Of a stretch of DNA of 60,835 bases, positions 1-60,835 are shown piece by piece. Each line of letters starts with the position of its first letter. Position 1 is the first letter of the stretch. Origin of the DNA: Halorubrum sp. (GTDB lineage Archaea; Halobacteriota; Halobacteria; Halobacteriales; Haloferacaceae); contig JAQCNI010000149.1 in the NCBI GenBank assembly GCA_028275105.1, positions 1 to 60,835 on the forward strand, in the 5' to 3' direction. A program made the translations under genes and the position numbers. The notes beneath the pieces were generated by a model. The model searched no databases and was not told the DNA's origin. It saw only the letters and a program-made list of their open reading frames with translations.

Positions 1-1
1 G

Positions 2-169
2 ACACTACGCATACCGAAACAGCAGATCGACGAGGTCGAACGGATGGTGGAAACGGGCGAGTTCCCGAACCGGAGCGAGGCGATCCGGTCGGCCGTCCGC
101 GACATGTTGAACGAACAGGACGGCGAGCGCGAGGAGCGCGGCCGCAACCACAACTGGGCCAAGGTGTAG
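2..169 (+). CDS. cdrS: Ribbon-helix-helix (CopG/CdrS-like) transcriptional regulator, 5' truncated by window edge
   Basis: Frame 2 translation [58 protein letters not shown] pattern and position immediately upstream of ftsZ2 as in other haloarchaea. Confidence 0.85.
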
Positions 170-173
170 ACCG

Positions 174-1382
174 ATGCAGGACATCGTTCAGGACGCCTTG
201 GAGAACGCGGAACGGGAGAAACGTGACATGGACGCCAGTCTGGACGACGACGAGTTCGGGGACCCCCGGATCGTCATCGTCGGGGCCGGCGGAGCCGGCA
301 ACAACACCGTCAACCGCCTGTACAACATCGGCGTCAACGGCGCAGAGACCGTCGCGGTCAACACGGACAAACAGCACCTCAAGATGGTCGAAGCCGACAC
401 GAAGATCCTCGTGGGCAAGTCGCTCACGCAGGGGCTCGGCGCCGGCGGCGACCCCAATATGGGTGAGCGCGCGACGGAGATGGCCCAGGGGACCATAAAG
501 GAGGTCCTTGGCGACGCCGACCTCGTCTTCGTCACCGCGGGCATGGGCGGCGGGACCGGTACCGGCGCGGCCCCGGTCATCTCGAAGATCGCCAAGGAGC
601 AGGGAGCGATCGTCGTCGGCATGGTCTCGACGCCGTTCAACGTCGAGCGCGCCCGCACGGTGAAAGCCGAGGAGGGGCTCGAAACCCTCCGCAACGAGGC
701 CGACTCGATCATCGTCCTCGACAACAACCGGCTGCTGGATTACGTCCCCAACCTCCCGATCGGGAAGGCGTTCTCCGTGATGGACCAGATCATCGCGGAG
801 ACGGTCAAGGGGATCTCCGAGACGATCACTCAGCCGAGCCTCATCAACCTCGACTACGCCGACATGTCCACGATCATGGACCAGGGCGGCGTCGCGGTAA
901 TGCTCGTCGGCGAGACCCAGGACAAGAACAAGACCCAGGAGGTGGTCAACGACGCGATGAACCATCCCCTCCTCGACGTCGACTACCGCGGCGCGAGCGG
1001 CGGGCTCGTTCACATCACCGGCGGGCCCGACCTCACGCTCAAGGAGGCCGAGGGGATCGCGAACAACATCACCGAACGCCTCGAGGCGAGCGCGAACGTC
1101 ATCTGGGGCGCACGCATCCAGGAGGAGTACAAGGGGAAGGTCCGCGTCATGGCGATCATGACCGGCGTTCAGAGCGCACAGGTGCTCGGCCCGTCGACCC
1201 AGAAACAGGCCGACCGGTCACGCGCCAGCATCGACGGCGAGGACCTCGGCGACTCCCGATCGCGTGCGGCCGAGACGAACGCCGGCGTCGAGGGAACCGG
1301 CGGCGCCGACCGCGCCGCGTGGGAGTCGGACGGCGGCTCCGCGCCCGTCGAGCAGAACAACGGTCTCGACGTCATCCGGTAG
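174..1382 (+). CDS. ftsZ2: Cell division protein FtsZ, FtsZ2 type
   Basis: Tubulin/FtsZ signature [11 protein letters not shown]-terminus [20 protein letters not shown] typical of haloarchaeal FtsZ2; 4 nt after the RHH gene. Confidence 0.95.
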
Positions 1383-1490
1383 TCCGGCGTGTAGACCACC
1401 GGACCGCGCGGACGAACACTCGATAATCTTTTGAACGCGTCCTACTCCCGAGCGGCCACGCTATCGCGGGGGGGTGACCGAACGACGGTT

Positions 1491-2315
1491 TCAATTCCGT
1501 TCTCCCTCGAAATCCGTTTCCGGCGGGCTTGCCGGTCCCTCGCTGAATTCTTCGGCGTACCGCTCGCGGAACGCCTCGTATGCGGCCTCCTCAACGTCGA
1601 CACAGATATATCGCGCGTCGTCGCCGAACACGCGCCGGGCGGCGATCGCGGCCGGAGCGGTACCCGCACACGGCACGAGTATCAACTCCCCATCGTCGAC
1701 GAGGCCATCGATCCAGGCCTCGTACGGACCGATCGGCTTTGCCCGACCGCCGCGTCCGTACGTCCGCTCGGGCCACGTTGCGACTTGCCGTGCGGAGATA
1801 TCGGTGTGGCGCTCGGTGGGCCCGTCGTGGGTGAACACCACGGTATAGCCGCCGGTCGTGAGGTGCTCTCCGTGCGTCCCGCGGTCCGGCCGCCCGTCCT
1901 CGGTCAGGTAGGTGACCCCACCCAGCTTTTCGAACCCGCCGCCGTCGGGCGTCGCCGGGGTGTCGCCCCACCGCGTTCGGAGATACTCGACGATCCGTGG
2001 GGCGAGCCAATCGTCGGCGTCCGCCACCAGCCACCCACCGTCGACGAGCGCCGCCCGACAGGCGTCGATGAGCTCGACCGTGGTGAGGGTGTCGTCGACG
2101 TCGTCGCCGTCAGCGACGTGCCCCTCATCGAACGGGTGGAGGTCGTACGCGAGCCCGGACTGTTGAACCCGGCCCGGCCGTGCCCACGCGTCGTCGAGGA
2201 AGACGGCCGCCGCTTCCCCGTGGTACTCGGCGAGGACGTCCATCGCGTCGCCCACGACGTACCACTCGCCGTCATCGATCTTGTACGGTGTCGCGTCGTC
2301 GGGAAGTCGCATCAA
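1491..2315 (-). CDS. DNA methyltransferase-like protein (permuted SAM-MTase fold, degenerate motif IV)
   Basis: Motif IV-like FLDDAWARPGR near N-terminus; C-terminal VPCAGTAPAAIAARRVFGDDARYICVDVE resembles the SAM-binding motif of permuted N4/N6 MTases. Confidence 0.6.
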   Translation of the reverse strand: MMRLPDDATPYKIDDGEWYVVGDAMDVLAEYHGEAAAVFLDDAWARPGRVQQSGLAYDLHPFDEGHVADGDDVDDTLTTVELIDACRAALVDGGWLVADADDWLAPRIVEYLRTRWGDTPATPDGGGFEKLGGVTYLTEDGRPDRGTHGEHLTTGGYTVVFTHDGPTERHTDISARQVATWPERTYGRGGRAKPIGPYEAWIDGLVDDGELILVPCAGTAPAAIAARRVFGDDARYICVDVEEAAYEAFRERYAEEFSEGPASPPETDFEGERN

Positions 2316-2366
2316 ACACCACCAGTTGGACCGTCGATCGAATCAATCTTCGTGTCTCACCGCGCG

Positions 2367-3131
2367 TCATTCGTCGGCGCCCCTCGATACCGCCAGCCAA
2401 TCCCACATGAAGTGCCCCAACACGGGTACCGACACGACCCACACAACCGTCCTCGAAAGCTCGGGACCGGGAACGGGGAGCAACGCGAGGAAGGTGGTCG
2501 ACATGATCACGGCCCCGGTCACGCGGCGAAACTGGCTCGGCTCGAGGTCGGCTACCGGGAGTCCGCGGCGTCGGCGGCCGTATATCGCGATGACGAAGGC
2601 GTATCGTGCGAACCCGACCGCGAGGAAGACGACCGGAGCGGATCCGGAGATGACGACCGTCACCGCCCCGACGGCGACGAGGAGCGTATCGACCTCGGTA
2701 TCGAGAATTCCGCCGAGTTCGGAAACACAGCCCGTCCGGCGGGCGATCGCGCCATCGACCGCGTCGAGGAGGGCCGCAACCGCGAACAGCCCCCCCGGTG
2801 CCCACGCGGCTGCTCCCCCCGGCGGATCGGCGAGCATGAACCCGGCAAACCCGACCGTCACCCCACCACGGATGATCGTCACCCACGTCGCGGCGGTGAT
2901 CGGCTGTGGTCCGTCGGTAGCCCGCGCCCGGCGCAGCGATCGCCGGACGATCCCCATCGCGATAAAAAGGGTAACTGCGACGCCGGCGACGAACGCCCCG
3001 GTCGGCTGCCCGTCCCACGCCACACCGAGCACGACGAGCACGAACGCGGCGATGGCGGCGGTCCCGCCGACGACACGCGAGAACTGACTGCGGCCGACGG
3101 TACCGAGCAGTGACCGGGACGCATCGGTCAT
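2367..3131 (-). CDS. CDP-alcohol phosphatidyltransferase family protein
   Basis: Motif DAVDGAIARRTG...LGGILDTEVD matches the CDP-OH phosphatidyltransferase pattern D(x)2DG(x)2AR...G(x)3D(x)3D; multiple TM segments. Confidence 0.85.
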   Translation of the reverse strand: MTDASRSLLGTVGRSQFSRVVGGTAAIAAFVLVVLGVAWDGQPTGAFVAGVAVTLFIAMGIVRRSLRRARATDGPQPITAATWVTIIRGGVTVGFAGFMLADPPGGAAAWAPGGLFAVAALLDAVDGAIARRTGCVSELGGILDTEVDTLLVAVGAVTVVISGSAPVVFLAVGFARYAFVIAIYGRRRRGLPVADLEPSQFRRVTGAVIMSTTFLALLPVPGPELSRTVVWVVSVPVLGHFMWDWLAVSRGADE

Positions 3132-3192
3132 GGCTCCGTCGTCCCTCCGCCGGTTCGTGCTTCACGCGTCACGCGCCGGTGATCGGCAGTCA

Positions 3193-3681
3193 CTACCATC
3201 GCGCCGAGCCGTTTCGCAAGCGCTGGCCGGACGCGGACTCGCCGAACGGCTCGTGGGCCTCGATTCCGATCGGCCGGCCTCCGGCCGCGGCGTTCCATCG
3301 TCGCCACACCCCGTGGGCGGACCCACCGGCCGATGCGGTCAGCAATGCGCCCCCGTCGATAACGTTGGCCGTGCTGACGGCAGCGATTCCTGGTTGCCCG
3401 TTCGGCCGGTGAGATCGGGGTGGCTGCCCGAAAGTACGCGGGATTTCGAGGCCACCGGCGAGTCGGCGTTGGAGGATGACAAGCGCGGCTCCGATCCCAG
3501 CGTGGCACTCGGCAGCCATCCCGGCGACACGGCGCCTGAACCGGCTCGAAACGGTGATCGCGAACATGAACGACAGTATTCCGGATACATGTATTATTGG
3601 AGCCTCGATCTGCCGAAGCAAAGTCAGTTCTTTCGCTCGGATGTTCACCGCGTCGTTCATTGTCCGTTCAAACGGCCCCAC
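3193..3681 (-). CDS. Hypothetical protein; possibly non-coding or degenerate
   Basis: Open frame of 162 aa with no recognised motif; competing overlapping ORFs on both strands. Confidence 0.2.
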   Translation of the reverse strand: MGPFERTMNDAVNIRAKELTLLRQIEAPIIHVSGILSFMFAITVSSRFRRRVAGMAAECHAGIGAALVILQRRLAGGLEIPRTFGQPPRSHRPNGQPGIAAVSTANVIDGGALLTASAGGSAHGVWRRWNAAAGGRPIGIEAHEPFGESASGQRLRNGSARW

Positions 3682-3772
3682 CGGGATAATTGTTTAATCG
3701 AATGCCCCGGGGCGCTCGGTCGGCTGCGGCGTAACATCGGCGGGACGGCGGACCGAGACGGAACACCCCGCC

Positions 3773-4747
3773 TCACGCCGCCTCGATGGCGTCGAGCAGC
3801 CGGCATTTCCGACAGATCTCTCGACTCGTCTTCGACCCGCAGCGCGCACACTCCGAGAGTTCGGGCCGCTCCCCGTCACCGTTCGGCCGGTAGCGCTCGG
3901 CGGCCAGCGCGGACAGCTCCTCGTAGCCCGCCATGATCGAGTGGCGCGTGCCGGGGTGGTTCTCCTCGAGGTCGTGTAACAGCGATCGGATCTCGCCGCG
4001 AAACGCCTCGTCGGCGTGGGGACACTCCGCCATGTGGACCGGCAGGTCCCGCACGTGACAGTACAGGGCGATCTCCTTTTCGGGGACGTCCCGAAGCGGC
4101 TTCGCTCGAGGGACGAACTCGTCGGTGGCCCCGCGCTCGTCGAACGGGCCGAGCGACGCGTCGAAGTGTTTTGCGACCTCTCGGACGTCGCCCTCGAGGA
4201 TCTTCATCAGGGCGGTCTGTGCCTCGTCGTCGAGGTTGTGGCCGGTGAGCAGCTTGTCGGCGTCGAACTCGGCGGCGTACCGCTCCAAGGCGTCCCGGCG
4301 GAACACGCCGCAGTACGCACACGGGGCCATCTCCTCGGGGTCCGACTCGACGACGTCGTCCATGCGGACGCCGAACTCCTCGTCGTAGGCGACGACCTCG
4401 TGACGGATCGACCGGTCGGTGGCCAGCTCGACGCAAGCGTCGAGGCTCTCGTCGCGGTATCCCTCGATCCCCTCGTGGACGGTGAGTGTGAGCATCTCGA
4501 CGCGGGGGTCCCGCCCCAAGATGTCATCGAGGACGTGGGTCAGGACCACGCTGTCCTTCCCGCCCGAGAGCCCGATCACCCATCGGTCGGGGTCGTCGGG
4601 CGTCGCGTCCGGGTCGAGTAGCCCGTCCTCGCGGATCCGACGCTTCACGCGCCGCTCGACCGACTGACAGAGGTGCTCGCCACAGAGGTGGCCCCCCGAG
4701 TAGGCGGCGTGGTGGATCGCGTCGGCCCCGCACTTGTCACACTCCAT
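3773..4747 (-). CDS. ncsA: TtcA/NcsA-type tRNA 2-thiolation protein (TIGR00269-like)
   Basis: MECDKCGADAIHHAAYSGGHLCGEHL N-terminal zinc motif, PP-loop GLSGGKDSVVL, C-terminal CARCGSKTSREICRKC; start trimmed to 4747. Confidence 0.85.
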   Translation of the reverse strand: MECDKCGADAIHHAAYSGGHLCGEHLCQSVERRVKRRIREDGLLDPDATPDDPDRWVIGLSGGKDSVVLTHVLDDILGRDPRVEMLTLTVHEGIEGYRDESLDACVELATDRSIRHEVVAYDEEFGVRMDDVVESDPEEMAPCAYCGVFRRDALERYAAEFDADKLLTGHNLDDEAQTALMKILEGDVREVAKHFDASLGPFDERGATDEFVPRAKPLRDVPEKEIALYCHVRDLPVHMAECPHADEAFRGEIRSLLHDLEENHPGTRHSIMAGYEELSALAAERYRPNGDGERPELSECARCGSKTSREICRKCRLLDAIEAA

Positions 4748-4823
4748 CGGTGCCGGGTTGCGCACCCGCGGGGATACGGGTTTCGGGCCGCGAGCGACGA
4801 CGGCGCTCGAGTCTCGGATCCGA

Positions 4824-5753
4824 TCAGGCGGTCGCGCCCGCGACGAGGCTCTCCCGGACGGTTTCGAGGAACCGGTCCGGGTGTTCGACGTGGGGCAGCA
4901 GCTTCGCACGGTCAAACACCACGAGCCGTGCGCCGGCGGCGTCGGCGAGCTCTCGCCCGTCCGAAAGCGGGCTCACCTCGGCCTCCCGCCCCCAGACGAT
5001 CGTCGGCGGAACGTCGCGGTCGGCGAGCGCGGCCGCGAGGTCGACCTCGCTATTGAGGTAGCCGGAGACGAACGACGCCGGCGCAAACCGCGCGTTCTCG
5101 ACGTGGGTCGTGCGCCACTCGTAGTCGACCCACTCCTCGTCCGGGTTCTCCGGATCGTAGTAGCCGTGGTCCGCGTTGAAGTACCGGATCGACGGTTTCG
5201 ACGCGATCAGGTCGAACAGCGCGGTCCCGACGAGCGGGGCGCGGAGCAGTTCACGGAGCCAGGGCTTCGGCGGGGCGGGCCCCGCGACCGCCGTCGGACA
5301 GACGGCGACGAACCCGCTCACCGGCGCGTCGGCCCCGACGGTGTAGGCGGCCGACAGCGACGAGGCGACCACGGCCGGCTCGTCGAACGTCGTGAGGAAG
5401 TCGTGGACGAAGTCCTCGTACAGCGCGGCGGAGTAGCGGATCGGCGGCCGGTCCGAGCGGCCGTACCCCGGGAGGTCGGGCGCGATCACGTGGTAGTCGG
5501 CGGTCAGGTCGGCGAACACCTCGCGCCATTCGCCGGAGGACCCGGCCGCGTTGATCCCGTGAAGCATCACGAGGTCCGGGTCCTCGGGGTCGCCGCCCTC
5601 GGTGTACACGACGTCCATCCCGCGCCAGCGGAACGTCCCCGTGGCACCGGCGAGCGGCGACTCGAGTTCGCCCTCGTATCGGAGCCCGGTGGTCATCGCT
5701 GCGAGCCCCCCGACGCCGAGGAGAGCCGTCCCGGCGAGATTCCTGAGTTTCAT
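4824..5753 (-). CDS. Alpha/beta hydrolase
   Basis: MLHGINAAGSSGEWREV, ASSLSAAYTVG nucleophile-elbow region, DRAKLLPHVEHPDRF C-terminal His motif; start trimmed. Confidence 0.8.
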   Translation of the reverse strand: MKLRNLAGTALLGVGGLAAMTTGLRYEGELESPLAGATGTFRWRGMDVVYTEGGDPEDPDLVMLHGINAAGSSGEWREVFADLTADYHVIAPDLPGYGRSDRPPIRYSAALYEDFVHDFLTTFDEPAVVASSLSAAYTVGADAPVSGFVAVCPTAVAGPAPPKPWLRELLRAPLVGTALFDLIASKPSIRYFNADHGYYDPENPDEEWVDYEWRTTHVENARFAPASFVSGYLNSEVDLAAALADRDVPPTIVWGREAEVSPLSDGRELADAAGARLVVFDRAKLLPHVEHPDRFLETVRESLVAGATA

Positions 5754-5837
5754 GGAAAACTGTTGGGTCGCGGGCGACTTATGTCCCGCGGGTGGCAACG
5801 CGTCGTCGCCGTCGGCCGTCACCGTCGCCGTCGGCCG

Positions 5838-7100
5838 TCACCGTCGCCGTCGGCCGTCACCGTCCGTCGGAGGCTCCCCTCCGTCGTCGACGTCGATATC
5901 ATCCCCGACGGCATCGATACACGCCGCGATCGGCTCGACGAGTTCGGCGGCGACGCCGTACGGATCCGCTTCGCGTCGCCGGACCCGGTCAGCGAGCGAC
6001 TCGATTCCGCCCCGACGCTCGATCGCCTCGTCGGCGAGCGTCCCGACGTCCGACCGCACCAGCGTCCGGATCTCCTCGGCGAACCGTCGCCGACGAATCC
6101 GATCCAGATCCCCGGAATCGCGGAGATACGTCGCGTGCGCGTCGAACACTTCGATCAGCTCCCCGATCCCCTCGCCGGTCTTCGCGGCGGTCCCGACCAC
6201 GTCCGGCGTCCAGTTGACGTCGTCGTCGTCCGCGCCGTCCGCATCGCCCGCCCGCCCATCGTCTCTCTCGTCATCGCTCGACGTGTCGGCCGGGTCGTCG
6301 TCGCGCACCCCGTGGCCGCCGTGGCCACCGTGGCCGCCGTGGTGGCCGGTGTCGAGTCCCCGCGCCGGCCCCTCGCGCCTGTGGACCATCTCCTCCACCT
6401 CCGCCAGCGTCCGCTCGGCGCCGTCCCTGTCCGTCTTGTTGACGACGAACACGTCGCCGATCTCCATGATCCCCGCCTTCAGAGTTTGGACGTCGTCGCC
6501 GGATCCCGGCTGGACGAGGACGGCGACCGTGTCGGCCGTACGCACGATGTCGACCTCGTTCTGTCCCGCGCCGACCGTCTCGATCATCACCGTGTCCTTG
6601 CCGAACGCGTCGAGCGCCCGCACCGCATCCGCGGTCGCCATCGAGAGTCCGCCGAGCTGGCCGCGGGCACTCATCGACCGGAAGAACACGTCCATATCGC
6701 CGACGTTCGAGGCCATCCGGATCCGGTCGCCCAGCACCGCGCCCCCGGTGTACGGCGAGGCCGGATCGACGGCGATCACGCCGACCGTGTCGCCGCGTTC
6801 GCGGTAGGCGGCCGCCAACTCGTCGACGAGCGTGGACTTCCCCGCGCCCGGTGCGCCCGTCACCCCGATCACCTCCGCGGAGCCGGTGTAGTCGTGGAGC
6901 GCGGCGACGATCCCGCGATAGCCCGGCGATCGGTCCTCGATCCGGGTGATGATGCGCGCGAGCGCACGGTGGTCCCCCGCGAGCAGTTCCGCGAGCAGTT
7001 CCTCGTCGCGGTCGTTGAGGCCGTGCTCGTCGAGATCGCGGCCGTCGGGGCCCCCGTCGGTTTCGTTTCGGTCAGCTCCGCCGGTTCCGTTTCCCGCCAT
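5838..7100 (-). CDS. meaB: Methylmalonyl-CoA mutase-associated GTPase MeaB (ArgK/LAO family) with His/Gly-rich insert
   Basis: Walker A GAPGAGKSTLVDEL, VNKTDRDGAERT, ETVGAGQNEVDIV; adjacent to B12-binding subunit. Confidence 0.9.
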   Translation of the reverse strand: MAGNGTGGADRNETDGGPDGRDLDEHGLNDRDEELLAELLAGDHRALARIITRIEDRSPGYRGIVAALHDYTGSAEVIGVTGAPGAGKSTLVDELAAAYRERGDTVGVIAVDPASPYTGGAVLGDRIRMASNVGDMDVFFRSMSARGQLGGLSMATADAVRALDAFGKDTVMIETVGAGQNEVDIVRTADTVAVLVQPGSGDDVQTLKAGIMEIGDVFVVNKTDRDGAERTLAEVEEMVHRREGPARGLDTGHHGGHGGHGGHGVRDDDPADTSSDDERDDGRAGDADGADDDDVNWTPDVVGTAAKTGEGIGELIEVFDAHATYLRDSGDLDRIRRRRFAEEIRTLVRSDVGTLADEAIERRGGIESLADRVRRREADPYGVAAELVEPIAACIDAVGDDIDVDDGGEPPTDGDGRRRR

Positions 7101-7520
7101 CTACGCACGCTTCGGGGCGTTCTCTCGGACGAACGCCACCGTCTCCGCCATCGGCGTTCCGGGGCCGAACACTTCCGCGACGCCGAGTTCCTTGAGGGCC
7201 GTCTCGTCGTCGTCGGGGACGATCCCGCCGACGATCACGAGGGTGTCCTCGAACGCGCCGTACTCCTTGAGCCCCTCGATCACCTTCGGCACGAGGGTGT
7301 TGTGGGCTCCCGAGAGGATCGAGATCCCGAGGACGTCGACGTCCTCCTGGACCGCCGCCTGGACGATCTCCTCGGGTGCGCGGTGGAGCCCGGAGTAGAC
7401 GACCTCGAAGCCGGCATCGCGGAACGCGCGCGCGATCACGTGCGCCCCCCGATCGTGGCCGTCGAGCCCGACCTTCGCGACCAGACAGCGGATGGTCCGT
7501 TCCGCCGGTTCGACGCTCAT
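7101..7520 (-). CDS. Cobalamin B12-binding subunit of methylmalonyl-CoA mutase
   Basis: VAKVGLDGHDRGAHVIARAFRDAGFEVVYSGLH: B12-binding DxHxxG motif. Confidence 0.93.
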   Translation of the reverse strand: MSVEPAERTIRCLVAKVGLDGHDRGAHVIARAFRDAGFEVVYSGLHRAPEEIVQAAVQEDVDVLGISILSGAHNTLVPKVIEGLKEYGAFEDTLVIVGGIVPDDDETALKELGVAEVFGPGTPMAETVAFVRENAPKRA

Positions 7521-7657
7521 GGCCGGACATGGATCGCGTGACCGTTTGATTCTACCGGCGGGGCGTCGGACGCGCCGGCGCCGTGACCGACCCCGTCACC
7601 CCCGGCGAGCAGCCCCAAACGACGCGGATAAACCGTCAGCCGGTCTATCGGATCGAA

Positions 7658-8527
7658 ATGAGCGGGAAAGACGAGTACTACAATCGTGCGAAACAGCAGG
7701 GGTACCGCAGCCGGTCGGCGTACAAACTGAAGCAGATCGACGACGATGCCGACCTCCTTTCGCGGGGGGACACGGTCGTCGACCTCGGCGCCGCCCCCGG
7801 CGGCTGGCTCCAGGTTGCTGCCGAAGCGGTCGGCGAGACCGGGACCGTCGTCGGCGTCGACCTCCAGCGAATCGACGAGTTCGATGACGGCGAATCCGCC
7901 GCCGTCGACGTGGAGACGATCCGCGGCGACATGACCGAGGAGCGGACCCGACATCGCCTCCGCGAGGCGGTCGGCGAGCGCGGGGCCGACGTCGTCCTCT
8001 CGGACATGGCCCCGAACATGACCGGCGAGTACTCGCTGGACCACGCCCGGTCGGTCCACCTCGCTCGACGGGCGTTCGCGGTCGCCGAGGAGCTGCTCGC
8101 GCCCGGCGGCGACTTCGTCGTGAAGGTGTTCCAGGGCGAGGACCTCGACGCCCTCCGCGACGACGTCGAGACCGAGTTCGAGTACCTCAAAACGACCTCG
8201 CCGCCGGCCTCGCGGGACAGCTCCTCGGAGGTGTACCTCGTCGCGAAGGGCCGCCACACCGCGACCGTCGACGTCGGTGAGCGAGTCGAGGTGACGGTCG
8301 AGCAACGCGGCGACGAGGGCGACGGGATCGCGTACGTCGACGGCTACACCCTGTTCGTCTCCGGCGCGGACCCCGGGGAAACCGTCGCGGTCGTCGTCAA
8401 GGACGTCAAGCCGCGATTCGGCTTCGCGGAACGGGTCGACGAGCCGGAGTCCGACGGGGGCGAAGCCGACGACGTCGGTGGCGGGGACGGCGACGTCGAC
8501 GCCGACGGAACCGGTTCCGCGCGCTGA
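7658..8527 (+). CDS. rlmE: 23S rRNA (uridine-2'-O)-methyltransferase RlmE/FtsJ with C-terminal TRAM domain
   Basis: YYNRAKQQGYRSRSAYKLKQID, VDLGAAPGGWLQVA, SDMAPNMTGEYSLDHAR; start trimmed to MSGKDEYYNRAK. Confidence 0.92.
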   Translation: MSGKDEYYNRAKQQGYRSRSAYKLKQIDDDADLLSRGDTVVDLGAAPGGWLQVAAEAVGETGTVVGVDLQRIDEFDDGESAAVDVETIRGDMTEERTRHRLREAVGERGADVVLSDMAPNMTGEYSLDHARSVHLARRAFAVAEELLAPGGDFVVKVFQGEDLDALRDDVETEFEYLKTTSPPASRDSSSEVYLVAKGRHTATVDVGERVEVTVEQRGDEGDGIAYVDGYTLFVSGADPGETVAVVVKDVKPRFGFAERVDEPESDGGEADDVGGGDGDVDADGTGSAR

Positions 8528-8574
8528 CCGCCCGACCGCGACGAATACTCCCTCGTGGGCGAGACGGGGGAAAC

Positions 8575-8661
8575 ATGGACTCGCCGACGCCGACTTCCTC
8601 CGAACCCGCCGACGCCGACTTCCTCGGAAATCGCGGCCGGGATCGGGGTGATCGCCGATGA
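8575..8661 (+). CDS. Possible 28-aa small ORF overlapping the next CDS by ATGA
   Basis: MDSPTPTSSEPADADFLGNRGRDRGDRR*; stop overlaps start of 8658..8945; contains an 18-nt direct repeat. Confidence 0.25.
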   Translation: MDSPTPTSSEPADADFLGNRGRDRGDRR

Positions 8662-8945
8662 GCCGTGACGGCGTGTTCGGATCGCTTTCGCTCGTCGGCG
8701 TGATCAGCCTCTGTTGTCTCGGCTTCGGCGGGGTGGCTGGCGCGGCGACGCTCTCGGGCGGCGGTGCGTCGGCGACCGTCCTGACGACCGGCGCGAGCGG
8801 CGCCCGCGGCGCGCTCGTCTCCAGGGCGGTGACGTTCGCGACCGTGTTCGTGATCGGACTCGTCGCCAAACGGCGGCCGTCGACGGGCGGCGTGGGGGAG
8901 AGTGACGCTGATGACGCGGCCGCCGACGATCACGGTCCGAAGTAA
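8658..8945 (+). CDS. Small putative membrane protein
   Basis: 95 aa with two hydrophobic segments; start overlaps an upstream small ORF. Confidence 0.5.
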   Translation: MSRDGVFGSLSLVGVISLCCLGFGGVAGAATLSGGGASATVLTTGASGARGALVSRAVTFATVFVIGLVAKRRPSTGGVGESDADDAAADDHGPK

Positions 8946-8958
8946 CGTCCCGCCCCAG

Positions 8959-9744
8959 TCACGCGACCCCGAGCCCGCCGAGCACCAACCGAACGCCGAT
9001 CACCGACAACAGCCCAAGCACGAGCGTTCGACGGAGACGCTCGCTCAGCCGTGGGCGAAGCCGGGTCCCGACGGCGACGCCGACGGCGGCCGGGACCATC
9101 GCGGCGAGCGAGAGGGCGCCGACCGTCGGGTCCGAGTAGAGACCGAGTGCGCCGGCGACGCCGACCCGTACCGCGTTGACGCCGAGGAACACGAGCGCGA
9201 CGACGCCGACGAACAGCCCGTGTGATAGGTCGAACCGTCGGACGTACGCGACGAGTTGGATCCCGACGTTGGTCGCGCCGAACAGGACGCCCGAGGCGAG
9301 GCCGACCACGGTCATCGCCGCGCGCCCCTCGGCCACGGACGGGTCGATCGCGGCCGTAACGTCGGGGAGCGGGACGACCCGCTGGCGGCTCGCGACGAAC
9401 CCGAGGGTAATGAGTCCGAGCCCGAGTCGGACCGGCCCCTCGGGGAGTCGATCGAGCAGCGTCATCCCGACGACGGTTCCCGCGACGGTCGCCGCGAGCA
9501 GCGGCGCAAACTGGCGACCGCACGACCGAAGGTCATCCGTCGAGAGGTCGCGGGTCAACGAGACGTTCACCGCGAGGATCGGGAGGAGCATGAACACGAC
9601 CGCGGTCGACGGCTCGACCGCCGTCGCCAGCGCCATCGTGCCGACGACGGCGAAGCCGAACCCCGCGATCCCGTTGATCGCGCCGGCAACGACGACGAGG
9701 GCGGCGACGGCGAGCAGGAACGACGGCGTAAGCGCGAGCGACAC
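8959..9744 (-). CDS. TSUP (TauE/SafE) family sulfite exporter-like membrane protein
   Basis: N-terminal AGAINGIAGFGFAVVGT and the repeated half-domain pattern of TauE/SafE. Confidence 0.85.
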   Translation of the reverse strand: MSLALTPSFLLAVAALVVVAGAINGIAGFGFAVVGTMALATAVEPSTAVVFMLLPILAVNVSLTRDLSTDDLRSCGRQFAPLLAATVAGTVVGMTLLDRLPEGPVRLGLGLITLGFVASRQRVVPLPDVTAAIDPSVAEGRAAMTVVGLASGVLFGATNVGIQLVAYVRRFDLSHGLFVGVVALVFLGVNAVRVGVAGALGLYSDPTVGALSLAAMVPAAVGVAVGTRLRPRLSERLRRTLVLGLLSVIGVRLVLGGLGVA

Positions 9745-9827
9745 GATCGATCGACCGCGTCGCGGGTGTTAAATCCGCTCATCGTGCGGCTGCGGTACAC
9801 GACCGATCCGGTCGAGCGAAACGGCGA

Positions 9828-11597
9828 TCACGATCCGGCCGTCGGACTGCCGGACTTGCCGCCATCGCCACCCTCGGCGAGGCCAGCGGACTCATCGCGA
9901 TCCGCGTCCGCAGGCGAGTCGTCGTGGAACGTGGCCCCCTCGAGCCGGACTCGAGCGTCGCGGATGCGGTACTTCATCCCCTCGGCGTACGTTCCGTCGG
10001 GGACGACGCTCCAGCCCTCGATCCGGGCGAGTCCGCGGACGTTCGGGAGCGACATGCCCGCGTCGGCGCTGGGTTCCGCGCTCTCGTACTCAAAGAGCAG
10101 GTCGCCGCACTCCCCGGCGTCGTAGTGGCCGTCGTCCGTCACGGCGAAGCCGTCATCGTGGAGCGTGAACGTCACCGTCGTCGCCCCGTTGTACGCGGCG
10201 AATCGGAGTATGTACTTGATCAGCTGTTTGAATCGGGTCGGAGCCGCCAGCACCGTACCGTCCCCCTCGACGACGACGGTCGGTGCGTCCGACGCTGCCT
10301 CGACTGCGCCGCCGATCGCCGACTCGAAGTCGAGGTCCGTCGGGTCGCCCGCCTCACGGGTGTGCCGGACCAGCGTGTGGAGGTCCTCGACGACCTGTTC
10401 GATCCGATCAAGCCGGTCGCGGGCGACGCCGGCGGAGTCACGCGCCTCGGATGCGACGTCGTCGTCCAACTCCCCGGTCGCGACGTCGAGATACCCCTGC
10501 GCGATCGTCACCGAGTTCCGGAGTTCGTGGGCGATCGCGCCCGCCATGTCGTTGAGTTGGCGCTCGTGTCGTTTGATCCGCTCCCGTTGTTCCTCGAGGA
10601 CGGTGACGTCCTGAATGAGCAGCGAGTGCCCGAACGTCCGGTCACCGACACGTAGCGCCTCGCTGCTGACGACACACTTCCGGTCGCCGCCCTCGACGGT
10701 GTCGGCCTCGATGAGGGCCGGCCGTCCCTCCCGATACTCGGCCGCGGCCGTTCCGGAGACGTCCTCCATCCGGATCGGTTCGTCCCCGTCGCCGCCGATC
10801 GCGGCGAACATCTCCGCCGCCCGCTCGTTGTGCTCGCGGACGATACCGTTCTCGTCAAGAACGATGATCCCGCCGGCGGTGCGGTCGATCATCGACCGCC
10901 GCGTCGCCCGCTCCTCACGGAGGAGGGTGTCCTCGGCGGCGTACGCCGCGCCGACCGCGAAGACGGCGACGCCGACCGGTTCGTAGCTGAACGGGGGTGC
11001 GAGATCGGGGAACAGCAGCGCCCCGAGGTTCGGGACGATGGTCAGACCCGTGACCGCGAACAGCGCGAGAAGCGTCCGGGGTGTGCGTTCCGACTCCCGA
11101 TAGAGCCGGTACAGGAGGACGAAGCCGACCCCGGTCAGGGCGTATGCCAGTGCGAACGACAGCCAGTAGAACGGCGCCTGCTCGACGACGAGCATCCGGA
11201 CCGGCTCGGTTTGGAGTTCGGCCGAAAAGTGCCACCCGTGGATCGGGTTCGTCAGTTTGACCGAGATGACGGCGAGATACGTGCCGACCGCGAGCCGGCG
11301 GTACAGGGGTCGATGGTGGTAGTCGTGGCCGGTGTACGCCGAACAGAAGTACAGCCACGGGCCGACGCTCGCCAAGCCGACGAGGAGCGACAGCGTGTAT
11401 ATGACGATGGCGACCGTCTCGTCGGTCGCGAGCAACACGCCCACCTGGAGCGCTGCCCACGCGCCGGCGATAACGAGCAGCCATCGTAACCCGCGCCGTG
11501 ACCCCGGGTTCCGGAGGTCCACGCCGTCGGACGCGACGAGAAAGCAGGCCGTGGCGGACGCGGCGAACAGCGTCACGAGTGGCCACGAAACCGCCAT
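9828..11597 (-). CDS. Membrane histidine kinase (7TM N-region, PAS, HisKA; degenerate ATPase domain)
   Basis: TM-rich N-terminus, PAS-like IVLDENGIVREHNERAAEMF, H-box IAHELRNSVTIAQGYL. Confidence 0.85.
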   Translation of the reverse strand: MAVSWPLVTLFAASATACFLVASDGVDLRNPGSRRGLRWLLVIAGAWAALQVGVLLATDETVAIVIYTLSLLVGLASVGPWLYFCSAYTGHDYHHRPLYRRLAVGTYLAVISVKLTNPIHGWHFSAELQTEPVRMLVVEQAPFYWLSFALAYALTGVGFVLLYRLYRESERTPRTLLALFAVTGLTIVPNLGALLFPDLAPPFSYEPVGVAVFAVGAAYAAEDTLLREERATRRSMIDRTAGGIIVLDENGIVREHNERAAEMFAAIGGDGDEPIRMEDVSGTAAAEYREGRPALIEADTVEGGDRKCVVSSEALRVGDRTFGHSLLIQDVTVLEEQRERIKRHERQLNDMAGAIAHELRNSVTIAQGYLDVATGELDDDVASEARDSAGVARDRLDRIEQVVEDLHTLVRHTREAGDPTDLDFESAIGGAVEAASDAPTVVVEGDGTVLAAPTRFKQLIKYILRFAAYNGATTVTFTLHDDGFAVTDDGHYDAGECGDLLFEYESAEPSADAGMSLPNVRGLARIEGWSVVPDGTYAEGMKYRIRDARVRLEGATFHDDSPADADRDESAGLAEGGDGGKSGSPTAGS

Positions 11598-11731
11598 AGT
11601 ACACAATATACCAGTCCATAGATACTTAAACCCACGTCGGTCAGGTCGACGAAATTACAGATCCGCCGCTGGCTTGGCGTCGGTTCGGCACCCGTCCGTT
11701 TTCCCCTCGGGATCGGTCCTCTTCGCTCCGC

Positions 11732-12220
11732 TCACTCCCCCGCGGACCGCCGCCACTCCCGGACGGTGAATCCGTCGTACTCGGTCTCGGCGACCGGATC
11801 CCAGTCGGCCTCGTCCCACTCGGGATATCGGACGTCCCCTTCGTAGCGCCCCTCGATGCGACTAAGCGCCATCCGGTTGACGTGGGGCTGGAACAGGTCG
11901 TAGATCGTCCCGCCGCCCAGGACGTAGACGACGCCGTCCGGGGCGAGGTCGCGGGCTCGTTCGATCGCCGCCTCGACGCCGTCGGCGATGACCGCGGTCG
12001 GTTCGTCGACGGCGTCGAGGCTCCGACTCACGACGATCCGTCGGCTGCCGGGGAGATTTGCCCGCATCGACTCGAAGGTGCGACGCCCGAGTATCACCGG
12101 GGATCCGGCGACGCGGTCGCGGTACTGCTCGACGTCCTTCGGGAGGTCCGGCCACGGCACCCCGCCGTCGTTCCCGATCACGCCGTTCTCGGCCACGCCG
12201 GCGACGCTGACGAGTTCCAT
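11732..12220 (-). CDS. folA: Dihydrofolate reductase
   Basis: MELVSVAGVAENGVIGNDGGVPWPDLPKDVEQYRDRVAGSPVILGRRTFES; start trimmed from the 252-aa ORF. Confidence 0.92.
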   Translation of the reverse strand: MELVSVAGVAENGVIGNDGGVPWPDLPKDVEQYRDRVAGSPVILGRRTFESMRANLPGSRRIVVSRSLDAVDEPTAVIADGVEAAIERARDLAPDGVVYVLGGGTIYDLFQPHVNRMALSRIEGRYEGDVRYPEWDEADWDPVAETEYDGFTVREWRRSAGE

Positions 12221-12338
12221 ACTTACGGTCGGTCTTGGCGGTACAAAAGCGGCCCGTCGGGACGGTGGCCGTGGGCAGACGGCGGTCGGGAGCGGGCGGC
12301 GGACCGGGCCGACGGCGGACCGGGCCGACGGCGGGCGG

Positions 12339-13439
12339 CTACTCCGCGAGGCCCAGCAGGTCGAACGGGTACCCGTTGTCGTTGTCGTCGGCGTGCTCGA
12401 AGACGACGCGGGCGGCGGCGACGTCCTGGATCGCGAGGCCGGTCGAGTCGAAGACGCTGACGCCGGTGATGCCGTCATCGCCGTCGCCACCGTCGCCGCC
12501 GTCGCCGCGATCCCCGTCGGGTCCGACTCCGGACCGACCCGCCCGGGTCCCGATGACGATCTCGCCGATCTCGCCGTCGATGTCGTCGTCGGTGAGGGTC
12601 CCGGCGGCGTACGGCACGTTGATCTCGCCGGAGTGGGTGCACTGCTCGTGGTCGTCGATGACGATCGTGGCGTCGCGAAGCAGGTCGTCGGCGAGTTCGT
12701 GTTTCCCCGCGGCGTCCGCGCCCATCGCGTTGACGTGGGTGTGCTCGCCGACGTCGTCGGGGCCGACGATCGGCTCCTCGACCGGGGTCACCGTTGACAG
12801 CACGTCGCAGTGGCCCGCCTCGGCGACGCTCCCGCCGCGTACGTCGAACCGGTCCTCGAACGTCGCGACGAACTCGGCCACGCGCTCGTCGTCGACGTCG
12901 CTCACAACGACCTCCTCGACGTCGCGAACCGCGGCGATCCCTTCCAGTTGCGTGTACGACTGGACGCCAGCGCCGACGATCCCCAGCGAACTCGCGTCCG
13001 GGACCGCGAGGTGATCGGTGGCGACGGCCGCGGCCGCGCCGGTCCGTTTCATCGTGAGCTCGGTCCCGTTCATGATCGCCAGCGGGAACGCGGTCTCGGG
13101 GTCGGAGTATATCATCGTCCCCATCACCGTCGGGAGGTCGTGGTCGGTTGGGTTGTCCGTGTGGACGTTCACCCACTTGATCCCGGCGGCATCCCAGTCG
13201 CCCGGCCCCAGCGATGACGCCGGATCCCGTTCGCCCGCGGCGTCGACCCCGCGGACGTTCAGATACGCGGGCATCGACCGGAAGTCGCCGTTGTACTCCG
13301 GGAGGTCGATGTACGACTTCGCCGGCATCCGGGCGTCCCCGCGCTCGTAGGCGGCGAACGCCCCCTCGACCGCGTCGATCACGCGGTCCATCCGCGCGTT
13401 CTCGTCGACGGCGTCGCCGTTGAGAAGGAGCGTCTCCAT
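12339..13439 (-). CDS. Ornithine cyclodeaminase / alanine dehydrogenase (mu-crystallin) family protein
   Basis: RTGAAAAVATDHLA, LGIVGAGVQSYTQLEGIAAVRDVEEVVV, GADAAGKHELADDLL; start trimmed to METLLLNGDAV. Confidence 0.88.
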   Translation of the reverse strand: METLLLNGDAVDENARMDRVIDAVEGAFAAYERGDARMPAKSYIDLPEYNGDFRSMPAYLNVRGVDAAGERDPASSLGPGDWDAAGIKWVNVHTDNPTDHDLPTVMGTMIYSDPETAFPLAIMNGTELTMKRTGAAAAVATDHLAVPDASSLGIVGAGVQSYTQLEGIAAVRDVEEVVVSDVDDERVAEFVATFEDRFDVRGGSVAEAGHCDVLSTVTPVEEPIVGPDDVGEHTHVNAMGADAAGKHELADDLLRDATIVIDDHEQCTHSGEINVPYAAGTLTDDDIDGEIGEIVIGTRAGRSGVGPDGDRGDGGDGGDGDDGITGVSVFDSTGLAIQDVAAARVVFEHADDNDNGYPFDLLGLAE

Positions 13440-13600
13440 GCCGCGACGTTCGCCAGTCGGGTACTTATCGTTGCTGAACCGTTCCTTGCTGACGACCCGT
13501 TCGCGAGACGTGTCGGCGACGCCGCTCCCCGAGCGCGTTTCAGTCAAAAACGGTCGTCGACGATGCGTGACGGTCTCCGGGACTGTTTCCGGGGCGAGCG

Positions 13601-15256
13601 TTACATCGCGCCGCCCATGCCACCCATGCCGCCCATGCCGCCGCCGGGCGCACCGCCATCGTCGTCGCTGGAGGTCGACAGGTCGCCGGCGGAGATGATG
13701 TCGTCGATCTTCAGGACGAGGTTCGCGGCCTCGGCGGCGGACGCGATCGCCTGTTCTTTCGCGTGGGCGGTCTCGACGACGCCCGCCTCAAAGCTGTCCT
13801 CGACCGTGCCGGTGTACACGTCGAGCCCGGCGTTGGTCCCCTCCGACTCGTGGGCCCCCCGGAGGTCGACGAGTAGGTCGATGGAGTCCAGCCCGGCGTT
13901 CTCGGCAAGCACGCGCGGGATCAGTTCGAGGGCATCCGCGAACGCCTCGACCGCGAGCTGCTCGCGGCCCGAGACGGAGTCCGCGTAGTCGCGGAGTCGA
14001 CGGGCGATTTCGACCTCAATGGCCCCGCCGCCGGGCAGGATCCGGCCGTCGGAGACGGTCGTCGCGACGACGTCGATCGCGTCGTTGATTCCACGCTCGA
14101 GCTCGTCGACGACGTGCTCCGTCGTGCCGTACAACAGGAGCGTCGCGCCGTGGGCGTCCTCGCCCTCGACGTAGAACAGCTCGTCCTCGGTGTCGTGCCG
14201 GACCGTTCCGGGGGCGACGTGGTCGCTCGACACCGAATCGATGTCGGTGACCGTCGTCGCGTTGAGGACGTTCTTGAGGAACTCGATGTCGGACTTCTTC
14301 GTGCGGCGGACCGCGAGGATCCCCTCCTTCGCGAGGTAGTGCTGGGCGAGGTCATCGATCCCCTTCTGGCAGAAGACGACGTTCGCGCCGCTCTCGATGA
14401 TTCCGTCGACCTTCTCGCGAAGCTGCTCCTCCTCTTGGTCGAGGAACTGCTGGAGCTGGTCGGGCGACTCGACGTTGACGGCGGTGTCGACGTCGGCCTC
14501 CTCGACCTCGATCGGGTCGTTCACGAGGAGGATCTCCGCGTCATCGAATCCGGTCGGCATGTCCTTGTGGACCGGGATCTTGTCGACGACCGCACCCGAG
14601 AGTAGGTCCGACTGGCCGGCCGAGCGGCCGGTCCGGGTCTCGATCTTCAGGTTCGCCAGGTCGACGACGTGCGAGCCGTCGTTGGCCGCCACGGTGACGC
14701 CCTGGATCGCGCGGATGACGAGGTCCGCGAGGACTTCCTTTTCGAGCTCCGCGCCCTTCCCCGTCATCGACGTCTCGGCGACGCTCTTGAGCGTCTCCGT
14801 GTCGTCGGCGTCGACGCCGGTCGCAAGCTCGTCGACTTGATCGCGGGCGTGCTCGCTCGCGAGTTTGAATCCCTTGATCACCGCGGTGGGATGGATGTCC
14901 TGCTCGAGGAGGTCCTCGGCGTTCTTCAGCAGTTCACCCGCGATGGCAACCGCGCTCGTGGTTCCGTCGCCGGCCTCGTCCTCCTGTGTTTCGGCGACCT
15001 CGACGATCATCTCTGCCGTCGGGTTGTCGATGTCCATCTCCTGAAGGATGGTGACGCCATCGTTCGTGATGGTGACGTCGCCCATCGAGTCGACGAGCAT
15101 CTTGTCCATCCCTTTCGGCCCGAGCGTCGAGCGTACCGCCTCGGCGACGCCACGCGCCGCGGAGATGTTGTACTCTTGGGCGTCCTTGTCCTTGACGCGC
15201 TGGGCGTCGTCGCCCATGATGATCATCGGCTGACCCTGCTGCATTCGCTGGCTCAT
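13601..15256 (-). CDS. thsA: Thermosome subunit (group II chaperonin)
   Basis: [51 protein letters not shown]-terminal [13 protein letters not shown] tail. Confidence 0.96.
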
Positions 15257-15278
15257 ACAGCGTTTGATTGATTGTGAT

Positions 15279-15291
15279 TCTATATAAAGCT
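15279..15291 (-). promoter_or_regulatory. TATA-box region of the thermosome promoter
   Basis: Minus-strand AAGCTTTATATAG about 25-30 nt upstream of the thermosome start codon. Confidence 0.6.
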
Positions 15292-15587
15292 TTCGTCAGG
15301 CGGCCGCGGATGGCATGGCGACCCAATCCGGTTGGATGTGTGAAAACCACCCGAACTACGCCGGACGTTCCGTGATTCGTGCGGAAAGTTAGCACACGTC
15401 TTCGCTCCTCGGCTCACGTCGATCGGACGGGATTTATATATCATTCTTGTCGGAGAGACGATCCCTGCCACGCCGGTTTCCGGATCATCAAACGCGGGGG
15501 CCGGTCGGGTACGGGCTGGAGACGATCACGCACTGAGCAAAAGCGGTCGCAAACGGGCCGGAATGACGGGCCCCCGCGGTTCGTCCG

Positions 15588-15755
15588 TCAGTCGTGGAGC
15601 TTGGCGGGTTCCGTGAGGAACTCCCCGTCCACCTCGTCGACGGATGGCTTCGGCGGTTCGTCGGCGGCCTCGAGCTCCCGTCGGGTGAGGTGGCTCTCGA
15701 GCTGCCGGCGCTTGCCCCTCTTTTTCCGTTCGCGGCCTAATTTCGTGTCTGGCAT
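15588..15755 (-). CDS. Small conserved basic/acidic haloarchaeal protein (55 aa)
   Basis: MPDTKLGRERKKRGKRRQLESHLTRRELEAADEPPKPSVDEVDGEFLTEPAKLHD; start trimmed. Confidence 0.65.
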   Translation of the reverse strand: MPDTKLGRERKKRGKRRQLESHLTRRELEAADEPPKPSVDEVDGEFLTEPAKLHD

Positions 15756-15846
15756 CCGTACCCATGTTAACGACACACATACATATGAACTTTGCGTAGC
15801 CTTTCGACGCATCGACATGATCGCGCTCGTTCACGGGTGAATACAG

Positions 15847-15875
15847 GGAAAAGCGCCAGGAGAGGGATTTGAACC
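15847..15875 (-). repeat. 29-bp duplicate of the tRNA-Ser 3' end (att-like fragment)
   Basis: ggaaaagcgccaggagagggatttgaacc identical to 15990..16018, which covers the tRNA 3' end (acceptor/T arm). Confidence 0.8.
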
Positions 15876-15996
15876 ACGGTCGCTTTGCTCGTTACACTCG
15901 CTCCGCTCCCTGATTCAAATCCCTTTTCGCCGTTCCGTTGTCACGGATCTCACTCGTCGCTTCGCTCTTCGGTCGTCATCGTGACGGCGGAAAAGC

Positions 15997-16077
15997 GCCA
16001 GGAGAGGGATTTGAACCCCCGATCCCGGATGGGAACACGCTTTCCAGGCGTGCGCCTTACCACTCGGCCATCCTGGC
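15997..16077 (-). tRNA. tRNA-Ser (anticodon GGA)
   Basis: Minus strand GCCAGGATGGCCGAGTGGTAAGGCGCACGCCTGGAAAGCGTG...GGGGGTTCAAATCCCTCTCCTGGCG; 7-bp acceptor stem, anticodon loop CTGGAAA, long variable arm. Confidence 0.95.
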
Positions 16078-16104
16078 CCGATCAGGACTACTCCGCTGGG
16101 ACTG

Positions 16105-16380
16105 TTAAGTCCTTCTCTTCGGCCGGTCCGGCCCGATCCGGTGCGTCGCTCCGGCGGCGGCGACCGCGACTCCCGCGGCGAGACCGAACAGCCACGGGTA
16201 CGCGAACGGGAGCGTCCCCCCGGTCAGCAGATACCCTTGCGCGAGGACGAGGAACGCGAACCCGCCGACGAGCCCCCACAGCGACGCCGAGAGCAGCCGT
16301 TCGCGTCGCGTCCGCGAGGATCGTGGTGGAGGCGAGCCGGCCGTGGCATCGTCACCGCCGCCACCATCGCCGCCGCCCAT
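16105..16380 (-). CDS. Small putative membrane protein
   Basis: 91 aa, two hydrophobic helices; stop abuts RidA gene start region. Confidence 0.5.
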   Translation of the reverse strand: MGGGDGGGGDDATAGSPPPRSSRTRRERLLSASLWGLVGGFAFLVLAQGYLLTGGTLPFAYPWLFGLAAGVAVAAAGATHRIGPDRPKRRT

Positions 16381-16381
16381 C

Positions 16382-16762
16382 CTACTCGACGCTCGCGACG
16401 GCCTCGATCTCGATTCCGATCCCGTTCGGCAACGCCCCGGCTCCGACGGCCGACCGTGCCGGCGGTGATCCGTCGAAGTAGTCGGCGTACGCCTCGTTCA
16501 TCGCGTCGAAATCGTCGATGTCGGCGAGAAACACGGTGGTCTTGAGCACGTCGTCCGGCCCCGCCCCGGCCGCCTCCAGCACCGCGAGCAGGTTGTCGAG
16601 CGCCCGCTCAGTCTGCTCGTCGATCGGCGCGTCCGCGAGGAGATCGCCGTCCGGAGTCAACGGGATCTGTCCGGCGGTGAACACGAGGTCGCCGTTCGTC
16701 TTCGCTTGGCTGTACGCCCCGACCGCCGCCGGTGCCGCGTCCGTGTGGATCGTGTCCGTCAT
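16382..16762 (-). CDS. RidA/YjgF family protein
   Basis: MTDTIHTDAAPAAVGAYSQAKTNGDLVFTAGQIPLTPDG...VLKTTVFLADIDDFDAMNEAYADYF. Confidence 0.94.
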   Translation of the reverse strand: MTDTIHTDAAPAAVGAYSQAKTNGDLVFTAGQIPLTPDGDLLADAPIDEQTERALDNLLAVLEAAGAGPDDVLKTTVFLADIDDFDAMNEAYADYFDGSPPARSAVGAGALPNGIGIEIEAVASVE

Positions 16763-16788
16763 GCGTCGCCTCGTTTCGGCGCCCGCCT

Positions 16789-17016
16789 CTAAATGTGTCC
16801 GGTCCGCTCGTCGCCGTCGTATCCGAGGTAGAACGTCACGTCGCCCGTCCGTACGTCGCCCGCCGGGAGGTCGTTCCGCTTCCGGAGCGTCTCGACGTAC
16901 GCGATGTCGCCCCCATGGTCCCCGTTATCCGCATCGACCCGACGAATACCTTCCTCGGAGGCGGTCGGTGGAGTCGTCGGTCGGTGGGGCCGTCGGTCGG
17001 CGAGTCCGTCGATCAC
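16789..17016 (-). CDS. Hypothetical protein, possible GTG start
   Basis: Open frame downstream of tsr3; C-terminal DIAYVETLRKRNDLPAGDVRTGDVTFYLGYDGDERTGHI. Confidence 0.3.
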   Translation of the reverse strand: MIDGLADRRPHRPTTPPTASEEGIRRVDADNGDHGGDIAYVETLRKRNDLPAGDVRTGDVTFYLGYDGDERTGHI

Positions 17017-17024
17017 GGAACGAT

Positions 17025-17528
17025 TTACCCACGGTCGAGGTACTCCTGTTGGACCGCGATGATGTCGCTCGAGTCCGCGCAGTCGGCGTACCGTCGTAGG
17101 GGTTCCGCGTTGAGTTCGAGGAACGTTTCTCCCCACGTGAACTTCGCCATGACCCGTTCCGCGTGGTCGGGTTCGCCGAGGATCGAGAGCGCGGCCGCGA
17201 ACGCCTCGACGGTCGTGAGCCGCATCGGCCGGCCGAAGTTCACCGGGTTGGCGGCGACGAGGTAGGGGAGTGCGCGGTGGTCGCCGGCCAGCGAGAACCG
17301 CTTCTCGCCCGCGGACTCCCACGAGCAGTCGAGCGCGACGAGAGCGCCGTCGCGGGCGTCGGCGGCGTCGGCCGACGAGAGCGCGCGCTCGGCATGGGGG
17401 TTGAGGACGATGCCGTAGGGGGTGGTGCGGTCGGACCGGTGGAGTTCGGCGAGGTCGAACCGCGCGAGTTTCCGGGCCGTACACTTGTCGGGGTCGTCGT
17501 CGCCCTCATACCTGACGTGGAGGTCCAC
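17025..17528 (-). CDS. tsr3: Tsr3-like rRNA aminocarboxypropyltransferase (DUF367)
   Basis: [68 protein letters not shown]. Confidence 0.9.
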
Positions 17529-17614
17529 GGGGAGAGTTCGGCGGAACCGGTTAAAAGGTGTGTGAAGCCGGGGCCGTCGGATCCGGTGGGGATCGTTCGA
17601 TCACTTCGCTCGCA

Positions 17615-17713
17615 ATCGAGGTGCTCGTTTCACTCGCACCTCGCGCCGCTCGCGACTCCCTCGCGCTCGGTTCGCGTGCGCCGTCGCGCCCGCTCACCGG
17701 AGCGCGCCATCGC
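17615..17713. repeat. Dispersed hairpin-containing repeat, copy A
   Basis: atcgaggtgctcgtttcactcgcacctcg... closely similar to 29979..30076; contains hairpin CGAGGTGC-N11-GCACCTCG. Confidence 0.8.
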
Positions 17714-17818
17714 GGATGGATCCGGGAGCCGCCGTCACTCCTCGTTCTTCCTTCGCCGGTACCGTCAAACCGGCCCGGTACCGGCGGGGTTTTTGCTCGT
17801 CGCGGCCGAATGTATCGT

Positions 17819-18574
17819 ATGGAGGTGTTCGCGGTTCCGGACCTCCCCGAGATCCGGGAGGGGGACGACCTCGCGGCGCTGATCGACGAGCGCGTCGACC
17901 TCCGCGAGGACGACGTCGTCTGCGTCGCCAGCACGGTCGTCTCGAAGGCCGAGGGGCGGGCATTCGACCTCGACGCGTTCCCGCCCGGACCGCGAGCGAC
18001 CGAAATCGCCGACCGGCTCTCGGCGATCGCCGGCGAGGAGAGGGACCCCCGGTTCGCCCAGGCGGTCCTCGAGGAGTCGACGGAGCTGCTGATGGAGGCG
18101 CCGTTCCTCCTGACCGCAACCCGCTTCGGCCACGTCGGCGTTAACGCGGGGATCGACCGGTCAAACGTTCCCGGAAGCGACGTCCTGTTGCTCCCGGAAC
18201 GCCCGGCCGAGAGCGCCGAACGGCTCCGCGAGGGGGTCGCGGCCGACCGCGTCGTCGTCACCGACACCTGCGGTCGCCCGTTCCGGCACGGCCAGCGGGG
18301 CGTCGCGATCGGCCACGCGGGGCTCCCGGCCGCCCGTGACTGGCGCGGCGAGACGGACCGTGACGGCCGCGAGATGGGCGTCACGGTCCAGAACGTGATC
18401 GACGAACTCGCCGCCGCCGCCAACCTCGTCGCCGGCGAGGGCGACGGCGGGACCCCGGCGGTCGTCGTCCGCGACTGGCCGTTCGGCGACCACGAGGGAT
18501 CCCAGGCCCACTTCCGTGACGTCGAGGGCGACTTCGTCCGGCAGGCGATCCGGGAGTGGCAGTACGAGGGGTAA
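17819..18574 (+). CDS. cofE: Coenzyme F420-0:L-glutamate ligase
   Basis: MEVFAVPDLPEIREGDDLAALI...VVASTVVSKAEG pattern, VGVNAGIDRSNV, VVVTDTCGRPFRHGQRGVAIG. Confidence 0.92.
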   Translation: MEVFAVPDLPEIREGDDLAALIDERVDLREDDVVCVASTVVSKAEGRAFDLDAFPPGPRATEIADRLSAIAGEERDPRFAQAVLEESTELLMEAPFLLTATRFGHVGVNAGIDRSNVPGSDVLLLPERPAESAERLREGVAADRVVVTDTCGRPFRHGQRGVAIGHAGLPAARDWRGETDRDGREMGVTVQNVIDELAAAANLVAGEGDGGTPAVVVRDWPFGDHEGSQAHFRDVEGDFVRQAIREWQYEG

Positions 18575-18668
18575 ACTCCGGGGGCGGCCGCGACCTTACC
18601 CCCGGCCCCGTCCCGAGTCGCCGCCCCCCGACCCGACTCACAGACGTTCAAACCCATCCCACATCACG

Positions 18669-19652
18669 ATGCTCGGAATCGAACTCACCCCCGAACACGA
18701 GTTGTCCCGCCTCATCGACCTCGGCGTCCGCGCGGAGGCCGCCGGCTACGACGCCGTCTACTCGTCGTGTCACTACAACAACCGCGATCCGTGGGCGTTC
18801 CTCTCGCGACTCGCGGCCGCGACGGACTCGGTCCGGGTCGGCCCCGGCGTCGCCAATCCGTACGAGACCCATCCCGTCACGCTCGCCTCGAAGGTTGCTA
18901 CCCTCGACGAGGCCTCCGGCGGCCGTGCGATGTTCGGGCTCGGCCCCGGCGACCCCTCGACGCTCCGAAACCTCGGGCTGGCGGACGACCGCGGGCTCCG
19001 GTCCGTGCTTGAGGCGTTCAAGACGGCCGAGCGGCTCTGGGCCGGCGAGCGCGTCGACCACGACGGCACCTTCGCGGCCGACGACGCCGGGCTCAACTAC
19101 GAGCCGCCACAGGGGGCCGACATTCCGGTCCACGTCGGCGGCGAGGGCCCCCACATGTGCCGGATGGCCGCGAAGCACGCCGACGGCCTGCTGTACAACG
19201 GATCACATCCCGCGGACCTCGCGTGGGCCCGCGATCAGGTCGACGATGGGCTCTCCGAACGCCCCGAAGAACGAGGCGAATTCGACCTGCTGGCGTACGC
19301 CGCGGTCAGCGTCGCCGAGGACGGGGCGGCCGCCCGCGAGGCGGCCCGACCGCCGGTGGCGTTCATCGCCGCCGGCGCGCCCCCGCCGGTCCTGAATCGA
19401 CACGGGATCGATCCGGATGCGGCCGAGGCCATCGGGGAAGACGTCTCCGCGGGCGAATTCTCCGCGGCCTTTGAACGTGTGACGCCCGGGATGATCGACG
19501 CCTTCTGTATGGCCGGGACCCCGGAGACGGTCCGCGAGCGCGCCGTCGCCGTCGCCGAGCACGCCGACGGGTTGGTGGTCGGGTCGCCGCTCGGTCCGGA
19601 CCTGGAGGTCGGCGTCGACCTCGCGGCCGACGCCGTCGACGGGCTGTTCTGA
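18669..19652 (+). CDS. mer: F420-dependent 5,10-methylenetetrahydromethanopterin reductase-like (luciferase-like) protein
   Basis: MLGIELTPEHELSRLIDLGVRAEAAGYDAVYSSCHYNNRDPW; VRVGPGVANPYETHPVTLASKVATLDEASGGRAMFGLGPGD. Confidence 0.88.
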   Translation: MLGIELTPEHELSRLIDLGVRAEAAGYDAVYSSCHYNNRDPWAFLSRLAAATDSVRVGPGVANPYETHPVTLASKVATLDEASGGRAMFGLGPGDPSTLRNLGLADDRGLRSVLEAFKTAERLWAGERVDHDGTFAADDAGLNYEPPQGADIPVHVGGEGPHMCRMAAKHADGLLYNGSHPADLAWARDQVDDGLSERPEERGEFDLLAYAAVSVAEDGAAAREAARPPVAFIAAGAPPPVLNRHGIDPDAAEAIGEDVSAGEFSAAFERVTPGMIDAFCMAGTPETVRERAVAVAEHADGLVVGSPLGPDLEVGVDLAADAVDGLF

Positions 19653-19712
19653 TCCGTTCCGTGGCCCGTTCCGATCCGTCGGCGACAGCTCACTTGCTCC
19701 GTCGGCGACCGC

Positions 19713-19952
19713 TCACTCGCTGCGTCCCCGACCGCCAAGCGAGGGAAGTTTGACGCCGAACTCGTTCAACAGCGCCCCGACGGCGGCGTAGCCGAGGATG
19801 GAGACGGCGCTGACGACGAGGAGCTGGCCGACCACGACGAGGATCGCGCTCAACGGGTCGCCGACCCCGAGGATCAGATCGTTCACGAAGACGTCGAGGA
19901 ACCGTCCGATGTCCCCGACAAGCCGCACGACGAAGCCGAGAATCGCGAGCAT
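19713..19952 (-). CDS. Small membrane protein
   Basis: MLAILGFVVRLVGDIGRFLDVFVNDLILGVGDPLSAILVVVGQLLVVSAVSILGYAAVGALL; start trimmed. Confidence 0.55.
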   Translation of the reverse strand: MLAILGFVVRLVGDIGRFLDVFVNDLILGVGDPLSAILVVVGQLLVVSAVSILGYAAVGALLNEFGVKLPSLGGRGRSE

Positions 19953-20126
19953 GCCCCGAAGTTGAACGGGGGGCCACTTGGGTGTTGTAGTTCGTGCCGC
20001 CCGGATCCACACCCGTCGTCGTATCGAGCCTCGGCGGTCCATCCTGCCTTCGATCCCTCGCGTATCGCTCCCGCGACGGTTTCCGAACCGAACGCCTTAC
20101 ACCCGGCCGACCCTGATCGATTTGGT

Positions 20127-21944
20127 ATGAATACGGCGCTGTGGATCCTGTCGGGGGTCCTCGCGTACACGGCCGTCGTGATGTGGCTCGACGACCGCGG
20201 GATCCTCCCCGACGCCGTGCGCGTCTCCGGTCCCCTCACCACGTTCCATACCCGTCGCGGGCGGGCACTCCTCGACCGGCTGGCGAAGCCGAAGCGCGCC
20301 TGGCGGGTGGTCGCAAATCTCGGGCTCGGCGGCGCGCTGGTGGCGATGGTCGGCTCGTTCGTCCTCATCATCTCCTCGGGAATCTCGGCGCTTTCGACGA
20401 CCCAGCCGTCCGCGGTCCAGGAACCACAGAACTTTCTCATCATCCCCGGCGTCAACGAGTTCCTTCCCCTCTCGGTCGCCGGCGAGATCGTGGCCGGCCT
20501 CGCCATCGCGATGGTGGTCCACGAGGGCGCTCACGGCCTGCTGTGCCGCGTCGAGGGGATCGACATCGAGTCGATGGGGCTCGTCTTTCTCACGGTGGCG
20601 CCCGTCGGCGCGTTCGTCGAACCCGACGATGAGGCGACTCGGGTGGTCTCACGCGGCGCCCGCGCCCGGATGTTCGCCGCCGGCGTCACCGCGAACGTCC
20701 TGCTCACCGTCGTCGTGTTCGCGCTCCTGTTCGGCCCGGTCGTCGGCGCGATCTCCGTCGCGCCCGGCTATGCCGTCGGCGAGGTCGCGCCCGGGTCGCC
20801 CGCTGCCGACGTCGACATCGCGGGCGGCGACCGGGTGATCGAGGTTGCGGGCGAGCCCGTCGACACGACGGCCGAGTTCGAGGCCGCGATCGCCGACGCC
20901 GACGCGGACGTCTCTCTCCTCGTCGACGACGGGGAGACCGAACGGACGGTCGAGGTCGCCCGCGAGCTCCAGGTGATCGGCTCGGCGGGTAGCAACCCGC
21001 TCGACGTCACGGTTGCCGACGAACCGGCGACGATCGCCTCGGTGAACGGCGAGTCGGTGCGGACCGAGCGGGAGTTCTTCGCGGCGGTCGGGGCCGCCGA
21101 GCGCGCGACGGTGGCGACCGGGTCGGGAACCGAGTCCGAGGTCCCGATCGGGGCGTACGCCGTCGGCGTTCAGGAGGATGGGCCGATCGCCGACGCGGGC
21201 GCGGCCGTCGGCGACCCGCTCACGATCGTCGAGATCGGCGGCGAGCGGATCCACGACGACGCGGCGCTGGCCGGGACGCTCCGGGAGCGCGAACCCGGCA
21301 CGACGGTCGAGGTGGTCGCGTACACCACGGCCGGCGAACGCGTCCCTTACGACGTCGAACTTGCGCCCCACCCGAACCGCGAGGGCGGGTTCATCGGCGT
21401 CACCGTCTTCCCCGGAACGAGCGGGCTCGCGACCGACGACGTCGGCGTCTCCGAGTACCCGGCGGGCGCGTACCTCGAGCTGCTCGGCGGCGACGGCGGC
21501 GACGGCGCAGTTGACGGGGTCGCGCTCGGCGGAATCGCCGACTCCGCGCTCGGGCTCGTGTTCGTCACGCTGATCCTCCCGCTCGGCAGCCTGTTCGGGC
21601 TCCCGTTCAACTTCGCGGGATTCACCGGGTCAGTCACCAACTTCTACGCCGTCAACGGCGGGCTCGCGGCCCTCGATGGCGGCGTGTTCCTGTTGGCCAA
21701 TCTGCTGTTCTGGACCGGCTGGATCAACATCCAGCTTGCGCTGTTCAACTGCCTGCCGGCGTTCCCGCTCGACGGCGGGCGGATCCTCCGGATGGTCGCC
21801 GAAGCGGCAGTGAGCCGGGTGCCGGTGCCCGACCGCCACGCGGCCGTCCGGACGATCACCGTCTCGTCCGGTCTGGTCATGCTGTTCGGGCTGATCGCGA
21901 TGGTGTTCGGCAACCGGATCGCCTCGCTCCTTGGCCTCGGCTGA
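20127..21944 (+). CDS. Site-2 protease family (M50) metalloprotease with PDZ domains
   Basis: HEGAHGLLCRVEG (HExxH), PDZ-like AVGEVAPGSPAADVDIAGGDRVIEV, C-terminal FNCLPAFPLDGGRIL. Confidence 0.93.
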   Translation: MNTALWILSGVLAYTAVVMWLDDRGILPDAVRVSGPLTTFHTRRGRALLDRLAKPKRAWRVVANLGLGGALVAMVGSFVLIISSGISALSTTQPSAVQEPQNFLIIPGVNEFLPLSVAGEIVAGLAIAMVVHEGAHGLLCRVEGIDIESMGLVFLTVAPVGAFVEPDDEATRVVSRGARARMFAAGVTANVLLTVVVFALLFGPVVGAISVAPGYAVGEVAPGSPAADVDIAGGDRVIEVAGEPVDTTAEFEAAIADADADVSLLVDDGETERTVEVARELQVIGSAGSNPLDVTVADEPATIASVNGESVRTEREFFAAVGAAERATVATGSGTESEVPIGAYAVGVQEDGPIADAGAAVGDPLTIVEIGGERIHDDAALAGTLREREPGTTVEVVAYTTAGERVPYDVELAPHPNREGGFIGVTVFPGTSGLATDDVGVSEYPAGAYLELLGGDGGDGAVDGVALGGIADSALGLVFVTLILPLGSLFGLPFNFAGFTGSVTNFYAVNGGLAALDGGVFLLANLLFWTGWINIQLALFNCLPAFPLDGGRILRMVAEAAVSRVPVPDRHAAVRTITVSSGLVMLFGLIAMVFGNRIASLLGLG

Positions 21945-22039
21945 CCGATCCCCGAGCATCGCTCCCGTTCGCCACCTCGGATCGGCGTGACCGCCGCCGC
22001 AGTAGAAAACGGTTTCTCCGCGCGGGGAAACGGGGATAT

Positions 22040-23320
22040 ATGAGCCACTCGCGCACCGTCGAAATCGAGGGTCACATTATCGACAGCGGGACGATGCAGC
22101 GATGTTGGGGAGCAGTGATGGATCTGGACGGCTCCTTCGACGTCGAGCAGTTCGACGTGGGGTCCAACGAGGAGGCGGAGTCGTACTGCCGGATGACCGT
22201 CTCCGCCGCCGACGAGGGGACGTTGCGGGCAATCCTCCACGAACTCCACCAGAACGGCGCGGTGCTGGAGGACCCCTCCGACGTGGAGCTCGTCGCCGCC
22301 CCGGATGACAAGGTCGTCCCGCCGGACTTCTACTCGACGACGAACCACCCGACGGAAGTGCTGTACGACGGGGAGTGGATCGAGGTCGAGCGGATCGAGA
22401 TGGACTGCGCGCTCGTCGTCGACCCCGAGGGGGGCCCGGACGGCGGACCGCGGGCGTACACGACGGTGCTCGACGCGATCGAGGAGGGCGACCTCGTCGC
22501 GACGGACGAGTCCGGGATCCGGGTGAACCCGCCGGAACGCCCCCGGAGCGGTGGCGGCGCGTTCGGGTTCATGCAGGGCGGCATCTCCTCGGAGCGCCCC
22601 TCGGAGTCGACGATCCGGGAGGTCGCGGCCGAGCTCCGCGAGGTGACGGAGTCGGGCGGGAACGTGATGGTCGTCGCCGGACCCGCGGTTATCCACTCCG
22701 GCGCGGGCGGGGCGCTCGCCGAACTCGTCTCGGCGGGGTACGTCGACGCGCTGTCGGCGGGTAACGGCTTCGCGACCCATGACATCGAACGGTCACTGTA
22801 CGGTACCTCGCTCGGGATGAACGTCGAAACGCTCGAACACCCGCGGAAGGGCCACAAACACCATATCTGGACCATCTCGGAGGTGATCCGCGCCGGCGGG
22901 ATCGAGGAGGCGGTCGAGCAGGGGCTCGTCACCGAGGGCGTCATGTACCAGTGCGTCGAAAACGACGTGGCGACGGTGCTCGCGGGCTCGATCCGCGATG
23001 ACGGCCCCCTCCCCGACACGATCACCGACGCGGTCGAGGCACAGGACGCGATCCGCGAGCAGGCCCACGAGGCCGACATCGTGCTCATGCTCGCGACCAT
23101 GCTCCACTCCGTCGCCGTCGGGAACTGTCTCCCCTCGACGACGAAGACCGTCTGTGTCGACATCAACCCCGCCACGGTGACCCAGCTGCTCGACCGTGGC
23201 TCCGCGCAGGCGGTCGGGATGGTCACCGACATCGGGACGTTCGTCCCGACGCTCGCCGAGTTCGTCCTCGACGGGGGCGACGACGAGCCGGTCCCCGAGG
23301 TCGACGGGACGGCCGAATGA
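22040..23320 (+). CDS. TIGR00300-like LOR/SDH protein (archaeal ornithine cyclodeaminase-type)
   Basis: SRTVEIEGHIIDSGTMQRCWGAVMDLDGSFDVEQFDVG and long conserved C-terminal domain. Confidence 0.85.
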   Translation: MSHSRTVEIEGHIIDSGTMQRCWGAVMDLDGSFDVEQFDVGSNEEAESYCRMTVSAADEGTLRAILHELHQNGAVLEDPSDVELVAAPDDKVVPPDFYSTTNHPTEVLYDGEWIEVERIEMDCALVVDPEGGPDGGPRAYTTVLDAIEEGDLVATDESGIRVNPPERPRSGGGAFGFMQGGISSERPSESTIREVAAELREVTESGGNVMVVAGPAVIHSGAGGALAELVSAGYVDALSAGNGFATHDIERSLYGTSLGMNVETLEHPRKGHKHHIWTISEVIRAGGIEEAVEQGLVTEGVMYQCVENDVATVLAGSIRDDGPLPDTITDAVEAQDAIREQAHEADIVLMLATMLHSVAVGNCLPSTTKTVCVDINPATVTQLLDRGSAQAVGMVTDIGTFVPTLAEFVLDGGDDEPVPEVDGTAE

Positions 23321-23880
23321 GCGCCACCCTCCGACCGTATGACCCCGAGGCCGATGCCGAGGGGTTGTACGACTGTAAGACGGCCTTCGAGCGCGGGCTC
23401 GGCGCGAACACGGGCGGCGACGACAAGGTGGCCGCCTACGAGGGGAAACTCACGAAGGGGTACCGGGAGTCGTGGCTCGCGTGGGTCGACCGCTGTACGG
23501 CCGATGACGAGCGCTGTGTAACCGTCGCCGTCGACGAGGGGAGGGGCACCGCGGACGCCGAGCACGGGGATGACGCCGCAGACGGCGGAAAACTCGTTGG
23601 CTACGTCTTCTGTCTGCCCGAACGGCTGGCGTTCGTCTGGGATGCGGCGGTGATCAACGAGCTGTACGTCGTGCCCGACCGGCGCGGGTCGAGCGTCGCC
23701 GACGACCTCATGGCTGCCGCGCTCGACCTCGCGGCCGACCAGACGCTCCCGCTTGACCGGATCGTGCTTGATGTCGACCCCGAGAACGAACGCGCCCGAG
23801 CGTTCTACGACCGCCACGGGTTCGACGACTGGGGGGAGATGATCTCCCGGCCGGTCGAACTGGACCGAGCACGGCGGTAG
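23317..23880 (+). CDS. GNAT family N-acetyltransferase
   Basis: INELYVVPDRRGSSVADDLMAAAL, LDVDPENERARAFYDRHGFDDWGEM. Confidence 0.88.
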   Translation: MSATLRPYDPEADAEGLYDCKTAFERGLGANTGGDDKVAAYEGKLTKGYRESWLAWVDRCTADDERCVTVAVDEGRGTADAEHGDDAADGGKLVGYVFCLPERLAFVWDAAVINELYVVPDRRGSSVADDLMAAALDLAADQTLPLDRIVLDVDPENERARAFYDRHGFDDWGEMISRPVELDRARR

Positions 23881-24004
23881 TCGGGGACCCGGCGTTCCGT
23901 CGCGTCGGGGATCCGGCGTTTCGTCGTATCGGGCCCCCGACCGGAACCCCACCGAGCGAGAATGACGGACGGGAGTTATGTGTGAGGCTGTGCCCTATCC
24001 AACC

Positions 24005-24493
24005 ATGCGAAACCTCGTTGCCACGGATGGGTCCACGCTCGGGGACGAAGCCGTTCTGTACGCCGCGCGACACACCGCGGCGTTCGACGGAACGCTCGTG
24101 ATCGTCCACGTGTTGACGCCGGACTCGGAACTCATCGACGGTACCATCGTTCTCCCCGGCGAGGAGGCAGCCGTCGAGGAGGGCGAACGGATCCTCGAAG
24201 GCGCGCGATCGGTCGTCGACGGGATCGCCGGGGGCGACGGTGGCGGGGGCGACGGTGGCGGGGGCGACGGTGGCGGGGGCGACGGTGGCGGGGGCGACGG
24301 TGGCGTCGACGTCGAGACACAGTTGCTCACGGGCCGGCCGGCTGACGCGATCACGGAGTTCGCGACGGAGATCGACGCCGACGCGATCTACGTCGGCCAC
24401 CGCGGGCTCTCCGAGGAGCGCGAGCAGGTCGTTGGCAGCGTCGCGAAAAGCGTCGTCGACAAGGCGACGGTCCCGGTGACGGTGATCCGGTAG
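24005..24493 (+). CDS. UspA family universal stress protein with Gly/Asp-rich repeat insert
   Basis: MRNLVATDGSTLGDEAVLYA...DADAIYVGHRGLSEEREQVVGSVAKSVVDKATVPVTVIR. Confidence 0.93.
   Translation: MRNLVATDGSTLGDEAVLYAARHTAAFDGTLVIVHVLTPDSELIDGTIVLPGEEAAVEEGERILEGARSVVDGIAGGDGGGGDGGGGDGGGGDGGGGDGGVDVETQLLTGRPADAITEFATEIDADAIYVGHRGLSEEREQVVGSVAKSVVDKATVPVTVIR
24226..24304 (+). repeat. 15-nt in-frame tandem repeat (about 5 copies) encoding GGDGG units
   Basis: ggggcgacggtggcg repeated consecutively within the UspA gene. Confidence 0.95.
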
Positions 24494-24567
24494 GCCGACC
24501 CCCTCCCCCTCCCCGCGTTGGACGCGCGCCCCCGTTCCGAGCGACAGCCTTTAGCGTGTGAGCGATA

Positions 24568-24810
24568 ATGTACAGTATGAACAAGAACGTCGGATCAGCG
24601 GACAAGCGTCTCAGGATCGTCGCCGGCGCGGTGGCGGGAACGGTGTCCCTCGCGACCCTCGCGGGGTTCGCGTCGCTCCCCGGCATCGTTGCGCTCGTGC
24701 TCGGGGTCGTCGCCATCGCCGCGCTTGGAACCGCCGTGACCGGGATCTGTGGGCTGTACTCGCTGCTCGGCGTCGACACCTGTTCCGCCCGTTCGGGCGG
24801 CTCACGCTAG
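24568..24810 (+). CDS. DUF2892 family (YgaP-like TM) protein
   Basis: MNKNVGSADKRLRIVAGAVAGTVSLATLAGFASLPGIVALVLGVVAIAALGTAVTGICGLYSLLGVDTC. Confidence 0.88.
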   Translation: MYSMNKNVGSADKRLRIVAGAVAGTVSLATLAGFASLPGIVALVLGVVAIAALGTAVTGICGLYSLLGVDTCSARSGGSR

Positions 24811-24851
24811 CCGACCGTTCGGTACGGGCGATCCTCGGATCGGGGACTCGG

Positions 24852-27137
24852 TCAGTCCTCGACGAACCGATCACGATCGGCGAGCGCATGCTCCGAACCG
24901 TATCGCTCGACGAGCGGCTCGAAGGCGCTCCCCAGTGCGCGCATACACCCCGACGTCGACGCGTACCCGAGTTCCTCGGCGACCCGGTCCCACGACCGTC
25001 CTTGAAGCACCTTCCGGACGAGTAGCCGCGCCTCGTGCGCGTCGAGGCCCGCTCCATTGCCCTCGGTTCCGTCGCTCCCCTCGGTGCGTTTGTCCCCGAT
25101 CAGCGCCGCCAGCGCGAGGTCGCGGAACGCGCCGGGGGCGAAGTCGTACATCCCCGGTCCGAACGACGCCCCGACGACGACCCGCCACTCCGCCGTCGTG
25201 AGGTCGACCGTGGCCGACGCGGGACAGGCGGCGAGGGCGCCGCGGACCACGTCCGCGTCGACGTCCCGGTGTGCGTCCGAGAGGGCGTCGCGCTCCCGGT
25301 CCCGGAACGCCGCCGCGTGTCGACCGAGAAGGGCTCGGCCGGCGTCGTCCGCGGGTCGGAGCATGACCGCGGAGTGCTCGCCCGAGGCGTCGTTGCGCGT
25401 CGTGGAGAGGTGGGCCGTCCGGTAGCCCGCCCGCCGCCAGAATCGGAGGAGCCGCGGCGTCGCGCCGAACCCGACCGAGAAGTAGCCGACCCCGCCAGCG
25501 AACTCGTCGTGGATCCGGTCGAGCAGACGCGACCCGAGACCCCGCCCGCGGAGCGCGTGATGGGTCGCGATCCGGATGGTCCGGAGTCCTCGCGGCTCGG
25601 CCGCGCCCTCGTCGCGGAGCTGGCTCGTGAGCAGGTCCGGCACCATGTTCCCGCGGACGCGCTCGCCCTCGTACATCGCCGCCCGCATGTCCCGGTCGAG
25701 TCCACCCTCGCGGGCGAGCAGGGCGACGGCGACGACCCGGCCGCCGGTGACGAGCGCGCGGGCGACGAGGTTCGGCGCGTCGAGCAGCCGCGCGAGGTCG
25801 TTCGGCTCGGTGCGGTAGTGGGCGGCGACGAGCAGGCCGAACGACTCCCGGAGCAGGGTCCCGTCCGCGAGCAGGTCGTCCGGCTCGAGCGCGCGATATC
25901 GAACGTCGTCGACGGTCGTCCCCGTGACCGCACCCTCGACGGCCGGACGCGCGTCGAGCAGTAGTGAGCGTGCTGCCCATGACTCGACCGGATCGTCGCG
26001 GGCGTATCGGATCGGCTCGTCGAGTCGCACGTCCCGAACCGAAAAGCTGCTTTCGTCGAGTCGGTCGCGGAAGCGCACGGCGAAGCCGCGGCCGGCCCCC
26101 TCATAGCCGTGAACCGTCGTCGGGAAGGCGACCGCTGGCGCGTCGAGGAAGCGTTCGAGTAGCCGTACCGGGAGCGCCGCCGCCTCGTCGACGATCACGG
26201 CGTCCGGGTCCGCCGGGAGACCCGCCGCGGTCGCCGGCGGAGCGAACCTGACTCGTCCGTCACCCGTCGGCTCAAGGAGTCGCGGGTCGTCGCCCTCGGC
26301 TTCGAGGCCCCCCTCTCGATCGAGGAGTTCCTCGGCCCGCGCGAACACCTCGGCCGCGTTCCGGAGCGCGGGCGCGGAAACGAGCACGTCGCGTCCGGCG
26401 AGCGCGAGCGCGCCCGCGGCGAGTCCGGCGGCGCTCGACTTTCCCCGGCCGCGGTCGGCCTCGACGACGACCGCCGAGCCCGGGGTCGCGAGGGATTCGA
26501 GCGCCCCGACCGCGCGCGACTGGTCGGCGGTGAGACACGCGTCGTACGCCGCCTCGGGGAACGTCGCGTTCGGCGGACGGGTCGGCGGCGTGCGCCCCGT
26601 CCGTTCCGGCGGGTCGGTGAGGCCGTCGCGCTCGACCGTGGGTTCCGTCCCTTCGTCCCCCAGCGAGACGACCGCGACCCCCGGATGCGTCCGGATCGTT
26701 TCCACGAGTCGACCACGGAACCGGCCGGTCACGTCCGCGGTCGTGAACGGCGGGACCGCGAGCGACTCGTCGAACCCGTCGCGGACGTCGGGCCAGTCGA
26801 CCAGGGCGGGCGTGAGGAGGACGAGTAGCCCGCCGCCGTCGACCGCGCCGACCGTCCGACCGAGCGCGTTCGGGACGAACTGCCCATGACAGTCGAGGAC
26901 GACGACCTCACGGGTGCGGCCGAGTAGCTCGTCGGTCCCGCGCGGGGCGACGCGCTCGAACCGGAACCCCTCGCGCGTGGAGACGGCCGAGACGTCGCCG
27001 TCGTCGACGCCGGCGGCCGCGATCGCGTCGTGGGCGGCGTCGACCCCGCGGTCGCGGTCGCCCGCGAGAACGAGGACGCGGCGCTCGTTCGCGCGCTCGG
27101 CCTCCCGTTTCAGCTCGATCGTCAGGTCCGCGATCAT
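24852..27137 (-). CDS. tmcA: tRNA(Met) cytidine acetyltransferase
   Basis: EADRGRGKSSAAGLAAGAL, VIVDEAAALPVRLLERFL, GNAT HHALRGRGLGSRLLDRI; start trimmed to MIADLTIELKREAERANERR. Confidence 0.93.
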   Translation of the reverse strand: MIADLTIELKREAERANERRVLVLAGDRDRGVDAAHDAIAAAGVDDGDVSAVSTREGFRFERVAPRGTDELLGRTREVVVLDCHGQFVPNALGRTVGAVDGGGLLVLLTPALVDWPDVRDGFDESLAVPPFTTADVTGRFRGRLVETIRTHPGVAVVSLGDEGTEPTVERDGLTDPPERTGRTPPTRPPNATFPEAAYDACLTADQSRAVGALESLATPGSAVVVEADRGRGKSSAAGLAAGALALAGRDVLVSAPALRNAAEVFARAEELLDREGGLEAEGDDPRLLEPTGDGRVRFAPPATAAGLPADPDAVIVDEAAALPVRLLERFLDAPAVAFPTTVHGYEGAGRGFAVRFRDRLDESSFSVRDVRLDEPIRYARDDPVESWAARSLLLDARPAVEGAVTGTTVDDVRYRALEPDDLLADGTLLRESFGLLVAAHYRTEPNDLARLLDAPNLVARALVTGGRVVAVALLAREGGLDRDMRAAMYEGERVRGNMVPDLLTSQLRDEGAAEPRGLRTIRIATHHALRGRGLGSRLLDRIHDEFAGGVGYFSVGFGATPRLLRFWRRAGYRTAHLSTTRNDASGEHSAVMLRPADDAGRALLGRHAAAFRDRERDALSDAHRDVDADVVRGALAACPASATVDLTTAEWRVVVGASFGPGMYDFAPGAFRDLALAALIGDKRTEGSDGTEGNGAGLDAHEARLLVRKVLQGRSWDRVAEELGYASTSGCMRALGSAFEPLVERYGSEHALADRDRFVED

Positions 27138-27311
27138 CGACCGCCCTTGCCGGGGACGGGGGATGTGTTTTGCCTTCGGCGCCTCGGTTCGTCCGCACGT
27201 CCGGACCGGTCGGGTCCTTCGGCCCGCCCGGATCGGACCGACCGGATCCTCCACGACCTGCCGGTTTCACGAGGCGGGACGCTTACGATGCCGGAGACCG
27301 TTCGCTCCGGC

Positions 27312-27761
27312 ATGACCACGGTCACGCTCATCGGCTCGCGGCTCGCGGACACGGGTCGCGAGTTCGTCTATCAGGGTGAATCGCCCGACTGCGAGGGGTG
27401 TCCCTACCGGAGCCAGTGTCTCAACCTCTCGGTCGGGACGCGATACCGGATCACCGACGTCCGGGAGAACGCCCGGACGCTCGACTGTGCCGTCCACGAC
27501 ACCGGGGTTCGCGCGGTCGAGGTCGAACCCGCGCCGGTCCCGGCGAACGTGCCGTCGAAGGGCGCGTATGCCGGGAGCATGACGTCGCTTGCGGGCCCGT
27601 GTCCCCACACCGAGTGTCCGAGCCACGAGTACTGTGTCCCCGACGGGGCCGATTTCGACGGGGAGCGACGGATCGAGCGCGTGCTCGGCGACCCCCCACA
27701 CGACTACTGTGCGCTCGACCGGGACCTGACGCTCGTCGAATTCAAAGCCGAAGAGGAGTGA
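27312..27761 (+). CDS. UPF0179 family protein
   Basis: GESPDCEGCPYRSQCLNLSVGTRYRI...GPCPHTECPSHEYCVPDG Cys-rich pattern. Confidence 0.9.
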   Translation: MTTVTLIGSRLADTGREFVYQGESPDCEGCPYRSQCLNLSVGTRYRITDVRENARTLDCAVHDTGVRAVEVEPAPVPANVPSKGAYAGSMTSLAGPCPHTECPSHEYCVPDGADFDGERRIERVLGDPPHDYCALDRDLTLVEFKAEEE

Positions 27762-27794
27762 CCGACGGACCGTCGTGACGGAACTGATCCGGAC

Positions 27795-28520
27795 CTACAG
27801 GCCGGCGACGGCGTCGAGCGTGATCCGGATCGCACGTTCGACGTTGTTCTTCGCCTTCTCGGGGAGTTCGTCGTCGGAGTCGGCCCCCTTCTGGGTGCCG
27901 GCGACGAGGTTGCCGTCGACGGTACAGATTGCGCCGGCCCGCAGTCCCTTCCGGCGGGCCAGCGAGAACACGGTCGCGGCCTCCATCTCTATCGCCAGCA
28001 GATTCGCGTCGTTCCACTCCTTGACGTATGCGTCGCTCTCGTTGTAGAAGGCATCGTCGGAGACGATGGGGCCGACGTGGACGTCCTCGTCGTTCGCCTC
28101 CGCGCCGTCGACCAGCGCGGAAAGCACCCCGTAGTCGGGCACCGCCGGGTACACCCCAGCCTCGTAACGCTTGCTCGTCCCCTCCTCCTTGGCGGCACCC
28201 GTCGCGACCACCATGTCGCCGACCTCCATGTCGGCTTGGAGCGCCCCGCAGGTGCCACACCGCACGAACGTGTCGACGCCCACCCGGGCGAGTTCCTCGA
28301 CGGCGATCGCCGCCGAGGGACAGCCGATCCCGGTCGAGCAGACCGTGAGGTCGGTGCCCTCGTAGCTCGCGTTGACCACCCTGTATTCCCGGTTCTCGGC
28401 GACGAGTTCGGCGTCGTCGCACATCCCGGCGATGCGGTCGACGCGCCCGGGGTCGCCCGGGATCACCGCGATGTCGTGGACGTCGCCCGACTCGACCAGC
28501 AGATGCGGCTGTTTCGCCAT
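27795..28520 (-). CDS. Nucleoside phosphorylase (uridine phosphorylase-like)
   Basis: VIPGDPGRVDRIAG, GIGCPSAAIAVEELARVGVDTFVRCGTCGALQ, AIEMEAATVFSLARRKGLRAGAICTVDGN. Confidence 0.92.
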   Translation of the reverse strand: MAKQPHLLVESGDVHDIAVIPGDPGRVDRIAGMCDDAELVAENREYRVVNASYEGTDLTVCSTGIGCPSAAIAVEELARVGVDTFVRCGTCGALQADMEVGDMVVATGAAKEEGTSKRYEAGVYPAVPDYGVLSALVDGAEANDEDVHVGPIVSDDAFYNESDAYVKEWNDANLLAIEMEAATVFSLARRKGLRAGAICTVDGNLVAGTQKGADSDDELPEKAKNNVERAIRITLDAVAGL

Positions 28521-28844
28521 GTGCGGGGGCAGACGCCGCGCGCGCAAAAACCGCCCGGTGCCGGAGGGCGGGTTCGTGGCGGGATCGGCCGACGGTCCGA
28601 GATTTGCTATAGCGATATGGAGTGTACGGTCGGTCGATACCGACCCATGGAAGCCGATCAACTCTCGCTCGGCATCGGCCTCGTTAGTACTGGTCATCGT
28701 ATTTCTGCTTGGACTCTGTGTTCTCTTTCTCGCAGAGATAACCAACGCTACAAGTGGGTATGATACAACGATCGGCTTCTTCGGCCAACTACCAGTACGC
28801 GCGAATCCTTGAATAGTTGTATATGTAACCGTCCGGAATATTGA

Positions 28845-29174
28845 TCATCTGGTCTGAAGATACGTATCCAGCTCTTGCCGTACCTTATCGACGGTCGCGT
28901 CAGTCGCTTCTGCGGGTTGCTTCGTGATCATCTAATCCTTGAGCGTGAGGACCGACCACGGAGACACGTAGGACGTTCGGGGAAGCTGCCCCCGTTCGAG
29001 CCTGTTGGCGGTGAGTTCAACGGCTTCAGTTCGAGCTGTCGTCGTGATCACTGCCGCAACGTACTCTTGGCCGTGGAAAGGGACGTGATCGTTCGAGAGG
29101 ATCAGGTACGGGCGCTTTGGGTTGTTTCCAAACGGGTCGTCCGCGATGATGATAGCGCCTTGCGAAAACACCAT
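28845..29174 (-). pseudogene. PemK/MazF-family toxin, apparently truncated by an in-frame TAG at 28932-28934 (80-aa ORF 28932..29174 plus 28-codon in-frame remainder)
   Basis: MVFSQGAIIIADDPFGNNPKRPYLILSNDHVPFHGQEYVAAVITTTAR...YVSPWSVLTLKD*MITKQPAEATDATVDKVRQELDTYLQTR*; the post-stop part resembles the C-terminal helix of haloarchaeal PemK proteins. Confidence 0.65.
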
Positions 29175-29177
29175 TCG

Positions 29178-29546
29178 CTACGTCTCCTCGTCGCTCAGGT
29201 CGGGCAACTCCTCAGCCCACCCGCTATTCTGAGCGTACCAATCATCACTGTATGAGGAAGCTACCGTCTCGACCCCGAGGAAGGCAGCCGTCGCTGCTGC
29301 GATCCGGTCGTCTTTCGCGGCTGCCCAATACGGTTCCTTGTGGCGAACGAGGCCCGCAGCTTCGAGCCGGTTCATTGTCGGTCCAACACTCCCACGCGGG
29401 ACCCCTGTTTCCTCTGCCAATTCCGCTGGTGTGTATCCCACGGCCGGTGTTGTCAACAGGAACTCCAACAATCGCCTCGCGTTGGTCCCCTCTGATAGGT
29501 CAACGCGTGGGTTTCCGGGTTCGTGTGCTTCGAAATCAACGGGCAT
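29178..29546 (-). CDS. MarR/winged-HTH-like protein, putative antitoxin
   Basis: LLEFLLTTPAVGYTPAELAEETGVPRGSVGPTMNRLEAAGLVRHKEPYW; 3 nt upstream of the PemK-like gene. Confidence 0.75.
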   Translation of the reverse strand: MPVDFEAHEPGNPRVDLSEGTNARRLLEFLLTTPAVGYTPAELAEETGVPRGSVGPTMNRLEAAGLVRHKEPYWAAAKDDRIAAATAAFLGVETVASSYSDDWYAQNSGWAEELPDLSDEET

Positions 29547-29735
29547 ATACGAGGATTGTACGTCAATTGTATTAGATGTTGAGATGAGATCGGCTCTGAT
29601 GGAATCCTCTTCTTCAGAGACATTATCGGCTGAAACAGCCGGTCGATGAGAGCTGCTAGTAGGACGGGTGTTTAGATAAAGATCGGGGTGAGTAGAATGG
29701 GATCGTTGCTGGCGCGGTGAACACGATCAAAGCCC

Positions 29736-29889
29736 CAGCCACGAGGGCTCACGGCTAATCGCCGTTCGCCAGTCGAGGGCTCCCTACGGTCGCCCTCGCA
29801 CGACTCGCGCGGCTCGTTGCGCTCCTCGCTCAGTCGCTACCACTCCGTCGCTGCGGTGCTTACGTCGCCGGGCTTCGCCCTCGTGGCTG
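29736..29889. repeat. 13-bp inverted repeat bounding about 154 bp of non-coding GC-rich DNA
   Basis: CAGCCACGAGGGC (29736-29748) / GCCCTCGTGGCTG (29877-29889). Confidence 0.8.
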
Positions 29890-29978
29890 CCCGTTTGAGT
29901 CCCACCCGTCAAGCACCGCAACCGCACCTTACGCCTCCCCAGCCTCGCCGCTCGCTGCTCGCGGTTTCACCGCTCGCG

Positions 29979-30076
29979 ATCGAGGTGCTCGTTTCACTCG
30001 CACCTCGCACCGCTCGCGGCGTCCCTCGCGCTCGGGTTCCCGGGCCGGTGGCCCGCTCACCGGAGCGCGCCACCGC
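29979..30076. repeat. Dispersed hairpin-containing repeat, copy B
   Basis: atcgaggtgctcgtttcactcgcacctcgcaccgctcgcgg...cccgctcaccggagcgcgccaccgc, cf. 17615..17713. Confidence 0.8.
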
Positions 30077-30232
30077 ACACCGGATCGCCCGTTAATCCCA
30101 CTGTACTGAGCGATTCCCGTGTGGGTGTGGGAGTTCTTGTATGGTACCCTCTCGACGGTGGAATCACGTCGATGACGGAAACGGCACGCGTCGGTCACGG
30201 GAGTTTATACACGCGCTAATCGGACGGTCGGT

Positions 30233-30418
30233 ATGGTCGACGAGGCGGACGACGGGACCGCGGGATTTCTGGTATCGCTCGTCACCGTCGTGGTGGCGTT
30301 CGTCGTGATCACGCTCGTGTCGGTGCCGCTGTTCGGCGGAAACTGGACGATCGCGGTCCTACTCGGCGGGTTCGGCGCGGTCGTCGCCGCGGTCTCGGCG
30401 CGCGTGGCCGGCGAGTAG
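30233..30418 (+). CDS. Small two-TM membrane protein
   Basis: MVDEADDGTAGFLVSLVTVVVAFVVITLVSVPLFGGNWTIAVLLGGFGAVVAAVSARVAGE. Confidence 0.55.
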   Translation: MVDEADDGTAGFLVSLVTVVVAFVVITLVSVPLFGGNWTIAVLLGGFGAVVAAVSARVAGE

Positions 30419-30516
30419 CGGCCGTCGGGCCCGGCGAGTAGGCGGTCCTCGTGAGCAGTTATCGAGACCGAGACTCGGCCGCGTGTGTTTTAACCGTTCG
30501 TCCCGGACGTTCGGCG

Positions 30517-32331
30517 ATGGACTTCAGACACGACCGTCGTGGCCAGTCGGTCGTGGTCGGCACGGTGATCCTGTTCGGCTTCCTGATACTCGCGATGGCG
30601 GCGTATCAGGCGCAGTTCGTCCCGGCCGAGAACGACGAGGTCGAGTTCGAACACAGTCAACAGGTGGAGGGGGAGTTCCTCGACTTGCGGAACGCGATAC
30701 TCAGGGCCGGGTCGACGGGCGCCGCCCAGTCACAGAGCGTTCAACTCGGCGTACGATACCCGCAGCGGACCCTCTTCTTGAATCCGCCACCGGCGACGGG
30801 GACCCTCGAAACGACCGGGGCAGATCCCGTGGAAGTGAACGGCACGATCGCGTCGGGGGCCCACGAGAACGTCGACGCGTTCTGGGCCACGAACCCCCAG
30901 TTCAACACGACGTCGCTCCGGTACACGCCGAGCTACAACGAGTACGACGGCGGTCCCCGGCTGCTGTACGAACACTCCGTGGTGGCCGCGGAGTTCGACG
31001 ACGCCCTCCTTCTTCGGTCCGACCAGACGGTCGTCCGCGACGACCGGATCGCGGTGACGACCCTGCGCGGGGCGGTTTCGGAGAACGGCGTGGAGGCGCA
31101 AAGCGTCGACCCGGAGACGATCACACGACGGCGGGGTACGGTCCCGATCACGGGATCCGGCGGCGACCCGGTCGAGATCGTTCTCCCGACCGCCGCCGGC
31201 AACACCACCGCGCTCCGGGACCGGTGGCAGGCGGAGCTCCCCGGCGCGACCGTCACCGAGGACGGCGACGCGATCCGGATCGCGCTCGACGGCACCGAGA
31301 CGTACCGGCTCGGGCTCTCGGCGGTCGCGGTCGACGGCGGCGGCACGACGGACCCGGCGTACGTCGTGCCGGTCGGCGGGGAGAACGCCGTCGTCGGCGA
31401 CAGCATCGGCGTGGAGGTCCGGGACAAGTACAACAACCCGGTCGCGGACGCCCAGGTCTCGATCGACGGCACGACCCATCGGACCGGCAGCGACGGCCGG
31501 GTGTCCACCGAGGCCGGCGCCGCGGGGACGATCGACGCGACGATCAACGGCGGCGGCGAGTCCTACGAGTTGGTCACGTTCGACGTCTCGGCGGCCGGCG
31601 GCGGTGGCGGCGCGAACCGGACGTTCCGCGTCGACTGGCAGGACGCCGATCCCAAACAACTCACCGAGGGAACGGACGACACGCTGACCGTCGAGGTCAC
31701 GGACCGCGACACCTCGGAACCGATTAACGACGCGAGCATCGACTACTCGTTCTCGGCGGCCGGGAACTCCATGCGGTCGATAGATATCCCGCTCGCCACA
31801 GGGAACCACGACGGGACGGCGACGATCGACCTCAGTTCGAATGACGCGCAGGCCGGCGACGAGTTCGACGTCTACGCGGCCGCCGGCGACGACGTTGACG
31901 TGATCCGGGTCGAGATCACCGCTACGCCTACGATGGCGAGCGACGCCGAGATCACTGGTAGCCAAGCCGGCGCCGGAGGCGGAAGCGAGGTCGAATTTGA
32001 CGTCAGCAACAACGGGAATAATCCAGTCGAGATCAGGGCTATTTCTCTTGATTCAACTGACTCGTCCGCAACCGTCGTCTCGCGTTCGGGGAACCCTGAG
32101 CTGGAATTCGATGGCGCTGGATCGTTAGATCAAAACATACAGATCTCCGGAACGGAGTTCGCTCTGGATACCAATGAATCGATTTCGGCTGGGGCGACCT
32201 CCACTGGAACGCTCGACCGCTTCAGGGACGGCGGCGGTAGTCAGATTGACATGAGCGGCCAACAAGTGACGCTTACACTCTACTTTACTGACGGAAGCGA
32301 GCGGACGTACACGCTGAGCATCCCGAATTAG
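30517..32331 (+). CDS. Haloarchaeal pilin-like/secreted surface protein with Ig-like (Big) domains
   Basis: MDFRHDRRGQSVVVGTVILFGFLILAMAAYQAQFVP class III-like signal; Ig-like DSIGVEVRDKYNNPVADAQVSIDGTTHRTGSDGRVS. Confidence 0.75.
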   Translation: MDFRHDRRGQSVVVGTVILFGFLILAMAAYQAQFVPAENDEVEFEHSQQVEGEFLDLRNAILRAGSTGAAQSQSVQLGVRYPQRTLFLNPPPATGTLETTGADPVEVNGTIASGAHENVDAFWATNPQFNTTSLRYTPSYNEYDGGPRLLYEHSVVAAEFDDALLLRSDQTVVRDDRIAVTTLRGAVSENGVEAQSVDPETITRRRGTVPITGSGGDPVEIVLPTAAGNTTALRDRWQAELPGATVTEDGDAIRIALDGTETYRLGLSAVAVDGGGTTDPAYVVPVGGENAVVGDSIGVEVRDKYNNPVADAQVSIDGTTHRTGSDGRVSTEAGAAGTIDATINGGGESYELVTFDVSAAGGGGGANRTFRVDWQDADPKQLTEGTDDTLTVEVTDRDTSEPINDASIDYSFSAAGNSMRSIDIPLATGNHDGTATIDLSSNDAQAGDEFDVYAAAGDDVDVIRVEITATPTMASDAEITGSQAGAGGGSEVEFDVSNNGNNPVEIRAISLDSTDSSATVVSRSGNPELEFDGAGSLDQNIQISGTEFALDTNESISAGATSTGTLDRFRDGGGSQIDMSGQQVTLTLYFTDGSERTYTLSIPN

Positions 32332-32445
32332 CGCGTCTGCTTTTCTACCCGATCGATACTCATACATCTGATTCGTCGCCGGATTCCACGATCGACGTAC
32401 CGCCTTATCGACAGGCCCATATGCGCACTCGGCGAACACGCGGCC

Positions 32446-33789
32446 ATGACCGCAGTCGGGATCGACGCCATCGAGATCCGATCCGGCAAGCTCAAACTCG
32501 ACTTACCCGGCACGTTCGCCCCGCAGAAGGGCGACGACCCGGAGAAGTACACGAAGGGACTCGGCCTCACCAACTCCTCGTTCCCGGACGTGTATGAGGA
32601 CATCGTCACCATGGGCGCGAACGCGGCCAAGCGCCTCATGGACCGCAAGGGGCTCACCCCCGACGACGTCGGACGGATCGACGTCGCCACCGAGTCGGCG
32701 TTCGACCACTCGAAGCCCGTTTCGACGTACATCGCCGGCTGTCTCGAGGGGGTGTACGACGACGACTTCACCCACGCCAACAAGGGCGAGCGCAAGTTCG
32801 CCTGCGTCGCCGGCACGCAGGCGGTCGACGACGCGTACAACTGGATCCGCGCGGGCCGAAACCGGGGGCGATCGGCGCTCGTGATCGCGACCGACACCGC
32901 GTTGTACGCCCGCGGCGACCCCGGCGAGGCGACCCAGGGTGCGGGCGCGGTGGCAATGTTGATCGACGCCGACCCGGATCTCGTGGAACTGTCCATACAT
33001 CAGGGGTACGGCTCGAAGGACGAGACCGACTTCCTGAAGCCGAACCAGCAGTTCCCGAGCGTCGACGGCAAACGCTCGATGCAGGTGTACCTCTCCCGGA
33101 TGCGCGAGGCCCTGGAGGACTACGAGTCGGTCTCCGGGAAGATCTACCTCGACGACTTCGCGTACGCGCCGTTCCACACGCCGTTCCCGGGAATGGTCCG
33201 CAAGGCGGCCCTGCTTGCGTACCGCCACGTGATCCGCGACACGACCCACGAGGACGAGTTGGCCGGCGAGATCGGCCGTCAACCGCGCGAGGACGAGTAC
33301 GCCGACCGCGAGGCCTACGAGGAGGCGATCCGGGGATACATGGACGAGCTAAAGACGACCGACCAGTACCGGACGTGGTACGACGACGCCGTCGAGCCGA
33401 CGCTGGGGCTCGCCCGCGAGGTCGGCAACTGGTACACCGGGTCGGTCCACATCGCCCGCGTGAGCGCCCTGCGGAACGCGCTCGAACGGGACCGCGAGTT
33501 CGTCGGCGACACGCTGCTCGTGGCCTCGTACGGCTCCGGCGCACAGGCCGAGATTCACGCCGAGACGGTCCGGGAGGGCTGGCGCGAGGAGATCGGAGCG
33601 CTCGACGTCGACGAGCAGCTCGCCGCCCGATACGACCTCTCGTGGGACGAGTACGAGGACGTCCACGACGTCCACGAGTACGACAAGGACCTCGACCGCG
33701 AGGTCGAGGCGTTCACCCCGCCCGACTCGGAGTTCGTGTTCACCGGCTGGGGGCGGATGAACGAGCGGCAGTACGAGTACGTGGAGTGA
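32446..33789 (+). CDS. mvaS: Hydroxymethylglutaryl-CoA synthase
   Basis: VGIDAIEIRSGKLKLDLPGTFAPQKGDDPEKYTKGLGL; VGRIDVATESAFDHSKPVSTYIAGCLEG. Confidence 0.93.
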   Translation: MTAVGIDAIEIRSGKLKLDLPGTFAPQKGDDPEKYTKGLGLTNSSFPDVYEDIVTMGANAAKRLMDRKGLTPDDVGRIDVATESAFDHSKPVSTYIAGCLEGVYDDDFTHANKGERKFACVAGTQAVDDAYNWIRAGRNRGRSALVIATDTALYARGDPGEATQGAGAVAMLIDADPDLVELSIHQGYGSKDETDFLKPNQQFPSVDGKRSMQVYLSRMREALEDYESVSGKIYLDDFAYAPFHTPFPGMVRKAALLAYRHVIRDTTHEDELAGEIGRQPREDEYADREAYEEAIRGYMDELKTTDQYRTWYDDAVEPTLGLAREVGNWYTGSVHIARVSALRNALERDREFVGDTLLVASYGSGAQAEIHAETVREGWREEIGALDVDEQLAARYDLSWDEYEDVHDVHEYDKDLDREVEAFTPPDSEFVFTGWGRMNERQYEYVE

Positions 33790-33976
33790 GATCGACCGCG
33801 GCCGTGCGTCGCTTGGCCAATCTCCCGGCCGAACCGCACCCACCCGGTCGCGAATCTGCCCGGCAGTCGCGTCCCGGTCAGCCGGCCGCATCCGCCGTGT
33901 TACCCCATAAAACCGGCTCACACGCCGTCTCCCAAATACGATGGGTTTAACCGACGTCCGGCTGAACTCTTCGTCA

Positions 33977-34432
33977 ATGGTAACTATCTATGACGTGCCT
34001 GCGGACGCCCTCATCGAGGCGGTCGCGACACGGCTCGAGGACCGGATCGACGAGCCCGACTGGGTGGCGTTCACGAAGAGCGGATCGGGCAAGGAGCTCC
34101 CGCCCGAACAGGACGACTTCTGGTACGTACGCTCCGCGAGCCTGCTTCGGAAGGTCGCACAGAACGAGCCGATCGGTATCGAGCGGCTCGCCACCGAGTA
34201 CGGATCGAAGAAGCGCGGCTCCAACCGGTACAGCGTCCGCCCCGGCGAACACGCCGCCGGCTCCCGGAACCTGATCCGCACGTCGCTTCAGGCGCTCGAG
34301 GAGACGGGGCTCGTCATGACGGCCGCCGGCGAGGGCCGCCGCGTTTCCGACGAGGGCGAGGCGTTCCTTTCGGAGGTCGCGACCGAGGTCCTCGACGATC
34401 TCGACCGACCGGAACTGGAACGGTACGCGTAA
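33977..34432 (+). CDS. rps19e: 30S ribosomal protein S19e
   Basis: MVTIYDVPADALIEAVATRLED...WYVRSASLLRKVAQNEPIGIERLATEYGSKKRGSNRYSVRPGEHAAGSRNLIRTSLQALEETGLV. Confidence 0.96.
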   Translation: MVTIYDVPADALIEAVATRLEDRIDEPDWVAFTKSGSGKELPPEQDDFWYVRSASLLRKVAQNEPIGIERLATEYGSKKRGSNRYSVRPGEHAAGSRNLIRTSLQALEETGLVMTAAGEGRRVSDEGEAFLSEVATEVLDDLDRPELERYA

Positions 34433-34674
34433 CGCTCGGTTGAAATCATTATCGAGTGCCGCTTTCGACCTCGGATACCGTTCGTACATACGTGCCAATC
34501 ACCAGTTCGTACGGGGGCCGACGGGCCGTAACTGAGGGAGCCGGCGATACTACTAAACAAGCTCACCACCAAGATAGTGGTATACCAAACTCGTACACAC
34601 ATCGTTCTGACCAGCTCACGTTGATCCCGTTTCCTACTCCTGGTCAGTTGTGCTCAATGGAACCTACATAATCA

Positions 34675-36228
34675 ATGGGACGAAAACGTAAGCGGGACAC
34701 ATCACGAGGGAAATCGGGAGGGATAGTCAGTCGCCGGACTGTCATTGGTATCCTTGCCGTTGGAGGGATCGGTGCCGTAGGGCTTCAAGGAACCGGTGCG
34801 TTCGATGCGATCAATTCCCAGCGGGAATTTGGTGTGAGTACTGCTAATGATGAAAATGCACTATTGGGTGTAACCTCCGAGGGAGTTAGCGGATTTGATC
34901 TGGATACCGTTACGCTGCTACAACTCACCAACCAGCTCGGTGAACCGTTAGATTCCATTTCGGCTCAAATCGTTAGTTCATCCACGCTGGTGGATAGCAT
35001 TGACGCGCCGGAAGCGCTCGACGTTAGTGAAACTGGCGAGGTACAAGCGACGTTAACGTGCGAAAACAGTGGAACGGTCGACGTGAAAATAACCGCATCG
35101 AGCAGAAACGAAGAAATCGAACTCATTCAGCCGGTTGATGTAGAATGTAAAACATTACCCGTCTGCGCAGCAAGGGAATTGCCCTCCGGAGGCACTATCA
35201 ATTCCATTCCAAAAGGAAAGAATAAGCAGACGGATTCCAGCGTCGTCATCGACAAATCGGGCCAGATTAAGGAGACAATTAGCGGGGTATCGATCGGAGG
35301 TGCCGCGGAGTTCCGTACGGGGAGCCAAGTAACGCTCACTTTTGACGGGAACACGACGATAGACGAATATGTGAAAGTCGACGCTCCGAGCCAGATTGAC
35401 TTCGCTTTGAGAGGGAACGCGGTCATCAAAAATGGTGTGAAGATACTCTCCGAATCGCAGCTTGACTTCGAAATCGAGAATTTCATCAACAACGGGGTTT
35501 GTATCGACAAGGCCGGCGAAGTCAAATTTTCAGCACGGGACGCTACTGTGGATGGTGAGGTTTCGATGTCGTCAACGGATCAAATAAAAATCAATGAGCT
35601 CGTACGATCCACGGTTGGCCCACTAACGATTGATGCTTCAGGCCAAGCGGAACTCGTTAAGATACTTGATTCGACGGTCGGCCCGATCGATATGACCGCT
35701 TCAGGACAGGTGAAGTTCCCGAAATTGGAACACTCCACCGTCGGTCCGATCAGCATTGATGCTTCCGGGCAAATCGATATCATCGGTGGAGCCGGATCCG
35801 TCATTGATGGAGAAATTGACATCCCGGACGCCGGTGGGCAAGTAGCAATTACGCTAAAAGATGGGAGTCAAGTAAGGGGTGGAATCAGCATAACTAATGA
35901 AAGCCAAATAAAACTGGATCTTTCCGGCGGTTCTACCGTGGGTTCCGCCGTAGATATTGATACTGACAGTCAGGTCAAAACTATCATCGATGGGTCAACT
36001 CTCAAAGGCGATCTCGAAATTGACACCGTGAGTCAGGTGAAGATTGCCATGACTGACGGAGAAATTCAAGGAAATGTCACTGTTACTTCAGACAGTCAAG
36101 TAAATGTTACATTGGCAGGCGATTCGACCATTACTGGTGACCTTACGATTGATACGCCTTCCGGGGTAACCGTTACGGGCTGCTCCGGCGTTGAGGGTGC
36201 CGTCACGCCTACAACTGCCTGCGATTGA
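34675..36228 (+). CDS. Exported repeat protein, predicted beta-solenoid with N-terminal haloarchaeal secreted-domain and possible Tat signal
   Basis: SRRTVIGILAVGGIGAVGLQGTGAFDAINSQREFGVSTANDENALLGV; about fourteen 21-22-aa repeats with SQ(V/I)...STVGPISI pattern. Confidence 0.75.
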   Translation: MGRKRKRDTSRGKSGGIVSRRTVIGILAVGGIGAVGLQGTGAFDAINSQREFGVSTANDENALLGVTSEGVSGFDLDTVTLLQLTNQLGEPLDSISAQIVSSSTLVDSIDAPEALDVSETGEVQATLTCENSGTVDVKITASSRNEEIELIQPVDVECKTLPVCAARELPSGGTINSIPKGKNKQTDSSVVIDKSGQIKETISGVSIGGAAEFRTGSQVTLTFDGNTTIDEYVKVDAPSQIDFALRGNAVIKNGVKILSESQLDFEIENFINNGVCIDKAGEVKFSARDATVDGEVSMSSTDQIKINELVRSTVGPLTIDASGQAELVKILDSTVGPIDMTASGQVKFPKLEHSTVGPISIDASGQIDIIGGAGSVIDGEIDIPDAGGQVAITLKDGSQVRGGISITNESQIKLDLSGGSTVGSAVDIDTDSQVKTIIDGSTLKGDLEIDTVSQVKIAMTDGEIQGNVTVTSDSQVNVTLAGDSTITGDLTIDTPSGVTVTGCSGVEGAVTPTTACD

Positions 36229-36291
36229 TCGGATATCCCAGTTGGGAGGCGCTACGACGATGGTTGTTCTACAGGCTGTGCAGGGCGAGTG

Positions 36292-36312
36292 CCTCGGGGC
36301 TTGACCCCGAGG
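36292..36312. repeat. Hairpin CCTCGGGG-CTTGA-CCCCGAGG, IS200/IS605-type end-like (copy 1)
   Basis: 8-bp perfect stem; sequence differs from copy 2 only in the loop. Confidence 0.7.
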
Positions 36313-36364
36313 GTGAAGCCCGTCGCGCTATTTCATAATATTTATTATTACAGCCAGCCATGTT

Positions 36365-36658
36365 TTGATAACGACAAGAAATCAACCCTCAAAGTATGGA
36401 GTTGAAGACCTCAATTCCTTTGCTGGTCGTTTGACAGTTTGGAAACGTGGCCCCTCTCAAAACCCGCTACGGCGGTGCGACAGGGGTTTCAACGGGCGGA
36501 GTGGAGCCGTCGACTCCCACGGACACACGGTGTGTTCGGGTGTTAATTCCAGCCAACCCCATTCGGGGGGAGGTCGGGAGGAATTAAATTCGCATGCGGG
36601 CGCGGTGCCGACCCAAAACGGTGAAGCCTCGGGGCTTGTCCCCGAGGTACTTCACTAG
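36365..36658 (+). mobile_element. Remnant of the 3' end of an IS200/IS605 (IS1341-type) tnpB with terminal hairpin
   Basis: C-terminal reading GRSGAVDSHGHTVCSGVNSSQPH...REELNSHAGAVPTQNGEASGLVPEVLH*; palindrome GTGAAGCCTCGGGGCTTGTCCCCGAGGTACTTCAC at 36621-36655. Confidence 0.55.
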
Positions 36659-37004
36659 CGCTGCTTGAATTCACCGCGAGAGAGCGTTTCTTATGACCAA
36701 CTGTCATTCACACTAGTCCCGATTAGGCTCCCTGTGAGGGATCCTGCCCCGTCGTAAACCGCATAGTGCGATATCAAACGATGGAAATGGGGGGTTGATG
36801 GATACCTCCGCCCTCCGGCGTCGCCGTCGGTATCGGGGTCGGCGGCGGCAGTCGGCGAACGCTTTATCAGAAAGGGTTCGATACTGAACCCATGGTTCGA
36901 CGCACCGAACGACGAGCGGACGGGACCGTTCGCTCCCGGATCGTGGACGAGTACGGACGGCGCTCCGTTCATGACCGATGCGTTTGCGACCGGGAGATCG
37001 GGGT

Positions 37005-37330
37005 ATGACGGCGGCGTGGGATCCCCTCGACTCCCCGTCCCTCCTCCTCGTCGGGACGGCCGGGTGGATCGACCGGATCCACGACGCCCTCGACGGGCGG
37101 ATGGACGCGTCGATACGGACGGTCGGGACCGTCGCCGACGCCCTCGCGACCGTTCGTGATCGACCGATCGACGGCCTGATCACCGAACGGATGCTTCCGG
37201 ACGGGACGGGGATCGAACTCTGTCGAGGGATCCGGGCGGACGGCGCAACATTGCCGGTGATCCTCGGCGCGACCGACGGCGACGAACGGGCCGACGACGA
37301 GCGCGGCCGACGAGGCGTTCGCCGACCGGG
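37005..37330 (+). pseudogene. Truncated response-regulator-like receiver domain (Bat/HTH-10 regulator type), reading into the gdh fragment out of frame
   Basis: [94 protein letters not shown]; distal receiver segments missing. Confidence 0.5.
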
Positions 37331-37587
37331 GCGTTCCCGTCGTTCCGGATATCCTCGCGAACGCCGGCGGCGTCACCGTCTCATACTTCGAGTGGCTTCA
37401 GGACATCAACCGACGGTCGTGGTCGCTCGAACGGGTCCAAGACGAACTGGAAACCGAGATGTTGGCCGCTTGGAACGACGTCCGACGGGAACACGAGGCT
37501 CGCGACGTCACGTGGCGGGACGCCGCGTATATCGTCGCGCTGTCGCGGATCGCGGACGCACACGAGGCACGCGGTCTCTGGCCGTAG
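37285..37587 (+). pseudogene. gdhA: 3' fragment of glutamate dehydrogenase
   Basis: [100 protein letters not shown], matches GDH C-terminus; no N-terminal part in the window. Confidence 0.9.
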
Positions 37588-37616
37588 CGGGCGACGGGGC
37601 GATCCGCGTCCTTCCC

Positions 37617-40319
37617 TCATCCGGTGTTTTTCATCCCGGCCGCGATCCCGTTGACGGTGAGCCGGAGCGTCCGCTCCTCCGCCTCGGTCCGGTCGGTTCG
37701 TCCGAGCAGGTCCGCCTGAAGGAGGTTGAGCGGGTCGACGTACGGGTTCCGGCGGTCGAGGCTCTCGGCGAGCCAGTCGCGCCGGATGAGCTCGTCGCGA
37801 TCGCTGATCGCGAGGACGAGGTCGCGCGTGCGTTCGTACTCCCCAACGAGCCGCGGGAAAAAGCGTTCGCGGAGCTCGTCGTCGGCGAGGGCGGCGTACT
37901 CGGCCGCAATCTCCGGGTCGGTCCTGGCGAGCGCGAGCGCCGCGTTGTCGAGGGTCGTCCGGAAGAACGGCCACTCCTCGTACATCTCACGGAGCGTGTC
38001 GAGCCCCGCCTCCTTGCCGACCGCGTCGAGGTACGCGTCCATCCCGGTCCCCAGCGAGTACCATCCCGGGAGGATGAGCCGGGTCTGCGTCCACGAGAAC
38101 ACCCACGGGATCGCCCGGAGGTCCTCGACGGTTCGGTCCCCACTCCGGGAGGCCGGCCGGGAGCCGAGGTTGAGATTCTCGACGACGGATATCGGCGTCG
38201 CCTGCCCGAAGTACTGGACGAACCCCTCGGTCTCCAGTAACCCCCGATAGGCGTCCCGGGCGGCCGGGGTCATGGTCGTCATCGCGTCGACCCACGCGTC
38301 GGGGACGCGTTCGGTCGGTTCCTCGTTGGCCCGCTTGCGCGCGCGAACCTGCGCGTCGAGCATCTGTTCGAGTTCGCGCCCGGCGATCCGGCGGTCGGCG
38401 TACTTTTCGGCTATCGCCTCGCCCTGTTCCGTGAACTTCACTTGGCCGGTGACGGTCTCGTTCGGGAGCGCGAGCAACGCCTCGTTCATCGGGCCGCCGC
38501 CCCGCGAGATGGAGCCGCCGCGGCCGTGGAACAGCCGGAGGGTGACGTCCTCCTCGCGGCAGTGCCGGGCGATCCGGCGCTGGTTCTCGTACAGGTCCCA
38601 GTTGGCCGCGAGGAACCCGTTCTCCTTGTTCGAGTCGGAGTAGCCCAACAACACCTCCTGGACGTCCCCACGGACCGAGAGGGCGGTCGCGTACGCCTCG
38701 TTGTCGAACAGCGTGCCGAGGATCCGCTCGGCCCCGTTGAGCGCGGACTCGGTCTCCAACAGGGGGACGACGTCGACTCCGCAGTGGTCCGGGAGCGAGA
38801 CGACGTCGACTTGATCGGCGAGGAATAACACCTCGAGGACGTGGCTCGGCTCCTCGGTCATCGAGATACAGTAGGTGTCTATCGCCTGTGCGCCGTACTC
38901 CGCCTGCCAGTCGGCGAACGCCCGGAACCGGCGGATGACGCGCGTCGCCGTCTCCGAGACGTCGCCCGGGTCCTCAACGTCGAGGACCGGCGTGTCCTGG
39001 AGGATGGCTTCGGTGAGGAACGCGACGCGTTCGTCCTCGTCCATCCCGCGGTAGTCGACCCCCTCGACCCCGACCGCCTCGGCGACGGCCTCGGTGTGGT
39101 TCTCGCGGTGGTCCCGGAGGTCGAGCGCCGCCAGCGCGAAGCCGAACGTGTCCACCTGCCGGCGGAGCGGTTCGACGGACGAGTCGCGGACGGCGCCCTG
39201 CCCGTCCGCCGACAGCGACGCGGCGATGACGTCGAGGTCCTCGAGGAACGCGCCCGCGTCGGGATAGCCGCCGGGGCGAACGTCGTCGACCCGGTCGAGT
39301 CGCTCGCGCATCAGCCGAAGCTTCTGTCTGTACGGCTCGTCGGGGTATCGCTCCCGCGTCTCGTCGACCATCGTCGGGAATCGTTCCGCGTCGGCCGCGA
39401 GCGACTCCCCGAGCGCGTCGCCGACGGCGTACCGCTCTCCGTCCTGACTCAATACGGCGGAGAGCCGCTTACACTCCTCGCGGTACTTCCCGAGCACGAC
39501 CGAGCGCTGTCTCTCGAGCGTGTCGTCGGTGACCGCCGGGGTAACGAACGGGTTGCCGTCGCGGTCGGACCCGGCCCACGACCGGAACTCGAACAGCTTC
39601 GGGCAGTCGACGCCGTCGTACTCGCTCGTAATCGTCTCCTCGAACTCCTCGTATGCGTCCCCAACGACGTCGAACAGGGTGTTCTCGAGATACCAGCCGA
39701 CGTTCCGCGCCTCGTCTTCCGGCTCCGGCCGACGCTGACGGACCTGACGGGTCCCCCAGAGGCTCGTCACCTCCGCGGTGACGTCGCGCCAGACCGCGCT
39801 CCGCTCGCGCTCGGTAAGGCGGCGTTCGTCCAGCTCCTCGAGGTGGGTTGCGATCGACCGTAGCTTCGCCTTGACCGTCGACCGCCGGGCCTCCGTCGGG
39901 TGGGCGGTGAACGTCGGCTCGATGAGCACGTCGTCGAGGAGCTCGGCGACCTCGTCCGCCTCGACGCCCGCCTCGGCGAACTCTGCGATCGTCGCGTCGA
40001 AGGAGTCGGCCAGCGTCCCCTCGGCGTCCGCGCTCCGGATCGCCCTGACGCGTTCGCGCTCCTCCGCGAGGTTGATCAGCTCGAAGTACGTCGTGAACGC
40101 CCGGGCGACGATCCCCTCGCGGGTTTCCGAGAGCTCGTCGAACGACTCGTGGAGCGGATCACGGCTCTCCCCGTCGCCGCGGCGGTACGCTATCGCCGCG
40201 TTGCGGAGCCGCTCGACCGTTTCGTACGCTTCCGTCGACGTCTGCGCGGCGAGGACGTCGCCGTGCAGCGCCCCGAGCTCTCGGACGTCCGTCCGCACGG
40301 CACGATTGTGTACGTCCAT
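37617..40319 (-). CDS. ppc: Phosphoenolpyruvate carboxylase (bacterial-type)
   Basis: TAHPTEARRSTVKAKL, GYSDSNKENGFLAANW, LFHGRGGSISRGGGPMNEAL; start trimmed. Confidence 0.96.
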   Translation of the reverse strand: MDVHNRAVRTDVRELGALHGDVLAAQTSTEAYETVERLRNAAIAYRRGDGESRDPLHESFDELSETREGIVARAFTTYFELINLAEERERVRAIRSADAEGTLADSFDATIAEFAEAGVEADEVAELLDDVLIEPTFTAHPTEARRSTVKAKLRSIATHLEELDERRLTERERSAVWRDVTAEVTSLWGTRQVRQRRPEPEDEARNVGWYLENTLFDVVGDAYEEFEETITSEYDGVDCPKLFEFRSWAGSDRDGNPFVTPAVTDDTLERQRSVVLGKYREECKRLSAVLSQDGERYAVGDALGESLAADAERFPTMVDETRERYPDEPYRQKLRLMRERLDRVDDVRPGGYPDAGAFLEDLDVIAASLSADGQGAVRDSSVEPLRRQVDTFGFALAALDLRDHRENHTEAVAEAVGVEGVDYRGMDEDERVAFLTEAILQDTPVLDVEDPGDVSETATRVIRRFRAFADWQAEYGAQAIDTYCISMTEEPSHVLEVLFLADQVDVVSLPDHCGVDVVPLLETESALNGAERILGTLFDNEAYATALSVRGDVQEVLLGYSDSNKENGFLAANWDLYENQRRIARHCREEDVTLRLFHGRGGSISRGGGPMNEALLALPNETVTGQVKFTEQGEAIAEKYADRRIAGRELEQMLDAQVRARKRANEEPTERVPDAWVDAMTTMTPAARDAYRGLLETEGFVQYFGQATPISVVENLNLGSRPASRSGDRTVEDLRAIPWVFSWTQTRLILPGWYSLGTGMDAYLDAVGKEAGLDTLREMYEEWPFFRTTLDNAALALARTDPEIAAEYAALADDELRERFFPRLVGEYERTRDLVLAISDRDELIRRDWLAESLDRRNPYVDPLNLLQADLLGRTDRTEAEERTLRLTVNGIAAGMKNTG

Positions 40320-40464
40320 ATCGCGCACACTTCGTCCGGTTCCGGTTAAAACCGCCGCCTCGACGAAGGTTTGCCTCGGAACCGAGTGAACTTCGTGTCC
40401 CCCCGGGGAGGGCGTGTCGGCGGGTTCGTCACCCTTTTTACCGGGCCGTTCCGAGAATTTCGAC

Positions 40465-41301
40465 ATGAGCAAGTCCGACAAGTACCCGTCCGAGTCCGGT
40501 CGTCGACGCTTCGTCAAGGGCGTCGTCGGAGGGGCGACGCTCGCAGGGGTCGGCGCGATGGGGTCCGCAACGGTGAATACCCTGACGACGGCGGGCGGCG
40601 TCGGCGGGGGGTCAACCGTGGCCATGACGATCGCTAAAGCCGGCGGTCCGGCGCCGCGCGGCCTCCCGCAGATCCCGGTCCGCGTGACCGACGACGGGTT
40701 CATCGAGGGGGTCTGGCCCGATGTCACCACCGTCGAGCAGGAAGGCCAGGAAGTCGAGGTCGCTCAACAGGACCTCGGTGGTCGCCTGTACTCCGGCGAG
40801 TGGTTCCAGTACTGTGGGGTGGAGTCCCAGGAGAACGTCCAGCCGAACTTCGAGTCGGATAACCTGTTCCGGGCCGTCGACGGGCCGCCGTACGACTGGC
40901 AGTCCGAGACGTACGAGGGGGGTGACCGCATCCACGTCGACGACTTCGACGACTACGACTCGTGGGGGAACGGCATCGGCAACGACGGCGTCGGCAAGCC
41001 CGCCCTGGTGCGATGGCGCTCGGAGGAGGCCGGCACCGACCTGAACGCGCTCGTCATCCGCTCCGAGCGGATCGAGGCGGCCGCGGAGGAGGACGACTGG
41101 GTCGACGCCTCAACCGACCAAGGGTTCATGGCGTACCTCAACGTCTGTACGCACTTCTGTTGTATCCCCGGGTACAAGGAGCTCGAGGAATCCTCGCGAT
41201 ACGACGCCGCCGACGGGAGCTACTGCGTCTGTCACCAGTCGGTGTACGATCCGTTCACCCTCGAGGAGGCGCTGTTCATCGCCCGCCCTCGTCCCGACTG
41301 A
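40465..41301 (+). CDS. Rieske [2Fe-2S] iron-sulfur protein with Tat-type signal
   Basis: GRRRFVKGVVGGATLAG; CTHFCCIPG...YCVCHQSVYDP Rieske ligands. Confidence 0.9.
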   Translation: MSKSDKYPSESGRRRFVKGVVGGATLAGVGAMGSATVNTLTTAGGVGGGSTVAMTIAKAGGPAPRGLPQIPVRVTDDGFIEGVWPDVTTVEQEGQEVEVAQQDLGGRLYSGEWFQYCGVESQENVQPNFESDNLFRAVDGPPYDWQSETYEGGDRIHVDDFDDYDSWGNGIGNDGVGKPALVRWRSEEAGTDLNALVIRSERIEAAAEEDDWVDASTDQGFMAYLNVCTHFCCIPGYKELEESSRYDAADGSYCVCHQSVYDPFTLEEALFIARPRPD

Positions 41302-41438
41302 CCGGCCGGTTCGATCCGCATCTCCCCCGATCGCTCGAGCCTCGGCTGGCCCGGGTTCGACCCGCCGGAGCCGGTGCTCGTCGAGTGCGCGATCCCTCGG
41401 AACGCCGTATTTTTCCCTCGTTCGGCCGAATCACACCC

Positions 41439-41792
41439 ATGAGCGACGACCGCGATCACGACGACGGTACCGGTCCGGACGACGACTCCGCCGCTGACGA
41501 CACGTTCGCGACCGAGGTCCAGCAGGCACGCGAACTCCTCAACGACGACGGAATAGCGGCGCTCCACGTCGGTGTCGTCCGCGACGGCGAGATCGATACG
41601 ACGTTCGCCCAGCGTGCCACGGACGACCCCGAGGACGAGGGCCTGCGCGCGCTTGCGTTGCTCGCCGCCCACCTCCGGCTCGTCGCCAACGAGGCCGGCG
41701 TCGAGGCGTCGACCGTCGCCGGCGACGCCGCGACCCTCGCCGGGCAGGTCGAGCGGATCCCTGCCAGCACGGCAGATCTCCCGGATGAGTAG
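41439..41792 (+). CDS. Conserved haloarchaeal hypothetical protein
   Basis: 117 aa acidic protein; start trimmed to MSDDRDHDDG. Confidence 0.7.
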   Translation: MSDDRDHDDGTGPDDDSAADDTFATEVQQARELLNDDGIAALHVGVVRDGEIDTTFAQRATDDPEDEGLRALALLAAHLRLVANEAGVEASTVAGDAATLAGQVERIPASTADLPDE

Positions 41793-41990
41793 GACCGACG
41801 ACCCGTCCCGGCCGGCCCAAACTCGGAGCGGCGGGCCAGCGGTCTTCCCGACCGGGATTCCCGGCTCCGATCGAGGTCGTGTTGAACCCCGTCCCCGTCG
41901 AAGGCGTCCACGAGGTCCCGCCGAACGACGGCGTTCGCAACGGCTCTTACTCGCTTACGCGCGCTCCGCGGGGGTCGACTCTCCGTCCGC

Positions 41991-42527
41991 TTACCCCCCG
42001 TCGCCGTCAGCGTCGTCACGGATCCGGTAGAGCTGGTGTGTCACGCCGGCGAGAGCGACGAACAGCACGGCGAGATTGAACGCGGCGAGCGCGATCGGGT
42101 GGTAGGCGGGGTCGAGCCACGTTCTGATGGCCCTGCCGGTCTGACTATAGAAGCTCCAGCCCGCGATCAACGCGAGCAGGACCAGCGCGGCAAGCCCGAC
42201 GCGATCGATCAGCCCGCGGAGGTCGCCGGAGGAGAGCCGGGCGAACCGCGGGCCGTCACCGTCGCCCGTCCGGGCGTCGGCTCCGGCCGGCTCGGTGTTC
42301 GTGGCGGCCGCTTCGGTGTTCGCGGGTTCGGTGCCTCCGTCGCTGACCGCCGACGGATCGGCCGTCGGCTCGGATCGAGTGTCGGTCATGGTGGGGGTGT
42401 TTCGGGGATCGGTCGATCGTCCGTGGTCGGTCGGTCGGTTGCGCTCCGTCGAGGGATCGAGATCGGTCGGGGACTCGTCGTCGGGTCCACCGTCGTCCGG
42501 TCCGCCGTCGGTCCGCTCGGCCGTCAT
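41991..42527 (-). CDS. Haloarchaeal membrane protein, hypothetical
   Basis: Two TM helices in C-terminal half; disordered acidic N-terminus; overlaps next CDS start by 4 nt. Confidence 0.65.
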   Translation of the reverse strand: MTAERTDGGPDDGGPDDESPTDLDPSTERNRPTDHGRSTDPRNTPTMTDTRSEPTADPSAVSDGGTEPANTEAAATNTEPAGADARTGDGDGPRFARLSSGDLRGLIDRVGLAALVLLALIAGWSFYSQTGRAIRTWLDPAYHPIALAAFNLAVLFVALAGVTHQLYRIRDDADGDGG

Positions 42528-43546
42528 CGTTGCCTCCGCGCCAGCAGCACGGCGCCAAGGATTGCGATCGTCGCGACGATGACGCCGAAGCCGGGCGTCT
42601 CGTCGTCGCTTCCGGCCCCGTCGCGCTCGCCTCGCGACGCGTCGCCCTCGTCCATGCCCTCCTCGGCGGCGTCGTTGCCGGCGAAGTCCTCGACCTCAAA
42701 GGCGACGTCCTGGACCGTCTGATTTGCGTCGATCGTCTCCTGCGGGTCGAGGTTGGCGACGCCCTGCGTCTCGTCGATCAGGACGTCGTCGTCGAACAGG
42801 GCGGCGTCGACGTAGTAGTTGTAGCCGGCGGGGACCTCGAGGGTCGTGGTGACCGTGTCGGTGCGACCCGGTCGAACAGAGCCGACCGTCTCGGACGCCC
42901 GGTCGGCGACCACGTTCGACTCCGCCTGTCGAAGCAGGACCCTGAGGTCGAGGTCGTCGGAGGCCTCGTCGCCGCGGTTCGTCACGGCGATCGATACCGA
43001 CAGCGTGGTCGTCTCCTCGGTCGTCTCGGCGACGGAGACGGCGACGGTCGGCCAGACGTTGCCGTCGGCGAACCCGACGGCGGCGTCCGCGTACGACGGG
43101 GTGAGCGCCGAGACGCCGGCGACCCGCGTGGTGCGTTCGGACCGGCGCTGCCCGTCGACGTACACGACGGTTTCGAGCCGGTACCCGCCGGCGCGTTCCA
43201 CGTCGAGGCTGCCGTTCACCGTGCGCTCGCCGTCGCGCTCGACGTCGCCGACGTCGACGACGGTCTCGTCGACGAGCAGTCCCGACTCCGCGCCGATCGC
43301 GCGGTGCCTGACGGTGACGTTCTCGACGGTCGACCCACGGTGGGTGAGGTCGACGATGAGGTCGAGGGTCGCGGTTTCACCCCTGACCTCGCCGGGGGCG
43401 ACGACCACGTCCGTGACGCCGATCTCGCCCGGTCGATCGGGGGTGGACTGCGGGTCGTCGAGGGCGTCCGGGGCGGCGACGACCCCGACGGCGCCCGCGA
43501 TCAGGATCGCGGCGGCGACCGCGAGGAGGGTAGTTCGCGTATCCAC
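42524..43546 (-). CDS. Exported protein with CARDB-like domains and PGF-CTERM sorting signal
   Basis: GTG start VDTRTTLLAVAAAILIAGAVGVVAAP signal; C-terminal TPGFGVIVATIAILGAVLLARRQR. Confidence 0.8.
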   Translation of the reverse strand: MDTRTTLLAVAAAILIAGAVGVVAAPDALDDPQSTPDRPGEIGVTDVVVAPGEVRGETATLDLIVDLTHRGSTVENVTVRHRAIGAESGLLVDETVVDVGDVERDGERTVNGSLDVERAGGYRLETVVYVDGQRRSERTTRVAGVSALTPSYADAAVGFADGNVWPTVAVSVAETTEETTTLSVSIAVTNRGDEASDDLDLRVLLRQAESNVVADRASETVGSVRPGRTDTVTTTLEVPAGYNYYVDAALFDDDVLIDETQGVANLDPQETIDANQTVQDVAFEVEDFAGNDAAEEGMDEGDASRGERDGAGSDDETPGFGVIVATIAILGAVLLARRQR

Positions 43547-43628
43547 GCCCGGCGGTTCCGACGGCCGTGGTAAGTATTTTGTCTGATCGGTTCGCCATCG
43601 GGTCCCCCGATTCCCGCCGCCGACCGGA

Positions 43629-44159
43629 TCACAACACCCGATACCGCCCGCGCGATTCCGACACCGCCCCCCGTCGAACGAGTTTCGACAGGAGATCCCG
43701 GGCGTCGTCGGCCGGAACGCCGCGGTCGCTCGCGTACGCGACGATCGCCGCCTCGGTGGACTCGTCCGCATGGCGGACCGCGTCACGCACGATCGCGTCC
43801 CGGGAGCGGGACGACCCCTCTCCACCCTCCGCGCGTTCGCCCGCCTCCGACACCGCGTCGGCGTCGATTCCCGCCGCCTCGAGGTACTCGCGGTCGTCGA
43901 TCCCGGCGTCCTCGACCGCCCGTTCGAGCTCCGCGACGTGGTCCACCTCGGCGAACGCCTCGTCCTCCCCGCGTTTCTCCGCGAGTAACGCGGCACGGGC
44001 CTCGCGGGCCGCGGCCCGGTCCGCCGACTCGAAGAGGTGCTTGAGCTTCTCCGTCCGGTGAGTTCGTTCACACCGAGGACACCGGGCCGTGTCGCTCGTC
44101 CGTGGATCACTGAGGAGCCAGAGGGCCCCGCACTCGCTACAGCCGACGACCGCGTACAT
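43629..44159 (-). CDS. DUF5817-like zinc-ribbon protein
   Basis: MYAVVGCSECGALWLLSDPRTSDTARCPRCERTHRTEKLKHL. Confidence 0.75.
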   Translation of the reverse strand: MYAVVGCSECGALWLLSDPRTSDTARCPRCERTHRTEKLKHLFESADRAAAREARAALLAEKRGEDEAFAEVDHVAELERAVEDAGIDDREYLEAAGIDADAVSEAGERAEGGEGSSRSRDAIVRDAVRHADESTEAAIVAYASDRGVPADDARDLLSKLVRRGAVSESRGRYRVL

Positions 44160-44237
44160 GGCCGGCAGTTCGGCCGGATCGGGTTTGAACCCTCGGCTCC
44201 GCCGCGGCGATGAGCGTAGCGGGTCGTCGACCGCCCG

Positions 44238-45617
44238 TCAGGCTCCCTTCCCGCCGGCGTCGGATCCGCCCTCGTCGTCGGACCCGCCGTCGGGGCCGGA
44301 TCCGTCGTCCGCATCGGGGCCGAACCCGTCCTCGTCCGGCAGGGAGATCAGGTTCTCCCGGCCGAGACGCAACTTCTCGACGCGCCCCTCGTCGGCCATC
44401 GCGGAGAGCAGTTGTGAGACCTTTGCGTCCGACCACCCCGTCTCGTCGACGATATCGGCCTGTCGCATCCGACCGCCGTTGCGTTCGAGCAGGCGCTCGA
44501 CGCGCTCCTCGTCCGAGAGCAGCGAGAGGTCCTCCGCCGTCGACTCCCCGTCGGACCCGACGGCTCCCCCCGCGGTTCCGGTCCCGTTGGGCTCCGTCCC
44601 GTCGACCCCGTCGGCTCCCTCGACCGCCGCCGCCCCGTCACTCGGTCCGGATCCGGCGTCGGTCGAGGATGCCACGGTCCCCGTTTCCCCGTCGTCCGGG
44701 TCGCGACGGCGGTACCCGACGAGTCCCAGGGAGATGAGCAGCGCCGCAACGACGATCGACCCGGCGAGCAGGGACCACGGAACGTCCCCGCCGGTCGCCG
44801 TGGGGGAGTACACGACCGTCACCCGTTCGTCGCCCTCGAACACCCGGGGCCCTTCGACCACCACGGCGTTCTCCCGGAGCGGCACCGTCGCTCCCGGCGT
44901 CCCCGAGACGGTGTATCCCTCCGGCGTCGCCACCTCGATGGTCTGATCCGGCTCGAGCGATCGGAGCCACGTCCCGCCGTCCGGGGTCGTGAGCGCATCA
45001 CCCAACACGAGGTCCTCGCCGTCCTCGACGAGGAATGCGGTCCAGACGAACGTCAGCCGGAGTTCGCCGACGGCGACGACCTCGCTTCCGCCCTCGACGT
45101 CCGCCGCCTCGGGGTCGTCGATAACGACCGACTCGCGGTCCACGTCAACGATCTCCATCTGCCGGTCGACGGTCCGGCTCGCCTCGGCGGCGAACCTCTC
45201 GAACAACGTCGGGCCGGGGCCGACTTCACCGTCGACGAACCGATCTCCGACGGTTTCGAACGCGTCGATCCGGTCGGCATCCGTGAACTCGTACCTGACG
45301 ACGACCGCCCATCGGGCGTCGCGGTCCGGCTCGAGATCGATCCGGATCCGTGTCTCGGTCGCGGGATCGACACCCGCTTCGACCTGTGCTGCTCGACCGT
45401 TCCGACCGGCGATCCCGTCCACGCCTTCGATGACACCGTCGTCGCTCTCGATGAGCCCGTTCCCGGTGGCATCGATGGGCGCGTTCGCGTGTGGGACCGA
45501 CTCCGGCTCGAATGACCGGACTGCGGGGTCCTCACCGCCGGCGGCGACGCCGGTCGCGGCCACGAGTGCGACCACGAGGAGGGCGACGAGGAGACCGCGA
45601 GTCGCGGGGATCCGCAT
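44238..45617 (-). CDS. Membrane-anchored helix-turn-helix regulator
   Basis: Signal sequence, TM SLLAGSIVVAALLISLGLVGYRRR, C-terminal winged HTH RMRQADIVDETGWSDAKVSQLLSAMADEGRVEKLRLGRENLI. Confidence 0.8.
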   Translation of the reverse strand: MRIPATRGLLVALLVVALVAATGVAAGGEDPAVRSFEPESVPHANAPIDATGNGLIESDDGVIEGVDGIAGRNGRAAQVEAGVDPATETRIRIDLEPDRDARWAVVVRYEFTDADRIDAFETVGDRFVDGEVGPGPTLFERFAAEASRTVDRQMEIVDVDRESVVIDDPEAADVEGGSEVVAVGELRLTFVWTAFLVEDGEDLVLGDALTTPDGGTWLRSLEPDQTIEVATPEGYTVSGTPGATVPLRENAVVVEGPRVFEGDERVTVVYSPTATGGDVPWSLLAGSIVVAALLISLGLVGYRRRDPDDGETGTVASSTDAGSGPSDGAAAVEGADGVDGTEPNGTGTAGGAVGSDGESTAEDLSLLSDEERVERLLERNGGRMRQADIVDETGWSDAKVSQLLSAMADEGRVEKLRLGRENLISLPDEDGFGPDADDGSGPDGGSDDEGGSDAGGKGA

Positions 45618-45733
45618 ATGATCCGGCGCACTCGCCCCCGGGGCAAAACGCTTTTCATAGCCGGGTTCGTCGACCGAACGCCTCGGTGCCTCGTGGGGAT
45701 GGTTTTTATTCATCGGCGTCGAAACGCTTGACG

Positions 45734-47098
45734 ATGAGAGCCCTCCCCGTTCCCGTTGTCGTTCTCCTCGTCGCCGCCCTCCTCCTCGTTGCCCCCGTCG
45801 CCGGCGTGTTCTCTCCGGCCGATGCGATGGACCGGACCGACGCGATGGACGCGACCGATACGGCCGACGATCTCACGCACGTCGGGTCGGCGGACGGCAC
45901 GGGCCTCGTCAACTCCATGGATGGCTCCGGAGGGGCGGGAGCCATCGACGGGCCCGCCGGTCCGGCATCGGTTCACGGGACGAACCTCACGCTACGGGTG
46001 TTGTCGCTCCGCGCGGCCACAGTTTCCCGGATCGGGAGCTACGACCGCGACGCGAACCTCGGGACGGCACTCGGGGTCGCGACGGCCGACGCCGACGCGA
46101 CCCTCCGGACGGAGACGACGGTACGGCGGGTCGAGAGCGCCGGGACGAGCGCGGAGCGCGAGCGCCGGATCCTCGCCGCGATCGACCGAGTCGAACGGGG
46201 CGAGGCCGCGCTCGACGAGCAACAGACGGCCGCGATCCGCGAACACGCCGCCGGCGACCGCTCCGACCGCGAACTGCTCGACGAACTGGTTCGCGTCGCC
46301 GCCGTCGCCGGGGCGTACGACCGTCGACTCGACCGCCTCGACGACCTCGCCGCCGACACCGACGGGTTCAGTGCCCCGAATCGGGTCGACGAGCTTCGGC
46401 TCCGGCTCCAGGTGTACGAGGGGCCCGTCCGCGACCGGGCGCTCGAAACGGTGCGGGGCGACACGGCAAGCGCCGAGATTCACGTCGAGTCGAGCCGCAA
46501 CGCGGTCGTCCTCGCGACGATCGACGGCGACGAGTACGTCCGCGAGTCGCTCCGCCGTGACCACTGGAACCGGGACGGGGACGCGATCGGCAGCCAGACG
46601 GCGATCGACGTCGCCGTCGCGAGCTATCCGGAGACGACCGCGCTCCGCCAGCCGGACGCGTTCGGCGCCGGGGCGATCCAGCGAATCACCGTCCCGCACG
46701 AGTACGGCACCCTTCGGTCGTTCGTCAGCGGCGGGACGGCGCAAGTGTTCGTCGAACACCAGCGGATCAACCTCGATACCTTCCCCGATCACGAGCTCGT
46801 CTCGACCACCAGTGACGGGTTCGACATCACGGTCAACCGCAGCTATCCCGGCGCCCCGGTGACGGTGACGGTCCGCGACGAGTCGAGCGACGACCCCGTT
46901 CCGGGCGTAACGGTGACGAAGAGCGTCGGCGGCGGCGACAGCGAGGCGATCGGCACCACCGACGGAAACGGCACCGTTCGAACCCTCTCGCCGGCGAAGA
47001 CGTACCGGATCACCGTCGTCGACGAGCCGCGCGCCGCCTTCGTCGACGAGATCCGACCGATGGCGACGCCGCGGCTCGCGGACGACGATGAGTCCTGA
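45734..47098 (+). CDS. Haloarchaeal secreted/cell-surface protein of unknown function
   Basis: Signal peptide MRALPVPVVVLLVAALLLVAPVAG; divergent from the HTH membrane protein. Confidence 0.7.
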   Translation: MRALPVPVVVLLVAALLLVAPVAGVFSPADAMDRTDAMDATDTADDLTHVGSADGTGLVNSMDGSGGAGAIDGPAGPASVHGTNLTLRVLSLRAATVSRIGSYDRDANLGTALGVATADADATLRTETTVRRVESAGTSAERERRILAAIDRVERGEAALDEQQTAAIREHAAGDRSDRELLDELVRVAAVAGAYDRRLDRLDDLAADTDGFSAPNRVDELRLRLQVYEGPVRDRALETVRGDTASAEIHVESSRNAVVLATIDGDEYVRESLRRDHWNRDGDAIGSQTAIDVAVASYPETTALRQPDAFGAGAIQRITVPHEYGTLRSFVSGGTAQVFVEHQRINLDTFPDHELVSTTSDGFDITVNRSYPGAPVTVTVRDESSDDPVPGVTVTKSVGGGDSEAIGTTDGNGTVRTLSPAKTYRITVVDEPRAAFVDEIRPMATPRLADDDES

Positions 47099-47172
47099 TC
47101 GCCGGCCGGCGAATTGACGCCTCGGCGACGAGAGCCCCGAACGCTTTTGCCGGCGTGCGGCGTCGCTCGGGT

Positions 47173-47469
47173 ATGAGCGATTGGGATCTCGACCTGCGTG
47201 ACGCCGAGGAACAAATGGACGAGGCGTTCGCCGCCGAGGGCGACGTCGTCCTCGGCGTTCTCGACGGAACGACCGAGCCGGCGGCGTGGATCCGAAGCGT
47301 CGACTACGGTAACACGCTCATGTTGTCGATCGAGGGCGATCTCAACGAGCTTGCCGCGGGGTTCGCTCGCGAGGTGAAGGACATGGGCGGGGAACTGATG
47401 CATTTCCGTGGGTTCCTCGTCATCACGCCGCCGGGCCGGAGCATCGACACGGAACGATTGAAGGATTGA
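47173..47469 (+). CDS. DUF5779-like protein
   Basis: VVLGVLDGTTEPAAWIRSVDYGNTLMLSIEGDLNELAAGFAREVKDMGGELMHFRGFLVITPPG. Confidence 0.75.
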   Translation: MSDWDLDLRDAEEQMDEAFAAEGDVVLGVLDGTTEPAAWIRSVDYGNTLMLSIEGDLNELAAGFAREVKDMGGELMHFRGFLVITPPGRSIDTERLKD

Positions 47470-47528
47470 CGTCTGGCGGGACCGACCGACGCCGGCACCT
47501 CGAGACGCGCGATCGAGCGCGACCGTCG

Positions 47529-47966
47529 CTACGTCCCGTTCGCAAGCCGGTCGAGGGTTTCGCGCGCGTTCTCGACGGCTGCCGGCTTGTTCGCGGGGTA
47601 CGCCTCGACCTTCGCCCGGAGCGTGATCCCCGTGCCGAGTCGGACCTCGCCGCGGAACGCCGCCTGCTTGTCGAGCCGCATGAACAGCGCGCAGTTGTCG
47701 TCGACACGCTCGTCGAGCTCGTCGAGCACCCGGTCAAGCTCGTCGAGCGCCGACAGCCGGTCGAGGACGTGACGCATTCCGTCGGCGGTCTCGATCCGGG
47801 CGGAGGAGACGACGATCCGGTCTCCGTGGTGGCCGGTGTTCTCGATGCGGTCAATCTCGGCGTCCTCGGGGAGGAACGAGCGGAGCGCGGCCTCGACGCG
47901 CTTCCGGTCCTCCGTCGCGTACGAGAACGTCCGGAGGTCGACGTAGTGGAACGGGACTTCGGACAT
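47529..47966 (-). CDS. COG1325-like RNA-binding/exosome-related protein
   Basis: MSEVPFHYVDLRTFSYATEDRKRVEAALRSFLPEDAEIDRIENTGHHGDRIVV. Confidence 0.82.
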   Translation of the reverse strand: MSEVPFHYVDLRTFSYATEDRKRVEAALRSFLPEDAEIDRIENTGHHGDRIVVSSARIETADGMRHVLDRLSALDELDRVLDELDERVDDNCALFMRLDKQAAFRGEVRLGTGITLRAKVEAYPANKPAAVENARETLDRLANGT

Positions 47967-48013
47967 TACGGGTAGGGGGGTGGGGGAATTGAAAGGGGAC
48001 GGCGGGTCGCGCG

Positions 48014-48202
48014 TTACTCCTCGCTCTCGACGGCTTCGAGCGCGTCCTCGGGGACGCCGGTCTCCTGTCCGTCCTCGAAGCTCACTGTGTACGTCGCATC
48101 GCCGAACATCGTCTCCATCACTTGGGTGATCCGTCCCGACTCGCCGTCGTACTCGCTGTGTTTGTCGTGGAGGACCGCCTCGTCTTCCTTCTCGAAGCTC
48201 AT
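48014..48202 (-). CDS. Small DUF1918-like haloarchaeal protein
   Basis: MSFEKEDEAVLHDKHSEYDGESGRITQVMETMFGDATYTVSFEDGQETGVPEDALEAVESEE. Confidence 0.6.
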   Translation of the reverse strand: MSFEKEDEAVLHDKHSEYDGESGRITQVMETMFGDATYTVSFEDGQETGVPEDALEAVESEE

Positions 48203-48295
48203 GCCCACGAGTTCCGCCGGGACGGTTAAAAGCACGCGGATCCACCCCGACTTTCTCCATGATGGCGGCCGGCGACCCACACGGTCGCTCCGACA

Positions 48296-48886
48296 CTACA
48301 TCGCCAGCAGAACGACGGCGAGCGTGACGGCGAGGACGACGCCGACGGCGACGAAGACGAGCGCGCTGTCAACCGCGAACGCGACCGCGAGCCCGAGCCC
48401 CACCGCGAGGAACACGCCGATGAGCGCGGGGGTCCCGCCGCGCTGGATGGCTCGATCGAGCGCGTTCAGAACCTGCTGGGAGCGCGGCGGCGGCGGGGTA
48501 CGTTCCGGCGGCTTCGAGAGGCGTTCGTCGACGACGACTTCGTCGGGCCCCGTCTCCATCGGCGGGTCGACCTGTACCTCGACGTACTGCGTGTTGGAGC
48601 CGTAGCCGGTCACGACCTTGAGCTTCCCGCGTACCGGCTTCTCGACGGCGGCCGTCGAGACGTGGATCCGCTTGGTGCCCTCCGCCTCGACGTAGTGGTT
48701 TACCGCGCCGATCGAGACGGCGCGGTCGAGGTCGTCGTCGGGCCGGAGATGGACGTGAGTCGCGCGGTCCTGATTCGCGAGCTCGATCGAGAACGGCGTG
48801 GTCGTCGTGAACCGGTCGGGTACCCCGATCGAGTGAACCCCGTCCCCGTTCAGTTCGACGGCGAGAGTCGGCACGGGTGGTATCAC
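48296..48886 (-). CDS. Conserved haloarchaeal protein with two C-terminal TM helices
   Basis: 196 aa; C-terminal ALIGVFLAVGLGLAVAFAVDSALVFVAVGVVLAVTLAVVLLAM. Confidence 0.7.
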   Translation of the reverse strand: MIPPVPTLAVELNGDGVHSIGVPDRFTTTTPFSIELANQDRATHVHLRPDDDLDRAVSIGAVNHYVEAEGTKRIHVSTAAVEKPVRGKLKVVTGYGSNTQYVEVQVDPPMETGPDEVVVDERLSKPPERTPPPPRSQQVLNALDRAIQRGGTPALIGVFLAVGLGLAVAFAVDSALVFVAVGVVLAVTLAVVLLAM

Positions 48887-48973
48887 ACGCCGGGGTCAAA
48901 AAAAGATTCAGTTGTTTTGGGGTGTCGATGCGAACACATTACGGGACCCGCCACGTACCCGAACGGTACGAAC

Positions 48974-49843
48974 ATGTACGACGATATCCTCCTCCCGTTC
49001 GACGGCAGCGACGGTGCCGTGGCGGTGTGCCGCCACGCCGGCGGAGTAGCACGGCGTCTGGACGCGACCGTCCACGTCCTGTTCGTCGCCGACACCACCC
49101 GTGACAGCCTCACCGTGATCGAGGGCCAGCCCGTCGACGTCCTCGTCCGTGAGGGAGAACACGTCGTCGCGGACGCGGGAACAGCGCTCGCGGAACTCGG
49201 CGTGGACTACGATGCGGAGGTCGTCCAGGGAAACCCCGCACCGACCATCGTGGAGTACGCCGAGCACGACGGCCACGACCTGATCGTGATGCCGACGCAC
49301 GGCCGGGAGGGCATCTCTCGGTACCTCCTCGGGAGTGTGTCCGAGAAGGTCGTCCGTCTCTCGTCGGCGCCGGTGCTCACGGCCCGGATGCGGCCGGACG
49401 AACGGCTGACGTTCCCGTACGAGGACGTTCTCGTCCCGACGGACGGGAGCGCCGGCGCGACCCGTGCGGTCCGACACGGGCTCTCGCTGGCCGCGTCCCT
49501 CGACGCGACGGTTCACGCGCTGTCCGTCGTCCAGGACGCTCCGCCCCTCCCGACCGAGTCGGCGGTCGACGCCGGCGACGACACCGACCGCGCCGCGACC
49601 GCCGCGCTCGACGACGTGGCGTCGACCGCCACGGAGTACGGGGTGACGGACGTCGAACGGCACGTCGAACGCGGGGACCCCGCCGCCGGGATCCTCGACT
49701 ACGTCGATGCGAACGACGTTGACGCCGTCGTGATGGGTACGACCGGTCGCCGGGGGACCGAGCGAGTACTGCTCGGGAGCGTCGCCGAAAAGACGGTTCG
49801 GTCCGCACCGGTGCCGGTCGTCACCGTCGCGAACCCGCAATAG
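48974..49843 (+). CDS. Tandem-domain UspA universal stress protein
   Basis: Two Usp domains: MYDDILLPFDGSDGAVAV and YEDVLVPTDGSAGATRAV; GTTGRRGTERVLLGSVAEKTVRSAPVPVVTV. Confidence 0.95.
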   Translation: MYDDILLPFDGSDGAVAVCRHAGGVARRLDATVHVLFVADTTRDSLTVIEGQPVDVLVREGEHVVADAGTALAELGVDYDAEVVQGNPAPTIVEYAEHDGHDLIVMPTHGREGISRYLLGSVSEKVVRLSSAPVLTARMRPDERLTFPYEDVLVPTDGSAGATRAVRHGLSLAASLDATVHALSVVQDAPPLPTESAVDAGDDTDRAATAALDDVASTATEYGVTDVERHVERGDPAAGILDYVDANDVDAVVMGTTGRRGTERVLLGSVAEKTVRSAPVPVVTVANPQ

Positions 49844-49911
49844 CGCGGTCGAGACGGCCCCTCGCCGATCGCGACGCCGATCCGGCCGACCCGATCGGCC
49901 TCAGGTCCGCT

Positions 49912-50109
49912 TCAAGCCGCCGCCTCCTCCTCGCGCATGTCCGGCGGGAGGAGGTTCGGTATCCCGTCCTCGATCGGGTACGCCTCGCCGCACTCGGTAC
50001 AGGTGAGCGTCCCCTCGAGTATCTCCCCGTCATCCCGCTCGTCGACGTCAAGCTCGAGGTCGTGTTTGTCGAGCGGACAGCAGACCACGTCCATCAGGGA
50101 CTCCTTCAT
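49912..50109 (-). CDS. Trm112 family methyltransferase-activator protein
   Basis: MKESLMDVVCCPLDKHDLEL...GTLTCTECGEAYPIEDGIPNLLPPDMR. Confidence 0.9.
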   Translation of the reverse strand: MKESLMDVVCCPLDKHDLELDVDERDDGEILEGTLTCTECGEAYPIEDGIPNLLPPDMREEEAAA

Positions 50110-50212
50110 GCGCGGTGGTTGGCGTGGATCGCTCAAAAGGCTGCGGGTTGTGATCGGTTCGGTCGTTCCGGGATCGTCGGCTCCGGGTCGGCCGAGTCCG
50201 ACCGGTCTCATC

Positions 50213-50316
50213 GTGATTACTGCGAATAGTTTCATCGGCGGTGTCGAAAGACGCCGGTCAAGCGGCTCTCATTACCGACACGGATCGTCGCGGCGGGAAA
50301 GACTCGCAGTAATCAC
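50213..50316. repeat. 104-bp segment bounded by 13-bp perfect inverted repeats
   Basis: GTGATTACTGCGA (50213-50225) / TCGCAGTAATCAC (50304-50316). Confidence 0.75.
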
Positions 50317-50318
50317 TA

Positions 50319-50597
50319 TCAGGCCGCGGTCACGGCGTCACGGAGCGCGGTCGTCCGGTCCGTGATCGACGACGCGGCGGTTTCGAGTGCGTTGAGCGGG
50401 TCTCCGGACACGGATTTCACCGTCAGGACGGGTTCGGTCTGGCCCCCGGACTGTTCCGGGTTCATGTCGTAGGTCGCGGCCGCGACGTCGTCGGTCTCCA
50501 GCAGCGCGCCCTTCAGCACGTTCATGAACGTGTGGTCCTCGCCGGCGATCTCGATGCGGAGTTCCGTGTCGGTTTTTTCGATGACCCGCAGTTCCAT
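50319..50597 (-). CDS. rpoL: DNA-directed RNA polymerase subunit L
   Basis: [62 protein letters not shown]. Confidence 0.95.
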
Positions 50598-50809
50598 GCC
50601 CGGATTTCGCCCGAACGGCGTTTCAAGGTTTCGTCTCCCGGATCTCGATGCTCATATCGTGGCATCCGCGACCTCGGTTCGTCGTGTCGGCAGCGGCTGA
50701 TCCCCCGGAACGCGTTGACCCTTCGGGGCCGCTCCCGTCCGGGACCGTTCCCCCCCGACCCCCGGTCGAGCCGACGGGCTTTTTCATCTCCCCCCGCCTC
50801 GGTCCGGGT

Positions 50810-51259
50810 ATGACCGAGTTGGATATCGACCTCGTCCTCGTGCCCGTCGACGGCAGCGAGGCGTCCCACGAGGCCGTCGACTACGCGATCGCCGTCGCGG
50901 GCGAGTACGACGCGAGCGTCCACGCCCTGTACGTCCTCGCCGAGGACGTCGTGCGGGCGCTGGAGACCGGCGCGGTGGACGAAGCGGACGTCGCCGACGA
51001 CACGGGGTCGTTCACCGCATCCGTCGCGGAGCGCTCCGAGGCGGCCGACGTCCCCTACAGCAACTCGATGGCCTACGGCTTCTCCACGAAAGTGAAAACG
51101 ATCCACCCCGGGAGCGTCGTGCTCGACACCGCCGAGGAGCTCGAGGCCGACTTCGTCGTCGTCCCGCGGGAGCCGCTGACCGACGACGGGGCGCAAGTGC
51201 TCGAGAAGGCGGCCGAGTACGTCCTCCTGTACGCGAACCAGCCCGTCCTCTCGGTGTGA
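50810..51259 (+). CDS. UspA family universal stress protein
   Basis: IDLVLVPVDGSEASHEAVDYAIAVAGEYDASVHALYVLAEDVV. Confidence 0.92.
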   Translation: MTELDIDLVLVPVDGSEASHEAVDYAIAVAGEYDASVHALYVLAEDVVRALETGAVDEADVADDTGSFTASVAERSEAADVPYSNSMAYGFSTKVKTIHPGSVVLDTAEELEADFVVVPREPLTDDGAQVLEKAAEYVLLYANQPVLSV

Positions 51260-51302
51260 GTTTCCGAATGTCGGCGTCCCGACCTCCGCGATACGAGATC
51301 CA

Positions 51303-52148
51303 ATGATCCTCGGAAGTCTCCCGTTCGTTCCACGCGGGACGACGCTTCCACCCCTTCCGTACCTCCTCGTCGTCCTCCTCGCGGCCATCGGGGTCGCGGT
51401 CGCGATCCGCCGTCGCCGCCCGGCCATCGCCGGCTCCCACGTGCTCGGGATCGTCCCGTGGATCGCGCTCGGAGCGACGCTTCACGTCCTCTACGTCCTC
51501 GGCGCGCTCCCGGGCCCGTTGGCTCCGTTCGGCGGGTCCCCGACGGTGTACGTGGCGGTGGCGACGCTCGCCGGTGCGGTCTGGGTCGGAGCGGACGCGG
51601 CTGCGTCCGGCGTCGGGACGGATGGTTCCGTTCCGGGCGTCCCGGCCGCCCTCGCAGCCGTTGGGACGGTTCTCCTCGTTCCCGCCGTCGCCGTCGCCCT
51701 CGTCGCTGGCGGCCTCTCGGGTCCGGGGGCACGCTGGTCGGCCGTCGCGGTCGTCCTCGGGGTTCCGCTCGCGGCCGCCGTCTGGGCCGGCTTGACCCGG
51801 GTCAGCCCGGGAACGACGGTCACTGGTGGTGTCGGCGCACTCGTCGTCCTCGGCCACACGCTCGACGGGGTCTCGACGGCGGTGGGCGTCGCCCGGCTCG
51901 GGTTCGGCGAGCGAAGCCCGCTGTCGCGGATCCTGCTCGAACTCGGGTGGCTCCCGTCCGTTCCGGTCCTCGGCGAGGGCTGGCTCTTTCTCCTCGTGAA
52001 GCTCGTCGTCGCGTGCGTCGTCGTCCACCTCTTCGCCCCGTACGTCCGCGACGTGCCGAGCGAGGGACTGCCGTTCCTGGGGTTCGTCGCTGCCGTCGGG
52101 CTCGGTCCCGCGCTCCACAACCTGCTTCTGTTCACGATAACGGCGTGA
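51303..52148 (+). CDS. DUF63 family membrane protein
   Basis: GHTLDGVSTAVGVARLGFGERSPLSRILLELG...FVAAVGLGPALHNLLLFTI. Confidence 0.88.
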   Translation: MILGSLPFVPRGTTLPPLPYLLVVLLAAIGVAVAIRRRRPAIAGSHVLGIVPWIALGATLHVLYVLGALPGPLAPFGGSPTVYVAVATLAGAVWVGADAAASGVGTDGSVPGVPAALAAVGTVLLVPAVAVALVAGGLSGPGARWSAVAVVLGVPLAAAVWAGLTRVSPGTTVTGGVGALVVLGHTLDGVSTAVGVARLGFGERSPLSRILLELGWLPSVPVLGEGWLFLLVKLVVACVVVHLFAPYVRDVPSEGLPFLGFVAAVGLGPALHNLLLFTITA

Positions 52149-52300
52149 TCGTCGGCTCGAAATCGGGTCGCTCCGCCGGCAACGCGGGTACGGCGACGCC
52201 GACGCGGCTACCGGCGACGCCGACGTGGATCGGACGGTATCGGCGCGAACGATGAGGCGGGGAGAACGAGACCGGCTTCGAGACTCGGTTCCGTCCGCGT

Positions 52301-52879
52301 TCAGTCCTCTTCGACCACTTCGGGGTCCTCGATCGCCGATTGGAGCGAGTCGAGGCCGTTGACCCATTCCGAGACGAGCCCGTACTCGAGGTCCTCCACG
52401 AGCCCGATTTCGAGCCGGTCCCCGTCGATGACGCGCGTCCCGGCTTGGACGACGTAGCCGAGCGCGGCGTCGAGGTCATCCTCGGCCTCCGCGTCGGCGG
52501 CCGCGCGGACGAACTCGTCGATGTCGCCCTCGACGGCCCCGCCAACGAGGAACTCCTCGGCGGCGTAGAACACGGGGACGAGCGACGTCTGGACGCCGTC
52601 GATCAGCATGGTCTTGTCCTCGTCGTCGAACGGGACGTCGGCGAGGACGATATCTCGGACGTTCCGGACCTCCTCGACCGCCCGCTCGTCGTCGACACGC
52701 GCCTCCTCGAACGCGGCGAGCACCTTCGCGATCGCGATCGCGGCGTCGTCCTGGAGGTTCAACAGGAGGCGCGCGGAATCCTCGTTTTCGGGATCGAGCT
52801 CCTCCTCGGCGACCCGATCCAGCCAGTTGTCCCACCGATCCTCGGTGTAGAAGGCCTCGACGGACTCATCCTCGGTCAT
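52301..52879 (-). CDS. DUF2150 family protein
   Basis: FYTEDRWDNWLDRVAEEELDPENEDSARLLLNLQDDAAIAIAKVLAAF; start trimmed. Confidence 0.85.
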   Translation of the reverse strand: MTEDESVEAFYTEDRWDNWLDRVAEEELDPENEDSARLLLNLQDDAAIAIAKVLAAFEEARVDDERAVEEVRNVRDIVLADVPFDDEDKTMLIDGVQTSLVPVFYAAEEFLVGGAVEGDIDEFVRAAADAEAEDDLDAALGYVVQAGTRVIDGDRLEIGLVEDLEYGLVSEWVNGLDSLQSAIEDPEVVEED

Positions 52880-53054
52880 GTCATGTACCACTCCCGGACT
52901 ACTCAAAGGCTTTTCCTATCGCCGTCCCCGGGAGACGGCGTCACGGGCGGCCGAAGTGCGGTATTCGCCGCGGGTCGGTTCGGCGTGTCGACGGACGGCG
53001 TCGTCGACACGCCCCGACGGTCACCGACACGCACCCCCCCGACGCTAAACCCCC

Positions 53055-53906
53055 TCAGTCGTTCAGCGTCGCCTCCGTGTCGATCCCGTACACGGCGGCG
53101 GGTGTCTCGACGTGTGCCCGCCGCACGGCGTCGTGGTGTCCCTCCTCGAGCAGCCAGCGGACCCGCCGGGAGACGGTTTTCGGACCGAGCACCGCCCCGG
53201 GTCGATCGGGGTCGTCGACAAAATCGGTCTCCATCAGGAACGGCTCGCCCGACTCGGCCGCGCGTTCGAGCCGGTCGCGGTCGCTCATCACGCTCGGGAT
53301 CGGCCCCGCGAGCCGGCCGGCCGCGTAGTGTTTTACCACACGGCCGCGGTCGAGGCCGACGGCTTCGGCGGCTTCCGCGAGGTCCGTCAGGTCCTCGCTC
53401 GCCTCGGTGTGGAGCTGGACCGCACAGCCGACCGCCGCCGCGCGCTCGAATGCGTGGCGGATCACGGCGTTCGACGCATCCCACACGGCGTCGCTCACGT
53501 CGTAGTGCGGGCGGCCGGACTTCAGCGCCAGCGCCCGCCCCTCGGCGACGTACTCGGCGGCGACGTCGATGCCGCCACACATCAGTTCGCGGGCGTCAGC
53601 CGGGTCGAACCCGCGGTCGTCGACCAGCCGACTGATGAGACCGGGGTGAACGCCGAGCACCGGCCACGCCCGTCCCGGGAGGGCGTCGGTCGCGTCGGTG
53701 ACGACGTCGACCGTTTCCTCGAACCCCCTCCGGAAGTCGGCCTGCGCCTCGACGTCGACGCCGAGAAGCCACGAGGGCTTGTTCACCACGAGAAGGTGGG
53801 TCCCGCCGACGCGGGCGAACTCCTCGACCGCCTCGATCCCCCGCCCGTGACGCGGGTCGAGGTGGAGGTGATCGTCGAGTACCGGCGTGTCGAGGTCGTC
53901 GCTCAT
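53055..53906 (-). CDS. TatD family metal-dependent hydrolase
   Basis: DDHLHLDPRHGRGIEAVEEFARVGGTHLLVVNKP; HTEASEDLTDLAEAAEAVG; METDFVDDPDRPGAVLGPKTV. Confidence 0.88.
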   Translation of the reverse strand: MSDDLDTPVLDDHLHLDPRHGRGIEAVEEFARVGGTHLLVVNKPSWLLGVDVEAQADFRRGFEETVDVVTDATDALPGRAWPVLGVHPGLISRLVDDRGFDPADARELMCGGIDVAAEYVAEGRALALKSGRPHYDVSDAVWDASNAVIRHAFERAAAVGCAVQLHTEASEDLTDLAEAAEAVGLDRGRVVKHYAAGRLAGPIPSVMSDRDRLERAAESGEPFLMETDFVDDPDRPGAVLGPKTVSRRVRWLLEEGHHDAVRRAHVETPAAVYGIDTEATLND

Positions 53907-54092
53907 ACCCCGGATCGGGGGCCCGGATCGGATAGGCGTTCCGTGCCGGGACGGGCCATCGAACTGGCCCCGCCGCCGCCGCGGCGTTCGCCGTCGGCTC
54001 CCGTCTCAAGTGCGGTCGTCGTTCGTGTCGCTTGCGCTCGTCCCGTCGCGGCCCAGCGGGCGATGCGGAGCGCTTCGTTCCCCCGGGCACCG

Positions 54093-55124
54093 CTACTCCG
54101 CGGGGGATCGGGGGCCGTCGTCGGACCGCCGCGCCTCGATCGCCCGTCGGGTCGCCTCGTCGACCTCGACGAGGTGACACAGGGGGTTCCCGGGATACAC
54201 CACCGGGTTCTCGAGGACGCCGATCAACAGCCCGGTAAACGGGGGGGTCACCCCGACCGGCTCCCGTTTGAACGGATCGGTGATCGTCGCGATGCGGTCG
54301 CCCTCGTGGACCAGTGACCCGCTCTCGTAGTGCGTGTCGACGATCCCGCCCGCGTCGGCGCGGAGCCACGTCTTCTCGGCGGCGCCCGACACGACCGTCC
54401 GCCAGCCGGGCCACCGGACGGCTTCGGTCTCGAGCAGCCCGTACTCCGCGAACACCGAGCGGACCCCGCCGAGCGCGTCGTCGATGAGGCCCCGCTGGAA
54501 CCGATGCGCCTCACCCATCTCGACGGTGATCGTGGGTATCCCGTCGGTGGTCGCCTCCCCGCGGAGGGTTCCGCCCGGGCCGTCGCTGTCGATGACGACG
54601 CTCGCCCCGAACGACATCGCGAGGCGGTGGACGCCCTCGTCCGTCATGTCCCCGCGGACGTGGAGCATGTTCGTTCGGCCCCGGGTCGACGTGTGGAAGT
54701 CGACCCCCAAGTCACACGGCTCGACGAAGTTCGAATAGATCCGATGCGCCATCCGCTTCGAGCTCGTCGACCCGGGCTTACCGGGGAACGAGCGGTTCAG
54801 GTCGCGGTCGTACACCGGGAGGTATCGCTGTTGGGCGAGGAACCCGGGAACGTTGAGCACGGGGAGACAGACGAGGGTCCCCGCAAGGTCCGTCAGGTCC
54901 CACTCGTGGGCGACCTCGCGGACGACCTCAACGCCGTTGAGTTCGTCGCCGTGTGAGGCCGCCGAGAGGAAGACGGTCGGGCCGTCGCGCTCGCCGTTGA
55001 CGATCGTCACGGGGATCCGAACCGGGTCGCCGAGGTACGTCTCGCTGATGCCGTAGCGGATGTTTTGTGTTTCGCCCGGCGAAACCGACCCGCCGTCGTA
55101 CGTGAACGCCCGGTCGTCGGTCAT
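54093..55124 (-). CDS. Succinylglutamate desuccinylase/aspartoacylase (AstE/AspA) family protein
   Basis: SAASHGDELNGVEVVREVAHE (HxxE Zn site), DLNRSFPGKPGSTSSKRMAHRI, VDFHTSTRGRTNMLHV. Confidence 0.9.
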   Translation of the reverse strand: MTDDRAFTYDGGSVSPGETQNIRYGISETYLGDPVRIPVTIVNGERDGPTVFLSAASHGDELNGVEVVREVAHEWDLTDLAGTLVCLPVLNVPGFLAQQRYLPVYDRDLNRSFPGKPGSTSSKRMAHRIYSNFVEPCDLGVDFHTSTRGRTNMLHVRGDMTDEGVHRLAMSFGASVVIDSDGPGGTLRGEATTDGIPTITVEMGEAHRFQRGLIDDALGGVRSVFAEYGLLETEAVRWPGWRTVVSGAAEKTWLRADAGGIVDTHYESGSLVHEGDRIATITDPFKREPVGVTPPFTGLLIGVLENPVVYPGNPLCHLVEVDEATRRAIEARRSDDGPRSPAE

Positions 55125-55304
55125 ACCTCACGCGAACGGTGGCGGGTGTTTATACGTGACGCCCCATCCCGATACGTGACGGCTAACGCGATCCGAACGC
55201 GGCGAACCGGTCGTTCGGATCCGTCGATCCGCTTGGATTCGCTCCACCCGCTCGGATCCGTTCGAATCGGGTGACCTTTTGCCGCGGCCGCCGTGGATCG
55301 GATC

Positions 55305-56654
55305 ATGCCCGAGGACCCGGTTCGCGTGGGTGTGTTGTCGCTACACAACAGCAAGGAAACGAAGGCGATCTGTAACGCGATCGAGAGCCTCGGGCACGAG
55401 CCGGTGTGGCTCCGGGAGGAGAACACGGCCATCGTCGTCGAGGACGGCGTCGTCGAGGTCGAACCCGCCGTCGACGTGATCGCCAACCGACTCCTCCTCT
55501 CGAACACGGAACAGCCGGCCGAACTACTCGGCCTGGCGACGACGTTCGAGCGGATCCGCCCGATGTTGAACGAGCCGAACGCCGTGCTCGCGTCGATCCA
55601 CAAGTTCGCCACTGCGGCCACCCTCGCCGACTGGAACATTCGTGTCCCGGACGCGCTGTTGGCCCTCTCGAACGACCGCCTCAACGAGGATCGCGAGCGG
55701 TTCGGCGACGTCGGCGTGTACAAGACCGCCATCGGCACGCACGGCGGCGGGACGTGGAAAGTTGACCTCACCGAACGGGTGAATCCCAAAGTCGGGAATC
55801 GGCAGGCGTTCCTCCAGCGGCTCATCGACCGCGACGACGAGGCACATCGCGACCTCCGGGTGTACGTCGTCGACGACGGGATCGTCGGCTCGATGTACCG
55901 CTACGCGCCCGAGGGGGACTGGCGGACCAACGTCGCGCTCGGCGGGGCGGTCGAGGACGCGACCGACGACATGCCGGACGAGGCTGCCGAAACGGCCCTC
56001 TACGCGGCCGACGTGATGGGGCTCGACTACGCCGGCGTCGACCTCGTCGAGGGGTACGACGGCTGGTACGTGCTTGAGGTGAACCCGACGGCCGGGTTCA
56101 AAGGACTGTTCGAAGCCACGGGAACGAGCCCCGCGCCGTACATCGCGAAGTTGGCGATCGAGACGGTCGGCGGCGCGATCGACGACGCCGACGTCCGGCG
56201 GCTGGCGACGACGCTCGACGACTCCCGCCCCTCATGTGCCCCCCAACCGAAACGCCAGCCAGACGAACAGCCCGTGATCGGCTACATCGAGGAGGTGGTC
56301 GTCACCGGGACGTCCGGATCCACACAGACGTTCGCGAAGTCAGACACCGGCGCGACCCGGACGAGCATCGACACCTCGCTTGCCGCGGAGATCGGAGCCG
56401 GCCCGATAAAGAGCATGACGCGGGTCAAGTCCGGCAGCAGTAAGAGCGGTAAGGCCCGTCCGGTCGTCGACCTCGTGGTCGGCGTCGGCGGCAACCAACA
56501 CACCGTCACCGCGAGCGTCGAGGACCGCGGGCACATGGAGTACCCGCTCCTCCTCGGCCGCGACATCCTCGAGAGCTACCGGGTCGACGTCCGCCGGCGT
56601 GCCGACGCGGACCGGGCCGAACGCGCCGAGGACGGGGCGGTCCTCGAGGAGTAG
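55305..56654 (+). CDS. RimK-type ATP-grasp ligase fused to a C-terminal retropepsin-like (RimK-associated Zn/Asp protease) domain
   Basis: ATP-grasp GVYKTAIGTHGGGTWKVD...VMGLDYAGVDLVEGYDGWYVLEVNPTAGFKGL; C-terminal KSDTGATRTSIDTSLAAEIG...YPLLLGRDILESYRVDV. Confidence 0.88.
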   Translation: MPEDPVRVGVLSLHNSKETKAICNAIESLGHEPVWLREENTAIVVEDGVVEVEPAVDVIANRLLLSNTEQPAELLGLATTFERIRPMLNEPNAVLASIHKFATAATLADWNIRVPDALLALSNDRLNEDRERFGDVGVYKTAIGTHGGGTWKVDLTERVNPKVGNRQAFLQRLIDRDDEAHRDLRVYVVDDGIVGSMYRYAPEGDWRTNVALGGAVEDATDDMPDEAAETALYAADVMGLDYAGVDLVEGYDGWYVLEVNPTAGFKGLFEATGTSPAPYIAKLAIETVGGAIDDADVRRLATTLDDSRPSCAPQPKRQPDEQPVIGYIEEVVVTGTSGSTQTFAKSDTGATRTSIDTSLAAEIGAGPIKSMTRVKSGSSKSGKARPVVDLVVGVGGNQHTVTASVEDRGHMEYPLLLGRDILESYRVDVRRRADADRAERAEDGAVLEE

Positions 56655-56675
56655 CGCGCGTTCGAGGGCCGGTCG

Positions 56676-57266
56676 TCAGGACTCGTACTCCGCCCAAACG
56701 TACCGCGTCCCGTAGCTCCGATACGGCCGCCACGACTCGGCGATATCGCGCATCTCCGTCCGGCGCAACTCCTTGCCGTCGTTGTACAGGTTCTCGATCC
56801 CCTTGCGCACGGCGAGGTCGCCGAGCGGGAGGACGTCCTCGCGCCCGAGCGCGGCGATCAGGTACATCCGGGCGGTCCACTCGCCGACCCCGTATATCTC
56901 CGTCAGCTCCGAGACGACCTCCCCGTCGGGGCGTCCGGAGAACCCCTCGTGGGTGAGGTTGCGGTCGCGAAACGCCTCCGCGATCGCCCGCAAATACTCG
57001 GTCTTCGTCCGGCTGACGCCGACGGCTCGGAGCGCCTCCGGGTCGGCTTCGATCACGCGCTCGGGCGTGACCTCCCCGTCGAGGACGTCGAAAGCCCGCT
57101 CGCGGATCGCCGTCGCCGACGCGGTCGAGAGCTGCTGGTTCAGCACCGACACGCAGAGCCGACGAAACTCGTCGTCGACCGGCTCGACCGGTAGCCGCCC
57201 GTGGCGGCCGAGCAGCCGGGCCATCGTCGGGTCCGCCCGAAGCGTGGAGACGACGTCTTCGTCCAT
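56676..57266 (-). CDS. DNA-3-methyladenine glycosylase (AlkA/HhH-GPD)
   Basis: LCVSVLNQQLSTASATAIRERAF, LTEIYGVGEWTARMYLIAALGREDVLPLGDLAVRKG. Confidence 0.92.
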   Translation of the reverse strand: MDEDVVSTLRADPTMARLLGRHGRLPVEPVDDEFRRLCVSVLNQQLSTASATAIRERAFDVLDGEVTPERVIEADPEALRAVGVSRTKTEYLRAIAEAFRDRNLTHEGFSGRPDGEVVSELTEIYGVGEWTARMYLIAALGREDVLPLGDLAVRKGIENLYNDGKELRRTEMRDIAESWRPYRSYGTRYVWAEYES

Positions 57267-57382
57267 CGATCTTCCGTCGGTTCCGGACGAATATGGGGGT
57301 TTCGGGGGCCGGGGTTCGGCGGTCCCGGTTCCCCGGTCCGTCGAGGGAAACGTTGAACCGCGCCGCTTGCGACCGCCCGGGT

Positions 57383-59383
57383 ATGCGACTCGAAGACGTC
57401 GAACGCCTCGCGGTGCTCGGGGCCGGGACCATGGGCCACGGCATCGCCGCAGTGGCCGCCCTCGCCGGCTACGACGTGACGATGCGGGACGTCGAGACCG
57501 AACTCGTCCGGGACGGCTACGACCGGATCGAGCGGTCGCTCGACTCGCTCGTTGACTCCGGACGGATCGACGAGGGGGACGCGGCCGCAGCCTTGGACCG
57601 CGTCGAACCGCTCGTCGACGTGGCCGCCGCCGTCGACGACGCCGACGTCGTCGTCGAGGCCGTCCCGGAGCGAATGGCGGTCAAGACTGACGTGTACGGG
57701 GACCTCGAACGGCTCGCCCCCGACCGGGCCGTGTTCGTGACGAACACCTCCAGCCTCCCGATCACCGACCTCGCGGCGGCCTCGGACCGGCCGGAGCGGT
57801 TCTGTGGGATGCACTTCTCCAACCCGCCGGTCCGGATGGACCTCGTCGAGGTCGTCCCCGGGGATCACACCGACGGGGACACCGCCGAGCTGATCGAGGG
57901 GCTCGCCGAGTCGATGGGGAAGACGCCGGTCCGCGTCCGCAACGACAGCCCCGGGTTCGTCGTCAATCGGATCCTCCTCCCGCTGATGAACGAGGCGGCG
58001 TGGATCGTCGAATCCGGCGAGGCGACCGTCGCGACCGTCGACTCGACGGCGACCGACGGGATCGGGCTCCCCATGGGCCCGTTCGAGCTCGCCGACCACG
58101 TCGGTATCGACGTCGGGCATCACGTCCTCGAGTTCCTGGCCGACGAGTTGAGTGCGGCGTATCGCCCCTGCCCGCTGCTCGGGCGGAAGGTCGAGCGGGA
58201 CGAACTCGGGAAAAAAACCGGCGAGGGGTTCTACGAGTACGGGGACGGCGGGACGGGGGCGGCGGCCGCGGATGGTCGGGTCGACGAGGACGTTCAACGC
58301 CGTCTCCTCGCGGTCATGGCCAACGAGGTCGCCGCGCTGATCGGGGCCGACGTCGCCGACCGCGAAACGATCGACCGGGCGGTCGTGCTCGGCGCGGGGT
58401 TCCCGGACGGGCCGGCGACGCTCGCCGCCGACGCCGGCTTGGACCTCCTCCGTGACACGCTGGACAGCCTCGCGGCCACGACCGGCGCGGAACGATACCG
58501 GGCGCGGGCCGAACTCCGGGCGGCGGCCGCGGCCGGCGGGTTCGACGCGCACGGTGACGGCGGCGAGGACGGCACCGAGAGCACCGGCGGAAAGAACGAC
58601 GACCCCGACTACGACACGCTCGACGTCGACGTCCGCGACGCCGTGGGCCACGTCAAGATCGACCGCCCAGATCGGATGAACACCATCACCGAAACGGTGC
58701 TCGACGAACTCGAGTCCGCGATCGACCGGCTCGACGCCGACGACCGGGTGCGTTCGATTCTGCTGACCGGCGCGGGCGACCGCGCCTTCTCGGCCGGCGC
58801 GGACCTCCGGCGCTTGGCCGACGTCGACCCGCTCGACGGGGTCGAACTCTCGCGGCGGGGACAGCGCGTGTTCGGGAAACTGGAGCGAATCGACACGCCG
58901 GTCGTCGCGGGGGTCGACGGCTACTGTCTCGGTGGCGGGATGGAGCTCGCGACCTGCGCGGACCTCCGGGTTGCTTCCGGGCGGTCCGAACTCGGCCAGC
59001 CCGAACACGACTTCGGCCTCCTCCCGGGCTGGGGCGGAACCGGACGGCTCGCCCGGATCGTGGGCGAGGGGCGGGCGAAGGAGATCATCCTTACCGCCGA
59101 CCGATACGACCCCGAAACGCTGGCCGAGTACGGCTTCCTCAACGAGGTCGTCGGGGCCGACGAGTTCGCGGACCACGTGTGGGAACTCGCGGCGGACCTG
59201 GCGGCCGGGCCGCCGATCGCGCAGGCGTACACCAAACGGGCGATCCACGCGGGCCGGGCCGACGCGGGCGCCGGTCTCGAGGTCGAATCACAGGCGTTCG
59301 GCCACCTGTTGGGGACCGAGGACTTCGCCGACGGGGCCGCCGCGTTCGTTGACGAGGAGGCCCCCGAGTTCTCCGGAAAGTAA
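57383..59383 (+). CDS. Bifunctional 3-hydroxyacyl-CoA dehydrogenase / enoyl-CoA hydratase
   Basis: LAVLGAGTMGHGIAAVAALAGYDVTMRD (HCDH) then DAVGHVKIDRPDRMNTITETVLDELESAI and GGMELATCADLRVAS (ECH). Confidence 0.95.
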   Translation: MRLEDVERLAVLGAGTMGHGIAAVAALAGYDVTMRDVETELVRDGYDRIERSLDSLVDSGRIDEGDAAAALDRVEPLVDVAAAVDDADVVVEAVPERMAVKTDVYGDLERLAPDRAVFVTNTSSLPITDLAAASDRPERFCGMHFSNPPVRMDLVEVVPGDHTDGDTAELIEGLAESMGKTPVRVRNDSPGFVVNRILLPLMNEAAWIVESGEATVATVDSTATDGIGLPMGPFELADHVGIDVGHHVLEFLADELSAAYRPCPLLGRKVERDELGKKTGEGFYEYGDGGTGAAAADGRVDEDVQRRLLAVMANEVAALIGADVADRETIDRAVVLGAGFPDGPATLAADAGLDLLRDTLDSLAATTGAERYRARAELRAAAAAGGFDAHGDGGEDGTESTGGKNDDPDYDTLDVDVRDAVGHVKIDRPDRMNTITETVLDELESAIDRLDADDRVRSILLTGAGDRAFSAGADLRRLADVDPLDGVELSRRGQRVFGKLERIDTPVVAGVDGYCLGGGMELATCADLRVASGRSELGQPEHDFGLLPGWGGTGRLARIVGEGRAKEIILTADRYDPETLAEYGFLNEVVGADEFADHVWELAADLAAGPPIAQAYTKRAIHAGRADAGAGLEVESQAFGHLLGTEDFADGAAAFVDEEAPEFSGK

Positions 59384-59473
59384 CCGTCGCCGGATCCGGA
59401 CCGGCGTGCGGATCGCGACGGCCTTCCGCCGTTCCCCCTGCCTCGGACCTCCTCGGGCCTCCCCGAACCGCTC

Positions 59474-60517
59474 CTACACGTACCCTTCCGTGACGAGGAG
59501 TTCGCCGTTCAACAGCGACGCGCCCGCCGCTCCGCGGATCGTGTTGTGTGCCAGACAGTTGTACTGGATCCCCTCCGTGGTCCGCTCGACGCCGCCGGCG
59601 ACGATCCCCATTCCCCCGGCGTATCCCCGGTCGAGTCGGGGCTGTGGCCGGTTGCGGTCGTTCTCGCCGAACACCTTGATGAGCTCGTCCGGCGAGCTGT
59701 GGAGGTCCGCGCCCTCGAACTCGCGCATCGCGTCGCGGACCTCGGCCGGGTCCGGGTCGGTCGCCAGCTTGGCGAAGACGTTCTCGAGGTGGCCGTCGAG
59801 CGTCGGGATCCGGTTACAGGAGGCGGCGACGTCGGCCCCGTGAAGCGAGACGGACGCCCCGTCGAACTCGCCGAGGAGCTTGCGCGACTCCGTCTCCATC
59901 TTGTCCTCCTCGCCGCCGATGTGCGGGATCGCGTTGTCGAGGATCTCCATCGAGGTGACCCCGGAGTAGCCCGCGCCCGACACCGCCTGGAGCGTCGAGA
60001 CGTGGACCGTTTCGATGCCGAACCGGTCGAGCGCCGCGAGCGTCGGCACCATCGTGATCGTCGAGCAGTTCGGGTTCTTCACCAGCGCCCCGTCCCACCC
60101 CCGCTCGTCGCGCTGGACCTCGATCAGCCCGAGGTGGTCGGGATTGATCTCGGGGATCGTGAGGGGGACGTCCTCCGCCATCCGGTCGTTCGAGGAGTTC
60201 GAGGAGACGACGTATCCGGCCTCGAGGAACGCGGGTTCCACGTCGGCGGCGACGCCCGAGGGGAGCGAGGAGAACACCAGGTCGACGTCGTCGTCCGCGA
60301 TCGCGTTCGGCTCGGTCGCGACGACCTCCATGTCGGCGACGTCGTCCGGGATCGGGGAATTCACCCGCCATTTCGCGGCCTCGCGGTAGCGGCGGCCCGC
60401 GCTCGACGGGCTCGCGGTGAGGGCCGCGAGCTCGAACGTCGGGTGGTCGTCAAGCAACTGGACGAACCGCTGGCCCACCGCGCCCGTCGCGCCGAGGATA
60501 CCGACTCGTACTGACAT
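59474..60517 (-). CDS. asd: Aspartate-semialdehyde dehydrogenase
   Basis: MSVRVGILGATGAVGQRFVQLLDDHP; VKNPNCSTITMVPTLAALDRFGIETVHVSTLQAVSGAGYSGV. Confidence 0.95.
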   Translation of the reverse strand: MSVRVGILGATGAVGQRFVQLLDDHPTFELAALTASPSSAGRRYREAAKWRVNSPIPDDVADMEVVATEPNAIADDDVDLVFSSLPSGVAADVEPAFLEAGYVVSSNSSNDRMAEDVPLTIPEINPDHLGLIEVQRDERGWDGALVKNPNCSTITMVPTLAALDRFGIETVHVSTLQAVSGAGYSGVTSMEILDNAIPHIGGEEDKMETESRKLLGEFDGASVSLHGADVAASCNRIPTLDGHLENVFAKLATDPDPAEVRDAMREFEGADLHSSPDELIKVFGENDRNRPQPRLDRGYAGGMGIVAGGVERTTEGIQYNCLAHNTIRGAAGASLLNGELLVTEGYV

Positions 60518-60835
60518 ACCGCGACAGTGTGTCTCAGTCACGTAAGTGCGTTCGGATATCCGTCGTCGGTCCGCGGGCCGATCGGCGGTCGTCGGACCCG
60601 CCGCGAACCACCGGGTCGGTTAAACCGCTGCGCCGGCTACGTCCGCCCGCGTGCCCTCAGTCCCCGCCCGAGTACTCCCGGCTGGGAGCGATGACCGCGC
60701 GGAGAACCCAGGCACGCGACATCCGGCCGTGGAAACGGCCCGTCCGCCGCCACGCAGGCGGCCGCCCGGCACGAGGGTTTCCCGGTCGACGCGGCACGCC
60801 GCCGGAGATGAGACCGGTCGTTAGTGTTCCGGGCG

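Follow-up and report, generated by a model that had tools for sequence, protein, structure and literature searches.

A TafC-type N domain joined to a predicted beta-solenoid, an architectural variant of haloarchaeal fimbrial proteins

The gene and its insertion site

The window analysed here, a stretch of 60,835 nucleotides of Halorubrum DNA, holds at 34675..36228 on the plus strand a listed open reading frame with an ATG start and 517 codons, whose product combines a Tat-type signal, a TafC-type N domain and a beta-solenoid. The features of the protein follow one another along this strand. The signal peptide (residues 1-42, 34675..34800) contains the motif SRRTVIG and ends at a GTGA-F cleavage-like site, one base before 34801, where a conserved mature N-terminal segment begins (residues 43-66, 34801..34872) that is common to TafA/TafE-like pilins and is a candidate donor strand. 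It overlaps an Ig-like beta-sandwich (residues 62-160, 34858..35154), delineated by AlphaFold2 strands at 64-158, by the TafC HMM and by Ig-like Foldseek matches. The beta-solenoid (residues 183-512, 35221..36210) has about 15 coils of 21-22 residues with an S/G-Q ladder column, and is closed by a C-terminal cap (36166..36225) with two Cys, C503 and C516, that are invariant in the alignment. Inspection of the C-terminus revealed no membrane anchor. The Tat-like signal, the segment AFDAINSQREFGVSTANDENALLGV and the repeats quoted in the first-pass annotation were all found in this frame. Across all aligned relatives S19, R20 and R21 as well as G41, A42 and F43 are invariant; judged by sequence, the protein thus carries the kind of Tat signal peptide expected of a subunit of Tat-dependent fimbriae, in line with the earlier proposal that it is exported. 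Purifying selection acts on the orthologues (dN/dS about 0.25 in pairs unsaturated at synonymous sites), and we therefore regard the frame as encoding a real protein. It has six Cys overall, two of them in the end cap, and the Cys content of the protein and its relatives is suggestive of disulphides. Two further Cys, at residues ~173 and ~189, are kept in all eight close relatives (PSGC...TDCSVVID, with TNCSVEI in one) and are both absent from the window protein, a joint loss which suggests that they form a disulphide in the relatives.

The gene lies in an insertion of about 3.1 kb (34436..37570), which fills the gap between a conserved gene of 163 aa and the PEP carboxylase gene (34432-37619). 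In 22 of 29 Halorubrum relatives the conserved upstream gene and PEP carboxylase are separated by 180-850 bp and the gene is absent, compared with 3.1-3.2 kb in the window, while the remaining seven hold other genes there (P-type ATPase-like and others), so that the site is variable. A 388-bp MITE with hairpin ends (36268..36655) stands 40 bp downstream of the gene, and the same genome holds two more full-length copies and several end fragments of it elsewhere. It is followed by gene debris at 37005-37584, consisting of a response-regulator receiver fragment (PF00072) and then, in another frame, the end of a glutamate dehydrogenase (PF00208; C-terminal ~93 residues). One of the MITE end fragments lies near an open reading frame that looks TnpB-like by eye and has no Pfam match.

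The deviating codon composition remarked on in the first-pass annotation is borne out by a GC content of 0.503 and a GC3 of 0.504, against GC3 values of 0.83-0.93 in the neighbouring genes. It is not forced by the protein, since the nearest relative (Hrr. laminariae) has a GC3 of 0.48 and most orthologues have 0.76-0.85. Composition and the empty site in relatives together uphold the recent acquisition that had been suspected, and there is good support for a single gene having been acquired or relocated.

The repeat array and its ladder column

Between residues 196 and 475 we counted 14 anchors of the form [SGD]Q[VIAL], mostly 21-22 residues apart. Ten of the 13 gaps between them measure 19-24 residues, which none of 10,000 shuffles reached (maximum 2), and the regular repeats of 21-22 residues are thereby confirmed. 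The earlier count of about fourteen gives way to ~15 coils, and the (S/G)Q(V/I) motif that had been called invariant is a genuine anchor column that admits variants (TDQI, GQA, SQL and, in one coil, AGEV). Structure prediction, which had been proposed as a check, yielded a beta-solenoid with and without an alignment. From the single sequence, AlphaFold2 built a solenoid with a pLDDT of 80-98 over residues ~190-517; with an 8-row alignment, in which seven relatives were added, the mean pLDDT was 85.2 and the solenoid, at ~183-512, was mostly above 90. The coils show 2-3 short strands per ~21 residues, as in a parallel beta-solenoid. In the model with alignment residues 62-160 form the Ig-like beta-sandwich, and the monomer shows no structure at residues 6-61, where signal peptide and mature N-terminus lie. 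A beta-solenoid rises 4.8 angstrom per coil, so that ~15 coils would give a rod of about 7 nm.

A Pfam scan of the protein found no domain, no LamG and no Bactofilin match at E<=1; comparing the protein on its own with PDB sequences gave no match, and Foldseek against the PDB and against viral models gave no convincing match for the solenoid. Since the solenoid has no close solved match in Foldseek, a ligand cannot be read from the structure. RTX antifreeze protein, CsgA and phage proteins appeared as weak Foldseek matches only and were rejected as its family. The top match of the single-sequence model, RTX antifreeze 3P4G, is non-significant (E 0.11, TM 0.26); it shares a regular beta-helix, but the window protein is devoid of GGxGxDxUx calcium nonapeptides. 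Bactofilin (PF04519) and other beta-solenoids likewise resemble it in having short coils, although the coils here are of 21-22 residues, not about 18, and do not match PF04519.

The first-pass annotation had inferred a Gln ladder, and a column of Gln does exist, although it is not universal and probably not a buried ladder that defines the fold. We aligned coils on the anchor, 52 from a Q group and 61 from an acidic group of relatives. Both groups have the same hydrophobic positions (-7, -5, +1, +3 and +5, with +11 less strict) and a Gly at +12/+13, whereas position 0 is occupied by Gln in 86% of the coils of the Q group and by Glu or Asp in 77% of those of the acidic group, and the preceding residue is Ser (76%) in the former and Asp (59%) in the latter. 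Because Asp and Glu occupy the same coil position in sister lineages, the Gln ladder is probably not fold-defining, and because acidic side chains are hardly likely to be stacked in the interior, the most likely place of the column is towards solvent or in a turn. A buried Gln ladder in the window protein therefore seems unlikely, and we infer that the ladder would belong to the surface and be specific to a lineage, and would not form the core of the fold. A single solenoid scaffold allows a Gln ladder to be compared with an Asp/Glu ladder in a salt-loving organism.

The TafC-type N domain and its relatives

The NCBIfam model for the fimbrial protein TafC (NF052521) matches residues 20-160 over profile positions 7-146 with an E-value of 2.1e-24. 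The two proteins agree in the Tat signal, the conserved mature N-terminus and a beta domain of ~120 residues; they differ in what follows, which in true TafC is a LamG/concanavalin-like domain at ~149-364 and in the window protein the ~15-coil solenoid. Taken whole, the window protein stays far below the TafC equivalog cut-off, with 86.3 bits against 410. The match of the N domain, joined to a solenoid where true TafC has LamG, identifies the protein as a TafC coupling domain with a swapped module, and the combination is a new architectural variant of haloarchaeal fimbrial proteins. The earlier claim of an undescribed family thus holds for the solenoid architecture and fails for the N domain, which belongs to the TafC/Tat-fimbria family; clear membership in a characterised family, which was to be checked for, applies to that domain and does not extend to the whole protein, which is thus undescribed only in part. 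Haloarchaeal Tat-dependent fimbriae were given their name only lately, and our search of the open literature on Taf or Tat-fimbriae found no paper.

Across the class, the TafC profile had matches at E<=1e-8 in 236 of 400 haloarchaeal genomes, with 17 loci above the cut-off, all of which combine the N domain with LamG. Pfam assigned LamG to 17 and Bactofilin (PF04519) to 11 of 77 N-domain proteins, the latter matches being on proteins with the same N domain. When 81 N-domain proteins were labelled by periodicity, 24 had repeats of 21-25 residues, 17 were LamG proteins, a few had other repeats, and others had a short C-terminal part or none; since the N domain also occurs with no C-terminal module, it may have other roles. 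In a tree of the N domain most LamG proteins and most 22-residue solenoid proteins separate, one protein with 18-residue repeats sits beside the Halorubrum solenoid proteins, and the labels change 14 times against a minimum of 4. With support values that are moderate, the tree points to a likely repeated exchange of C-terminal modules.

Orthologues that span the full length, with 49-56% identity, come from Halorubrum laminariae, Hrr. halodurans, Hrr. californiense and, in two copies, Halorubrum sp. GN11_10-6_MGM; all are of the S-Q type, and a further genome holds a fragment. Remoter members, whose ladder is acidic, are present in Halorubrum sp. Boch-26, in archaeon SHRA6 and in a few other genera. 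A first contig scan with the single window protein as query had given no match. According to a phmmer census of nine loci of solenoid relatives, TafA/TafE-like pilin genes are present at all nine and a SipW-like S26 signal peptidase at seven, and genes for DUF5305, DUF7344 and response regulators recur. No pilin-like or other such cluster gene lies beside the window gene within the 60-kb window. A paralogue in the same genome, on contig C111, has a solenoid that is short and acidic and adjoins a pilin-like gene, DUF7344 and DUF5305; given the separation of the window copy from any taf cluster, pilins would have to be provided in trans, for instance by this cluster piece. Elsewhere in the window, at 30451-32331, lies a gene for an exported-looking protein of 626 aa that is without a Pfam match and whose N-terminus (RRGQSVVVGTVILFGFLILAMAAYQAQFVP) is type-IV-pilin-like.

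One pilin from the relatives' loci matches a solved structure, the 'Pilin' 9P0A, along its entire length (E 1.8e-15), and a profile of N-domain proteins matches 9P0A in the region of signal peptide and mature N-terminus (E 9e-11); 9P0A was found with profiles only, not with the single protein as query. For window-type proteins the homology is limited to the first ~60 residues, among which the candidate donor strand lies, and the whole pilin domain is not matched; the rest of the pilin domain is thus not shared, and the window protein adds a large C-terminal module. Only three relatives were found in plasmid records, all from Haloferax and of LamG type where annotated. Phage records and viral contigs hold no relative, which leaves a phage tail-fibre or proviral origin unsupported.

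A proposed fimbrial role

We propose, with a probability of roughly 60%, that the protein belongs to Tat-dependent fimbriae of haloarchaea as a minor subunit of TafC-like type, probably a terminal one, whose solenoid serves as an adhesive or spacer module. It would fold in the cytoplasm, be exported by Tat and be cleaved near GTGA/F, probably by the SipW-like signal peptidase that is usually encoded nearby. The freed N-terminal strand would then insert into a TafA/TafE-like pilin in an assembly of donor-strand type, with the Ig-like domain as coupling piece, and the solenoid, in place of the LamG lectin module of true TafC, would point outwards as a stiff ~7-nm rod offering an adhesive face or acting as a spacer. 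The terminal or minor position is proposed because the N-terminus is common to pilins and unstructured in the monomer and the Ig domain is apparently complete; in the model, a disordered N-terminus beside such a domain is as expected for a donor strand without an open groove. Donor-strand exchange or complementation is the way in which TasA fibres and archaeal threads are built (PMC9674648, PMC9715654), and the Sulfolobus thread system has a putative cap protein, Saci_0405, with a donor strand and without an acceptor site (PMC9715654). The TasA/SipW biofilm fibres share exported beta-sandwich subunits and a dedicated SipW-like signal peptidase in the cluster (PMC9674648), and assembly is likened to theirs by analogy; the window protein differs by its Tat-type signal and by the solenoid, which TasA does not have, and PDB searches gave no significant match to TasA.

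The low TafC score and the 60 kb free of pilin-like neighbours count against a fimbrial role, and the latter would suit a secreted matrix or polysaccharide-binding protein that is not fimbrial, in which the Ig-like domain is a generic linker, as such domains are in secreted proteins, and the solenoid would attach to glycan or to surfaces within the extracellular matrix. We consider this unlikely: the N-terminal segment is that of the pilins and 9P0A, the orthologues sit inside pilin clusters, and the resemblance to the RTX antifreeze beta-helix that might speak for it is not significant. Of the several options that the first-pass annotation had named, the surface fibre or adhesin is supported as one; ice or mineral binding, also named there, has no specific support. 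Slightly less probable again is a structural part without ligand, either a fibre base or cap, for which Saci_0405 would be a precedent, or a sheath or spacer made of solenoids stacked end to end. Its coils are indeed very regular and the ladder columns probably exposed, but the invariant Cys-bearing cap closes the end of the solenoid, and TafC has a lectin-like LamG at the equivalent position.

We give the least credence to the window copy being a relic, a once mobile single gene that is now useless in this genome. Such a history would fit an insertion among response-regulator and glutamate dehydrogenase fragments beside a MITE, and the loss of two otherwise conserved Cys; yet the 517-codon frame is intact, as are signal, coils and cap, both Cys have gone jointly, as might be expected of a disulphide pair, and the orthologues are under purifying selection.

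The occurrence of a beta-solenoid in place of LamG on one coupling domain, in a number of species of Halorubrum and other haloarchaea, gives rise to the idea that the C-terminal modules set the specificity of the fibre. Beyond the fimbrial role proposed for this one protein, and more tentatively, somewhat short of an even chance, Tat-fimbriae might be a modular display in which the N-terminal coupling domain stays constant and the effector module attached to it can be exchanged (LamG lectin, mucin-like stalk, Bactofilin-like solenoid, or beta-solenoid of 21-23-residue coils with a Gln or an Asp/Glu ladder), and genes for single effectors, that of the window among them, would pass from genome to genome as cassettes and re-equip resident fibres. 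The Bactofilin matches on proteins with a TafC N domain would place a Bactofilin-like solenoid outside the cell. Repeats of about 18 or 12 residues were also seen behind a TafC N domain, at the loci L038:4076-5656, L024, L112, L113 and L119.
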